Shown one piece after another: positions 1 through 48,563 of a stretch of DNA of 48,563 nucleotides. Both the position numbers and the translations under genes were made by a program. Each line of letters starts with the position of its first letter. The stretch's first letter is position 1. The stretch is from Marmoricola sp. (GTDB lineage: Bacteria; Actinomycetota; Actinomycetes; Propionibacteriales; Nocardioidaceae), in the NCBI GenBank assembly GCA_025964795.1, contig JAOPYC010000105.1:1-48563 (forward strand), read 5' to 3'. The notes under the pieces are model-generated. The model was given only the letters and a program-made list of their open reading frames with translations. It made no database searches and was not told where the DNA came from.

Positions 1-226
1 CGTCGTCTGGCCTGCACCGCGTCCATCGTCCCCGCCGAGGGGTGCACGGTCCCGGCGGCGTGGTGCGAGGCCCACCACTGGGGCAGACCCTGGGCCCACG
101 GCGGGCAGGACGGACCTGAAGGATGGGGTGCTGCTCTGCTCCTGGCACCACCACCGCGTCCACGACGACCACTTCGACGCCAGCCAGATGCCCCACGGCG
201 ACATCAGGTTCCACCGGCGGACGTGA
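1..226 (+). pseudogene. HNH endonuclease (DUF222/13E12-type) 3' remnant, frameshifted
   Basis: Frame 1 from the window edge reads WCEAHHWGRPWAHGG. After one extra base near 108-109 the reading continues in frame 2 as DLKDGVLLCSWHHHRVHDD, then RFHRRT and a TGA stop at 224-226. Joined, these give the C-terminal HNH nuclease signature (C..HH..pW..GG.TDL.nGvlLC..HH..vHD) of the abundant actinobacterial DUF222/HNH family. Removing one G from the GG at 108-109 restores a continuous frame, so this is either a decayed gene or a sequencing error. The 5' part lies outside the window. The family call rests on the motif and is fairly secure; whether the gene is inactive is less certain. Confidence 0.75.
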
Positions 227-254
227 CGTGGGCGATCATCGATCCGTGTCCAGT

Positions 255-466
255 GCGAGCCTGCTGCGGGCCGTGGTGCGCGACCTCGCGGAACGTGAGC
301 CGGAGGCGGCGCGGTCCGGGGGTCGCCGCGCGGATGGCGACCGTCCGCGACCTCGCTTTGTTGGGCGGGGGAGGAGCGGGAGTTCGCGGCCTACCTGATG
401 GAGTTCCGCGAGACCTACAAGCGCAGGCCGGCGCTGATGGCGGCCCTGGGCAGCCGCGGTCTCTAA
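255..466 (+). pseudogene. Remnant of an unassigned protein C-terminus, two frameshifts
   Basis: Three consecutive frames each contribute a protein-like piece: LLRAVVRDLAEREPEAAR (from 255), AARMATVRDLAL (about 320-358) and REFAAYLMEFRETYKRRPAL (to the TAA at 464-466). Read in order they make a plausible charged helical C-terminus, which suggests a gene end broken by two small indels. I do not recognise the family with confidence; the final tyrosine- and arginine-rich helix resembles C-termini of large actinobacterial proteins of unknown function. It follows the HNH remnant directly, so the first 466 bases look like a gene graveyard. Confidence 0.4.
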
Positions 467-492
467 AGGCCCAAGCCATCTGAAAGGAAGCC

Positions 493-2289
493 TTGTCAGA
501 TGCCCCCTTCACGTGGCTTGATGACCCCATGGCTTTCGACGTGATCATCAAGGGCGGCCGCTGGTTCGACGGGACGGGCGCCGCGTCCGGCCTCCGCCAC
601 CTCGGCATCCGTGAGGGACGGGTCGAGATGGTCTCCGAGGCGCCGTTGGACGAGACCGGCTGCGCCCAGGTCATCGACGCGACGGGTCAGTGGGTACTGC
701 CCGGGATGGTCGACATCCACACGCACTACGACGTCGAGGTGCTCGAGCAGCCGGAGCTCCTCGAGTCGCTGCGTCACGGGGTCACCACCATCCTGATCGG
801 GTCGTGCTCGCTGTCCACCATCCACGTCGACCCGACGACGGCCGGTGACCTCTTCGGCCGGGTCGAGGCGATTCCGCGCCGGCACGTGATCGAGTCTCTG
901 GAGGCGAGGAAGACCTGGAGCAACGCGAAGGAGTACGTCGCTGCCCTCGAGGCGCTGCCCCTGGGCCCGAACCTCGCTGCGTTCATCGGGCACTCCGACC
1001 TGCGGGCCGCCGAGATGGGGCTCGACCGGGCGACGCGCGGCGACGTACGGCCGACCGAGCACGAGCTCACGAATATGCAGGCCCACCTCAAGGAGGCGTT
1101 GGACGAGGGCTTCGTCGGGATGTCGGCCCAGGAGCTGATGTTCGACAAGCTCGACGGCGACACCTGTCGCTCGCGCACGCTGCCGTCGACGTACACCAAG
1201 GGCAAGGAGCGCCGCCGCCTCAACTCGCTGCTGCGTGAGCGTGGCCGGGTGCTCCAGGGTGGCCCGGACATCAAGTCGGTGAAGAGCATCGCGTCGATGA
1301 CCTTGAACACTCTCCCGATCGGCACGCGAGCTTCGGGAAGGGGGCGCAAGCACCTCAAGACCAGCCTGCTCTCGGCCGCCGACATCAAGGCCAACCCGGC
1401 GCTCGTGCAGATCATGGGCCCGATCGCCGCGATCGTGAACTCTCTCGGTGGTGACTTCAAGTGGCAGCACCTGCCCGTGCCGTTCGAGGTGTATGCCGAC
1501 GGCATCGACCTGGTCATCTTCGAGGAGTTCGGCTCGGGCGCCGCCGCCCTGCACCTGGCCGACGCGGTGGAGCGCAACGCCCTGCTCCAGGACGAGGACT
1601 ACCGCCGGCAGTTCCGCAAGGACTACGACGCCAAGTTCGGGATGCGGGTCTGGCACCGTGACTTCTTCGACGCCGAGATCGTGGACTGCCCCGACGACAC
1701 GGTGATCGGCAAGACCTTCGGACAGGTCGGCCTCGACCGCGGCGGGCTGCACCCGGTCGACGCGTTCCTCGACCTCGTCGTGGAGCACGGCACCAAGGTG
1801 CGCTGGCGCACGACCATCTCCAACCACCGGCCCAAGCTCTTGAAGAAGCTCGGCAGGAGCCCCGGCGTGCAGCTGGGCTTCTCCGACGCCGGTGCCCACC
1901 TACGCAACATGGCGTTCTACAACTTCGGGCTGCGGTTCCTGCGCCACGTCCACGACGCCGAGCAGGCCGGGCGCCCGTTCATGACCCTCGAGCACGCGGT
2001 GCACCGGCTGACCGGGGAGCTGGGCGAGTGGTACTGCATCGACGCCGGCCACCTGCGCGTCGGCGACCGGGCCGACCTCGTGGTGGTCGACCCGGCGCAG
2101 CTCGACGCGTCACTGGACAACTACGCGGAAGCGCCCGTCCCGGCGTACGACAACCTGCCGCGGATGGTGAACCGCAACGACGCCGCGGTCACCGCGGTGT
2201 TCGTCAACGGCACCTGGGTCTTCGGGCAGGGCGAGGCAGCGGCCACCCTCGGCCAGGAGCGCACCGGGCAGTTCCTGCGCGCCACCTGA
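493..2289 (+). CDS. N-acyl-D-amino-acid deacylase-like amidohydrolase
   Basis: Predicted cytoplasmic metal-dependent hydrolase of the amidohydrolase superfamily, D-aminoacylase / N-acyl-D-aspartate deacylase branch (COG3653). Members hydrolyse N-acylated D-amino acids or related amides. The N-terminal beta-sandwich strand (FDVIIKGGRWFDGTG) is followed by the metal-binding HTHYD motif (His76, His78) and, near the C-terminus, GFSDAGAH with Asp465 and His469. At 598 residues it has the usual length for the larger members. The TTG at 493 is preceded by AAGGA at 484-488; an ATG at 529 (MAFDVII) matches the family start better but lacks a ribosome site, so the start is uncertain by 12 codons. The exact substrate cannot be read from sequence. 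It ends 18 bases before a convergent rpf-like gene. Confidence 0.8.
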   Translation: MSDAPFTWLDDPMAFDVIIKGGRWFDGTGAASGLRHLGIREGRVEMVSEAPLDETGCAQVIDATGQWVLPGMVDIHTHYDVEVLEQPELLESLRHGVTTILIGSCSLSTIHVDPTTAGDLFGRVEAIPRRHVIESLEARKTWSNAKEYVAALEALPLGPNLAAFIGHSDLRAAEMGLDRATRGDVRPTEHELTNMQAHLKEALDEGFVGMSAQELMFDKLDGDTCRSRTLPSTYTKGKERRRLNSLLRERGRVLQGGPDIKSVKSIASMTLNTLPIGTRASGRGRKHLKTSLLSAADIKANPALVQIMGPIAAIVNSLGGDFKWQHLPVPFEVYADGIDLVIFEEFGSGAAALHLADAVERNALLQDEDYRRQFRKDYDAKFGMRVWHRDFFDAEIVDCPDDTVIGKTFGQVGLDRGGLHPVDAFLDLVVEHGTKVRWRTTISNHRPKLLKKLGRSPGVQLGFSDAGAHLRNMAFYNFGLRFLRHVHDAEQAGRPFMTLEHAVHRLTGELGEWYCIDAGHLRVGDRADLVVVDPAQLDASLDNYAEAPVPAYDNLPRMVNRNDAAVTAVFVNGTWVFGQGEAAATLGQERTGQFLRAT

Positions 2290-2307
2290 GGTCGAGCGGA
2301 GGAAGGC

Positions 2308-2649
2308 TCAGCGGGCGCCGATGCGGCGCGAGCACGAGGGCCACGCGCCCCAGCCCTGGCTCCGCTTGATCCGCTTCGCGATCACGACCTGCTGACGCTT
2401 GCTGGCGCGGTGGGCGTTGGAGCCGTACTTCTTGCCGCCGTGGGCGCGCCAGGTGCCGGAGCTGATCTGGAGGCCGCCGTAGTAGCCGTTGTGAGTGTTG
2501 ATGTGCCAGTTGCCGCCGGACTCGCACTTGGCGAGGCGGCTCCAGGTCCTCATCGAGGTGGCACTGGCGGGCGCGGCCAGGGTGGCGGTGACGAGCACGA
2601 CCGCGGTGAGGGCGACGAGCAGGGTCGCCGAAAGGGTGCGCATGCGCAT
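2308..2649 (-). CDS. Secreted Rpf-like transglycosylase-domain protein
   Basis: A 113-residue exported protein: an N-terminal signal peptide (residues about 1-31, ending PASA) followed by a resuscitation-promoting-factor / transglycosylase-like domain (PF06737 type). The domain contains CESGGNWHINTHNGYYGGLQ, with the glutamate of CESGGNW at the expected catalytic position. Such domains cleave peptidoglycan and promote regrowth of dormant actinobacteria. There is no LysM or other wall-binding domain, so it is a minimal, freely secreted form. The ATG at 2649 has a strong GGAGGAA site (2655-2661 on the opposite strand); a second ATG lies two codons later. Its leader contains a c-di-AMP riboswitch, matching the known control of actinobacterial rpf genes. 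Confidence 0.88.
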   Translation of the reverse strand: MRMRTLSATLLVALTAVVLVTATLAAPASATSMRTWSRLAKCESGGNWHINTHNGYYGGLQISSGTWRAHGGKKYGSNAHRASKRQQVVIAKRIKRSQGWGAWPSCSRRIGAR

Positions 2650-2664
2650 GGTGATTCCTCCGCG

Positions 2665-2815
2665 CGCCTGCGAGGTTAGCTGTCGGGTTCGGGCTGAAGG
2701 TGCCCGGCCACGTGAGTGGCCTCACCCCAAGAGTCGCTTTCACGACCCGGGAAAGTGGGTTCCCCGCTCTTGTCCGCTGAGTGCTTCGAGGGCCCTCCGC
2801 GCGGACAAGACTCGG
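2665..2815 (-). ncRNA. ydaO/c-di-AMP riboswitch in the rpf-like leader
   Basis: On the minus strand the leader contains GGGGTGAGGCC, then GGCCGGGCACCTTCAGCC, then GAACCCGACAGCTAACCTCG and CAGGCG, ending about 10 bases before the Shine-Dalgarno sequence. These blocks and their order match the 3' half of actinobacterial ydaO riboswitches as I know them. A perfect 9-bp stem (CTTGTCCGC/GCGGACAAG, 2769-2777 with 2801-2809) closes the 5' side. ydaO riboswitches bind c-di-AMP and normally turn genes off; in actinobacteria they often precede rpf and other cell-wall hydrolase genes. The 5' boundary is approximate. Confidence 0.85.
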
Positions 2816-2996
2816 CGACATCGGGGGGCGCCCCGGTCGTCCGGGACGCATCACCCTAGGCACAGGTGCGCGCGAGCGGCAAGGCTCCGCCGGCCGCTGT
2901 CTGGGATTGGGCGGATACGTCAGGGCCGATCGGACAGCCCATACAGTCGAGGGTCGCCGTCGATGCACCGTGGCGGCGCCAGACCGAAGGGAACTG

Positions 2997-4214
2997 ATGT
3001 CCGACACCGAGCAGCACCTGCACCTCGCCGACCGCTTCGTGGCGCACAACTACCACCCGCTGCCGGTCGTCCTGGCCGCGGCAGAGGGTGCGTGGGTGAC
3101 CGATGTCGACGGACGCCGCTACCTCGACTGCCTCGCCGGCTACTCAGCCCTCAACTTCGGGCACCGCCACCCCGGGCTGCTCACCGCCGCGCGCGACCAG
3201 CTCGACCGGGTGACGTTGACCAGCCGGGCGTTCCACAACGACCAGCTCGGGCCGTTCTGCCGCGACCTGGCGAACCTGGCCGGGATGGACCGCGTGCTCC
3301 CGATGAACACCGGCGCCGAGGCGGTGGAGACGGCCATCAAGGTGGCGCGGAAGTGGGGCTACGACCTCAAGGGGGTGCCCGCGAACCAGGCCAACATCGT
3401 GGTGGCCGCCGACAACTTCCACGGCCGCACGACCACCATCGTCAGCTTCTCCACCGACCCGCTCGCGCGCGAGGGCTTCGGCCCGTTCACCCCGGGCTTC
3501 CGCGTCGTGCCATACGGCGACGCAGCGGCGGTGCGCGAGGCCATCGACGACCACACCGTCGCGGTGCTGATCGAGCCGATCCAGGGGGAGGCCGGCGTGA
3601 TCATCCCGCCCGCCGGCTACCTCCCCGCCGTACGGGAGACGTGTACCGAGCTCGGCGTCCTCCTCATCGCCGATGAGATCCAGTCCGGCCTCGGCCGCAC
3701 CGGGACGACCTTCGCCTGCGAGGTGGAGGGCGTGGTGCCGGACATGTACGTGCTGGGCAAGGCCCTCGGCGGCGGGATCGTCCCCGTCTCCGCCGTGGTG
3801 TCCTCCGACGAGGTGCTGGGCGTGCTCCACCCGGGCCACCACGGCTCCACGTTCGGCGGCAACCCACTGGCGGCGGCCGTCGGCCACGCGGTCGTCGGAC
3901 TGCTCGAGAGCGGCGAGATCCAGGAACGCGCCCGCGAGCTGGGCGAGATTTTCGAGGCCGGGCTGCAGAAGCTGGTCGGCACCGGGGTCGTGGGCGTGCG
4001 CTCGCGTGGCCTCTGGGCCGGCATCGACGTCGAGCCGGGCCTGATGAGCGGCCGCGAGCTGTCCGAGCGGATGCTCCTCAAGGGCGTGCTGGTCAAGGAC
4101 ACGCACGGGTCCACGATCCGGCTGGCCCCGCCGTTGGTGATCGAGCAGGACGACCTCGAGTGGATGCTCGAGCAGGTCGCGGCGGTGCTCACCGAGGCGA
4201 GCCAGCGCCGCTGA
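2997..4214 (+). CDS. rocD: Ornithine--oxo-acid transaminase
   Basis: Cytoplasmic PLP enzyme (class-III aminotransferase) that converts ornithine and 2-oxoglutarate to glutamate semialdehyde and glutamate in arginine/ornithine breakdown. The N-terminal AHNYHPLPVV block is typical of RocD rather than ArgD. The PLP-site region reads LLIADEIQSGLGRTG, and the Schiff-base lysine is Lys255 in YVLGKALGGG. Its 405 residues fit the family. The ATG at 2997 follows GAAGGGA; in-frame sequence upstream overlaps the divergent riboswitch and is not expected to be coding. The gene is divergent from the rpf-like gene, and the next gene starts about 50 bases downstream, probably from its own promoter. Confidence 0.9.
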   Translation: MSDTEQHLHLADRFVAHNYHPLPVVLAAAEGAWVTDVDGRRYLDCLAGYSALNFGHRHPGLLTAARDQLDRVTLTSRAFHNDQLGPFCRDLANLAGMDRVLPMNTGAEAVETAIKVARKWGYDLKGVPANQANIVVAADNFHGRTTTIVSFSTDPLAREGFGPFTPGFRVVPYGDAAAVREAIDDHTVAVLIEPIQGEAGVIIPPAGYLPAVRETCTELGVLLIADEIQSGLGRTGTTFACEVEGVVPDMYVLGKALGGGIVPVSAVVSSDEVLGVLHPGHHGSTFGGNPLAAAVGHAVVGLLESGEIQERARELGEIFEAGLQKLVGTGVVGVRSRGLWAGIDVEPGLMSGRELSERMLLKGVLVKDTHGSTIRLAPPLVIEQDDLEWMLEQVAAVLTEASQRR

Positions 4215-4252
4215 GGCTCGGCCAGCAAGCCGTCGGGCTGCCAGAGGCTTGG

Positions 4253-4258
4253 CATGAT
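4253..4258 (+). promoter_or_regulatory. Candidate -10 box of a leaderless start (CATGAT)
   Basis: CATGAT fits the NANNNT core and lies exactly six bases before the ATG at 4265, where no Shine-Dalgarno sequence is visible. The spacing predicts transcription starting at or beside the start codon. The first position departs from the usual T, so this is one of the weaker members of the set. Confidence 0.45.
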
Positions 4259-4264
4259 GGCCCG

Positions 4265-5719
4265 ATGGCTGCGGACGAGCAACGAGGACTGGTGTTCCCG
4301 ACCGACGACGAGGGCCGGCGCAGCACGTCGGTGGTGGGGCGCGGCGTCGTCGCCGACGCCCTGCGCGACACCGACCCCACGGGTGCCCGCGCCGCCTCCG
4401 GGGCCACTGGCTGGCGCACGGACTACCTCGTGCACTTCCGGCGCCTCGTCGAGGCCGGGCTCGTCTCGCCGGACGCCGCGGTGTCGATCGCGCGCCAGGG
4501 GCTGGCGTCGCTGCACGACCGGATGCGCGTGCTGGACGAGGCCGGCGAGGAGCACCCGCTGAGGGAGTGGCCCGCGGGGCCCCGGGGCGGCGACGAGCTC
4601 GAGCAGCGCGAGGTGGTCGGCCGCGGTGCTCCCGTGACCGAGCTGGTGCTTCCCTACCACGGTGACCGGCTGCGGGGCGACGAGATCCGTCGCCGCATCG
4701 ACGACTGGGCCGAGCACGGGGTCGTGGAGCCGACCGTGGCCGAGGCGATCGGGAAGGTGCTGGCCAACCCGAATTGGCTGCGGCTGCAGGGGCACACCGT
4801 CGCGGTGCTCGGTGCCGGCGCCGAGATGGGGCCGCTGCCCTCGCTGATGCGCTGGGGCGCGCGCGTCGCCGCCGTCGACCTCGACCGACCGGCGATCTGG
4901 GAGCGCGTGCTGAGGCTCGCGAACGAGGGCGCCGGCACCCTCGTCGTCCCGATGCAGGAGGACGCAGCCGGCGTCGACCTGCTAGGACAGGTGCCGGCCA
5001 TCGCCCGGTGGCTCGGCGAGCAGCCCGGCACCCTGGTCGTCGGCAACTACGTCTACGCCGACGGCGCCACCAACACCCGCGTCTCGATGGCCGTCGACGA
5101 GCTCACCCGACGGCTGCAGGCCGACCGTCCCGACGTGGCGCTGGGGTTCCTGGCCACGCCGACCGACGTGTTCGCCGTGCCGGCCGAGGCGGTGGACCAC
5201 TCGACCCGCGCGTACGACGGTCGCTCGGTGCGCTCGAAGACGCTCACCCGGCCGATGCGCACGCTCTCGGGCGGTCGGCTGCTGCGGCGCAACTACGTCG
5301 CCGGCTCGGATCCCGGGATCAACGACTCGCTGGTGCCACAGCAAGGGCCCAACTACGCCCTGGCCAAGCGGCTGCAGCGCTGGCGAGCGACCGTCGCGCG
5401 CCACGACGGGGCAACGGTGTCGATGAGCGTCGCGCCGCCCACGCGGACCAGGTCGGTGGTGAAGAACCGCGCGCTGGCCGCGGCGTACGCCGGTGCGCAC
5501 CGCTTCGGTGTCGAGGTCTTCGAGCCGGCCACGTCCAACGTGCTGATGGCCGCGATGCTGGTGCACGACCTGCACACCGGCGGCGGGCCGCGGCACGACC
5601 ACCCCTGGCAGGACGAGGCCTACGCCGCCTCCCACGGAGGGCTGTGGCGGGCGCCGTACGCGCCGCGCAGCGCGCTCGGTCTCGCCGCCCTGCTGGGGTA
5701 CGGCGCCGCCCGCGGCTGA
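4265..5719 (+). CDS. Conserved Rossmann-like protein of unknown function
   Basis: A 484-residue soluble protein with one clear nucleotide-binding-type motif in its middle: VAVLGAGAEMG from about residue 179 (Gly183), followed about 15 residues later by VAAVDLDRPAIW. This is the beta-alpha-beta pattern of a Rossmann fold with an acidic residue ending strand 2. The N-terminal 170 residues are helical and acidic. The C-terminal part contains NYALAKRLQRW and SVAPPTRTRSVVKN, which look conserved but match no catalytic motif I know. No signal peptide or membrane helix is evident. I do not recognise an assigned function; an NAD(P)- or SAM-using enzyme is possible. It lies between rocD and malQ, each of which appears independently expressed. 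Confidence 0.75.
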   Translation: MAADEQRGLVFPTDDEGRRSTSVVGRGVVADALRDTDPTGARAASGATGWRTDYLVHFRRLVEAGLVSPDAAVSIARQGLASLHDRMRVLDEAGEEHPLREWPAGPRGGDELEQREVVGRGAPVTELVLPYHGDRLRGDEIRRRIDDWAEHGVVEPTVAEAIGKVLANPNWLRLQGHTVAVLGAGAEMGPLPSLMRWGARVAAVDLDRPAIWERVLRLANEGAGTLVVPMQEDAAGVDLLGQVPAIARWLGEQPGTLVVGNYVYADGATNTRVSMAVDELTRRLQADRPDVALGFLATPTDVFAVPAEAVDHSTRAYDGRSVRSKTLTRPMRTLSGGRLLRRNYVAGSDPGINDSLVPQQGPNYALAKRLQRWRATVARHDGATVSMSVAPPTRTRSVVKNRALAAAYAGAHRFGVEVFEPATSNVLMAAMLVHDLHTGGGPRHDHPWQDEAYAASHGGLWRAPYAPRSALGLAALLGYGAARG

Positions 5720-5808
5720 GCCGCAGGCCCCGACTAGGCTCGCTGCGCCGCACGGGACCGGTGAAAGAGCGACCCGCGCACGAGGACCGGCGAGAGAGGA
5801 AGTCGCGC

Positions 5809-7260
5809 ATGTCGGAGGAAGCGCCCGCGCAGGGCCCGCTGGCCGTACGCCGGGCCGGGGTGCTGCTCCACGTCACGTCGCTGCCCTCGGCCACGGGCCA
5901 GGGTGAACGCCGGGGTGACCTCGGTCCCGAGGCCTACCGGTTCGTCGACTTCCTCGCCGCGGCCGGCTGCTCGGTCTGGCAGGTGCTGCCGCTGGTGCCG
6001 ACGCACGAGGAGGACGGCTCGCCGTACAACGCCCTCTCGGCGATGGCCGGCAATCCCGAACTGATCAGCCGGGAGCTGGCCGCCGAGCGCGGGATGAACG
6101 AGCCTGGCGCGCTGACGGCCGACCAGCTGGCGGCGTTCGTCGCGTGGTGCGAGGCACAGGGCAGCTGGCTGGATCCCTACGTGGAGTTCATGACGCTACG
6201 CGACCTGCTCGACCACGCGCCGTGGCCGACCTGGGAACCGGGCCTGCGTGACCGCGATCCCGGGCGGGTGGCCGAGGTGCTGGCCCCGCTCGCGGAGCAG
6301 GTGCTGCAGCTGCGCTTCGAGCAGTGGGTCTTCGCGGCGCAGTGGGCCGAGCTCCGGGCCTACGCCGCCGCGCGCGGGGTGCTGTTCTTCGGCGACCTGC
6401 CGATCTTCGTCTCGCACGACAGTGCTGACGTCTGGGCCTCGCGCGACCTGTTCCAGCTCGACGAGCAGGGCGTCCCGACGACGGTCACCGGGGTGCCACC
6501 CGACTACTTCGCGGTGGACGGGCAGCGCTGGAACAACCCGCACTACGACTGGGAGGCGATGGCCGCCGACGGGTTCGCCTGGTGGCGGGCCCGGATCGCC
6601 CGGCAGCGCGAGCTGTTCGACCTGGTCCGGATCGACCACTTCCGCGGCTTCGAGGCGGCCTGGCACGTGCCCGTCGAGGCGGCCACCGCGAAGGACGGGT
6701 ACTGGGTCGAGGGCCCGGCCCGCGAGGTGCTGGCGGCGCTGGTCGAGGCGGCCGGTCCCGGGACGCTGGTCGCCGAGGACCTCGGGGTGATCACGCCCGA
6801 GGTGACCGAGCTCCGGCTGGAGTTCGGGCTGCCGGGGATGAAGGTGCTCCAGTTCGCGTTCAACGGCGACGCCGACAACCCCTACCTGCCCGCGCAGCAC
6901 GGCGAGCAGAGCGTCGTCTACACCGGGACCCACGACAACAACACGACCCTCGGGTGGTGGGCCGAGCTCGACGGGACCGCCCGCGAGCTGGCCGTCTCGA
7001 TCGCGCCCGCGATAGCCGACGGGCCGATGCCGTGGGCCCTGGTCCGGCTGGCGCTGTCCTCCACGGCGAGGCTGGCCGTGGCCCCGGCCCAGGACCTGCT
7101 GGAGCTGGGCGCCGAGAGCCGGATGAACACCCCGGGGACCGACGTGGGCAACTGGGCCTGGCAGGCCGCCACGGGCTCATTCACGCCGGCCATCGCGGCT
7201 CGGCTGCGCGAGCTGGTCGAGCGGTCGCAGCGGCTCAGGCGGCCAGGTCGTCCGGGGTGA
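5809..7260 (+). CDS. malQ: 4-alpha-glucanotransferase (amylomaltase)
   Basis: Cytoplasmic GH77 enzyme that transfers alpha-1,4-glucan chains during maltodextrin and glycogen metabolism. The start MSEEAPAQ is followed by RRAGVLLHVTSLPS. The catalytic residues are visible: nucleophile Asp276 in VRIDHFRGFE, acid/base Glu323 in LVAEDLGVITPEV and third carboxylate Asp376 in YTGTHDNNT. The 483 residues match the compact bacterial amylomaltase form rather than the approximately 700-residue actinobacterial MalQ with an N-terminal extension. GAGAGAGGA lies about eight bases before the ATG at 5809. Its last 26 bases overlap the 3' end of a convergent hypothetical gene. No other glycogen gene is adjacent. 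Confidence 0.93.
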   Translation: MSEEAPAQGPLAVRRAGVLLHVTSLPSATGQGERRGDLGPEAYRFVDFLAAAGCSVWQVLPLVPTHEEDGSPYNALSAMAGNPELISRELAAERGMNEPGALTADQLAAFVAWCEAQGSWLDPYVEFMTLRDLLDHAPWPTWEPGLRDRDPGRVAEVLAPLAEQVLQLRFEQWVFAAQWAELRAYAAARGVLFFGDLPIFVSHDSADVWASRDLFQLDEQGVPTTVTGVPPDYFAVDGQRWNNPHYDWEAMAADGFAWWRARIARQRELFDLVRIDHFRGFEAAWHVPVEAATAKDGYWVEGPAREVLAALVEAAGPGTLVAEDLGVITPEVTELRLEFGLPGMKVLQFAFNGDADNPYLPAQHGEQSVVYTGTHDNNTTLGWWAELDGTARELAVSIAPAIADGPMPWALVRLALSSTARLAVAPAQDLLELGAESRMNTPGTDVGNWAWQAATGSFTPAIAARLRELVERSQRLRRPGRPG

Positions 7261-7591
7261 CCGCCCAGACGCCGACGTCGTTGGCGACGTGGACCGGGTG
7301 ACAGCGCAGCGCTGACCCACGGCCGGCGGCGAGCGGCCGGCTCGCAAGCGTGCGGTCGAAGGTGTTCACGGCGTCGCGCCCACCTCCGCCGGGCGTGGGG
7401 ACCGCGTCGCTGTCGGTGATCTCGATGACGAACCTGGTGGGGCGGTCGTCGGGCCCGATATAGCTCACCCAGAGGCTGGTCGAGCCGAAGCCGAGCGGCT
7501 GCATCAGCAGCTCCCATATGCGCTGCAGGTCGCGCTGGGCGGTTGTCCACAGGGCTCCTCGGCAGCGTCGTATGACAGCGGCCCGGTACAA
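7235..7591 (-). CDS. Small hypothetical protein
   Basis: A reading frame of up to 118 residues, convergent with malQ and overlapping its 3' end by 26 bases. The segment DLQRIWELLMQPLGFGSTSL and the following VSYIGPDDRPTRFVIEITDSD alternate hydrophobic and charged residues like a real small alpha/beta domain, unlike the arginine/alanine-rich shadow frames on the same DNA. No motif or function is recognised. The TTG at 7591 is a guess at the start: no strong ribosome site is visible and translation may begin nearer to WTTAQRDLQ. It is divergent from the ThrE-type gene. Confidence 0.5.
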   Translation of the reverse strand: MYRAAVIRRCRGALWTTAQRDLQRIWELLMQPLGFGSTSLWVSYIGPDDRPTRFVIEITDSDAVPTPGGGGRDAVNTFDRTLASRPLAAGRGSALRCHPVHVANDVGVWAVTPDDLAA

Positions 7592-7674
7592 CTTCCGGGG
7601 CCGGTTCAGGGCCTTGTGAGTCCCCTCACCCCGGCCGCGTGTGCGGTCGGGACCAGGGCTCCGGGGGCCTCACC

Positions 7675-9021
7675 ATGGAGGCTGTGACCGACTCCCGCGA
7701 GACCTACAAGATCCTGGATCTCGCGCTCCGGATCGGCGAGATCCTGCTGTCCTCGGGAGCCGGTGCCGCCGACGTGACCGCGACGATGCAGGAGCTCACC
7801 CGCCACTACGGGCTGCGCAACGCCGACGTCGACGTGACCTTCACGCTGCTGCGGATGAGCTACCAGGACGACCCCGACGAGATGCCCGTGCTGCTGACCC
7901 GCAACATCAGCGCGCGCGACATCGACTACGACGACCTGACCCGCACCCACGACCTGGTGCTGGACGTGCTGCTGGACCGGGTGAGCCTCACCGAGGCGCG
8001 GGCCCGGGTCGCCCGGGTCAACTCCACCGGCCACTGGTTGCCGCGCTGGGCCGTCGTGCTCGGCTCGGGGGTGGTCGGCGGCGGCATCACCCTCGTGCTG
8101 GGCGGCGACGCGATCATCACGGCCGTGGCCGCGGTGGCCGGCGTGCTGATCACGGTGCTCACCCGCACGATGAACCGGCAGCGGTGGCCGATGTTCTACC
8201 AGCAGATCGCCGGCGGCATGCTGGCCGCGCTGATCGCGCTCGGCACCGCCGCGCTGGGCCTCGAGGTGGACACCTCGCTGGTGATCACGGCCGGCATCGT
8301 GCTGCTGCTCTCGGGGATCGGGTTCATGGGTGCGATCCAGGACGCGCTCAGCGGCTTCTACCTGACCGCCGGAGCACGGATCATCGAGGCGATGCTGGCC
8401 ACCGCCGGCCTGATCGGCGGGGTCTCGGCGGGGCTCGCGCTGGCCCCGGCGTTCGGGGTGAGCCTCGACTACGTCCGGCCCGGTGAGTCGGGCCTGGCCA
8501 ACCCTCCTCTGGTCCTGGTCGGCGCCATCGTGTCCGCGAGCGCCTTCGCGTTCACCTGCTACGCGCCGATGCGCGCCCTGCCCGCCGTCGCGATGACGAC
8601 CCTCCTCGGGAACCTCGCCTACCTGGCCATGGACGACCCGAACGCGACGATGCCGTGGGCGGCGTCGTGCGCCGCCGTGATCATCGGCGTGGTCAGCTTC
8701 ACGATCGCCGGCCGGGTCGGCGTACCCCCACTCGTGGTGGTCGTGCCCGCCCTGGTCCCGCTGCTTCCCGGCCTGCTGATCTATCGCGGGCTCAGCGCGA
8801 TGTCGGAGAGCAACTCGACCGGCATCCTGCAGCTCAGTGCCGCGGCCGCGACCACGATCGCGCTCGCCTCCGGCGTCATCCTGGGGGAGTACATCGCCCA
8901 GCCGATCAAGCGCAACGCCCGTCGCCTCGAGGGCCGGCTGTCGGGCCCGCGGATGGTCGGCGTGATGCACGGCCACCTGCCCCGGCGCAGCAGGAGCGCG
9001 GTCACCCGCACAGGCTCCTGA
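7675..9021 (+). CDS. ThrE-family threonine/serine exporter-like membrane protein
   Basis: A 448-residue inner-membrane protein of the ThrE/DUF1212 family. The N-terminal soluble part (residues about 1-120; LALRIGEILLSSGAGAADV then a stretch to DDLTRTHDLVLDVLLDRVS) matches the conserved ThrE_1 head. About ten hydrophobic helices follow (ThrE_1 and ThrE_2 parts), including the LVPLLPGLLIYRGL motif near the C-terminus. ThrE in Corynebacterium exports threonine and serine by proton motive force; the substrate here is inferred only from family. The ATG at 7675 was chosen as the family-like start; a GTG at 7684 also lies behind GGAGG, but too close. It appears monocistronic. Confidence 0.82.
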   Translation: MEAVTDSRETYKILDLALRIGEILLSSGAGAADVTATMQELTRHYGLRNADVDVTFTLLRMSYQDDPDEMPVLLTRNISARDIDYDDLTRTHDLVLDVLLDRVSLTEARARVARVNSTGHWLPRWAVVLGSGVVGGGITLVLGGDAIITAVAAVAGVLITVLTRTMNRQRWPMFYQQIAGGMLAALIALGTAALGLEVDTSLVITAGIVLLLSGIGFMGAIQDALSGFYLTAGARIIEAMLATAGLIGGVSAGLALAPAFGVSLDYVRPGESGLANPPLVLVGAIVSASAFAFTCYAPMRALPAVAMTTLLGNLAYLAMDDPNATMPWAASCAAVIIGVVSFTIAGRVGVPPLVVVVPALVPLLPGLLIYRGLSAMSESNSTGILQLSAAAATTIALASGVILGEYIAQPIKRNARRLEGRLSGPRMVGVMHGHLPRRSRSAVTRTGS

Positions 9022-9071
9022 CTCGCGCCTGGGGGTTGCGCAGAGCGGCGGACCGGGTTCGGATGTGAGGC

Positions 9072-11672
9072 ATGCGCCGCACTCGTCTCGGGGTCACCCT
9101 GCTCGCCGCCCTGCTCACCCCCACCCTGTTGCTGTCCGGGCCGGCCAGTGGCGATCCGGACCGGGGATCGAGCCCCGGCCCCACCACCAGGCTCGCCACC
9201 AGTCGGGAGCTGTCCACCAGCACCCGGCTCGCCGACCGTCGCAGCCTGGTCACGGCCGACCGGTTCTGGGAGATGGGCGCCCAGGACGGCAGCTATCCGG
9301 CGACCGGCTTCCATACCCGTGGCGAGATGGGCGGTTTCTGGACCCCGCCGATCAAGCTGCTCGACGGCATCTGGTTCAGGGCCGGCGGCGACTGGCTGGG
9401 CTCGCGGTCCTACACGAGCGGCTGGGGCTACCAGCGGATGGACCTCGGCACGCACGGCGGCGTCCGGATCACCCGCACCGACTTCGCCCCTGACGGGCTC
9501 CGGGCCGGGCTCGTCGGGCTGCGGCTCGAGTCCTCGCGGGCGACGACGCTGAAGCTCGCGGTCGACGCCCACTCCGAGCTGATGAAGGTCTACCCGTGGG
9601 GGGAGACCACGCCCAGCCAGACGGCGTACAACCTCCAGGACACCGGCAGTGTCAGCGGCGGCGACCTGGTGTTCCGCGAGCGGGGGCGGCCGCCCGTCGC
9701 CCACGCCGAGGCGCACGACTACGCCGCTGTCGTCGGCTCGCGGCTGACCCCGACCGGCAGCGCGCTCGGCCCCGGCCACCGGGGTCCCCAGGGCAACGTG
9801 CGCTGCCCGGCCTCGGGTCCGAACACGCCGACGCAGCCGGACCGCTGCGACGACACCGCCTACGGCCGCGGCACCGGCGGACAGCTGCAGTACGACGTGA
9901 CCGTGCCCAAGGGCGGGCGCACCGTCTGGTTCACGGTCGCCGGCTCGGACCAGGGACTGGCCGCGGCGCGGGCGGCCAAGGGCGCGGCGCTGGCGAACCC
10001 GGCCGCGCTGCTGCGCGCCAAGGTGGCGGCACGCCGGGCGGTCGACCGCAACACCCAGGTGAGCCTGCCGGGCGACCGGCTGCTCCAGCGGAGCGTGGAG
10101 TGGAGCAAGCAGAACCTCGCCTCGTCGGTGCAGGAGGCTCACCACCTCCAGGTGCGTACGACGAGCGCGGGCACGGTCTACCCGGCGCCGGTCGGCACCG
10201 TGGCGAGGGCCCGCTGGTACGGCGCAGGCTTCCCCGACTACCCGTGGCTGTTCGCCACCGACGGTGAGTACACCGGCTTCGCCGCCGTCACCAGTGGTCA
10301 GTTCGGCAGCATCGAGAGCCACCTGCGAGCCCTGCGGGACGTGAGCCTCGCGGCCAACGGGCAGAGCGGCAAGGTCGTGCACGAGGTGACCTCGGACGGC
10401 CAGGTCTACTTCGGGGCGAACAGCGACGCCGGCAACACCGACGAGACGGCGAAGTTCCCCTCGATCGTGGCGCTGGTCTGGCGATGGACCGGCGACGACC
10501 GGTTCCGCGACGAGATGTACGACTTCGCGGTCCGCAACCTGCACTACGTCTTCCGCGAGCTCGACGCCGACCACGACGGCTGGCCGGAGGGCCTCGGCAA
10601 CGTCGAGCGCGCCGGGATGGGGGAGGAGAAGCTCGACAACACCGTCTACACCATCCGCGGGCTGCGCGATCTCGCCGACCTGGCGGCCAGCAAGGGCGAC
10701 GCCGCGACCCGGAGGTGGGCGACCACCAGGGCGAGGAACCTGGAGCGCCGCTTCGAGCAGGCCTGGTGGAACGGCCCGGACACGAAGGCGTACGCCGACT
10801 CGCTGAAGAACCCGACGAACGCACAGGTCTTCCAACGTCACTGGACCGGCGTCACCCCGGCCGAGGTCGAGCTGAGGCGCCCGAGACGCGAGGACGGTCC
10901 ACTGGCCTCGCTGGCCCACGCCCGCGCCTTGGTGCAGCGACGCGAGGAGCCCTGCTACACGGGCGAGTTCGGGCTGTTCCACACCGGCGCCGGAGCCACG
11001 AGCGACCCGGCCGGGAACCCCGGCGCGACCTGCGACGGCGCCACCTCGTCGGTGAAGTCCGAGCGCTCGGTCTTCACGCTGAACTCCTCGATCATGGCGG
11101 CCGCCGAGGCGGCGCTCGGTCGCCTGGCCCCCGACCGGCTGGGTCGCTACACCACCGGCAACGCCCGGGTGCAGCTTGACCCGGCGGTGTGGGAGCTCCC
11201 CGGGGCGATGCCCGAGATCGCGCCGTCCCCGGACTTCGGCAGCAACATCGAGAAACTGTTCACCGAGCGCTCGATGGTGCTCCAGGCCTGGGGCACCTAC
11301 GGGATCCTGTGGCCGGTGGTGCACTACCAGCTCGGCGTCTCACCAGACCTGGGTCGGGACCGGGTGAGCGTGGTCCCGCAGGTCCCCGCGGGCCAGCACC
11401 GCGTCTCGGGTCGGCACGTCCGGCTCGGCTCCGGTGCCGTGGACGTGCGGGCCACGAGCACCGCGCACCGGCTGCGGACCGTCGTGGTGCAGACCGGACG
11501 GTGGCGGTTGCGGATCGGGGCCGTGCTGCCCCCCGGCGCGCGGGTGCGGTCGGTGCGGCTGGACGGCCGCGCTGCCGACTACCGCACCCTCAGCACGGCA
11601 CGCGGCCGGGTGGTCGTCGCCGACGGCGGCGCCCGCGCCGGCACGACGGACCTGGTGGTCCGCCTGCGCTAG
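9072..11672 (+). CDS. Secreted six-hairpin glycosidase-like protein
   Basis: An 866-residue exported protein with a signal peptide (MRRTRLGVTLLAALLTPTLL, cleavage near residue 27). An N-terminal beta-rich region (about 40-300) resembles the beta-sandwich that precedes many (alpha/alpha)6 glycosidases. Residues about 330-790 look like a six-hairpin toroid. Conserved acidic clusters include GFPDYPWLFATDGEYT (Asp389, Asp397) and DGWPEGLGNVE (Glu506), placed like substrate-binding and catalytic residues of GH15/GH63-type enzymes. The C-terminal 80 residues form a small beta domain. The polysaccharide target is unknown; extracellular oligosaccharide release is an inference. It has no transporter or regulator neighbour and no clear Shine-Dalgarno sequence. 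Confidence 0.75.
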   Translation: MRRTRLGVTLLAALLTPTLLLSGPASGDPDRGSSPGPTTRLATSRELSTSTRLADRRSLVTADRFWEMGAQDGSYPATGFHTRGEMGGFWTPPIKLLDGIWFRAGGDWLGSRSYTSGWGYQRMDLGTHGGVRITRTDFAPDGLRAGLVGLRLESSRATTLKLAVDAHSELMKVYPWGETTPSQTAYNLQDTGSVSGGDLVFRERGRPPVAHAEAHDYAAVVGSRLTPTGSALGPGHRGPQGNVRCPASGPNTPTQPDRCDDTAYGRGTGGQLQYDVTVPKGGRTVWFTVAGSDQGLAAARAAKGAALANPAALLRAKVAARRAVDRNTQVSLPGDRLLQRSVEWSKQNLASSVQEAHHLQVRTTSAGTVYPAPVGTVARARWYGAGFPDYPWLFATDGEYTGFAAVTSGQFGSIESHLRALRDVSLAANGQSGKVVHEVTSDGQVYFGANSDAGNTDETAKFPSIVALVWRWTGDDRFRDEMYDFAVRNLHYVFRELDADHDGWPEGLGNVERAGMGEEKLDNTVYTIRGLRDLADLAASKGDAATRRWATTRARNLERRFEQAWWNGPDTKAYADSLKNPTNAQVFQRHWTGVTPAEVELRRPRREDGPLASLAHARALVQRREEPCYTGEFGLFHTGAGATSDPAGNPGATCDGATSSVKSERSVFTLNSSIMAAAEAALGRLAPDRLGRYTTGNARVQLDPAVWELPGAMPEIAPSPDFGSNIEKLFTERSMVLQAWGTYGILWPVVHYQLGVSPDLGRDRVSVVPQVPAGQHRVSGRHVRLGSGAVDVRATSTAHRLRTVVVQTGRWRLRIGAVLPPGARVRSVRLDGRAADYRTLSTARGRVVVADGGARAGTTDLVVRLR

Positions 11673-11688
11673 CTGTGGACCCGGCGGG

Positions 11689-11778
11689 TCAGCCGCGCTT
11701 CACCAGCGGGTGCTGGGCGTTGAAGGACCACAGGGTGTGGGCGTCGAGGTAGCGGATCAGGCGACGGAGCGTGTTCAT
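11689..11778 (-). CDS. 29-residue small protein with a perfect ribosome site
   Basis: On the minus strand AGGAGGAACC immediately precedes an ATG at 11778, which opens a 29-codon frame to a TGA at 11689-11691. The peptide begins MNTLRRLIRYLDAHTL and ends HPLVKRG, giving a basic, amphipathic N-terminal helix and an aromatic middle. Such an exact ribosome site at an ideal distance is rare by chance in this DNA and argues that the frame is translated. It ends 17 bases from the convergent glycosidase-like gene and is divergent from the MBL-fold gene. No known family is assigned; a membrane-surface-binding or regulatory peptide is possible. Confidence 0.68.
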   Translation of the reverse strand: MNTLRRLIRYLDAHTLWSFNAQHPLVKRG

Positions 11779-11798
11779 GGTTCCTCCTGGGAAGTAGT

Positions 11799-11812
11799 TG
11801 GATCGTTCCAAG
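11799..11812. repeat. Inverted repeat TTGGA-TCGT-TCCAA
   Basis: TTGGATCGTTCCAA has perfect 5-bp arms around a 4-base centre. It lies 21 bases upstream of the 29-residue small protein, overlapping where its promoter or leader should be. It could be an operator or chance; it is short. Confidence 0.35.
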
Positions 11813-11917
11813 TCACTGTGCCCAACGAATGTGAACGCGAGTTCATGCCCCGGTCACGGCGCCGTTTCACGTGGGCTGAGTCACGAGATCCGGGTCACAG
11901 CGCCCCGGTTGTCCCCG

Positions 11918-11958
11918 CCGGGACCACGATCTCCCTCCCCGGGGGACACGATTTCCCT
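11918..11958. repeat. Direct repeat pair, 22-bp period, in the MBL-gene promoter
   Basis: CCGGGACCACGATCTCCCT (11918-11936) and CGGGGGACACGATTTCCCT (11940-11958) match at 15 of 19 positions and start 22 bp apart, about two helical turns. The second copy overlaps the expected -35 region of the leaderless start at 11978. This arrangement fits tandem regulator sites on one face of the DNA. Confidence 0.4.
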
Positions 11959-11965
11959 GCCGGGG

Positions 11966-11971
11966 CACACT
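11966..11971 (+). promoter_or_regulatory. Candidate -10 box of a leaderless start (CACACT)
   Basis: CACACT lies exactly six bases before the GTG at 11978, with no Shine-Dalgarno sequence between them, which is the same geometry as at seven other genes in this window. Its first base is not T, so the match is moderate. Confidence 0.45.
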
Positions 11972-11977
11972 GAGACG

Positions 11978-13069
11978 GTGAGCCGTCCCCGTATCCCCGT
12001 CCTGGCCGCGCTGGCCTTCGCGCCGTCCCTGCTGACCGCGGCCCGGGGCGTACGCCGCTCCCTGGGCGCCGGCACCCGCCGCTTCGACTACACCGCCTCG
12101 CCGCAGTTCGCGGACGGCCTGTTCCACAACCGGCTCGCCACCACCGACACACCCTCGGGCAGCACCGCAGGCATGGCCGCCGAGTTCGCCACCAAGGGCC
12201 GCAAGGGCAAGCCGCGCCAACCCGTGCGGCTGGTCACCCCCGACCTGGCGGAGCAGGCCGCCGACCTCGCGGCCACCTGGCTCGGCCACGCCACCGTGCT
12301 GCTGGAGCTCGAGGGCCGCTGGGTGCTCACCGATCCCGTGTGGAGCGAGCGCGTCTCGCCGTCGCGCACGGTCGGCCCACGGCGCAACCACCCGGTGCCG
12401 ATGCCGCTGGCCGACCTGCCCCGGCTGTCCGCGGTGCTGATCTCGCACGACCACTACGACCACCTGGACACCGCCACCATCGAGACGCTGCTCCGGACGC
12501 AGGACATGCCGTTCGTCGTGCCGCTCGGCATCGGGGAGCACCTGAGCCGGTGGGGCGTCCCGGACGACCGCATCGTCGAGCTCGACTGGGACCAGGCCCA
12601 CGTCGTCGACGGCCTCACCTTCACCTGCACCGAGGCACGCCACTTCTCAGGACGCAGCCTCGGCAACAACACCACGCTGTGGGCCAGCTGGGTGCTGGCT
12701 GGAGAGCAGCGCCGGGTGTTCTTCGGCGGTGACTCGGGCTACACGCCGGCCTTCGCGGGCATCGGTGAGCGCTACGGCCCGTTCGACCTGACCATCCTGC
12801 CGATCGGCGCCTACGACGTCCGCTGGCCCGACGTGCACATGGACCCGGCGGAGGCCGTCCAGGCGCACCTCGAGCTCCGCGGCGCGACGCTGCTGCCGAT
12901 CCACTGGGCCACCTTCGACCTCGCCTTCCACGAGTGGGCCGACCCCGTCGAGTGGGTGGTCAAGGAGACCGCCAACCAGGGCGTCGCGCTGGCCGTGCCG
13001 GCGCCGGGAGCGCGGTTCGAGCCGGCCGGGGAGCTGCCCGCGGAGCCGTGGTGGCAGGCCTCGCTGTAG
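11978..13069 (+). CDS. MBL-fold metal-dependent hydrolase (NAPE-PLD/UlaG-like)
   Basis: A 363-residue hydrolase of the metallo-beta-lactamase superfamily. The signature SHDHYDHLD gives the HxHxDH metal site (His157, His159, Asp161, His162); further ligands are suggested by FFGGDSGYTP and by the histidine in LPIHWATFDLAFHEW. The pattern TWLGHATVLLELEG near residue 100 and the downstream DPVWSERVSP segment match the N-acyl-phosphatidylethanolamine phospholipase D-like branch, so a phosphodiester or lactone substrate is plausible but unproven. The N-terminus has one hydrophobic stretch (VLAALAFAPSLLTAARG) that may anchor it to the membrane. The GTG at 11978 was chosen from the leaderless promoter spacing; longer in-frame starts have no ribosome site. 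Confidence 0.82.
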   Translation: MSRPRIPVLAALAFAPSLLTAARGVRRSLGAGTRRFDYTASPQFADGLFHNRLATTDTPSGSTAGMAAEFATKGRKGKPRQPVRLVTPDLAEQAADLAATWLGHATVLLELEGRWVLTDPVWSERVSPSRTVGPRRNHPVPMPLADLPRLSAVLISHDHYDHLDTATIETLLRTQDMPFVVPLGIGEHLSRWGVPDDRIVELDWDQAHVVDGLTFTCTEARHFSGRSLGNNTTLWASWVLAGEQRRVFFGGDSGYTPAFAGIGERYGPFDLTILPIGAYDVRWPDVHMDPAEAVQAHLELRGATLLPIHWATFDLAFHEWADPVEWVVKETANQGVALAVPAPGARFEPAGELPAEPWWQASL

Positions 13070-13123
13070 CCGCCTGACCCCGCGCCGGCCCTTCACAGGG
13101 ACGAGATGCTCGCCTAGGTTCGA

Positions 13124-13145
13124 AGATCTGGGACATCCCAGATCT
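13124..13145. repeat. Perfect palindrome before the subtilisin-like gene
   Basis: AGATCTGGGA, two bases, TCCCAGATCT: perfect 10-bp arms. It ends 20 bases before the ATG at 13166, just ahead of the GAAGAGGGA ribosome site. No T run follows, so an operator or a 5'-leader hairpin is likelier than a terminator. Confidence 0.6.
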
Positions 13146-13165
13146 CGGGAAGAGGGAGTATCACC

Positions 13166-14899
13166 ATGCGAAACAGTCGAGTACTGGCCGCGTGTGGTGC
13201 GGCCGCCCTCGTCGCCGCCGCTCTGGCACCGGTCGGAGCAGGCAGCGCGAGCGCCAAGGTCGTGCACACCGGCAAGCAGGACAGCTATCTCGTGCTCAGC
13301 AAGACCGCAGCCGGGGCCCAGGACGTGGCCGCCAGGCTGCGCGCCCAGGGCGCGACCGTCACCTCCGTGAACCAGGACGTCGGCATGGTCGCCGTACGCT
13401 CCGACGACGCGAACTTCCGCAACACCGCGGGTGCGGTCGCGGGGGTCCAGGGCGTCGCGGCGGACCGCGTCGTGGGTCGTACGCCGGCCCGCGACACCTC
13501 CAAGGTCGAGCGCGAGAACCTCCATGCCGTCAAGGCAGGACGCGCCCCCGCCCCTCGGCGGGCCGCCGCGAAGGCCACGAGCAACGGGGACCCGCTGGAC
13601 AACAACCTGTGGGGCATGCGGATGATCAAGGCCGACCAGGCGCACACCCGCACCCTCGGCAACCGCAAGGTCAAGGTCGGGATCATGGACACCGGCGTGC
13701 AGGCCGACCACCCCGACATCCACCCGAACTTCGACAACCGGGACTCCCGCAACTTCACCACCGACATCGTGGCCATCGACGGTCCGTGCGAGGCGAAGAA
13801 CTGCATCGACCCGGTCGGCGTCGACGACGACGGCCACGGCACCCACACCGCCGGCACCATCGCGGCCGCGATGAACGGCTTCGGCCTCAGCGGCGTGGCG
13901 CCGAAGGCGACCATCGTCGAGGTGCGCGCCGGTCAGGACAGTGGCTACTTCTTCGCCGGCCCGACCGTGAACGCGCTGACCTACTCCGGCGACGCCGGGC
14001 TCGACGTGGTGAACATGTCGTTCTACGTCGACCCGTGGCTCTACAACTGCCGCGGCGGAGCTCCCGAGGACACCCCGGAGCAGGCGCAGGACCAGGACGT
14101 GATCATCCAGACCGTCAACCGCGCGCTGCGCTACGCCCACCGCAAGGGCGTCACGCTGGTCGCGGCCGCGGGCAACGAGCACACCGACCTGGCCAACCCG
14201 GGCACCGACGTCGGCAGCCCCGACTACGGCGACCCGGCGCACCCGCGGACCATCGACAACGACAGCTGCGTCGACCTGCCGACGGAGGGCCCGCACGTCC
14301 TCGGGGTCACCGCGCTCGGCCCGTCGGGTCGCAAGTCGGACTTCTCGAGCTACACCACCGAGCCGCGCTCGGGCGAGATCGAGTTCTCGGCCCCCGGTGG
14401 GTGGTACCGGGACGGCGTCGGCACCCCGTCCTTCCAGACGAACGGCAACCTGATCCTCTCGACGTACCCCCTGGGGCCGCTGCAGGCGTCCGGTGAGGTC
14501 GACGCGAACGGGAACGTCACGCCGCTCGGCCAGGGGACCGGGGTGGTCAAGCAGTGCCAGGCCACGCCGGCGAAGGGCACCAGCGCCTGCGCCTACTACG
14601 CCTGGCTGCAGGGCACCTCGATGGCCTCGCCGCACGCCGCCGGCGTCGCCGCGCTGGCGGTCGGGGCGCACGGCCACCGGGAGGGTCGCGGCCGGAACGC
14701 GGGCTTCGGGATGGCTCCGAACGCGGTCGCTCGACTGATGACCCGCACCGCCATCGACCACACCTGCCCCGCCGGCGGGGCGCAGAGCTACACCGACGTG
14801 GGCCGCGACGCTACGTGGACCGCACCGTGCGTCGGCAACGCCCGGCGCAACGGCCTCTACGGTGCCGGGATCGTCAACGCCTGGGGCGTCGTCCGCTAG
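13166..14899 (+). CDS. Secreted subtilisin-like serine protease (S8)
   Basis: A 577-residue exported protease. A signal peptide (residues 1-30, ending SASA) is followed by an inhibitor_I9-like propeptide (about 40-105, containing DSYLVLSKTAAGAQDVAARL) and the peptidase S8 domain. The catalytic triad is complete: Asp175 (GIMDTGVQ), His224 (DGHGTHTAG) and Ser485 (GTSMASPHAAG), with oxyanion-hole region AAAGNEHT. A cysteine-containing insert lies between His and Ser, and a short cysteine-bearing tail follows the Ser. It probably degrades extracellular protein. The ATG follows GAAGAGGGA, and a perfect palindrome just upstream suggests regulated expression or a structured leader. It is otherwise isolated between the MBL-fold gene and pcrA. 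Confidence 0.93.
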   Translation: MRNSRVLAACGAAALVAAALAPVGAGSASAKVVHTGKQDSYLVLSKTAAGAQDVAARLRAQGATVTSVNQDVGMVAVRSDDANFRNTAGAVAGVQGVAADRVVGRTPARDTSKVERENLHAVKAGRAPAPRRAAAKATSNGDPLDNNLWGMRMIKADQAHTRTLGNRKVKVGIMDTGVQADHPDIHPNFDNRDSRNFTTDIVAIDGPCEAKNCIDPVGVDDDGHGTHTAGTIAAAMNGFGLSGVAPKATIVEVRAGQDSGYFFAGPTVNALTYSGDAGLDVVNMSFYVDPWLYNCRGGAPEDTPEQAQDQDVIIQTVNRALRYAHRKGVTLVAAAGNEHTDLANPGTDVGSPDYGDPAHPRTIDNDSCVDLPTEGPHVLGVTALGPSGRKSDFSSYTTEPRSGEIEFSAPGGWYRDGVGTPSFQTNGNLILSTYPLGPLQASGEVDANGNVTPLGQGTGVVKQCQATPAKGTSACAYYAWLQGTSMASPHAAGVAALAVGAHGHREGRGRNAGFGMAPNAVARLMTRTAIDHTCPAGGAQSYTDVGRDATWTAPCVGNARRNGLYGAGIVNAWGVVR

Positions 14900-14986
14900 C
14901 CGCGGAGCAGCCTGTGCCCGGCCGGTCCACAGCCGGGAGGACCGAGGAGGGCGACTGTCGTCTCGCGCACGTAGGGTTGGCGAGAC

Positions 14987-17500
14987 ATGAGTGCGCAGTT
15001 CCCCCTCCCCGGTCTTCCCGCGGTCGACGCGACGCCTGACGGCGACGGGAACGACGGATCCGGCGCCCGGCGTCGCCGTCGGCCCACCCGCGAACAGCTC
15101 CTGGAGGGGCTGAACGAGCCGCAGCGCGAGGCGGTCGTCCACGAGGGCGCTCCGCTGCTGGTCGTCGCCGGCGCCGGCTCCGGCAAGACGCGGGTGCTCA
15201 CCCGGCGAATCGCCTGGCTGATCTCCGAGCGCGGCGCCCACCCGGGGTCGATCCTGGCGATCACCTTCACCAACAAGGCCGCCGCCGAGATGCGCGAGCG
15301 CGTCGAGGAGCTGGTCGGCGGCCGGGCCAAGATCATGTGGGTCAGCACCTTCCACTCGGCCTGCGTGCGGATCCTGCGCAAGGAGATCGACAAATTCGGG
15401 TTCAAGTCGAGCTTCTCGATCTACGACGCGGCCGACTCCAAGCGGCTGATGACGCTGGTGTGCCGCGACCTCGACCTCGACGTGAAGCGCTTCCCGCCGC
15501 GCTCGATCCTCAACTGGGTCAGCAACGCCAAGAACGAGCTCCAGGACCACGAGGACGCCGCCAAGGACGCGCGGAACGGGCAGGAGGAGATGTACGCCGC
15601 GGCCTACGCGGAGTACCAGCGCCGTCTCCGCCAGGCCAACGCGCTCGACTTCGACGACCTGCTGATGATGACCGTGCACCTCTTCCGGGCCTTCCCGGCC
15701 GTGCGCGAGAACTGGCGACGCCGGTTCCGGCACGTGCTGGTGGACGAGTACCAGGACACCAACCACGCGCAGTACGCCCTGATCCACGAGCTGTGCGCCG
15801 ACAGCCTCGAGCAGCCGGTCACGCAGGTGCCCGAGGACGCCGTCGCGCCGGCCGAGCTGATGGTCGTCGGTGATGCCGACCAGTCGATCTACGCCTTCCG
15901 CGGGGCCAACATCCGCAACATCATGGACTTCGAGCAGGACTTCCCCAACGCCACCACGGTGATGCTGGAGCAGAACTACCGCTCCACCCAGACCATCCTG
16001 AGCGCGGCGAATGCCGTGATCACCCGCAACGAGAGCCGCAAGCCGAAGAACCTCTGGTCCGACGCCGGCGCGGGGGAGCGCATCGTCGGCTACGTCGGCG
16101 ACGACGAGCGCGACGAGGCCCGCTTCGTGGCCGAGGAGGTCGACAAGCTCACCGACTCCGGCGCCGCCCGAGCCGGGGACGTGGCGGTGTTCTACCGCAC
16201 CAACGCGCAGTCCCGGGTCTTCGAGGAGGTGTTCATCCGCGTCGGCCTGCCCTACCGCGTCGTGGGCGGCGTCCGCTTCTACGAGCGCCGCGAGGTGCGC
16301 GACGCGCTCGCCTACCTGCGGGTGCTGGCCAACCCCGCCGACTCGGTGTCCCTCCGGCGGGTGCTCAACACCCCCAAGCGCGGGATCGGCGACCGGGCGG
16401 AGGCCTGCATCGAGGGCCTCGCCCAGCGCGACCGGATCACCTTCTGGGAGGCGCTCCAGGGGGCCGAGGACGCCCCCGGCCTGGCGACCCGGTCGCTCAA
16501 CGCCATCCGCGGGTTCGTCGACCTCGTCGAGCAGCTCCAGTCGATGGTGGCCGCGGGGGAGCGGGTGGACGTCGTCCTCGAGCAGGCGCTGACGCGCAGC
16601 GGCTACCTCAAGGAGCTCGAGGACTCCGAGGACCCGCAGGACGAGACCCGGGTGGAGAACCTCGCCGAGCTGGTGGCGGTGGCCCGCGAGTTCGCGGAGG
16701 ACCCGCAGCTCGGCCCCTCCGCCGACCCGGCCGACGTGTTCGACGAGGACGGCGACGCCACGGTGGCGCCGACCGAGCCCCCGGGGCTGGTCGACTTCCT
16801 GGAGCGGGTGGCGCTGGTCGCCGACTCCGACCAGATCCCCGACGCCCCCGTGGAGGACGAGGGGGCGCCCCCCGGCGTGGTGACGCTGATGACGCTGCAC
16901 ACCGCCAAGGGGCTGGAGTTCCCGGTCGTGTTCCTGACCGGTCTCGAGGACGGCATCTTCCCGCACCTGCGCTCGCTCGGCGACAAGCCGGAGCTGGAGG
17001 AGGAGCGGCGGCTCGCCTACGTCGGCGTCACGCGGGCCCGGGAGCGGCTCTACGTCTCGCGCGCGGTGGTGCGCTCGGCCTGGGGTGCGCCCCAGCACAA
17101 CCCGGCGTCCCGGTTCATCGACGAGCTTCCCGTCGACCTCGTCGACTGGCGTCGCACCGAGGCGGCGATGAGCTCCTGGAACCGGCCGTCGTTCGGGACG
17201 CACCAACGGTTTGACCAGCGGGGGGGTGGCCAGTCGGGCGGCTACGGGTCGTCGGGGGCCAGCGCCCCGACCACCCGCTTCGGTACGGCGACCGCCCGCT
17301 CGGACGCCGCCAAGAAGGCCAAGGCCGGCCGGCCGATCCCGTCGCTGGATCCCGGCGACCGGGTGCAGCACGACACCTTCGGGCTGGGCACGGTGGTGGC
17401 CCTCGAGGGGGTCGGGGACAGTGCCGTCGCCTCGATCGACTTCGGCACCGAGGGTGTCAAGCGGCTGCTGCTCCGCTACGCCCCCGTGGAGAAGCTCTAG
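14987..17500 (+). CDS. pcrA: ATP-dependent 3'-5' DNA helicase PcrA/UvrD
   Basis: Superfamily-1A helicase for nucleotide excision repair and replication-fork processing. Walker A is AGAGSGKT (Lys67), motif Ia ITFTNKAAAEMRER, motif II VDEYQDTN, motif III GDADQSIYAFRGAN, motif IV VMLEQNYRSTQTI, motif V LMTLHTAKGLEF and motif VI RRLAYVGVTRARERL. The C-terminal 45 residues (GDRVQHDTFGLGTVV to RYAPVEKL) form the Tudor-like domain that binds RNA polymerase in PcrA/UvrD1. Its 837 residues are slightly longer than usual because of a low-complexity N-terminus and an acidic insert near 580-605. The place upstream of the divergent M23 gene and sucCD matches the uvrD1 locus of mycobacteria. A TAGGGT box sits 9 bases before the ATG. 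Confidence 0.95.
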   Translation: MSAQFPLPGLPAVDATPDGDGNDGSGARRRRRPTREQLLEGLNEPQREAVVHEGAPLLVVAGAGSGKTRVLTRRIAWLISERGAHPGSILAITFTNKAAAEMRERVEELVGGRAKIMWVSTFHSACVRILRKEIDKFGFKSSFSIYDAADSKRLMTLVCRDLDLDVKRFPPRSILNWVSNAKNELQDHEDAAKDARNGQEEMYAAAYAEYQRRLRQANALDFDDLLMMTVHLFRAFPAVRENWRRRFRHVLVDEYQDTNHAQYALIHELCADSLEQPVTQVPEDAVAPAELMVVGDADQSIYAFRGANIRNIMDFEQDFPNATTVMLEQNYRSTQTILSAANAVITRNESRKPKNLWSDAGAGERIVGYVGDDERDEARFVAEEVDKLTDSGAARAGDVAVFYRTNAQSRVFEEVFIRVGLPYRVVGGVRFYERREVRDALAYLRVLANPADSVSLRRVLNTPKRGIGDRAEACIEGLAQRDRITFWEALQGAEDAPGLATRSLNAIRGFVDLVEQLQSMVAAGERVDVVLEQALTRSGYLKELEDSEDPQDETRVENLAELVAVAREFAEDPQLGPSADPADVFDEDGDATVAPTEPPGLVDFLERVALVADSDQIPDAPVEDEGAPPGVVTLMTLHTAKGLEFPVVFLTGLEDGIFPHLRSLGDKPELEEERRLAYVGVTRARERLYVSRAVVRSAWGAPQHNPASRFIDELPVDLVDWRRTEAAMSSWNRPSFGTHQRFDQRGGGQSGGYGSSGASAPTTRFGTATARSDAAKKAKAGRPIPSLDPGDRVQHDTFGLGTVVALEGVGDSAVASIDFGTEGVKRLLLRYAPVEKL

Positions 17501-17615
17501 CCGAGAACCCACTTCACAGTCCGCTCAGACGGGCCGGTTCGCGGGGGACGAGCGGGCTGGGCGGGGGTCGTTCCAGCGGGCCGGGGCCGTAGGTTCCGTG
17601 CTCGGACTCCTGGGG

Positions 17616-18461
17616 CTACGGAGTGACGCCGTGGAAGATCAGGGCCTGGTAGGGGTCGACCGGGTCGCCGCCTCCGGGGCGGACCTCGAGGTGGAGGTGG
17701 GGGCCGGTGGTGTTGCCGGTGCTGCCGACGGTGCCGATCTGCTGGCCGCTGGTGACGGTCTCGCCGGGCCGGACGCCGATCGTGGTCTGGTGGCAGTACC
17801 AGATCTCGGTGCCGTCGGTGAGCGTCTCGATGGTCTGGTTGCCGTATGCGCCGGCGGAGCCGGTCTTGGTGATCACGCCGTTGGCCACGGCCACGATCGG
17901 GGTGCCGGAGGGCGCCGCGAAGTCGAGGCCGGTGTGGTTGCTCGACCAGAGGCCGCCGGCCATCCCGAAGCGGGCGGTCAGGTGATAGCCGGTGGTCGGC
18001 AGGACCCACTGGTTCTTGGCGATCTCCCCGGCGCGGGCCTCGGCGGCACGGCCGAGCGACTTCAGCTCGGCGTTGCGCTCGGCCGCGTCCTGCTCGGCGG
18101 CGGCCTTGAGCTTGGTCTCGGCGGCGTCCTGCATGGCCTGGCGCTCGGAGTCACGGCTGATCGCCTGCTCGCGCGGACCCCCGACGAAGCCGACGGCGTC
18201 GGTGCCGGCCAGGGACTGGCCCTGCGCGGAGAGCTGGAAGGTCGGTGCCTGGGCGGGGGCGTTGCCCACCGTCACGGCGCCGGTCCCCGCGACGGCGAGC
18301 GCGACGACGCCGACGATCGTCGGCACGGCCGGAAGGCGGCCGGGGAGGCGGAAGTGGTGCCGCGCACGGCCGGGGCGGTCCGCCCGTCGGTGTGCCGGTC
18401 CCGAGGGACGCTCAGCGGCAGGCAGGGGGCTGCTGCGGCGTTCGGCTCGGTGGTTGGGCAT
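17616..18461 (-). CDS. Membrane-anchored M23 peptidoglycan endopeptidase
   Basis: A 281-residue cell-wall hydrolase. A basic cytoplasmic tail (1-45) precedes one transmembrane or signal-anchor helix (about 46-66), a coiled coil rich in Ala/Glu/Lys (about 95-148) and an LytM/peptidase M23 domain. The zinc site is intact: His176 and Asp180 in NHTGLDFAAPSGTP, His255 and His257 in GPHLHLEVRP. Coiled coil plus M23 resembles divisome-associated NlpD/EnvC/RipA-like architectures; a role in daughter-cell separation is inferred. The same gene sits between uvrD1 and sucC in Mycobacterium (Rv0950c position), which supports a conserved role. No strong Shine-Dalgarno sequence is seen. It converges with pcrA. 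Confidence 0.88.
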   Translation of the reverse strand: MPNHRAERRSSPLPAAERPSGPAHRRADRPGRARHHFRLPGRLPAVPTIVGVVALAVAGTGAVTVGNAPAQAPTFQLSAQGQSLAGTDAVGFVGGPREQAISRDSERQAMQDAAETKLKAAAEQDAAERNAELKSLGRAAEARAGEIAKNQWVLPTTGYHLTARFGMAGGLWSSNHTGLDFAAPSGTPIVAVANGVITKTGSAGAYGNQTIETLTDGTEIWYCHQTTIGVRPGETVTSGQQIGTVGSTGNTTGPHLHLEVRPGGGDPVDPYQALIFHGVTP

Positions 18462-18643
18462 GGTCTACCTGTCAGTTGTTCATTGCGACGACCTGACACG
18501 GTAACGGCCAGATCACGACATATGAAATTGACCCGAGTTCCCCTGTGTCTTCCCCAGCGGGCTTCAGCTGAAACAACGACCGCGCCGAGCCGGCTGGGAA
18601 CCGGGTGATCGTGTGCTCGTGCTCACATCTGCCGGGAACCCGA

Positions 18644-18649
18644 TAACCT
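18644..18649 (+). promoter_or_regulatory. -10 box of a leaderless start (TAACCT)
   Basis: TAACCT matches the actinobacterial TANNNT -10 consensus and ends six bases before the ATG at 18656. Transcription would begin at the A of the ATG. No Shine-Dalgarno sequence is present, in agreement. Confidence 0.65.
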
Positions 18650-18655
18650 GCACCC

Positions 18656-19057
18656 ATGTTGCGCATCGTGGTGGCCAAGCCCGGACTCGACGGTCACGAC
18701 CGCGGGGCCAAGGTCGTGGCGCGTGCGCTGCGCGACGCCGGCCACGAGGTGATCTACACCGGGCTGCACCAGACGCCGGAGCAGATCGTCGAGACGGCGA
18801 TCCAGGAGGACGCCGACCTGGTCGGGCTCTCCGTGCTCTCCGGGGCGCACATGACGCTCTTCCGCAAGATCATCGACCTGCTCGCGGAGCGGGACGCCAG
18901 CGACATCGTCGTCTTCGGCGGCGGCATCGTCCCCGAGGAGGACGTCGCCCCCCTGCAGGAGATCGGCGTGGCCAAGATCTTCACCCCGGGCGCCACCACC
19001 GGTGAGATCACCGGCTGGGTCGCGGAGCACTTCTCCGAGGAGAAGACCTCGTCCTGA
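18656..19057 (+). CDS. Stand-alone cobalamin-binding domain protein
   Basis: A 133-residue protein consisting only of the B12-binding domain normally found at the C-terminus of methylmalonyl-CoA mutase. The signature DGHDRG (Asp12, His14, Gly17) supplies the DxHxxG cobalt-ligand motif, followed by LSVLSGAHM and VVFGGGIVPEED, which hold the nucleotide tail in this fold. In two-part mutases a free small subunit of this kind pairs with a separate catalytic subunit (2-hydroxyisobutyryl-CoA, ethylmalonyl- or other acyl-CoA mutases); no such subunit is in the window. Its place just before sucCD, which handles succinyl-CoA, is suggestive only. Expression looks leaderless. It ends seven bases from a convergent gene. 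Confidence 0.88.
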   Translation: MLRIVVAKPGLDGHDRGAKVVARALRDAGHEVIYTGLHQTPEQIVETAIQEDADLVGLSVLSGAHMTLFRKIIDLLAERDASDIVVFGGGIVPEEDVAPLQEIGVAKIFTPGATTGEITGWVAEHFSEEKTSS

Positions 19058-19067
19058 GCCGGCTCAG
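19054..19067. repeat. Palindrome spanning two convergent stop codons
   Basis: CTGAGCCGGCTCAG is a perfect 14-bp palindrome containing the TGA of the B12-binding gene and, on the other strand, the TGA of the S15-peptidase gene. It is too short to be a convincing terminator alone. Confidence 0.4.
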
Positions 19068-20893
19068 CCGGCGGGCTGGAAGGCCAGCTTGCCGACGATC
19101 GGCAGGCCGACGGTGCTGCCCGAGCTCGGCCCGCTGACCACCGTGACCGGCTGCGGCAGCGTGTTCCCGGCGTACGCCGCGTCGCTGGCCGCGACCGCCA
19201 CCTGGATCCGGTGACCGGTCGCGAACCGGTGCACGAGGCCGGGGAGCTGCAGGGTGACCAGCTTGGTGACGTCGGAGACGCGGATCGGGGCGATCAACCG
19301 GTTCTTGAGCACCTTCGAGCCGTCCGGGGCGACGTCGTAGACCTTGGCGAACAGCACGAGCTGGCCGGACTGGCCGCCCGGCTGGCTGGCGCTCGCGGTG
19401 GGCGCGCTGAGCCTCAGGGTGACCTTCGGCGACCCGACCACGTCGGCGGGGGCGGACAGCGCGTCGGAGGTGAACGAGACGAAGGTGCCGGGGGTGTCGA
19501 ACGGCTCCTGGTTGACCTGGCCGCCCTCCAGCCCGGAGGTCTCGGAGTACGACGTCGGCGCCGCGGAGACGTTGGCGTACGACGCCGACCCGACGACCGC
19601 AGCGGCCTTGGAGGCCTTCAGCTGGTCGGCACCGGAGAAGTACAGCGTGTTGGTGGGGGCGCCGGAGAACGAGGCGATCCGGGCGTAGGCCGCGGCGATC
19701 GCGGTGCCGGCCTTGGCGGGGCTGGTGTCGTACTTCACCCAGTCGCGGAAGTACTCGAACTGCGGGCCGGTCGTGGAGGCGTCGTCACCGCGGACGTAGT
19801 GGTTCATCCAGTTCAGGAAGCGGTTGCCCAGGTAGGAGTCGCGCAGGGACTTGGCGCCGAAGTCGAGCTCGCCGGGCGCCGGGGCGGAGCCGGAGTGGCC
19901 CCACGACTGCCAGACCATCTTGACCGGCGTGCCCTGGGCCTTCAGCGAGCTGTAGGTGGCCATCGCCTCGTTGAGGTTGAACAGCGTGTCCTTCTGGCCC
20001 TGCACCAGCAGCGTCGGGGCCTTGACCTGCTTGACGTAGGAGGCCACCGAGGCGTGCTTGGCGAGCGCCAGGGTCCCGGCGTCGGGGTAGCCCACGGTGT
20101 TCATCGCGGTGATGCCCACGCAGGCCTGGTCGGTGAAGTTGGGGCAGCCGGCGAGCGTGTCCGGGTCGGCAGGCGCGTTCTCCGCACCCGAGGCGACGCC
20201 GGCGACGCTGAACAGGTCGATCCACTCCTTCTTGGCGACGCCGTGGGGCGCCAGGGAGTAGCTCAGGTCGTTCCAGGTGATGATCGGGATGATCGCGTCG
20301 ATGCGCGGGTCCTGCCTGGCCACGGCGTACTGGATCTGGCCGCCGTAGGAGCCGCCGATCATGCCCACGCGCGGGTCGCCGGCCTTCTGGGTCGCGATCG
20401 ACCTGAGGTACGTCGGGGTGGTGGAGCCGGCGGGCGTGTAGGCCCGGGTGCCGGCGAGGACGTCGACCATCTGCTTGCCGGCCAGGCCGTCGTAGTCCGG
20501 GTCGTCGAGGGTGATCTTGCAGGTCGTCTTGCCGAAGCCGAGGCCGGAGTAGCTGAGGACGGCGTACCCCTGGCCGACGAAGCCCTTGCCGATCGCGGTC
20601 TGGTTGCTGTCGGCCTTGTCGCCGCCGAAGCCGTGGGTGCTCAGGATCGCGGGGACCTTGTGGGTGGCGCTGGCGCCGTCCGGGAGGTAGAGGTCGGCGT
20701 CGACGGTGCACGCCTGGTCGCGGTTGGGGCCCACCTTCACCGGGACGGTCAGCGCGGTGACGCTGTAGCCCGGAGTGCTGTCGGCGGTGGCGGCGCTGGC
20801 CTGGGGCCCGGTGGCCAGGGCGAGGCCGGTCGCAGCAAGGGCGGCGGTGCTGAGCGCGGCGATCAGGGGCGTGGTCCTCAGTGGCTGGGGCAT
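19064..20893 (-). CDS. Secreted S15 / CocE-NonD family hydrolase (Xaa-Pro dipeptidyl-peptidase-like)
   Basis: A 609-residue exported alpha/beta hydrolase. A signal peptide (1-35, ending ASA) precedes a catalytic domain with the nucleophile elbow GGSYGGQ (Ser182), a candidate acid in LLVQGQKDTLF and a candidate histidine in WQSWGHSGSAP. The C-terminal 200 residues (from about PAKAGTAI) form the jelly-roll domain that closes S15 peptidases and cocaine esterase. The family contains X-Pro dipeptidyl peptidases, acylases and esterases, so the substrate is open. No Shine-Dalgarno sequence precedes the ATG. It is convergent with the B12-binding gene and lies downstream of another hydrolase on the same strand, 73 bases apart. 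Confidence 0.85.
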   Translation of the reverse strand: MPQPLRTTPLIAALSTAALAATGLALATGPQASAATADSTPGYSVTALTVPVKVGPNRDQACTVDADLYLPDGASATHKVPAILSTHGFGGDKADSNQTAIGKGFVGQGYAVLSYSGLGFGKTTCKITLDDPDYDGLAGKQMVDVLAGTRAYTPAGSTTPTYLRSIATQKAGDPRVGMIGGSYGGQIQYAVARQDPRIDAIIPIITWNDLSYSLAPHGVAKKEWIDLFSVAGVASGAENAPADPDTLAGCPNFTDQACVGITAMNTVGYPDAGTLALAKHASVASYVKQVKAPTLLVQGQKDTLFNLNEAMATYSSLKAQGTPVKMVWQSWGHSGSAPAPGELDFGAKSLRDSYLGNRFLNWMNHYVRGDDASTTGPQFEYFRDWVKYDTSPAKAGTAIAAAYARIASFSGAPTNTLYFSGADQLKASKAAAVVGSASYANVSAAPTSYSETSGLEGGQVNQEPFDTPGTFVSFTSDALSAPADVVGSPKVTLRLSAPTASASQPGGQSGQLVLFAKVYDVAPDGSKVLKNRLIAPIRVSDVTKLVTLQLPGLVHRFATGHRIQVAVAASDAAYAGNTLPQPVTVVSGPSSGSTVGLPIVGKLAFQPAG

Positions 20894-20966
20894 GCCGTAC
20901 CAACGAGGCAGGTATGGCGGGGGTCACGTCCGTGAATGTGACGGGCGTCACCCGGCGGCAGTGGGG

Positions 20967-21854
20967 TCAGCCGTGCCGGCGTACGTGCTCGGCGACCAGC
21001 CCGGCGAACCGTACGGGCTGCGCTCGGGGCAGCCAGTGCCCCTCGTCGACCTCGACTCGGGTGAGGTCGCGGCACCGCGCCTCCAGGCCGTCGAGGCTGC
21101 GCGGGATGACGAACGAGTCGCGGAGTGCGACGACCAGCAGCACCGGCAGCGACGTACGCCACGGCAACGGCTGGCGCAGGCGAGAGAGCACGTTGGCCCG
21201 GTAGAGCCCGATGCTGTGGCTTGTGTTGGCGCGGACCTCCTCGCCCCAGGGGAGCAGGTCGATGGTCGGGTCGAGGCGGCGCATCGCCGGGCGCAGCAGC
21301 CGCTGGCCGCGCCGCCACATCAGCTCGGGGACGCGGGGGAGGAGGAACAGCCAGACGTACCAGCTGTGCAGCAGCTGCGGCAGCGAGCCGAGCCGTCCGC
21401 GCCAGGTCGCGTTCGCGGTGCCGAGGTGGTCCAGGGGCGGCCCGCTGGCGGAGGTGTACGACGCGAGCCGGCCCTCCAGTCGGGGGTCCCAGGTCGCGGC
21501 GGCCACCACGTCCCACATCGCCGTCGAACCCCAGTCGTGGCCGACCAGGTGGATCGCCTCGCCCTCCGGGACCGTCGCCTCGAGCACGGCGATCAGGTCC
21601 TCGACGAGCAGGTCGGTGCGGTAGGACGACGTCCCTTCGGGCCGGGTCGAGCGACCGGCGCCGCGGACGTCGTAGGTGATCACGTGCCAGTCCTGCGGCA
21701 GCGCGGCGACGACCGGCTCCCACATCCGCTGGTCGTCCGGGAAGCCGTGCACGAGCACGAGATGGGTGGGGGAGCCGCGGTCGCCGTACTCGCTGACCTG
21801 CAGGGTGACCCCGGGGATGACGCGCGGCGTGACCTGTGTCTCAATGCGTTCCAC
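20967..21854 (-). CDS. Alpha/beta hydrolase (epoxide-hydrolase-like)
   Basis: A 295-residue soluble alpha/beta-hydrolase. The oxyanion motif HGFPDD (about 36-41) and the nucleophile elbow GHDWGS (Asp107) are those of the epoxide hydrolase / haloalkane dehalogenase group, where an aspartate rather than serine is the nucleophile. A likely acid follows in VALRDSFVIP, and the histidine in VDEGHWLP. A cap domain with many aromatic residues (about 145-215) would shape the substrate pocket. The GTG start at 21854 is set by a TAGGGT box exactly six bases upstream, giving a leaderless transcript. It is divergent from sucC. The substrate is unknown. Confidence 0.82.
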   Translation of the reverse strand: MERIETQVTPRVIPGVTLQVSEYGDRGSPTHLVLVHGFPDDQRMWEPVVAALPQDWHVITYDVRGAGRSTRPEGTSSYRTDLLVEDLIAVLEATVPEGEAIHLVGHDWGSTAMWDVVAAATWDPRLEGRLASYTSASGPPLDHLGTANATWRGRLGSLPQLLHSWYVWLFLLPRVPELMWRRGQRLLRPAMRRLDPTIDLLPWGEEVRANTSHSIGLYRANVLSRLRQPLPWRTSLPVLLVVALRDSFVIPRSLDGLEARCRDLTRVEVDEGHWLPRAQPVRFAGLVAEHVRRHG

Positions 21855-21860
21855 GCGGGA

Positions 21861-21866
21861 ACCCTA
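21861..21866 (-). promoter_or_regulatory. -10 box of a leaderless start (TAGGGT)
   Basis: On the minus strand TAGGGT is followed by TCCCGC and then the GTG start at 21854: a TANNNT box with a six-base gap and no ribosome site. Confidence 0.6.
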
Positions 21867-21908
21867 CGTGGCCGGGTGTGCCCGTTCGGGTCTATGGTCG
21901 GGCGGAGC

Positions 21909-21946
21909 GGACGCCGGGGGTTTTCCGGTTGTATCCCGGGGCGTCC
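21909..21946. repeat. Imperfect inverted repeat upstream of sucC
   Basis: GGACGCC (21909-21915) and GGCGTCC (21940-21946) are 7-bp arms 24 bases apart in the sucC upstream region. It could be an operator or leader hairpin; the sequence is GC-rich and chance is possible. Confidence 0.25.
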
Positions 21947-22003
21947 CCGAGCCTGAGCAACGCGAAGTTCCGTACCCGACGAATGCCAAGGAGCGGTTGA
22001 CCC

Positions 22004-23176
22004 GTGGACCTGATGGAGTACCAAGCGAAGGAGCTCTTCGCCAAGCATGGTGTGAAGGCGACGCTCGGCACGGTCGTGCAGACCGCCGAGGAGGCCAGGA
22101 CCGCCGCCGAGGAGCTCGGTGGAGTCACCGTGATCAAGGCGCAGGTCAAGGCCGGAGGCCGCGGCAAGGCCGGCGGCGTCAAGATCGCGAAGACCCCTGA
22201 CGAGGCCTTCCAGCACGCCGAGGCGATCCTCGCGCTGACCATCAAGGACCTGCCGGTGAACCGCGTGCTGGTCACGCCCGCGACCCCGCCGGTGGAGGAC
22301 TACTACTTCTCCTTCCTGCTCGACCGCTCCAACCGGTCCTACCTGTGCATCGCCTCGGTCGAGGGTGGGGTGGAGATCGAGGAGGTCGCCAAGACCAACC
22401 CCGACGCGGTGAAGAAGATCCCCATCGACGCCGGCACCGGTGTCGACGAGGCGAAGGCCACCGCGATCGTCGAGGAGGTCGGCTTCCCCGCCGAGCTGCG
22501 TGACCAGGCGATCAGCATGGTCCAGCAGCTCTGGGAGGTCTTCGTCGAGGAGGACGCCACCCTCGTCGAGGTCAACCCGCTCGCCCGGCTCGAGGGCGAC
22601 GTGCTCGAGGCGCTGGACGGCAAGGTCTCGCTCGACGAGAACGCCGAGTTCCGCCACGAGGACCACGCCGAGTTCGAGGACAAGGACGCCGCCGACCCGC
22701 TGGAGGCCAAGGCCAAGGCCAAGGGCCTCAACTACGTCAAGCTCGACGGTTCCGTCGGCATCATCGGCAACGGCGCCGGGCTGGTCATGTCGACCCTCGA
22801 CGTCGTCGCGTACGCCGGTGAGGCGCACGGTGGCGTCAAGCCCGCCAACTTCCTCGACATCGGTGGCGGTGCCTCCGCGGAGGTGATGGCCAACGGTCTC
22901 GACGTCATCCTCAACGACGACCAGGTCAAGTCGGTCTTCGTGAACGTCTTCGGCGGGATCACCTCCTGCGACGCGGTGGCCAACGGCATCGTCGGCGCGC
23001 TGGAGATCCTCGGCGACGAGGCGAGCAAGCCGCTCGTCGTACGCCTCGACGGCAACAACGTCGAGGAGGGCCGGCGGATCCTCGCGGAGGCGAACCACCC
23101 GCTGGTGACCCTCGAGGAGACCATGGACGGCGCGGCCGACAAGGCCGCTGAACTGGCGCACAAGGCAGGGGCCTGA
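22004..23176 (+). CDS. sucC: Succinyl-CoA synthetase (ADP-forming), beta subunit
   Basis: TCA-cycle enzyme subunit that, with SucD, interconverts succinyl-CoA and succinate with nucleotide phosphorylation. The 390-residue product starts [17 protein letters not shown], a family hallmark. It has the ATP-grasp N-terminal domain ([12 protein letters not shown]) and the C-terminal ligase domain ([27 protein letters not shown]). The GTG at 22004 follows AAGGAGCGG at a good distance. sucD begins four bases after its stop, so the two form an operon. Upstream is the divergent hydrolase; the region holds a 7-bp inverted repeat. Its order relative to pcrA and purN matches other Actinobacteria. Confidence 0.97.
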
Positions 23177-23180
23177 ACAC

Positions 23181-24077
23181 ATGTCGATCTTTCTCAACAA
23201 GGACTCCAAGGTCATCGTCCAGGGCATCACCGGCGGTGAGGGCACCAAGCACACCCGCCTGATGCTCAAGGCCGGCACCAACGTGGTCGGCGGCGTCAAC
23301 GCGCGCAAGGCCGGCACCACCGTGACCCACCAGGACCCCGACGGCAACGACGTCGAGCTGCCGGTGTTCGGCTCGGTCGCCGAGGCGATCAAGGAGACCG
23401 GCGCCGACGTGTCGGTCGCCTTCGTCCCGCCGGCGTTCACCAAGGACGCCGTCATCGAGGCCATCGACGCCGAGATCGGCCTGCTGGTGATCATCACCGA
23501 GGGCGTGCCGGTGCAGGACTCGGCCGAGTTCTGGGCCTACGCGCAGGGCAAGTCGACCCGCATCATCGGCCCGAACTGTCCCGGCATCATCACGCCGGGC
23601 GAGGCGCTCGCGGGCATCACGCCGGCGACGATCTCCGGCTCCGGTCCGGTCGGCCTGGTCTCCAAGTCCGGCACCCTGACCTACCAGATGATGTTCGAGC
23701 TGAAGGACTTCGGCTTCTCGACCGCCATCGGCATCGGCGGCGACCCGATCATCGGCACGACGCACATCGACGCCCTCGAGGCGTTCGAGAACGACCCCGA
23801 CACCAAGGCGATCGTGATGATCGGCGAGATCGGTGGCGACGCGGAGGAGAAGGCCGCGGCGTACATCAAGGAGCACGTGACCAAGCCGGTCGTCGGCTAC
23901 GTCGCCGGCTTCACCGCTCCCGAGGGCAAGACCATGGGCCACGCCGGCGCCATCGTCTCCGACGGCGCGGGCACCGCCCAGGGCAAGAAGGAGGCCCTCG
24001 AGGCCGCCGGGGTCAAGGTCGGCAAGACGCCCTCCGAGACCGCCCAGCTGATGCGGGACATCCTGAACGGGCTCTGA
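23181..24077 (+). CDS. sucD: Succinyl-CoA synthetase (ADP-forming), alpha subunit
   Basis: Partner of SucC; binds CoA and carries the phosphohistidine. The 298-residue protein starts [21 protein letters not shown] (CoA-binding Rossmann domain) and holds the active histidine His254 in [24 protein letters not shown] and SKSGTLTYQ are conserved family blocks. The ATG lies four bases after the sucC stop, with GCAGGGG inside the sucC end serving as a weak ribosome site, so translation is probably coupled. The gene ends 14 bases before the first copy of a palindromic intergenic repeat that separates it from the convergent kynU and may terminate both. Confidence 0.97.
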
Positions 24078-24090
24078 TGGGGGTTGACGG

Positions 24091-24175
24091 GTTTTCTGGT
24101 TAACCAGTGAAACCGCCACTTCACCAACGTTGCAACGTGGGGTAAGTGGCAGGTTTTCTGGTTAACCAGAAAAAC
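24091..24175. repeat. Intergenic palindromic repeat family 1, copy A
   Basis: The unit contains CTGGTTAACCAG (24096-24107), then TGAAACCGCCACTTCACC, then the palindrome ACGTTGCAACGT (24127-24138), then AAGTGGC, and ends in the perfect 20-bp palindrome TTTTCTGGTTAACCAGAAAA (24154-24173). GCCACTT/AAGTGGC pair across the middle. The order of blocks matches copy C at 33034-33106 (TGAAACYGCCACTTC ... GCAACG ... AAGTG ... GGTTT palindrome). It fills the gap between the convergent sucD and kynU and probably forms a bidirectional terminator. Confidence 0.8.
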
Positions 24176-24177
24176 AC

Positions 24178-25347
24178 TCACGTCACCGCATTGCGCGAGG
24201 CGTACGCCGGGTCGGCGTGCTCCGCGTTCGCGATGACCGCCGCGAGCCGCTCGACCGCGGTGCGGACGTCGTCGGTGGTGTTGTAGAGCGGGGCGAAGCC
24301 GAAGCGGGCGATGTCGGGGTCGCGGAAGTCGCCGATGACGTCGCGGGCGATCAGCGCCTGGACCACGCCGTACGCCGAGGGGTGGCGCAGCGAGACCTGG
24401 CTGCCCCGGCGCTCGTGCTCGCGGGGGGTGGCGATCTCGAAGACGCCGGGCAGCCGCTCCTCGACCAGAGCGATGAACAGGTCGGTCAGCTCCAGGGACC
24501 GGTCCCGCAGGGACGCCAGCGAGACGCCGTCGAACGCCTCCAGGGCCGCCTCGAGCGCGGACAGGGCGAGCACCGGAGGCGTCCCGGAGGCGAACCGCCC
24601 CACCCCCGGGACCGGCTCGTAGTCGCGCGCCATCGCGAACGGCGTCGCGTGCCCGAACCAGCCGGTGATCGGCTGCTTCGCCGCGGCCTGGTGGCGCGGC
24701 GCCACCCAGAGGAAGGCGGGGGAGCCGGGGCCGCCGTTGAGGTACTTGTAGGTGCACCCCACCGCGAAGTCGGCGTCCACGCCGGTGAGGTCCACCGGCA
24801 CGGCGCCGGTGGAGTGGCACAGGTCCCACTGCACCAGGGCGCCGCGCGCCTGCGCCTGGGCGGTGATGCCGGCCAGGTCGAACATCGCGCCGGTGCGGAA
24901 GTCCACGTGGGTCAGGCTGAGCAGGGCCACGTCGTCGTCGACCGCGGCCAGCGGGTCGGCCGGGTCGCACCAGCGCAGCTCCAGCCCCATCAGGTCGGCG
25001 ACGCCGGCGGTGATGTAGCCGTCGGTCGGGAAGGTGGACGGCTCCACCACCAGCACCCGTCGCTCGGGGCGCAGCCGGGCCGCGGCGACCGTGGTCTTGA
25101 ACAGGCTGACGCTGGTGCTGTCGCCGAGGTGCAGGTCCTCCGGGGCGACCCCGATCAGCGGCGCGATCCGGCCGGCGACGCGACGCACGAGCTCGGTCCA
25201 GTGCGCGTCGTTCCACGAGCGGATCAGGCCCTCGCCCCACTCCCGCCGTACGACGTCCTGGAGGCGCTCGGCGACCCCGGCCGGCAGCGCGCCCAACGAG
25301 TTCCCGTCGAGGTAGACGAGCCCGTCGGGCAGGTCGAACGTGCTCAC
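24178..25347 (-). CDS. kynU: Kynureninase
   Basis: PLP enzyme of tryptophan catabolism that cleaves kynurenine to anthranilate and alanine. The 389-residue protein starts STFDLPDGLVYLDGNSLGAL, which is typical of the family. It contains SLTHVDFRTGAMFD and QWDLCHSTGAVP, and carries the PLP-binding lysine Lys201 in VGCTYKYLNGGPGSP. The GTG start at 25347 overlaps the stop of the upstream sigma-like gene as GTGA (25344-25347), so it is translationally coupled to it. No tryptophan dioxygenase or formamidase gene is in the window. Its TGA lies at the outer edge of repeat copy A. The identity is secure; the physiological link to the upstream gene is unknown. Confidence 0.95.
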   Translation of the reverse strand: MSTFDLPDGLVYLDGNSLGALPAGVAERLQDVVRREWGEGLIRSWNDAHWTELVRRVAGRIAPLIGVAPEDLHLGDSTSVSLFKTTVAAARLRPERRVLVVEPSTFPTDGYITAGVADLMGLELRWCDPADPLAAVDDDVALLSLTHVDFRTGAMFDLAGITAQAQARGALVQWDLCHSTGAVPVDLTGVDADFAVGCTYKYLNGGPGSPAFLWVAPRHQAAAKQPITGWFGHATPFAMARDYEPVPGVGRFASGTPPVLALSALEAALEAFDGVSLASLRDRSLELTDLFIALVEERLPGVFEIATPREHERRGSQVSLRHPSAYGVVQALIARDVIGDFRDPDIARFGFAPLYNTTDDVRTAVERLAAVIANAEHADPAYASRNAVT

Positions 25348-27173
25348 GGCAGCTCGAAGAGCCGGTCGCGGGCGCGTGTCATCAGCGCCTGGAAGGTGAC
25401 GTCGTCGACGTCGTTGTCGCCGGTCGGGGTGAAGTTCACCTGGGCAACGTAGCGGCCCACCCGCGCCACGCCCATCCAGAACCCCACCGTGGAGGCCTTG
25501 TCGATCTCGCTGTCGAGTCGCCACGACGCGAACTCCGACCCGCGGTAGCCGCGCGTCTGTGCGACCTCGCTGCTCACCTTCGCGCCGAGGTCCCGCTTCT
25601 CGCAGGTGCGCATGTCCTTGATGACCGCACGGACGAGCGCCGCGGCGCGGTTGGGGTTCACGAACTGGCCGTAGGTCTCGGTGATGCCGAACCGTCGCGG
25701 CAGCTGCGCCTGCGGGATCAGGAAGGTGCGGGTCATCGCCAGGGGCGCCCCGGAGGCGAGGAAGTTCGTCTTGTCGCAGGTCGTGGCCGCGACGTTGGAG
25801 CGTGCCGGGACGGGGTTGGTGCCGACCCAAGGCCTGGCGATCCGCCCGACGACCGGGAGGTCGGCCGCCGCCAGCGTGCCGGGCGTCTCGCCGGAGGGCG
25901 GCGGCAGCACCGGCGCCGCGGTGACCACGTCCGGGCACGCGCCCGAGGGGTCGGCGCCACAGACGTTGCGCAGCGCCTCGGTGAGCGCGTTCAGGGTGCG
26001 CGCGACCGGGATCGGGTGGCCGCCGCGCGTCTCGAGGACCGTGGAGACCGTCAGCGATCCGGTGCGGGCCACCCCGACGACGTAGGTGCGGCTCGTCGCT
26101 CCCGGGATCCGCAGCCTCAGCATCTCGGCCTCGTCGCCGAGGCCCTCGAGCCGGTAGGTGTTCAGCAGCTGGAGCCTCGCCTCGCCGCAGCCGGCGAACC
26201 AGCCCCGCGTGGTCGTGTACGCCGCCCGCGCGGCCGCCGCGCTGCGCGAGATCTCCACCGTCTCGAGATAGCTGCGCCGGGGCGAGCCCGAGGTCACGAA
26301 GGTGCGGACGAAGGTACCGCGGCCCTGGGGGTCGGCGAACCTCGTGTCCTGGCAGATGGAGTTGATGCCGGTGCCGGAGGTGTTGTCCGAGGTGCCGACC
26401 TCGGTCCAGCTCTCCCGGGGCGCGAGCGCCTGCACCTGCGGCAGCGAGAGCAGCATCTGCTGGGTCACCGGCCTGCCCGCCGCCGCCGGCCCTGCGGCGG
26501 CCGGCTCCTGGAGCCCGCCGGTGACGAAGACCCCACCGGCCAGCGTCAGCGCGAGCAGCACGAGGACGGCCGTCACGGCCTGCAGCCGGCGTCGCCGCTG
26601 GCCCCCGCGGTGGATCGCCAGGGCTTGCGGCAGGTCGGCCGCCTCCACGACGGGGACCAGTGACTCGATCGCGGCGAGCACACCCGTGTCGGGGGCGCCC
26701 GTCTCGCGACCGAGGCTGCGGGTGCCGGCCGTGAGCTGCTGCTCGATCCGCGCCGGGGTCTCGCCGAGCTCCCGCCCGATGTCCTCGAGGGACATCCCGG
26801 CCAGGTGGGTCAGCAGCAGCACCTTGCGCTGCTGGTCGGGCAGGTGGTGCAGCGCGTCCAGCACCCGCTTCTGGTCGGCGCTCAGCTCCTGGTCGCGGCG
26901 CCAGAGGCGGGCCACGTGGCGTCGTTGGGCCAACGCCCACGCGCGCGGCCGCACCCACTCCTCGGGGTCGGTGAGCCCGCCCACCTTGCGCCAGTGGTGG
27001 CGGGCGGCGACGAAGGCGTCGCGGACGGCGCTGCGCGCAGCCGACAGGTCCCCGGTGAGCGCGTAGGCCTCGAGCACCAGCCGACGGCGGCTCGCGAGGT
27101 AGAACTCGTCGAACTCGGGGCCCCCGGCGCTGGAGGCTCCCGCGTGTCTGGCGGAGTCGTTGGATCTGGGCAT
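25344..27173 (-). CDS. Membrane-tethered ECF-sigma-like protein with extracytoplasmic domains
   Basis: A 609-residue fusion. Residues about 20-155 resemble a SigE-type ECF sigma factor: region 2-like FYLASRRRLVLEAYALTGDL, then the region 4 helix-turn-helix (LPDQQRKVLLLTHLAGMSLE, DIGRELG). A basic linker (QRRRR) leads to one transmembrane helix (about 198-219). Two extracytoplasmic parts follow (about 235-405 and 430-609), with few cysteines, resembling PknH-like sensor folds. The polarity places the sigma part inside. Region 2 is poorly preserved, so it may act as a DNA-binding regulator rather than a true sigma. The ATG at 27173 sits 9 bases below a TAGCCT box next to a perfect inverted repeat. 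It is translationally coupled to kynU. Confidence 0.75.
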   Translation of the reverse strand: MPRSNDSARHAGASSAGGPEFDEFYLASRRRLVLEAYALTGDLSAARSAVRDAFVAARHHWRKVGGLTDPEEWVRPRAWALAQRRHVARLWRRDQELSADQKRVLDALHHLPDQQRKVLLLTHLAGMSLEDIGRELGETPARIEQQLTAGTRSLGRETGAPDTGVLAAIESLVPVVEAADLPQALAIHRGGQRRRRLQAVTAVLVLLALTLAGGVFVTGGLQEPAAAGPAAAGRPVTQQMLLSLPQVQALAPRESWTEVGTSDNTSGTGINSICQDTRFADPQGRGTFVRTFVTSGSPRRSYLETVEISRSAAAARAAYTTTRGWFAGCGEARLQLLNTYRLEGLGDEAEMLRLRIPGATSRTYVVGVARTGSLTVSTVLETRGGHPIPVARTLNALTEALRNVCGADPSGACPDVVTAAPVLPPPSGETPGTLAAADLPVVGRIARPWVGTNPVPARSNVAATTCDKTNFLASGAPLAMTRTFLIPQAQLPRRFGITETYGQFVNPNRAAALVRAVIKDMRTCEKRDLGAKVSSEVAQTRGYRGSEFASWRLDSEIDKASTVGFWMGVARVGRYVAQVNFTPTGDNDVDDVTFQALMTRARDRLFELP

Positions 27174-27182
27174 GACAGGCCG

Positions 27183-27188
27183 AGGCTA
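27183..27188 (-). promoter_or_regulatory. Candidate -10 box of the sigma-like gene (TAGCCT)
   Basis: Minus-strand TAGCCT lies nine bases upstream of the ATG at 27173, allowing a leader of only about three bases. A 9-bp inverted repeat begins at its edge. Confidence 0.5.
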
Positions 27189-27208
27189 CCCGCGTGCCTC
27201 ACGCGGGT
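27188..27208. repeat. Perfect inverted repeat in the sigma-like/perM intergenic region
   Basis: ACCCGCGTG, CCT, CACGCGGGT: perfect 9-bp arms with a 3-base centre, in the 60-bp space between divergent genes. It abuts the candidate -10 of the sigma-like gene, so a bound protein could block that promoter. Confidence 0.55.
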
Positions 27209-27233
27209 CGTCGCGATCCTGGGTCAGGATGGG

Positions 27234-28511
27234 ATGGCGATGACTGACCTGCTGAGCCGACCCTCCGCCGCGAGCTCGTCCCGGGGCCCCTCCGGGGGCG
27301 CCGCCGGACGCCTGTTCCGCCTCCTCACGGGGCACGGTCCAGGTGGGTCGACGGGCGCGCCCGAGGGCCGCCCGTTGACGGTGTCGGCCGCGCTGGCCGC
27401 GCTGGCGGCCGTGGGGACCTCGATGGTGCTCTGCATGGGTGTCGCCGTCATCGGCTGGTTCCTCGCCGACGCCGGCGCCCACGGGCAGACCACGGACGCG
27501 CTGCGCGTCGGCGCCGACGCCTGGCTCGTGGGCCACGGCTCGCACCTGAGCCTGGGCGGCGTCCCGCTGGGCATCGTCCCGCTGGCCCTGACGGCATTGT
27601 TCGCCGTGGTGGTCTACCGCAGCGGGCGCTGGGCGGCGCAGTCCTCGGAGCCGGTGGCGGACGACCGCACCATCGCGCTCGGGGCCACGATCTTCACCGG
27701 GCTCTACGTCGTCGTCGCGGTGGTCACCTGCCTGGTCGCCGCCCAGGACTCCGTGAGCGCGGGCCTCGGCCGGACCATCCTCGGCGCGCTGCTCCTCTCC
27801 GCGAGCGCCGGCACGATCGGGATGGCGTCGGGCGCGGGACGCCTGCGCGGCTGGGTCGAGCTCGTCCCCGGCTGGGTCCGCTCGGTCGCCCACGGCGCCA
27901 CGGTCGCCTGCCTGCTCCTGCTCGCCGCCTCCGCCGTCCTCGTCCTGGGTGCCGTCGTCGTCGGCATCAGCGAGGCCGCCACCGTGCTCTCCGAGCTGCA
28001 CCTCGGCCCGGGCGACTACGTGATGTACGCGGTGGCCACCCTCGCCGTCGTCCCCAACGCGGTCCTGTTCGGCACTGCCTACCTGCTCGGTCCCGGCTTC
28101 GCGGTCGGCACCGGCACTGTGGTCTCGCCGACCGTGGTGTCGCTCGGCCCGGTCCCCGCCTTCCCGCTGCTCTCCGCGCTGCCGGGCAACGGCCCGACCC
28201 CCTCGTGGGCGGTGGCCCTGCTCGCCCTACCCGTCATCGCCGGGGCCACTGGCGCGGTGCTCGCCCAGCGCTCCTACCGGGTCACGGCGTACGACTCCGC
28301 GGCGCTGCGCGGCTTCGGCTGCGGCTTCGTCGCCGCCCTGGTCACGACCCTCGCGATCGCGCTGGCCGGGGGCCCGATGGGCACCGGCCGGATGGCCGAC
28401 ATCGGCGCCCCGGTGGGGGAGGTGCTGGTCACCGCCGTCGCGGCGATGAGCCTGGGCGGCCTGGTCGCGGGCGTCGCCACCGCCTGGTGGCAGCGGCGGT
28501 CGGTTTCCTAG
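27234..28511 (+). CDS. perM: DUF6350 membrane protein (PerM-like)
   Basis: A 425-residue integral membrane protein with about eight to ten hydrophobic helices after a 45-residue polar, Ser/Gly-rich cytoplasmic head. It occupies the position directly upstream of purN-purH that in Mycobacterium holds perM (Rv0955), a divisome-associated permease-like protein; the assignment is mainly by this synteny plus topology. The loop GADAWLVGHGSHL and GPVPAFPLLSALPGNGPTPSW fit DUF6350 as I know it. Transport activity is unproven. Start ATG 27234, or the second ATG at 27240. Divergent from the sigma-like gene; purN begins 13 bases after its stop but has its own leaderless promoter. Confidence 0.78.
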   Translation: MAMTDLLSRPSAASSSRGPSGGAAGRLFRLLTGHGPGGSTGAPEGRPLTVSAALAALAAVGTSMVLCMGVAVIGWFLADAGAHGQTTDALRVGADAWLVGHGSHLSLGGVPLGIVPLALTALFAVVVYRSGRWAAQSSEPVADDRTIALGATIFTGLYVVVAVVTCLVAAQDSVSAGLGRTILGALLLSASAGTIGMASGAGRLRGWVELVPGWVRSVAHGATVACLLLLAASAVLVLGAVVVGISEAATVLSELHLGPGDYVMYAVATLAVVPNAVLFGTAYLLGPGFAVGTGTVVSPTVVSLGPVPAFPLLSALPGNGPTPSWAVALLALPVIAGATGAVLAQRSYRVTAYDSAALRGFGCGFVAALVTTLAIALAGGPMGTGRMADIGAPVGEVLVTAVAAMSLGGLVAGVATAWWQRRSVS

Positions 28512-28512
28512 G

Positions 28513-28518
28513 TAGCCT
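28513..28518 (+). promoter_or_regulatory. -10 box of leaderless purN (TAGCCT)
   Basis: TAGCCT sits directly after the perM-like stop and exactly six bases before the purN GTG at 28525. No Shine-Dalgarno sequence is visible. This gives the purine genes their own promoter within an otherwise tight cluster. Confidence 0.62.
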
Positions 28519-28524
28519 GTCCAG

Positions 28525-29130
28525 GTGCCCTCCCGCCTCGTCGTACTCGTCTCGGGGGCCGGGACCAACCTCCAGGCCCTGCTGGAGGCCGCCGAGGACC
28601 CGTCGTACGGCGCGCAGGTGGTCGCGGTCGGCGCCGACCGCGACGACATCGAGGGGCTCGCGCGGGCCGAGAAGGCCGGCGTCCCGACGTTCGTGCGCAA
28701 GGTCGGCGACTTCACCAGCCGCGGGCACTGGGACATCACGCTGACCGACACGGTGGCCGCCTTCGAGCCCGACCTCGTCGTGCTCGCCGGCTTCATGAAG
28801 CTCGTGGGGCCGGAGTTCCTCGGCCGGTTCACGGGCCGGGTCGTGAACACGCACCCGGCGCTGTGCCCGGCCTTCCCCGGCACGTCCGGCCCCGCCGACG
28901 CGCTCGCCTACGGTGTCAAGGTCACCGGCGCGACGCTGTTCGTGGTCGACGAGGGGGTCGACACCGGCCCGATCATCGCGCAGGCGACGGTGCCCGTGGA
29001 GGACACGGACGACGTCGAGTCCCTGCACGATCGGATCAAGGTCGCCGAGCGCTCGATGCTCGTGGAGACCGTGGGCCGCCTCGCCCGAGAAGGCTTCACC
29101 ATCACCGACAGGAAGGTGCGGATCGGCTGA
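28525..29130 (+). CDS. purN: Phosphoribosylglycinamide formyltransferase
   Basis: Third step of IMP synthesis: moves a formyl group from 10-formyl-THF to glycinamide ribonucleotide. The 201-residue protein begins [20 protein letters not shown] (phosphate-binding loop) and has the catalytic set Asn108 and His110 ([14 protein letters not shown]) and Asp146 (VDEGVDTGP). The GTG at 28525 is preceded by a TAGCCT box six bases upstream and no ribosome site. Its TGA overlaps the purH ATG by one base (TGATG), coupling the two formyl-transfer steps of the pathway. Confidence 0.95.
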
Positions 29131-30725
29131 TGACCGAGAGCACAGCACAGAGCATCACGGACCGACCCGACCTGGGGCGCGTGGCCCTGAAGAGGGCCCT
29201 GGTCTCCGTCTACGACAAGGGCGGCCTGGAGGACCTCGTCCGGGGCCTGGCCGACGCCGGCGTGGAGCTCGTCTCCACCGGTGGTTCCGCGAAGCTGATC
29301 GCCGACCTCGGCCTGCCCGTCACCAAGGTCGAGGACCTCACGGGTTTCCCGGAGTGCCTCGACGGCCGGGTGAAGACGCTGCACCCGAAGGTGCACGCGG
29401 GCATCCTGGCCGACCGGCGGCTGCCCGAGCACGTGGCCCAGCTCGTCGAGCTGGGGATCGCGCCCTTCGACCTGGTGGTCTCCAACCTCTACCCGTTCAC
29501 CCAGACCGTGATGTCCGGGGCCTCGCCCGACGAGTGCGTCGAGCAGATCGACATCGGCGGCCCCTCGATGGTCCGCGCGGCCGCGAAGAACCACCCCTCG
29601 GTCGCGATCGTGACCTCCCCGGCGCGGTACGCCGACGTGCTGGCGGCACTCGCCGAGGGCGGCTTCACCCTCGAGCAGCGCAAGCGGCTCGCGGCGGAGG
29701 CGTTCGTGCACACCGCGACGTACGACGTGGCCGTGGCCAGCTGGATGGGCTCGGTGCTCACCGACAGCTCCGACGGCGCCGGCTTCCCCGCGTGGGTCGG
29801 TGGCACCTGGAACCGGTCGGCGGTGCTGAGGTACGGCGAGAACCCGCACCAGTCCGCCGCGCTCTACCTCAACGAGTTCGGTCCCGGCCTGGCGCAGGCG
29901 CAGCAGCTGCACGGCAAGGAGATGTCCTACAACAACTACGTGGACGCGGATGCGGCGCGGCGGGCGGCCTACGACTTCGACGAGCCGGCCGTGGCCATCA
30001 TCAAGCACGCCAACCCGTGCGGGATCGCGGTGGGGGCGGATGTCGCCGAGGCGCACCGCAAGGCCCACGAGTGCGACCCGGTCTCCGCGTTCGGCGGCGT
30101 GATCGCGGTGAACCGCCCGGTGTCGGTAGAGATGGCCACACAGGTCGCGGAGGTGTTCACCGAGGTGGTCGTGGCTCCGGCGTACGAGGACGGGGCGGTG
30201 GAGATCCTCCAGGGCAAGAAGAACGTGCGCCTGCTGGTGTGCGAGCCGCTCGCGCGCGGTGGCGTCGAGTCCCGGCCGATCTCCGGCGGGCTGCTGATGC
30301 AGCAGCGCGACGCGATCGACGCCGAGGGCGACGACCCGTCCGGCTGGACGCTCGCCACCGGCGACGCGGCCTCCGACGAGGTGCTCGCCGACCTGGCCTT
30401 CGCCTGGAAGGCCTGCCGGGCGGCCAAGTCCAACGCCATCCTGCTCGCCTCCGGCGGCGCCTCGGTCGGCATCGGCATGGGCCAGGTCAACCGTGTCGAC
30501 TCCTGCCGCCTCGCGGTCACCCGTGCCGGCGGCCGGGCGGCCGGCTCGGTGGCCGCCTCCGACGCCTTCTTCCCCTTCGAGGACGGCCCGCAGATCCTGA
30601 TCGACGCCGGCGTCTCCGCCATCGTGCAGCCCGGCGGCTCCGTCCGCGACGAGCTCACCATCGAGGCGGCCCAGAAGGCGGGCGTGACGATGTACTTCAC
30701 CGGCACTCGCCACTTCGCTCACTGA
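29130..30725 (+). CDS. purH: Bifunctional AICAR transformylase / IMP cyclohydrolase
   Basis: Last two steps of IMP synthesis. The 531-residue protein has the N-terminal MGS-like cyclohydrolase domain ([31 protein letters not shown] region, [20 protein letters not shown]) and the C-terminal AICARFT domain ([36 protein letters not shown] and the end [16 protein letters not shown]). All key blocks are present and the length is normal. The ATG overlaps the purN stop. folD follows after 25 bases and supplies the 10-formyl-THF used by both PurN and PurH, so the operon groups consumer and producer of the cofactor. Confidence 0.97.
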
Positions 30726-30750
30726 ACCCGCTTCCTGAAAGGATCCGACC

Positions 30751-31623
30751 GTGACTGCACAGAGGCTGGACGGGACCGCCACCGCCAAGGCGATCAAGGG
30801 CGAGCTGACCGATCGCGTGGCCAAGCTGCGCGAGGCCGGCGTGACCCCGGGGCTGGGCACGATCCTGGTCGGGGACGACCCGGGCTCGACGTGGTACGTC
30901 AACGGCAAGCACAAGGACTGCGCGGAGGTCGGCATCGAGTCGATCCGTGAGGACCTGCCGGCGACCGCGACGCAGGAGGAGATCCTGGCCGCCGTACGAC
31001 GGCTCAACCAGAACCCCGACTGCACCGGCTACATCGTCCAGCTCCCGCTGCCCAAGGGCATCGACGAGAACGCGGTGCTCGGTGAGATCGACCCCACCAA
31101 GGACGCCGACGGGCTGCACCCGACCAACCTCGGCTGGCTCGTCCTCGGCAAGCCGGCGCCGCTGCCGTGCACGCCGTTCGGCATCGTCACCCTGCTGCGC
31201 CGTCACGGCGTCGAGATCAAGGGGGCCGACGTCGTGGTCGTCGGCCGCGGCGTGACCGTGGGTCGCCCGCTCGGCCTGCTGCTCACCCGCCGATCCGAGA
31301 ACGCCACGGTGACGCTGTGCCACACCGGCACTCGTGACCTGGCCGCGCACGTGCGGCAGGCCGACATCGTGGTCGCGGCCGCCGGCGTGCCCGGGATCAT
31401 CACCGCCGACATGGTCAAGCCGGGCGCCGCCGTGCTCGACGTCGGGGTCTCCCGCGTGGACGGCAAGCTCGCCGGCGACGTCGACCCGGCGGTGTGGGAC
31501 GTCGCGGCCTGGGTCTCGCCGAACCCCGGGGGAGTGGGCCCGATGACCCGCGCGATGCTGCTCTCCAACGTGGTGGAGAACGCCGAGGCAGCCCTCGGGT
31601 CCGGGGACAGCTCGAGAGCGTGA
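30751..31623 (+). CDS. folD: Methylenetetrahydrofolate dehydrogenase / cyclohydrolase
   Basis: Bifunctional one-carbon enzyme interconverting 5,10-methylene-THF and 10-formyl-THF. The 290-residue protein has the YVNGK motif (Tyr49, Lys53), the signature [13 protein letters not shown], the PCTPFGIV loop, the NADP-binding [15 protein letters not shown] and the C-terminal [14 protein letters not shown]. The GTG at 30751 is preceded by GAAAGGA. Its TGA overlaps the start of the DUF3017 gene by four bases (GTGA). It completes the purN-purH-folD unit, providing formyl donor for purine synthesis. Confidence 0.96.
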
Positions 31624-31919
31624 TCCCCTCGGAGGAGCCGCGACGGATCCCGTCCACCGTGGGTGGGCTGGTCTACCTGATCGTGGTCGCGACCACCGGG
31701 TTCGGCCTGCTGATCATCGCCTTCGGCCCCTGGCGTCGCGGCGTCGTCCTGATCGGTGCCGCGCTGATCGTCGGCGCGCTCGCCCGAGCCGTCTTCCGCG
31801 ACCGCGATGCCGGCATGCTCCGCGTCCGCCGCAACCGCTGGATCGACGTACTCATGCTCGGCGGGGTCGGCACCGCCCTGATCCTGCTGGCCAGCGTGAT
31901 CCCCAACCAGCCGGCGTAG
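31620..31919 (+). CDS. DUF3017 small membrane protein
   Basis: A 99-residue protein whose GTG start overlaps the folD stop (GTGA, 31620-31623). A polar N-terminus ([15 protein letters not shown]) precedes three predicted membrane helices: [38 protein letters not shown] and [19 protein letters not shown], with basic loops [15 protein letters not shown] between them. Location after folD and the [10 protein letters not shown] loop are typical of DUF3017, which is widely conserved in Actinobacteria with no assigned role. It is co-translated with folD and is the last gene before repeat copy B. Confidence 0.85.
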
Positions 31920-31940
31920 TCACAGGGGCCTCACTAGTGT

Positions 31941-32034
31941 GCAGGTTTCCCCGGTTAACCGGCGACCCCTGGACTTATGACCCGATGCTTCGCCTGAGAA
32001 GTGTCGGTTTCCCCGGTTAACCGGGGAAACCTGC
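31941..32034. repeat. Intergenic palindromic repeat family 1, copy B
   Basis: GCAGGTTTCCCCGGTTAACC starts at 31941 and its 22-bp reverse complement ends at 32034. The inner end is a perfect 26-bp palindrome with arms GGTTTCCCCGGTT and AACCGGGGAAACC (32006-32031), preceded by AAGTGTC as in the other copies. It lies between the DUF3017 gene and the convergent nucleoside hydrolase, and the central TTA (32017-32019) is the hydrolase's TAA stop. Confidence 0.8.
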
Positions 32035-33015
32035 AACCTTCCCGGTCACCGTCTCCAGCCACAGCCGCGCATATCGGGGCCCGTCCACCTCGAGCGCGAC
32101 GTCGATCAGAGCCGGGGCCTGGCCGTGCGGGTCGTGGGCCAGGTTGCCGTCCCAGTCGCGGCGGTCGACGATCGTGCGGCCGCGCGACCAGGTGCCGGCG
32201 AGCTCGACGCGGACCGGCAGGCGCTCGGTGGTGAGCCCGTCGGGATCGAGTACGGCGCACACCGCGCCGGCGTCCCCCAGGGTCGCGGAGTCGGCCCCGA
32301 ACCGCTCGCACTGGAAGGCCATCAGCCGCCCGGCCAACCCGGCGGGACCGGTGTCGTGGGCCGCGACCAGGTCACGAGCCTCGGCCAGCGAGACCCGCGG
32401 GCCGTAGAACACGTCCAGCCCGTACATCACCACCTCGATGCCCAGGTCCGCGCACGCGTCCAGGGTGATCGCAGCCGCCTCCGGGTCGTGGAAGACGTTG
32501 AACTCCGCCGAGGCCGTGGCGTTGCCGAGGTGCGCCGCGCCGCCCATGAACACGATCCGCTCGAGCCCGCGTGCTGCCTCGGGGTAGGTGCGCAGCAGCA
32601 GGGCGATGTTCGTCATCGGCGCCAGCGGGACCAGGGTGATCCTGTCCTCCTCCGACCCAGCGGCTGCTTCGAGGAGCACGTCGCGCAGCAGCTCCACGGC
32701 CTGGCGCGACCCGGGGCCACGGTTCGACCTCGGCCAGTCCAGGTCGCCCATCCCGTCGTCGCCGTGCACGTGCCGTGCGTCGACCGGCGCCTCGAGCAAC
32801 GGTCGAGCGGCACCGGCCCCCACCGGAACGCCTTGGCGCCCGCAGGTGTCCAGCACGCTCAAGGTGTTGCGCACCACGTCGGGCAACGGCGCGTTCCCCC
32901 CGACACAGGTGACCGCGCGCAGGTCCAGTGAGGGGTGCAGCGCCGCCAGCAGGAGAGCACAGGCGTCGTCGACCCCCGTGTCGACGTCGAGGACGATCGG
33001 CGTACGCACGCTCAC
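32017..33015 (-). CDS. Inosine-uridine-preferring nucleoside hydrolase family protein
   Basis: Predicted N-ribohydrolase that releases free bases from nucleosides for salvage. The 332-residue protein opens with TPIVLDVDTGVDDACAL, giving the calcium-binding DxDxxxDD cluster (Asp10, Asp12, Asp16, Asp17), and has VPLAPMTNIALLL and FMGGAAHLGNATASAEFNVF with DPEAA following, all conserved in the IUNH fold. The substrate range cannot be inferred. The GTG at 33015 lies downstream of GGGGGAAG, which belongs to repeat copy C. The last residues (AGFPG) and the TAA stop are encoded by the palindrome of copy B, so the C-terminus seems to be made from the repeat. Confidence 0.9.
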   Translation of the reverse strand: MSVRTPIVLDVDTGVDDACALLLAALHPSLDLRAVTCVGGNAPLPDVVRNTLSVLDTCGRQGVPVGAGAARPLLEAPVDARHVHGDDGMGDLDWPRSNRGPGSRQAVELLRDVLLEAAAGSEEDRITLVPLAPMTNIALLLRTYPEAARGLERIVFMGGAAHLGNATASAEFNVFHDPEAAAITLDACADLGIEVVMYGLDVFYGPRVSLAEARDLVAAHDTGPAGLAGRLMAFQCERFGADSATLGDAGAVCAVLDPDGLTTERLPVRVELAGTWSRGRTIVDRRDWDGNLAHDPHGQAPALIDVALEVDGPRYARLWLETVTGKVAGFPG

Positions 33016-33033
33016 GGCTGTTCACTTCCCCCT

Positions 33034-33106
33034 TGAAACTGCCACTTCCCCCGCATGGCAACGCGGGGGAAGTGATGGTTTCACTGGGGACCCAGTGAAA
33101 CCGCCA
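33034..33106. repeat. Intergenic palindromic repeat family 1, copy C
   Basis: Two perfect hairpins in tandem: CACTTCCCCCGC/GCGGGGGAAGTG (33043-33054, 33063-33074; 8-base loop ATGGCAAC) and GGTTTCACTGGG/CCCAGTGAAACC (33077-33088, 33091-33102; 2-base centre). Preceded by TGAAACTGC and followed by GCCAC as in copy A. It sits between the mdh stop and the nucleoside-hydrolase start on the minus strand, so it may end mdh transcription. Confidence 0.8.
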
Positions 33107-33112
33107 CCAGCC

Positions 33113-34102
33113 TCAGATCAGCCCGAGCCCCGTGACCGCGTCCCGCTCCTCGGCGAGCTCCTTGGTGGAGGCGTCGATCTTGGTGCGGGAGAAGTCGTTG
33201 ATCTCCAGGCCCTGGACGATCTCCCAGTTGCCGTCCTTGGTGGTGACGGGGAAGGAGGAGATCAGGCCCTCGGGGACGCCATAGGAGCCGTCCGAGCGCA
33301 CCGCCATCGAGACCCAGTCGCCCTCGGCGGAGCCGGTCAGCCAGTCGCGGGCGGCGTCGATGGTCGCGGAGGCGGCCGAGGCGGCCGAGGAGGAGCCCCG
33401 GGCCTCGATGATCGCGGCGCCGCGCTTGGCGACGGTCGGGATGAAGTCGTTCTCCAGCCAGCCCTGGTCGTCCACGGTCTCGGCGGCGTTCTTGCCGGAG
33501 ATCTCGGCGTGGAAGATGTCGGGGTACTGCGTCGCCGAGTGGTTGCCCCAGATCGTCATCTTCTTGATCTCGGTCACCGAGGCGCCGGTCTTCGCGGCCA
33601 GCTGCGAGATGGCGCGGTTGTGGTCGAGGCGGGTCAGCGCGGTGAACCGCTCCGGGGCGATGTCGGGGGCGTTGGTCATCGCGATCAGCGCGTTGGTGTT
33701 GGCCGGGTTGCCGGTCACGCCGATGCGGATGTCGTCGGCGGCCACCTCGTTGAGGGCCTTGCCCTGCGCGGTGAAGATGGCGCCGTTGGCCTCGAGGAGG
33801 TCCGCGCGCTCCATGCCGGGTCCGCGCGGGCGCGCGCCGACGAGCAGGGCTAGGTTGACGCCGTCGAAGACCTTGGTGGCGTCGGCGCCGATCTCCACGC
33901 CCGCCAGCGTGGGGAACGCGCAGTCGTCGAGCTCCATGACGACGCCCTCGAGCGACTTCAGGGCGGGCTCGATCTCGAGCAGGCGCAGCTCGATCGGCTG
34001 GTCCGGCCCGAGCAGCGAGCCGCTCGCCAGACGGAAGAGCAGGCTGTAGCCGATCTGGCCGGCGGCGCCGGTGACGGCGACCTTGAGGGGTGCGTTGGAC
34101 AC
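33113..34102 (-). CDS. mdh: Malate dehydrogenase
   Basis: NAD-dependent TCA-cycle enzyme interconverting malate and oxaloacetate. The 329-residue protein shows the Rossmann motif [12 protein letters not shown] (about residues 11-22), substrate-binding [32 protein letters not shown] with the active-site aspartate and [11 protein letters not shown] with the catalytic histidine. This is the cytosolic-type (group 2) malate dehydrogenase common in Actinobacteria. GTG at 34102 follows AGGAG (34108-34112 on the opposite strand). It is divergent from icd; the 235-bp gap should hold both promoters. Repeat copy C begins seven bases after its stop. Confidence 0.96.
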
Positions 34103-34289
34103 GAGAGCTCCTGAGTACGTCGAGACGGACGTCCCGACGCTAGCAGCGCTTTCACTCAGGCGGAACGCGTACCCCGATCCGCGGAACCATCCGGGACAGC
34201 AGCTCCGCTGCCGCGTCGTTGCGGCGCGGTTGTGCCTGCGTCCGCACGCTGGGAGGCTGGCTGAGTGAGCCGCCCGAGCAGTGGTGCGG

Positions 34290-34307
34290 TATCTTGACGT
34301 GAAGATA
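34290..34307. promoter_or_regulatory. Inverted repeat TATCTT-N6-AAGATA upstream of icd
   Basis: TATCTT GACGTG AAGATA has perfect 6-bp arms and lies 31 bases before the icd GTG. TTGACG inside it also resembles a -35 hexamer. The shape is that of a dimeric regulator site; the regulator is not known from the sequence. Confidence 0.45.
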
Positions 34308-34337
34308 AATCCCCGAGCAGACGCCCAGGAGTCACCC

Positions 34338-36572
<2,235 letters not shown>

Positions 36573-36594
36573 GACGCACTCCACAGCAACTGCC

Positions 36595-36622
36595 GACGCC
36601 GCCCGGGAATCCGGGCGGCGTC
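36595..36622 (+). terminator. Rho-independent-type terminator of icd
   Basis: GACGCCGCCCGG, loop GAAT, CCGGGCGGCGTC: perfect 12-bp stem 23 bases after the icd stop, followed by a T-containing stretch AGCTTGTTGGG. It also precedes the MFS start at 36640 closely, insulating it from icd. Confidence 0.85.
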
Positions 36623-36639
36623 AGCTTGTTGGGTCTGGG

Positions 36640-37908
36640 GTGAGTGCGACCACCGAAGAGATGACCGACGCCACGGGCACCGTCCTGACCGGGCGCGCCC
36701 GCCGGCTGGAGTCGGCGCGCCGCGGGTCGCCGCTGCAGATCGGCTTCGCGCTGCTCGCGCTGGCCACGGGTGGGTTCGCCATCGGCACCACCGAGTTCGT
36801 CTCGATGGGCCTGCTGCCGCAGCTCGCCGCCGGTGTCGGGGTCTCGATCCCGGCGGCCGGCCACGCCATCTCGGCGTACGCCATCGGGGTGGTGGTGGGC
36901 GCCCCGCTCATCGCCGTCTTCGGCACCCGGCTGCCGCGTCGCGAGCTGCTGGCCGGGCTGATGCTCGTGTTCCTGGTCGGCAACGCGCTGACCGCGGTCT
37001 CGGTGAACTACGCGACCCTGATCGGCGCCCGGTTCCTGACCGGGCTGCCGCACGGTGCCTACTTCGGGGTGGCGGCGCTGGTGGCGGCCGACCTCGTGCC
37101 GCCGGAGCGTCGCGGTCGCGCGGTCAGCCGGGTCCTGCTCGGCCTCGGGGTCTCGAACGTCGTCGGCGTGCCCGCCGCCACCTGGCTCGGGCAGAACTTC
37201 GGCTGGCGCTCGGCGTACTGGCTGGTGGCGGTGCTCGCCATGGTGACGGTGCTGATGGTCGCCTGGCTGGTCCCGCACGTCGCCGCCAACCGCGCCGCCA
37301 CCGGGCGCAACGAGCTGCGCGCCTTCAAGAACCCGCAGGTCCTGCTGACCCTGCTCGCCGGGGCGATCGGCTTCGGCGGCATGTTCGCGATGTACACCTA
37401 CATCGCGCCCACGGTGACCGACGTCGCCGGGCTCTCCGAGGGCCGGGTGCCGCTCTACCTGCTGGCCTTCGGCCTCGGCATGGTGTTCGGCACCCCGCTG
37501 GCCGGTCGCCTCGTCGACTGGTCGGTGCTGCGCACCACCCTGATCGGCTCGGTCCTGATGGGCGCCCTGCTCGTGGTGTTCACCTTCACCTCCCAATTCT
37601 TCATCGCCGGCCTGGTCACCTGCTTCGTGTTCGCCACGATCACCTCACTGCTGACGATCGGCCTGCAGATGCGGCTGATGCAGGTCGCCGGTGACGCCCA
37701 GACCATCGGCGCCGCCATGAACCACGCGTCCCTCAACCTGGCCAACGCCCTCGGGGCCTGGCTCGGCGGCGTCGTCGTCGCGGCGGGCTACGGCTACACC
37801 GCCACCAGCTGGGTCGGCGCCGGCCTCTCGGTGATCGGCTTCGCAGTCCTGCTGTTCTCGGCGCTGCTGCAGCACAAGACCAACACGAACCAGTTCCAAC
37901 CTCGCTGA
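36640..37908 (+). CDS. MFS transporter (DHA1/AraJ-type exporter)
   Basis: A 422-residue inner-membrane protein with twelve predicted helices in two halves. The first helix block TGGFAIGTTEFVSMGLLPQLAA is the motif of AraJ/Cmr-type drug:H+ antiporters, and FLTGLPHGAYFGVAAL follows in helix 4; RFLTG and the basic loop FGTRLPRRE match MFS motif A. The substrate is unknown (drugs, sugars or arabinose analogues are known for relatives). The GTG at 36640 lies 17 bases after the icd terminator; an ATG at 36661 behind GAAGAG is an alternative start. Its TGA (37906-37908) is supplied by a family 2 repeat, and it converges with the SDR gene 19 bases away. Confidence 0.85.
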   Translation: MSATTEEMTDATGTVLTGRARRLESARRGSPLQIGFALLALATGGFAIGTTEFVSMGLLPQLAAGVGVSIPAAGHAISAYAIGVVVGAPLIAVFGTRLPRRELLAGLMLVFLVGNALTAVSVNYATLIGARFLTGLPHGAYFGVAALVAADLVPPERRGRAVSRVLLGLGVSNVVGVPAATWLGQNFGWRSAYWLVAVLAMVTVLMVAWLVPHVAANRAATGRNELRAFKNPQVLLTLLAGAIGFGGMFAMYTYIAPTVTDVAGLSEGRVPLYLLAFGLGMVFGTPLAGRLVDWSVLRTTLIGSVLMGALLVVFTFTSQFFIAGLVTCFVFATITSLLTIGLQMRLMQVAGDAQTIGAAMNHASLNLANALGAWLGGVVVAAGYGYTATSWVGAGLSVIGFAVLLFSALLQHKTNTNQFQPR

Positions 37909-37926
37909 TGCGACGCCTCAGCGGGT
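37903..37926. repeat. Intergenic palindromic repeat family 2, short copy
   Basis: CGCTGA then ATGCGACGCCTCAGCGGGT, where the last 19 bases are identical to 42458-42476. Compared with the full copy at 42429 the left arm is missing except for CGCTGA, so this is a deleted or half-size version. CGCTGA/TCAGCG still form a short stem. It contains the TGA stop of the MFS gene and lies one base before the SDR stop. Confidence 0.7.
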
Positions 37927-37927
37927 C

Positions 37928-38713
37928 TCAGAGGGTGGTGACCAGGCCGCCGTCGATGCGTACGTCGGTGCCGGTGGTGTTGCCCGAGCGGGGGCTGGCG
38001 AGGAAGACGACGAGGTCGGCGACCTCGTCAGGGTGGGTGAACCGACCCGTGACGCTCTCCTTCGCCACGCTGGCCGCCACGGCAGCGGGGTCTCCGCCAC
38101 CGGCCGCGGCCACGGTCTGCGCGACGCCCGCGTCGCCGAACCAGAGGTCGGTCGCGATGGGGCCGGGGCTGACGGTGTTGACGCGGACCCCGCTGGGGCC
38201 GACCTCCTTGGACAGCGACTTGCAGAAGTTGGCCAGCGCCGCCTTCGCCGCGCCGTAGTCGATCACGCCGGGGTCCGGCAGCGCGGCGTTCACCGAGCTG
38301 GTCGTCACGATGCACCCGCGCCCGGCGGCCAGCATCAGCGGCAGCACCCCACGCGTCACGCGTACGGCGGGCAGCAGGTTGATCATCAGCGAGCCGATCC
38401 ACTGCTCGTCCGTGACCGAGACGAAGCCACCCGTCCGCGGGCTGACCGCGCCGACGTTGTTGACAAGGACGTCGACCCGGCCGCGGGCCAGGGCCCGGTC
38501 CACCAGGGCGGTCGCCCCCTCGGCGGTGGACAGGTCGACCGCGACCACCTCCACCGAGCCGGCCGCCGCGAGGGCGTCGAGCTCGGTCGAGGAGCTGCGC
38601 GCCCCGGCGATCACCACGGCTCCCTCGGCCACCAGCGCCTTCGTCACGGCCAGGCCGATGCCCTTGCTGGCCCCGGTGACGACGGCGACCTGGTCGTTCA
38701 GCAGCAGGTCCAT
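37928..38713 (-). CDS. Short-chain dehydrogenase/reductase (SDR)
   Basis: A 261-residue classical SDR. NAD(P)-binding TGASKGIG (residues 14-21), NNVGAV, the catalytic serine in VTTSSVNA, and tyrosine/lysine in DYGAAKAALANF are all present, and the tail SGNTTGTDVRIDGGLVTTL is typical. It oxidises or reduces an alcohol/carbonyl; the substrate is unknown. The ATG at 38713 overlaps the stop of the upstream alpha/beta hydrolase by one base (TGATG), so the two are co-translated and may act on one substrate. The cluster begins with an LAL-type LuxR regulator. It converges with the MFS gene. Confidence 0.9.
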   Translation of the reverse strand: MDLLLNDQVAVVTGASKGIGLAVTKALVAEGAVVIAGARSSSTELDALAAAGSVEVVAVDLSTAEGATALVDRALARGRVDVLVNNVGAVSPRTGGFVSVTDEQWIGSLMINLLPAVRVTRGVLPLMLAAGRGCIVTTSSVNAALPDPGVIDYGAAKAALANFCKSLSKEVGPSGVRVNTVSPGPIATDLWFGDAGVAQTVAAAGGGDPAAVAASVAKESVTGRFTHPDEVADLVVFLASPRSGNTTGTDVRIDGGLVTTL

Positions 38714-39525
38714 CAGGCGTCGTGCTGGCTGAGCCAGGTCAGCGTGTAGTCGGCGATCTCGCGCCAGCCGTGGTCGACGGCCAGCGAGTGCCCGCGGCCG
38801 GGGAACTGCTTGAGGTCGGTGGCGGCGGTGGAGTCGCCGTACAGCTTGAAGGTGGCGCGGGTGACCACGTCGGGGACCGTGTGGTCCTCCTGGCCGGAGA
38901 TCAGCAGCAGCGGTCCCCGGTTGGTGCGGGCGGTGTCGATCTTGGCGGCGGAGTTCTTGGAGAAGTTCGCGCCGGCCGCCTCGAACAGCGGCCGTCCGGG
39001 CGAGGGGATGGTGGTCCGCTCGTACAGCTGGTCGGACTCCTCGGCCGGGATCGCGTTGCCGAAGCCGTAGCGGAACTGCTTGGCGGTCAGCGAGACCGAC
39101 TTCTTCTTGTTGCCGGGGTTCCCGAGGACGGGGAAGCCGGAGCGCAGCTGGGCGAACGGCAGCGGCTTGACGCCCTTGATCTGGGCGGGGTCGATGGCCA
39201 CCGCCGCCCGGCCGATGCCCTGGCCCAGCAGCTTCTGGGCGATCAGGCCGCCGAAGGAGTGGCCGATGATGACCGGCGCCTGGTCGATCTCGTCGATGAT
39301 GGCGGCGTAGTGCGCGGTCACGTCGTCGATGCCGACCCCGGCCACGGCGCCCGGGTTCGCGCGGGCCTCGGCAACGGTGTCGGCCTCGTGCGGCCAGCCC
39401 GGGGCGACGGGGGCATAACCCCTGCTCCGGAACAGCTCGAGCCACGGGGCCCAGCTGGACGCGTGCTGCCAGAGGCCGTGGATGAAGACGACGGGGGTGC
39501 CGGGGCCGGACGGTGCTGTGCTCAT
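38713..39525 (-). CDS. Alpha/beta hydrolase, chloroperoxidase/esterase-like
   Basis: A 270-residue serine hydrolase with HGLWQHASSW (oxyanion region), the nucleophile elbow GHSFGGLIAQKLL (serine about residue 94), LLISGQEDHTVP with a probable acid and FPGRGHSLAVDHGW with the histidine. No signal peptide is seen. The substrate is unknown; family members are esterases and lactonases. CTCGAGGAG precedes the ATG and lies inside a stable hairpin (39534-39571), so its translation may be controlled. It overlaps the downstream SDR and follows the LAL regulator gene by 84 bases on the same strand. Confidence 0.88.
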   Translation of the reverse strand: MSTAPSGPGTPVVFIHGLWQHASSWAPWLELFRSRGYAPVAPGWPHEADTVAEARANPGAVAGVGIDDVTAHYAAIIDEIDQAPVIIGHSFGGLIAQKLLGQGIGRAAVAIDPAQIKGVKPLPFAQLRSGFPVLGNPGNKKKSVSLTAKQFRYGFGNAIPAEESDQLYERTTIPSPGRPLFEAAGANFSKNSAAKIDTARTNRGPLLLISGQEDHTVPDVVTRATFKLYGDSTAATDLKQFPGRGHSLAVDHGWREIADYTLTWLSQHDA

Positions 39526-39533
39526 CGGGTTCT

Positions 39534-39571
39534 CCTCGAGTTGTCCCGGCGCGGTGCCGGGGGACTCGAGG
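39534..39571 (-). promoter_or_regulatory. Hairpin covering the hydrolase ribosome site
   Basis: On the minus strand CCTCGAGT pairs with ACTCGAGG, and inside it CCCGGC pairs with GCCGGG (39545-39550 with 39556-39561). The 3' arm contains the CTCGAGG of the CTCGAGGAG Shine-Dalgarno sequence before the ATG at 39525. It is therefore either a translation-controlling hairpin or a partial terminator after the LuxR gene. Confidence 0.6.
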
Positions 39572-39609
39572 CTCGCGCGTCTCGATCCGGACAGGATCAG
39601 GCATCTGAC

Positions 39610-42360
39610 CTAGGGTGCGGCAACGTTTTCAGCGAGTACGTCGCGCAGGGCCGTCCGCGAGGTGATCCCGAGCTTGGGGAACACCCGGTAGAGGTGGACG
39701 CCGACGGTCTTGGGCGACAGCGACAGCTTGACCGCGATCTGCTTGTTGGTCAGTCCGGTGGCGGCGAGCTCGGCGACGACCCGCTCCTGCGCGGTCAACG
39801 CGGCGAGGCGGTCCTCGGGCCGCAGCCGGGTCACGCCGGTGGTGGCCAGCTCGTCCCGGGTCCGGGTCAGCCAGCTGTGGGCGCCGATGCGCTCGAACCC
39901 CTCGGCCGCCGCGGCGAACACGGTGCGGGCGTCGCCGACCCGGCGGTTCCGGCGCAGCCACATCCCGTGGGCCAGCGCGATCCGGGCGTGCTCGAAGGGC
40001 AGCTCCCGGGCGGCGGGGTGGTCCAGCGCGGCGACGAACAGCCCCTGGGCTCCGGGTCCCTCGGCCAGCAGGGCCCGAGCGCCGGCCACGCTCAGGGACA
40101 GTCGGGGGGACAGGTCGGCGAGCCCCAGTGCGACGGCGGCGTCCAGGTGCCGCCGGCCCTCCTCTGCCCGTCCGGTGTGCGCGGCCGCGTCCACCAGGTC
40201 CAGCAGCGTGAGCAGCGCCCGTGGGTTGCCCGGTGCGAAGGTGCCGGCGGTGGTGATCCTCGTCGCGTAGGTCCACGCCCGCTCGTAGTCACCGGCGCTC
40301 AGGGCCAGGCACAGCCCGACCATGTCGGCGTTCTGGGTGAGGTGGCCGATCCCGCGCGGCCGGGCCCAGGCGTCGGTCGTCCGCTGCAGCTCGAGTGCTC
40401 GTTCGGCATTGCCCCGCTGAGCGGCGATGATCCCCAGGGTGTTGCGGAGCTGGTGCCCGAACAGGTGGTTGCCGTGCTCGATGCACATCGCCAGTCCGCG
40501 CTCGCCGGTGCGCTCGGCGCGGTCCCAGGCGCCCTGCGACAGGTCGTCCAGCATGGTGAGATGCAGCATCGTGATCATCGGGGTGATCGCCCCGGTGTCC
40601 CGCTCCTGCTCGATCATCCGGCCCAGGAACGGCCGGTAGTCGGCCAGGCTGTCGGCGTAGTAGGCGCACACCGCCAGACGCATCGCGTCCCACGGCGCGC
40701 CCTCGGCCAGGTCGGCGAACGCGGTCGCCAGCCGCTGGGGCAGTTCCCGCCCCCGGCGTACGACGTCGCCCCACGCGTCGCGGTAGAGGTGCGTGATCGC
40801 GCTGAGCCGGGCGGAGTGCTCGTCGACCACGGCGTCGCTGGTGCGCCAGACCTCCTCGTCGGCGGCGAACTGAGCCAGCACCAGCAGCAGCTGGACCAAC
40901 CGGTCGAGCGTGCGGTCCTCCAGGTCCCGGTGGTGCACGGCGATGGTGGCTGCTACCCGGCGGTGGGTGCCCAGGACGTCTCCCTGGAGGTAGAGCATCA
41001 GGTACCCGGTGCTCAGCACGCTGGCGGGGGCGTCGGCCGCCCCGACGGACAGCGCAGCGTCGTCGAGCAGGGCGCTCGACTCCGCCAGGTCGCCGGTCTG
41101 GCCGGCCAGGAACGACGCCTCCCCGAGACGCCGGCCCCGTTGAGCCGCGCTCTCGCTCAGCTCGGCCGCGCGAGTGAGCCAGAACACCGCGGCCCCGGCG
41201 CCACCCCGGCGGACGGCCGAGGCGGCCGCGGCCTCCAGCAGCGAGGCGACGGTCTCGTCCGGGTCCACGACGGCTGCCGCCAGGTGCTCGGCGCGGCGCT
41301 CGAGGCTCCCGACGTGGTGCTCGGCCAGCCGGCGGTGCGCGTCGCGCCGGGCGTTGGGCGTCGCCATCTGCACCACCGCCGACCGGACCAGCGGGTGACG
41401 GAAGGTGACGTCGTCGGTGCGGGCGTCGACGTCGATCAGCCCTGAGGTCCGAGCCGCCGAGATGTGCCGCAGCCGGTAGGCGCCTCCGGAGCGACCCGGC
41501 CGCAGCCCGTCCAGCGCCCCGAGCAGCAGCTCGGCGCGCTCCTCGGGCGGCATCGCCACGATGCGGGCGGCGTAGAGCTGCTCGAGCCGTCGGTTCAGCG
41601 GCAGCGTCGCGCTCGCGCGCAGGTAGGCGTTGTCGACGCCCTCCGCGTCCAGGCAGCGGGGCAGCTCGTCGAGCGCCAGCGGATTGCCGCGCGCGTGGTC
41701 GAGGACGAGCCGCCGGCGCGCGCCCGCGAGCTCCGGGTACCGCCCGGCCAGCACGCGGTCGGCGTCCGCGGGGGCTAGCGGCTCCAGCGTCCGCTCCGGG
41801 AGGCCGCCGGCGTCGAACGCCGACCCGTCGCCCTCCCGGACCGTGACGACCAGCGACGCCGGCAGGTCGCCCCCCAGCCGGCGGGCGACGAAGAGGCAGA
41901 TCTGGATGCTCGGGGCGTCGAACCACTGGCCGTCGTCGACGGCCAGCACGAGGTGCTGGTCGGTGGAGGCGAGGGCGAGCAGGTCGAGCGCCGCGGTGCC
42001 CAGGGCCATCACCGTCGGCGGGCTGTTCGTACGCCGGCGGCCGAACGCGATCTCGAGGCTCTCGCGCGGCTCCGCGGAGAGCTCGGCCGACCGGGACAGG
42101 AACGGGTGCAGCAGCTGGTGCAGCCCGGCGTACGCGATCGCGCTCTCGGTCTCGACCCCGGAGACCGCGACCACACGCGAACCCCGCTCGCGGGCGCGGT
42201 CACACGCGTCGTCCAGCAGGGCGCTCTTGCCGACTCCGGGCTCACCGCGTACGACGATGCAGGAGCGGGCGCCCTCGCTGAGCAGCCCGTCGAGCACCGC
42301 TCGCTCGGTGTCGCGACCGACCAGGGGGTGTGGCCGCCGGACTTCCTCGGCTGCGCTCAT
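39610..42360 (-). CDS. LuxR-family ATP-binding regulator (LAL type)
   Basis: A 916-residue transcription regulator. The N-terminal NTPase has Walker A GEPGVGKS (about 39-46) and a Walker B-like LVLAVDDGQWFDAPS, followed by a long helical, TPR-like sensor region (about 230-840) and a C-terminal LuxR helix-turn-helix (LTAQERVVAELAATGLTNKQ, then VKLSLSPKTVGVHLYRVFPK). LALs bind an effector, often a sugar or secondary-metabolite precursor, and activate neighbouring genes. Its probable targets are the hydrolase and SDR directly downstream. ATG at 42360 was chosen because MSAAEEVRRPHPLVGRDTE fits the family start. A family 2 repeat lies upstream. Confidence 0.9.
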   Translation of the reverse strand: MSAAEEVRRPHPLVGRDTERAVLDGLLSEGARSCIVVRGEPGVGKSALLDDACDRARERGSRVVAVSGVETESAIAYAGLHQLLHPFLSRSAELSAEPRESLEIAFGRRRTNSPPTVMALGTAALDLLALASTDQHLVLAVDDGQWFDAPSIQICLFVARRLGGDLPASLVVTVREGDGSAFDAGGLPERTLEPLAPADADRVLAGRYPELAGARRRLVLDHARGNPLALDELPRCLDAEGVDNAYLRASATLPLNRRLEQLYAARIVAMPPEERAELLLGALDGLRPGRSGGAYRLRHISAARTSGLIDVDARTDDVTFRHPLVRSAVVQMATPNARRDAHRRLAEHHVGSLERRAEHLAAAVVDPDETVASLLEAAAASAVRRGGAGAAVFWLTRAAELSESAAQRGRRLGEASFLAGQTGDLAESSALLDDAALSVGAADAPASVLSTGYLMLYLQGDVLGTHRRVAATIAVHHRDLEDRTLDRLVQLLLVLAQFAADEEVWRTSDAVVDEHSARLSAITHLYRDAWGDVVRRGRELPQRLATAFADLAEGAPWDAMRLAVCAYYADSLADYRPFLGRMIEQERDTGAITPMITMLHLTMLDDLSQGAWDRAERTGERGLAMCIEHGNHLFGHQLRNTLGIIAAQRGNAERALELQRTTDAWARPRGIGHLTQNADMVGLCLALSAGDYERAWTYATRITTAGTFAPGNPRALLTLLDLVDAAAHTGRAEEGRRHLDAAVALGLADLSPRLSLSVAGARALLAEGPGAQGLFVAALDHPAARELPFEHARIALAHGMWLRRNRRVGDARTVFAAAAEGFERIGAHSWLTRTRDELATTGVTRLRPEDRLAALTAQERVVAELAATGLTNKQIAVKLSLSPKTVGVHLYRVFPKLGITSRTALRDVLAENVAAP

Positions 42361-42428
42361 GGGACCTCTCGCCAGGTCGCCGGGAACAGTGGACCTGAAC
42401 CTACACCGCCCCGACCCTCCCCACCCTC

Positions 42429-42504
42429 CCGCTGAGGCGTCGCATCTTGCGGCAAGATGCGACGCCTCAGCGGGTTCTGGGCCGCAAGATGCGACGCCTC
42501 AGCG
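42429..42504. repeat. Intergenic palindromic repeat family 2, full copy plus third arm
   Basis: Left arm begins CCGCTGAGGCGTCGCATC at 42429 and its 22-base reverse complement ends at 42473 after a single-base centre (42451). A further direct copy of the right arm, GCAAGATGCGACGCCTCAGC, lies at 42484-42503 and continues into G. Arms: 42429-42450, 42452-42473, 42484-42504. The third arm contains the TGA stop of the tandem-GNAT gene (42499-42501 on the plus strand as TCA). It lies between the LuxR gene's start and the GNAT gene's stop. Confidence 0.8.
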
Positions 42505-43644
42505 TGGTTTGTGGGGGTCGACCAGCTGGTCGTAGAGGACGGTGTCGACGAAGGTGCCGTCGGGGAGGAGCGTGCTGCGGTTCTCCAGGCCGATCCTGGT
42601 GAAGCCGGCGCGTTCGAGCAGGCGCTGCGAGGCGTCGTTGCCGACGGCCGCGTTGGCCGTCAGCCGGTGCAGGCCGAGACCGCCGTCCTCGAACGGGATC
42701 GCGCAGTGGCGTACGACGAGACGCACCGCCTCCGACGTGGTCCCGCGACCCCGCGACGAGGGGTGCGCCCAGTAGGCGAGGTCGGCCTCCCGCCGGTGGA
42801 CCACGCCGGTCAGCGACACCTGGCCGAGGTAGTCGTCGGTGACCGGGTCGGCGATCGCCCAGTGGACCGCCTGCCCGTCGGCGGCCTCCTCGAGGCGGGC
42901 GTCGACGAAGCCGGCGTTGCTCGCCATCGTGTGCGGCGCCGTCTCCCGGGCCCCCTGCAGCCAGCGCTGGGTGTCCGGGTCGCTGCGTGTCTCCACGATC
43001 CGCGGCAGGTCGGCCTCGCGCATCGTCCGGACCACCACGCGGTCGCCGACGATCCGGACGGACTCCAGCCACGGCGACCCCGGCGAGCGCACGTCGCCGC
43101 GCAGCAGCGTGCCCACCCAGACGTCGGCGAGCTCGCCCCGCTGCGGCAGCCAGCTCCGCATCGACCCCTCGACCGTGAACCCCAGTCGCCACGCCAGCCG
43201 GCGCGAGGCCCAGTTGCCACGACGAGCCGACCAGCTGACCGTCTGCAGGTCGCGCTCGGCGAAGCCCCAGTCGAGGAGCAGCCGGCAGGCGCGCTCCATC
43301 ACGCCGCGCCCCCGCACCCACGGGTGGGCGCCGTAGGCGATCTCCGCCCGGGCCTCGTCCTCGTTGCGCAGCGAGATCGAGCCGGCGAAGCGCGGGGTGC
43401 CCGTGTCGTCGCGGGCCTCGACCACGAAGCACCACTCGCGGTCGGTCTCCCAGCCCCCGGGGATGATGTGCCGCAGGTAGGTCTTCGCGTCGTCACGCGT
43501 GTAGGGGACCGGTATCCGCGTCCACCGCTGGCTCGCCGGGTCCTGGCACTGCTCGAAGGAGCCCTCGATGTCGTCGTCGGTGGGAGCGCGCAGCGTCACC
43601 ACTCCGTCGGTGAGCGTGGGGATGGTGCTGTGCAGGCCCGGCAT
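42499..43644 (-). CDS. Tandem-GNAT acetyltransferase (RimJ/RimL-like)
   Basis: A 381-residue protein of two GNAT domains in series. The first (about 1-170) reads [20 protein letters not shown], then [20 protein letters not shown], which is an acetyl-CoA-binding R/Q-x-x-G-x-G/A motif. The second (about 185-375) has [14 protein letters not shown] and [19 protein letters not shown]. Both sites keep the pyrophosphate loop (RGRG). Substrates could be ribosomal proteins or small molecules such as antibiotics; not determinable. ATG 43644 has a CACAAT box six bases upstream (leaderless). The TGA and part of the last codon lie in a family 2 repeat. Confidence 0.85.
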
Positions 43645-43650
43645 GCCCCC

Positions 43651-43656
43651 ATTGTG
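43651..43656 (-). promoter_or_regulatory. Candidate -10 box of the leaderless GNAT gene (CACAAT)
   Basis: On the minus strand CACAAT, six bases (GGGGGC), then the ATG at 43644, with no ribosome site. The first base is not T; spacing and last bases fit. Confidence 0.5.
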
Positions 43657-43729
43657 TCGAGTCCGGGCCCGTCGGGCCCGCGGCCGCCCGTGTCCGGCGG
43701 GCACAGCCCGGGCTGGAACAATGGCGGCC

Positions 43730-44758
43730 ATGTCCCAGCAGACCCCCACCGACGCACCGGCGCGCCCTCGTGTCCTGTCCGGCATCCAGCCCACCAGTGA
43801 CTCGTTCCACTTCGGCAACTACCTCGGCGCGACCCGGCAGTGGGTGGACCTCCAGGAGACCCACCAGCCGTTCTTCTTCATCGCGAACATGCACGCCCTC
43901 GAGCCCGGTCCCGAGCCGAAGGTGCTCCGCGAGCGCACGCTGAGGTCGGCCGCGCAGCTGATCGCGATGGGCATCGACCCCGAGCGGTCGGCGATCTTCG
44001 TGCAGTCCCAGATCCCCGAACACGCCGAGCTGACCTGGGTGCTGGAGTGCCTGACCGGGTTCGGTGAGGCCCGCCGGATGACCCAGTTCAAGGACAAGTC
44101 CGCCAAGGAGGGGGAGGGTGCCGCCTCGGTCGGCCTGTTCACCTACCCGATCCTCCAGGCGGCCGACATCCTGCTCTACCGCCCGGCCTACGTCCCGGTG
44201 GGGGAGGACCAGCGCCAGCACCTCGAGCTGACCCGCGACCTGGCGCAGCGGTTCAACCACCGCTACAAGAAGACCTTCCGTCTTCCGGAGCCCTACATCC
44301 TCAAGGAGACCGCGAAGATCCTCGACCTGCAGAACCCGGCGATCAAGATGTCGAAGTCCAACTCCAGCCCGGGCGGGATCATCACCATGCTCGACGACCC
44401 GAAGGTGTCGGCGAAGAAGATCCGCTCGGCCGTCACCGACTCGGGCTCGGAGATCCGCTTCGACCCCGAGGAGAAGCCCGGCGTCTCCAACCTGCTGACG
44501 ATCTACTCGGCGCTCAGCGGGCGGAGCGTCGAGGACCTCGTCGCGTCGTACGACGGCCAGGGCTACGGCGCCCTCAAGGGTGACCTGGCCGACGTGGTCG
44601 TCGAGTTCGTGACGCCGTTCCGGGACCGGACCCTCGACCTGCTCGACGACCGGGCGGAGCTGCAGCGTGTCCTCCGGGCCGGGGCCGAGACCGCGAGCGA
44701 GGTCGCCAGCGCGACCCTGGCCGACGTCTACGACCGCGTCGGGTTCGTGGCTGGTTAG
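43730..44758 (+). CDS. trpS: Tryptophanyl-tRNA synthetase
   Basis: Class-I aminoacyl-tRNA synthetase charging tRNA-Trp. The 342-residue protein has [18 protein letters not shown] (HIGH-like motif HFGN), [33 protein letters not shown] and the KMSKS loop in [15 protein letters not shown]. The ATG at 43730 was chosen because an AACAAT box lies seven bases upstream; an in-frame ATG at 43721 would begin within that box. It is divergent from the GNAT gene. Its TAG stop overlaps the promoter of the following 2H gene. Confidence 0.95.
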
Positions 44759-44761
44759 AGT
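44756..44761 (+). promoter_or_regulatory. -10 box of a leaderless start (TAGAGT)
   Basis: TAGAGT begins with the trpS TAG stop codon itself and is six bases from the ATG at 44768. No Shine-Dalgarno sequence is seen. Confidence 0.58.
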
Positions 44762-44767
44762 CGTCGG

Positions 44768-45295
44768 ATGCCCACCATCGGAGTCTCTCTCCCCGTGCCC
44801 GAACCGTGGGGTTCCCAGCTGCAGAACTACCGCATCGACGTAGGGGACGAGGCCGCCCGGCACATCCCGACGCACATCACGCTGCTGCCGCCGCACGAGG
44901 TGGCCGACGACGACGTGGAGGGGGTCGTCGCCCACCTGGACCAGGTGGCCTCGGCCATCGAGCCGTTCCGGGTGCACCTGCGCGGCACCGGCACCTTCGA
45001 GCCGGTCTCGCCCGTGGTCTTCGTCGGGGTGGTCGAGGGGATCAGCCAGTGCGAGCAGCTCGCGGCCAGCGTACGCCGGGGGCCGCTGCTGTTCGACCGG
45101 CACTTCCCCTACCACCCGCACGTCACGGTCGCCCACCACCTGCCCACCGAGCAGCTCGAGCAGGCCTTCGACGACCTCGAGGACTTCGATGCGGCCTTCG
45201 ACGTCGACGAGGTGTGGATGTACCTCCACGACGCCGGCTCAGGCTGGCTGCCCACCCACGCGTTCCCGCTGGGAGGGGTCAGGAACCGGGCGTGA
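44768..45295 (+). CDS. 2'-5' RNA ligase-like 2H phosphoesterase
   Basis: A 175-residue member of the 2H phosphoesterase superfamily, defined by two HxT motifs: His36/Thr38 in PTHITLLPPHEV and His118/Thr120 in YHPHVTVAHHLP, about 80 residues apart as usual. Relatives act on 2',5'-linked or cyclic phosphodiesters in RNA; the partner here is unknown. No signal peptide or membrane helix. Leaderless promoter TAGAGT six bases upstream overlaps the trpS stop. The 3' end overlaps the 3' end of the convergent CAP-domain gene by 17 bases. Confidence 0.88.
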   Translation: MPTIGVSLPVPEPWGSQLQNYRIDVGDEAARHIPTHITLLPPHEVADDDVEGVVAHLDQVASAIEPFRVHLRGTGTFEPVSPVVFVGVVEGISQCEQLAASVRRGPLLFDRHFPYHPHVTVAHHLPTEQLEQAFDDLEDFDAAFDVDEVWMYLHDAGSGWLPTHAFPLGGVRNRA

Positions 45296-46304
45296 ACATC
45301 CGCACCGTGTAGGTGGAGGTGTAGGCGGTGCTCTTCGCGGTGGCCCGGATCCCGGTGACCTGGACCTTGAAGGTCCCGGACCGGGTGAGGTTGGCGGGCA
45401 GCTGCCACACGAGCGTCGGGTGGCCGTAGCCGTCCACCACCGCGTTCTTCTTCACGCTGATCGGCTTCCCGTCGCGCCAGACGTGGACGGTGGCCCACGC
45501 GAAGCTCAGCGCCCGGTTGCCGACCGAGAGCGACCAGCGGCCACTCGGCTCCAGGGTGTTCGGGAACCAGCCCGAGGTCGGCCAGGGGACATAGCTCGGG
45601 TTGGGGCGCGACGCCGAGGTCGGGCCGACGACCGTCATGGCATGGGCGGTGTTCGTCGCTCCCGAGCCCATCGTGGTGGAGGAGGGGTTCAGCAGCCAGC
45701 GGCGGTGACCGGCCGCGGCGTTGGTCGAGCCGGCGTCCTCGAGGTAGAGCCCCACGACCCCCGAGGAGGTGATCGACGGGTAGGACAGGGCGAGGTTCGA
45801 CTTCCCGGCGTTCGCGCCGCCGGCATCGGTGTAGCACTTCCAGGTCTTGGGCGGCGTGTGGCTCAGGCTCCGGTTGGCCGACATCAGCAGCGCGCTCAGC
45901 TGGGAGCTCGAGTTCAGGGACGCGGCGAAGGCGACCGGGGCCAGGCCGGCGAGGGATCGGGCGAAGTTGATCCCGCGCAGGGTGGCGGCGCGCGACGCCG
46001 CGGACTGGGTGCCGGCGGCGCACGTGCTGTCGTTGCCGTTCCAGCCGGTCGGCAGGCGCAGCCCCGGCTGGTAGTCACGCAGGTACGCCGCGTTCACCGC
46101 CGCCCGGTCGTTGGCGTTCACCGAGCCGGACCACTTGGCGGACGTCTTCGTGGCGGCCGGCTTCGCCGCCTTCGCCGCGCGAGCCGCCGCGGCGGGTGCG
46201 GCGTGCGGCGCGAGCACCTGCGTCACCGGCGACGTGGTGCCGCCGAGGGCGAACAGCAGCACGGTGCCCAGCACCAGTCGGCGGCCCGCCCGCGTGTCCC
46301 CCAT
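45279..46304 (-). CDS. Secreted CAP-domain (SCP/PR1-like) protein
   Basis: A 341-residue exported protein. A signal peptide or anchor (RRLVLGTVLLFALGG) and an Ala/Lys-rich linker (about 35-58) precede a CAP domain (about 95-225) marked by RGINFARSLAGLAPVAFAAS, LSHTPPKTWKCYTD and AAGHRRWLLNP with its conserved histidine. The remaining 110 residues are beta-rich and may be an Ig-like or carbohydrate-type domain. CAP proteins are secreted and varied in role (lipid binding, proteolysis, defence). ATG 46304 has a TATCCT box six bases upstream. It overlaps the 2H gene by 17 bases at the 3' ends. Confidence 0.8.
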   Translation of the reverse strand: MGDTRAGRRLVLGTVLLFALGGTTSPVTQVLAPHAAPAAAARAAKAAKPAATKTSAKWSGSVNANDRAAVNAAYLRDYQPGLRLPTGWNGNDSTCAAGTQSAASRAATLRGINFARSLAGLAPVAFAASLNSSSQLSALLMSANRSLSHTPPKTWKCYTDAGGANAGKSNLALSYPSITSSGVVGLYLEDAGSTNAAAGHRRWLLNPSSTTMGSGATNTAHAMTVVGPTSASRPNPSYVPWPTSGWFPNTLEPSGRWSLSVGNRALSFAWATVHVWRDGKPISVKKNAVVDGYGHPTLVWQLPANLTRSGTFKVQVTGIRATAKSTAYTSTYTVRMFTPGS

Positions 46305-46310
46305 GAGGGA

Positions 46311-46316
46311 AGGATA
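46311..46316 (-). promoter_or_regulatory. -10 box of the leaderless CAP-domain gene (TATCCT)
   Basis: Minus-strand TATCCT is a good TANNNT match and lies six bases before the ATG at 46304. The segment just upstream (46336-46358) is unusually A/T-rich for this DNA. Confidence 0.6.
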
Positions 46317-46369
46317 GGGAGAACCTGTCCGATTGTTACGGTTTAAACATATATGCCCGAATTCTGAGA

Positions 46370-47109
46370 TCAGTACCCGTGGCGGACGGCGGTGCGCAGG
46401 TCCTTGTTCAGCTGCGAGATGACGTCGAGCGGGATGCCCTTGGGGCACGCTGCCGTGCACTCGCCGATGTTGGTGCAGCCACCGAAGCCCTCGTGGTCGT
46501 GCTGGCCGACCATGTTCACCACGCGGGAGTCGCGCTCGGCCTGGCCCTGGGGGAGCTCGCCGAGGTGGGTGATCTTGGCGCCGACGAACAGCGAGGCCGA
46601 CCCGTTGGGGCAGGCCGCCACGCAGGCGCCGCAGCCGATGCAGGTGGCGACGTCGAAGGCACGGTCGGCGTTGTCCTTCGGCACCGGGGTCGCGTGGGCG
46701 TCGGGGGCGGCGCCGGTGTTGACTGAGATGTAGCCGCCCTGCTGGATGATCCGGTCGAACGCGCCGCGGTCGACGACGAGGTCCTTGAGCACCGGGAACG
46801 CGTCGGCGCGCCACGGCTCGATGGTGATCGTCTCGCCGTCGTGGAAGGACCGCATGTGCAGCTGGCAGGTGGTGGTGACCTGCGGGCCGTGGGCCTCGCC
46901 GTTGATCATCAGCCCGCACATGCCACAGATGCCCTCGCGACAGTCGGAGTCGAACGCGATCGGCTCCTCGCCCTCGCCGTTGAGGCGCTCGTTGAGCACG
47001 TCGAGCATCTCGAGGAACGACATGTCCTCGGAGATCTCGTCCACCTCGTAGGTGTGGATGGCGCCCGCGGTGTCCGCGTCGGGCTGGCGCCAGATCTTGA
47101 GGGTGAGCT

Positions 47110-47113
<4 letters not shown>
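46370..47113 (-). CDS. sdhB: Succinate dehydrogenase iron-sulfur subunit
   Basis: Electron-transfer subunit of complex II. The 247-residue protein has the N-terminal 2Fe-2S ferredoxin domain with Cys58, Cys63, Cys66 and Cys83 ([18 protein letters not shown]) and C-terminal cluster motifs [14 protein letters not shown] and [14 protein letters not shown]. Residues [15 protein letters not shown] are typical of the actinobacterial/Bacteroides-type enzyme. The GTG at 47113 overlaps the sdhA stop as GTGA. It ends 65 bases from the CAP-domain start on the same strand; the A/T-rich stretch between them could include a weak terminator. Confidence 0.96.

Positions 47114-48563
<1,450 letters not shown>

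Follow-up and report, generated by a model that had tools for sequence, protein, structure and literature searches.

Gene-end palindromes of two REP-like subfamilies in Nocardioidaceae, each bracketing a gene for a candidate AbiEi-type nuclease

The closest described counterparts of the elements treated here are REP sequences and the RAYT transposases associated with them. As portrayed in accounts of these systems, REPs are short palindromes located mostly downstream of genes and arranged in inverted pairs, and a dedicated gene lies between inverted repeats (PMC2817692, PMC3116915, PMC3733652). The same accounts describe several subfamilies per genome, each by its own gene, with orthologues of these genes staying in place while the repeats that flank them change (PMC2817692, PMC3116915, PMC3733652). 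REPs tagged with CGTC are said to have no dedicated transposase (PMC3733652), and for these it is an open question what spreads REP-like repeats without a RAYT (PMC3733652). AbiEi proteins, for their part, are described as binding inverted repeats (PMC3985639).

The window, meaning the whole stretch of 48,563 nucleotides that was analysed, contains three intergenic palindromic elements, which can be dissected as follows:

24090..24175, plus strand: subfamily A element in the double-palindrome form, with a core hairpin between two P hairpins; coordinates rechecked
24090..24114, no strand: left P palindrome of this A element, loop TTAA; from the sequence
24115..24150, no strand: its core hairpin, GCCACTT...AAGTGGC around GTTGCAAC; from the sequence
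24152..24175, no strand: its right P palindrome; from the sequence
31941..32034, plus strand: subfamily B element, with a P palindrome at each side and a distinct core; from sequence and fold
31970..32005, no strand: B core region, TGGACTTATG...GAGAAGTGTC; from the sequence
32006..32031, no strand: right P palindrome of the B element, GGTTTCCCCGGTTAACCGGGGAAACC; from the sequence
33023..33102, plus strand: subfamily A element in the single-palindrome form, with head D1, then the core hairpin, then one P; from sequence and fold
33023..33032, no strand: head D1 of this A element, CACTTCCCCC; repeats the left arm of the core in direct orientation, 20 nt ahead of it
33040..33075, no strand: its core hairpin; from the sequence
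33077..33102, no strand: its P hairpin; mdh (minus strand) ends 10 nt away, at 33113

The first-pass annotation had taken the three copies for a single family with a common block order and one long palindrome. This grouping stands for the copies at 24091 and 33034, which both belong to subfamily A, and fails for the one at 31941, which represents a sister subfamily, B: its core, GGACTTATGACCCGATGCTTCGCCTGAGAAGTG, is unlike the A core, the outer palindrome type is common to both, and it was absent from the matches of a BLAST search using an A copy as query. As to the layout, the copy at 33034 does have one P, plus a head, and the copy at 24091 has P on both sides. The former, which had been placed at 33034-33106, is a real element whose head, CACTTCCCCC, was missed; since this head belongs to the element, the copy begins about 11 nt earlier and truly spans 33023-33102. 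The described placement at gene 3' ends was correct, the gaps sucD/kynU and DUF3017/nucleoside hydrolase being convergent and the gap mdh/nucleoside hydrolase tandem. A site in genome G002 with both flanks homologous to the 24090 locus holds an element only 0.63 identical.

The three palindromes are real and go beyond chance. With up to two mismatches allowed, GAAACNGCCACTT occurs six times in the window, always within the three copies (1.13 expected; 0 of 100 shuffles), and CCGGTTAACCGG seven times, four of them at the copies (1.84 expected; 0 of 100 shuffles reach seven); chance similarity of the palindromes is ruled out by these window shuffles together with the genome-wide copies. On both strands, the fold energy of each copy lies far under that of shuffled sequences (z -5.8 to -9.2). 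Compensating changes, proposed at the outset as the evidence to look for, are present in both subfamilies: in A and in B, covariation exceeded the shuffles on three of five measures (0/500), and the other two were reached by 38-298 of 500. When the whole window was scanned against Rfam at gathering score, none of the models matched at the copies, the sole match being a c-di-AMP riboswitch elsewhere.

Further genomic copies, the other kind of evidence sought, are plentiful, with at least 33 places carrying elements in the window's genome (G000) and a distribution within one family. A covariance model matches 72 of 149 genomes of the family and, at class level, 24 of 394, of which 23 fall in the same family, presumably Nocardioidaceae. 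The earlier suggestion of a lineage-specific, REP-like or terminator-like family is thus backed by the genome-wide copies, the one-family spread and the covariation, and the REP-like reading is strongly supported. The geometry is rigid, the model match measuring 71 nt in 134 of 142 cases within a whole unit of about 79-95 nt, and the sequence differs between genomes. Single-P elements contain a direct repeat offset by exactly 20 nt (identity 0.638, against 0.21-0.32 at other offsets). Near-identical copies are dispersed in unrelated flanks (median within-genome identity 0.93 in G059 and G147), two closely related genomes differ in the presence or absence of elements, and no target-site duplication is visible by eye among near-identical copies. 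The tags typical of known REPs are not enriched: GTAG occurs in 6 of 174 heads against a background of 7.8%, and CGTC in 37 of 174 against 33.9%, this background applying to heads, with element ends counted without one. A plasmid search with one element gave no match. Two further approaches were abandoned: a geometry scan that ignores sequence proved too noisy in GC-rich DNA, alternative spacings scoring similarly, and a likeness of the P arms to parS half-sites was dropped, as 10 nt separate the halves, and other subfamilies differ.

The copies keep close company with stop codons. Among 129 copies, 54 lie in convergent and 58 in tandem gaps, only 3 in divergent ones, 13 next to a contig edge or an uncalled neighbour and 1 inside a called gene; in an unselected 800 kb, there are 13 matches per 29 convergent gaps versus 1 per 103 divergent gaps. 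The median distance from copy to stop codon is 8.5-11 nt, and in tandem gaps copies lie 11.5 nt from the upstream stop versus 67.5 nt from the next start. A function as terminators would plausibly fit this position; a classical terminator scan of 23800-33400 returned two sites, neither at a copy, and found no U-tract at the copies.

In the window's genome, each subfamily also occurs as an inverted pair around one gene, both pairs being outside the window (A on contig C176, 9.1-10.0 kb; B on contig C88, 60.3-61.3 kb). The bracketed genes encode a protein of about 315 aa that combines an AbiEi-type winged helix, its N-terminal part matching Pfam AbiEi_4 (near or above cut-off) and PADLOC AbiEi, with a C-terminal domain that is probably an endonuclease, to judge from motifs and distant relatives. 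An acidic/lysine motif of this domain shows no variation among the aligned proteins (7 of 7), and in L386, a distant full-length homologue, the domain scores above cut-off for REase_MTES_1575 and DUF559. In the close family it has no Pfam nuclease match at E 1; a search of solved structures with the close-family profile gave only a weak match to the Bax1 endonuclease (E 0.8), the same search with L386 gave none, and the AlphaFold model, tried for two sequences, was unusable (pLDDT 31.7). G000 encodes two strong homologues, 37% identical to each other, and other genomes up to a few; the gene also occurs in further actinobacterial families (f23, f12, f7). An AbiEii partner was found in 0 of 10 neighbour genes around five genes of the bracketed type. 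The gene has the same neighbours at a polyprenyl synthetase locus in G000, G002, G003 and G013, and at a lipoamide dehydrogenase locus in G002, G009 and G010 (flanks judged by eye); because several orthologues keep their place, the gene is not favoured as an autonomous, self-moving IS. No relative emerged among 42 pattern matches in a gene-profile search of viral contigs, nor from a phage search with one protein, and among the papers listed in searches of open-licence literature there was no link to repeats for either the AbiEi-type gene family or the REase_MTES_1575/DUF559 families.

The bracketing recurs well outside these two loci, strong inverted flanks being found in 45 of 50 distinct relatives of the gene. 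A flank score of at least 26, a line drawn after the null was known, was reached at 21 of 24 loci in one set (mismatched pairs: mean 13.6, maximum 36.4) and at 25 of 27 in another (mean 13.8, maximum 58.4), the two sets having one gene in common. At 10 of 23 strong loci, the repeat model R1 detects an inverted pair whose P ends point outward, and it misses the full pair at the remaining 13; the weak-homologue controls L383-L389 had no R1 match. Upstream gene flanks have the 20-nt direct-repeat offset as their top offset in all three groups tested, downstream flanks in one of three only. Across 24 genus genomes, strong gene and R1 occur both/gene only/R1 only/neither in 16/1/3/4 (Fisher p 0.014) when the split gene of G013 is included, and in 15/1/4/4 (p 0.028) when it is left out; G001, G005 and G008 have R1 matches, yet lack a strong gene homologue.

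The solo copies, moreover, resemble these flanks. Of the 30 in G000, 13 agree with the flank of gene A and 13 with that of gene B, at a level of at least 0.70. In a set of nine genomes, the best match of 96 among 128 solo copies was a gene flank of their own genome (20 relabelings: mean 13.4, maximum 36), a preference that could partly stem from genome-wide homogeneity and not from enzyme specificity. G009 (0/4) and G010 (1/13) show few best matches to the own-genome flanks used, in a set that covered part of the genes of these genomes. Across 13 genes, protein identity and flank identity were not correlated (Spearman 0.10, a value equalled or exceeded in 1150 of 5000 permutations), only near pairs agreeing.

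Taken together, we consider it probable that the palindromes constitute two REP-like subfamilies, A and B, presumably spread or homogenised by their own AbiEi-nuclease protein and kept behind stop codons. The protein would bind the 20-nt-spaced direct repeats and the hairpins of its own subfamily, and its nuclease would drive the spread and homogenisation of elements in the genome, either by mobilising solo elements or through gene conversion, in which elements are cut and copied, in close analogy to the role proposed for RAYT transposases in REPs. Copies might persist best just after stop codons, being tolerated there or useful as bidirectional terminators or 3'-end stabilisers. That A and B each bracket a nuclease-like gene suggests a second, unrelated version of REP-repeat systems. 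With somewhat less assurance, and judging from gene and flanks, we lean towards an independently evolved system in which a domesticated AbiEi-winged-helix/PD-(D/E)XK-type nuclease would replace the HUH transposase, in Nocardioidaceae and other actinobacterial families.

Other explanations need to be weighed against this one. The elements might mainly be RNA devices, either U-less bidirectional terminators or stabilisers of mRNA 3' ends, around a host gene flanked incidentally. Convergent and tandem 3'-end placement close to stop codons, strong folds on both strands and compensatory changes all speak for such a role, which is compatible with the spread proposed above; however, the rigid 71 nt (134/142), a 20-nt direct repeat located beyond the hairpin and homogenisation within genomes would be superfluous for a terminator, a U-tract was not found at the copies, and the bracketing of one gene family in 45 of 50 cases would be left unexplained. 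As the principal account it is unlikely. Less likely still, the AbiEi-nuclease protein could use the elements as DNA-binding sites, in the capacity of a regulator or of a nucleoid or self-marking protein, with the gene-side copies serving as its operator. The fixed spacing does suggest protein contacts, and AbiEi proteins are reported to bind palindromes and to autoregulate (PMC3985639); yet divergent gaps, where promoters lie, are avoided (1 match per 103), the second inverted copy sits behind the gene, and an invariant nuclease-like motif would be superfluous for regulation.

An origin by transposition of a conventional kind fares worst. Dispersed palindromes of 80-95 bp that vary in presence between relatives could pass for MITEs derived from an ordinary insertion sequence, which would make the gene a passenger, but no target-site duplication is visible by eye, the bracketed gene is always of the same family, and the one transposase family that provides evidence, Y1_Tnp, is unmatched in 24 of 24 genus genomes, making this reading very improbable. 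That search (PF01797, E 0.01), which included one genome 75% complete, gave matches in 6 of 14 control genomes and rules out a RAYT origin. A Y2_Tnp search found no match in the control genomes and carries no information.

If the preferred explanation, spread by the bracketed gene's product, is true, an enzyme non-homologous to RAYTs has come to be flanked by its own repeats, and this arrangement would have arisen twice. It would also name a candidate enzyme for the spread of RAYT-less REP-like repeats, assign a role to a family of actinobacterial proteins that Pfam and PADLOC label here solely as AbiEi, and give a reason why, in this lineage, gene-end palindromes change in sequence between species while their place and shape persist.

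When compared with known systems, the protein shares its AbiEi winged-helix N-terminus with the AbiE type IV toxin-antitoxin, and differs in the AbiEii partner not found among 10 neighbours of five genes, the extra endonuclease-like domain and the repeat flanks. The REase_MTES_1575 and DUF559 families resemble the C-terminal domain of L386, whereas the close family has diverged too far to give a direct Pfam match. CGTC-tagged REPs are alike in being REP-like repeats without a RAYT; here, in contrast, CGTC is not enriched and a candidate dedicated gene exists. The fullest likeness is to the REP/REPIN and RAYT systems of Pseudomonas, Stenotrophomonas and enterobacteria: many palindromes at gene 3' ends, inverted pairs, a dedicated gene bracketed by inverted repeats (here of an unrelated protein family), and two subfamilies, each beside its own gene, with orthologues of such genes keeping their place in several species while the repeats at their flanks change. 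The differences lie in the enzyme, an AbiEi winged helix with a REase-like domain, in the GTAG and CGTC tags, not enriched here, and in the longer units (71-nt match, about 79-95 nt whole) with their 20-nt direct repeat. In anatomy it corresponds to a REP/RAYT system whose enzyme is non-homologous.

The three intergenic palindromic copies that the first-pass annotation had grouped as one family in the window proved to be real, as they were grouped by a repeat search, their motif counts exceeded those of all shuffles, and their folding energies lay 5.8–9.2 standard deviations below those of shuffles on both strands. Within the 4.32 Mb genome of the window (G000; 204 contigs, the window being C134), BLAST with the copy at 24090 returned about a dozen further places, and more in a later search, and the copy at 31937 returned a second, separate set. 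On reading these matches, two sister subfamilies can be distinguished, each built from an outer palindrome (P) and a core (a hairpin in A), the head being a short direct repeat of the left arm of the core.

Repeat subfamilies in G000 (copy counts leave out single P hairpins without a core, such as three that come last in the B set)
Subfamily A, 15 copies, two of them in the window (24090-24175 and 33023-33102): core TGCCACTTCCCCC-RCGTTGCAACGY-GGGGGAAGTGGC adjoining P, typically GTTTCACTGGNNNNCCAGTGAAAC
Subfamily B, 17 copies, one of them in the window (31941-32034): core typically CTGCACTTCTCAGGCGATGCTTCGCCTGAGAAGTGCAG adjoining P, GTTTCCCCGGTTAACCGGGGAAAC; head like GGACAAANCGGGYGGGGTTCTCAGGC in most copies

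One extra place in G000 (L153) was picked up by covariance model. A hybrid is found at L031:478-548 (contig C58 of G000), where an A core and left P half meet a B-type right P half at the junction GGTTAACC. The sole Rfam match in the window is a c-di-AMP (ydaO/yuaA) riboswitch at 2651-2826 on the minus strand (66.2 bits).

In a collection of named genomes, from which the window's own record was possibly left out, exact matches to one P palindrome pattern amount to 39 stretches, solely in two Nocardioides MAGs; since Nocardioides belongs to the Nocardioidaceae, the family f1 of the genome searches is taken to be this one. R1, the covariance model of subfamily A, finds matches in 19 of 24 genus genomes at E 1e-3, in 72 of 149 family genomes and 13 of 26 genera at 1e-4, and in 24 of 394 class genomes at 1e-5, 23 of which belong to the same family, the remaining one being marginal (6.8e-6).

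Compensatory change exceeds that of shuffles, which leave relatedness in place, on three of five measures in both alignments. For A, 10 cells changed on both sides against 3.9 expected and the covariation score was reached by none of 500 shuffles; pairs with both-sided change (40/500 shuffles) and further pair types (298/500) were unexceptional. For B, 19 cells changed on both sides against 8.9, a value reached by 0/500 shuffles, and the remaining two measures were reached by 38 and 69 of 500. Structures slid along the alignment scored far lower. The geometry is rigid: 134 of the 142 primary R1 hits outside the training set are 71 nt long, six are 70 and two are 72, a count somewhat biased by the preference of the covariance model for ungapped hits. 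The head repeats the left core arm at exactly 20 nt, with a mean identity of 0.638 at this offset versus 0.21–0.32 at the remaining offsets between 10 and 30 in single-palindrome elements (n = 116), and of 0.484 versus at most 0.391 in double-palindrome elements (n = 46); arms taken from elements of other genomes match at 0.47. Geometry alone was not detectable in GC-rich DNA by a sequence-free scan.

The elements lie preferentially at gene 3' ends. Using positions from a simple gene caller written for this analysis, 129 elements were assigned to convergent (54), tandem (58) and divergent (3) gaps, to contig edges or uncalled neighbours (13) and to the inside of a called gene (1). Around these elements, in loci chosen for carrying them, gaps of at least 60 nt with and without an element number 52 and 5 when convergent, and 3 and 53 when divergent. 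In an unselected 800 kb of the related genomes G009 and G010, the 22 R1 hits comprise 13 convergent, 8 tandem and 1 divergent, out of 29, 164 and 103 available gaps of at least 60 nt, respectively (convergent versus divergent, p 2.6e-9 with each hit as one gap, the counts not being independent because G009 and G010 share sites). The median distance to a stop codon is 8.5 nt from the P end and 11 nt from the head end, and in tandem gaps the element stands 11.5 nt past the upstream stop versus 67.5 nt ahead of the next start. In the window, our own gene call ends the nucleoside hydrolase gene (32017-33015, minus strand) within the P palindrome at 32006-32031, placing its stop codon on the central TTAA; on this call the element would supply the last codons and the stop.

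Sites persist between genomes while element sequences turn over. Among 55 cross-genome site pairs with homologous flanks and consistent orientation, in 40 the homology comes, on one side or both, to within 60 nt of each element, and the elements at these 40 sites share a median identity of 0.58 versus 0.59 for random between-genome pairs. Their best within-genome copy reaches a median of 0.85 and wins in 37 of 40, a contrast inflated by the choice of the best among many copies. At the mdh site of the window, the corresponding elements of G003 and G013 are 0.68 and 0.70 identical; at another site, those of G002, G009 and G010 are only 0.49–0.56 identical, with flanks up to 98%, and G003 carries there an element resembling that of G009 (0.77). 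A further site keeps its element between G009 and G010 (0.86). In their 800 kb, of which 334 kb align in long blocks, mostly at 89–96% identity, 20 of 22 R1 hits can be placed in the other genome and most are shared; G009 lacks an element at three G010 hits (joined-string positions 56270, 171293 and 281469). In G059 and G147, copies that are nearly identical but lie in unrelated flanks suggest that some 79 nt, of which the head is part, are copied as a unit; no target duplication was apparent by eye in them. Other hairpin stretches also differ between G009 and G010, among them a clean insertion directly past a stop codon, absent in G009 (L258:7523-7614, G010 C1, about 757.5 kb), made up of a P GATTACCCGGACGTCCGGGTAATC and a long hairpin.

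In several genomes, two elements of opposite orientation, separated by about 1.1 kb, enclose a gene, whose homologous products of 312–322 aa are 35–53% identical to the protein of gene A, one of two such genes (A and B) in G000. Their N-terminal part is AbiEi-like, and the C-terminal part carries the invariant pattern S..E...D..W...E.DG..KY...EK.RE. This part is likely to adopt an endonuclease fold by transitive homology, because, in a full-length but remote homologue (profile E 8.9e-23), the same region scores above cut-off for REase_MTES_1575 and DUF559. Strong profile hits (E below 1e-90) occur in 16 of 24 genus genomes, and G013 has a split gene, in two frames in this MAG (L382, C129:4897-5827) despite many solo copies. 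Four of the five R1-negative genus genomes hold weak relatives only; in G020, the remaining one, a strong gene is present and a diverged variant of the palindrome occurs in its flanks. In the class sample, 75 of 394 genomes match the gene profile at E 1e-50, also beyond the family. The neighbours of five partner genes match PhoX, polyprenyl synthetase (twice), a lipoamide-dehydrogenase-type oxidoreductase, a 2-oxoacid acyltransferase, EamA, an ABC transporter, LacI, aldolase and DUF3151; an AbiEii toxin is not among them. The partner proteins of G000 B and G010 are 53% identical, and the head motif GGACAA-CGGRYG is common to G000 B and a different-looking subfamily of G009/G010.

Association of repeat and gene was assessed by scoring the upstream flank against the reverse complement of the downstream one, with a line at 26 drawn after the nulls had been seen. 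At least 26 is reached by 21 of 24 strong loci and 25 of 27 class-set loci, or 45 of 50 distinct genes given one gene common to both sets; mismatched pairs average 13.6 and 13.8, with maxima of 36.4 and 58.4 that are taken to be same-clade pairs. The strong loci below the line are L377 (21.8), L381 (14.8) and L371 (12.8), the last showing by eye a long perfect inverted repeat missed through stop-codon extension; in the class set L404 and L420 fail, and L422 is truncated. At L371, L392, L393 and L395 the gene-unit ends are, by eye, long inverted repeats whose outer part has little or no palindrome. In another actinobacterial family (f23), the relatives at L417, L418, L420 and L422 appear to occupy one fixed locus, with long inverted repeats in three of four (scores 59–73). 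Four of six weak homologues scored (L389 left out) resemble background. The other two, L383 and L385, are more remote AbiEi-endonuclease-like genes and are likewise bracketed by inverted repeats, which differ in sequence (arrays around GACCGGTCA are one example), a hint that the phenomenon extends more widely. R1 hits form an inverted pair facing outward at 10 of the 23 strong loci; the weak-homologue loci L383–L389 give no hit. The 20-nt direct-repeat offset ranks top in upstream flanks within the genus, in other genera and at three loci of another family; downstream it leads in the other genera alone, the remaining two groups having it second or tied for second. Among 128 solo copies, 96 have as their best match a copy that flanks a gene in the same genome (mean 13.4 and maximum 36 in 20 relabelings); 18 copies that were identical to one of the flanking copies had been dropped beforehand, and 28 whose genomes contributed no flank were left uncounted. 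Of 30 solo copies in G000, 13 match the flanks of gene A and another 13 those of gene B at identities of at least 0.70. Counting against the association, own-genome matches number 0 of 4 in G009 and 1 of 13 in G010, and over 13 genes no correlation is seen between the divergence of the protein and that of the flanks.

Beyond the repeats, geometry, position, turnover and bracketed gene observed here, a mechanism may be proposed. AbiEi proteins bind inverted repeats, according to PMC3985639, and we infer that the partner protein would recognise its own repeats through its AbiEi domain, its predicted nuclease then driving their spread or the conversion of one copy by another. Copies past stop codons would survive by being harmless there, or by ending transcription from both sides. 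A published link between this gene family and repeats was not found in the open-licence papers searched. The arrangement of repeat and gene matches the published description of REP sequences and their transposases (RAYTs): in PMC2817692 and PMC3116915, RAYTs are single copies flanked by two inverted REPs, their position being kept while the REPs change. In contrast, the enzyme differs: a RAYT, the obvious candidate, was not found, PF01797 matching none of the 24 genus genomes in searches whose controls responded. The GTAG/CGTC tag also sets the two apart, as neither is enriched in the heads. For these reasons we describe it as REP-like, but with an enzyme other than a RAYT.
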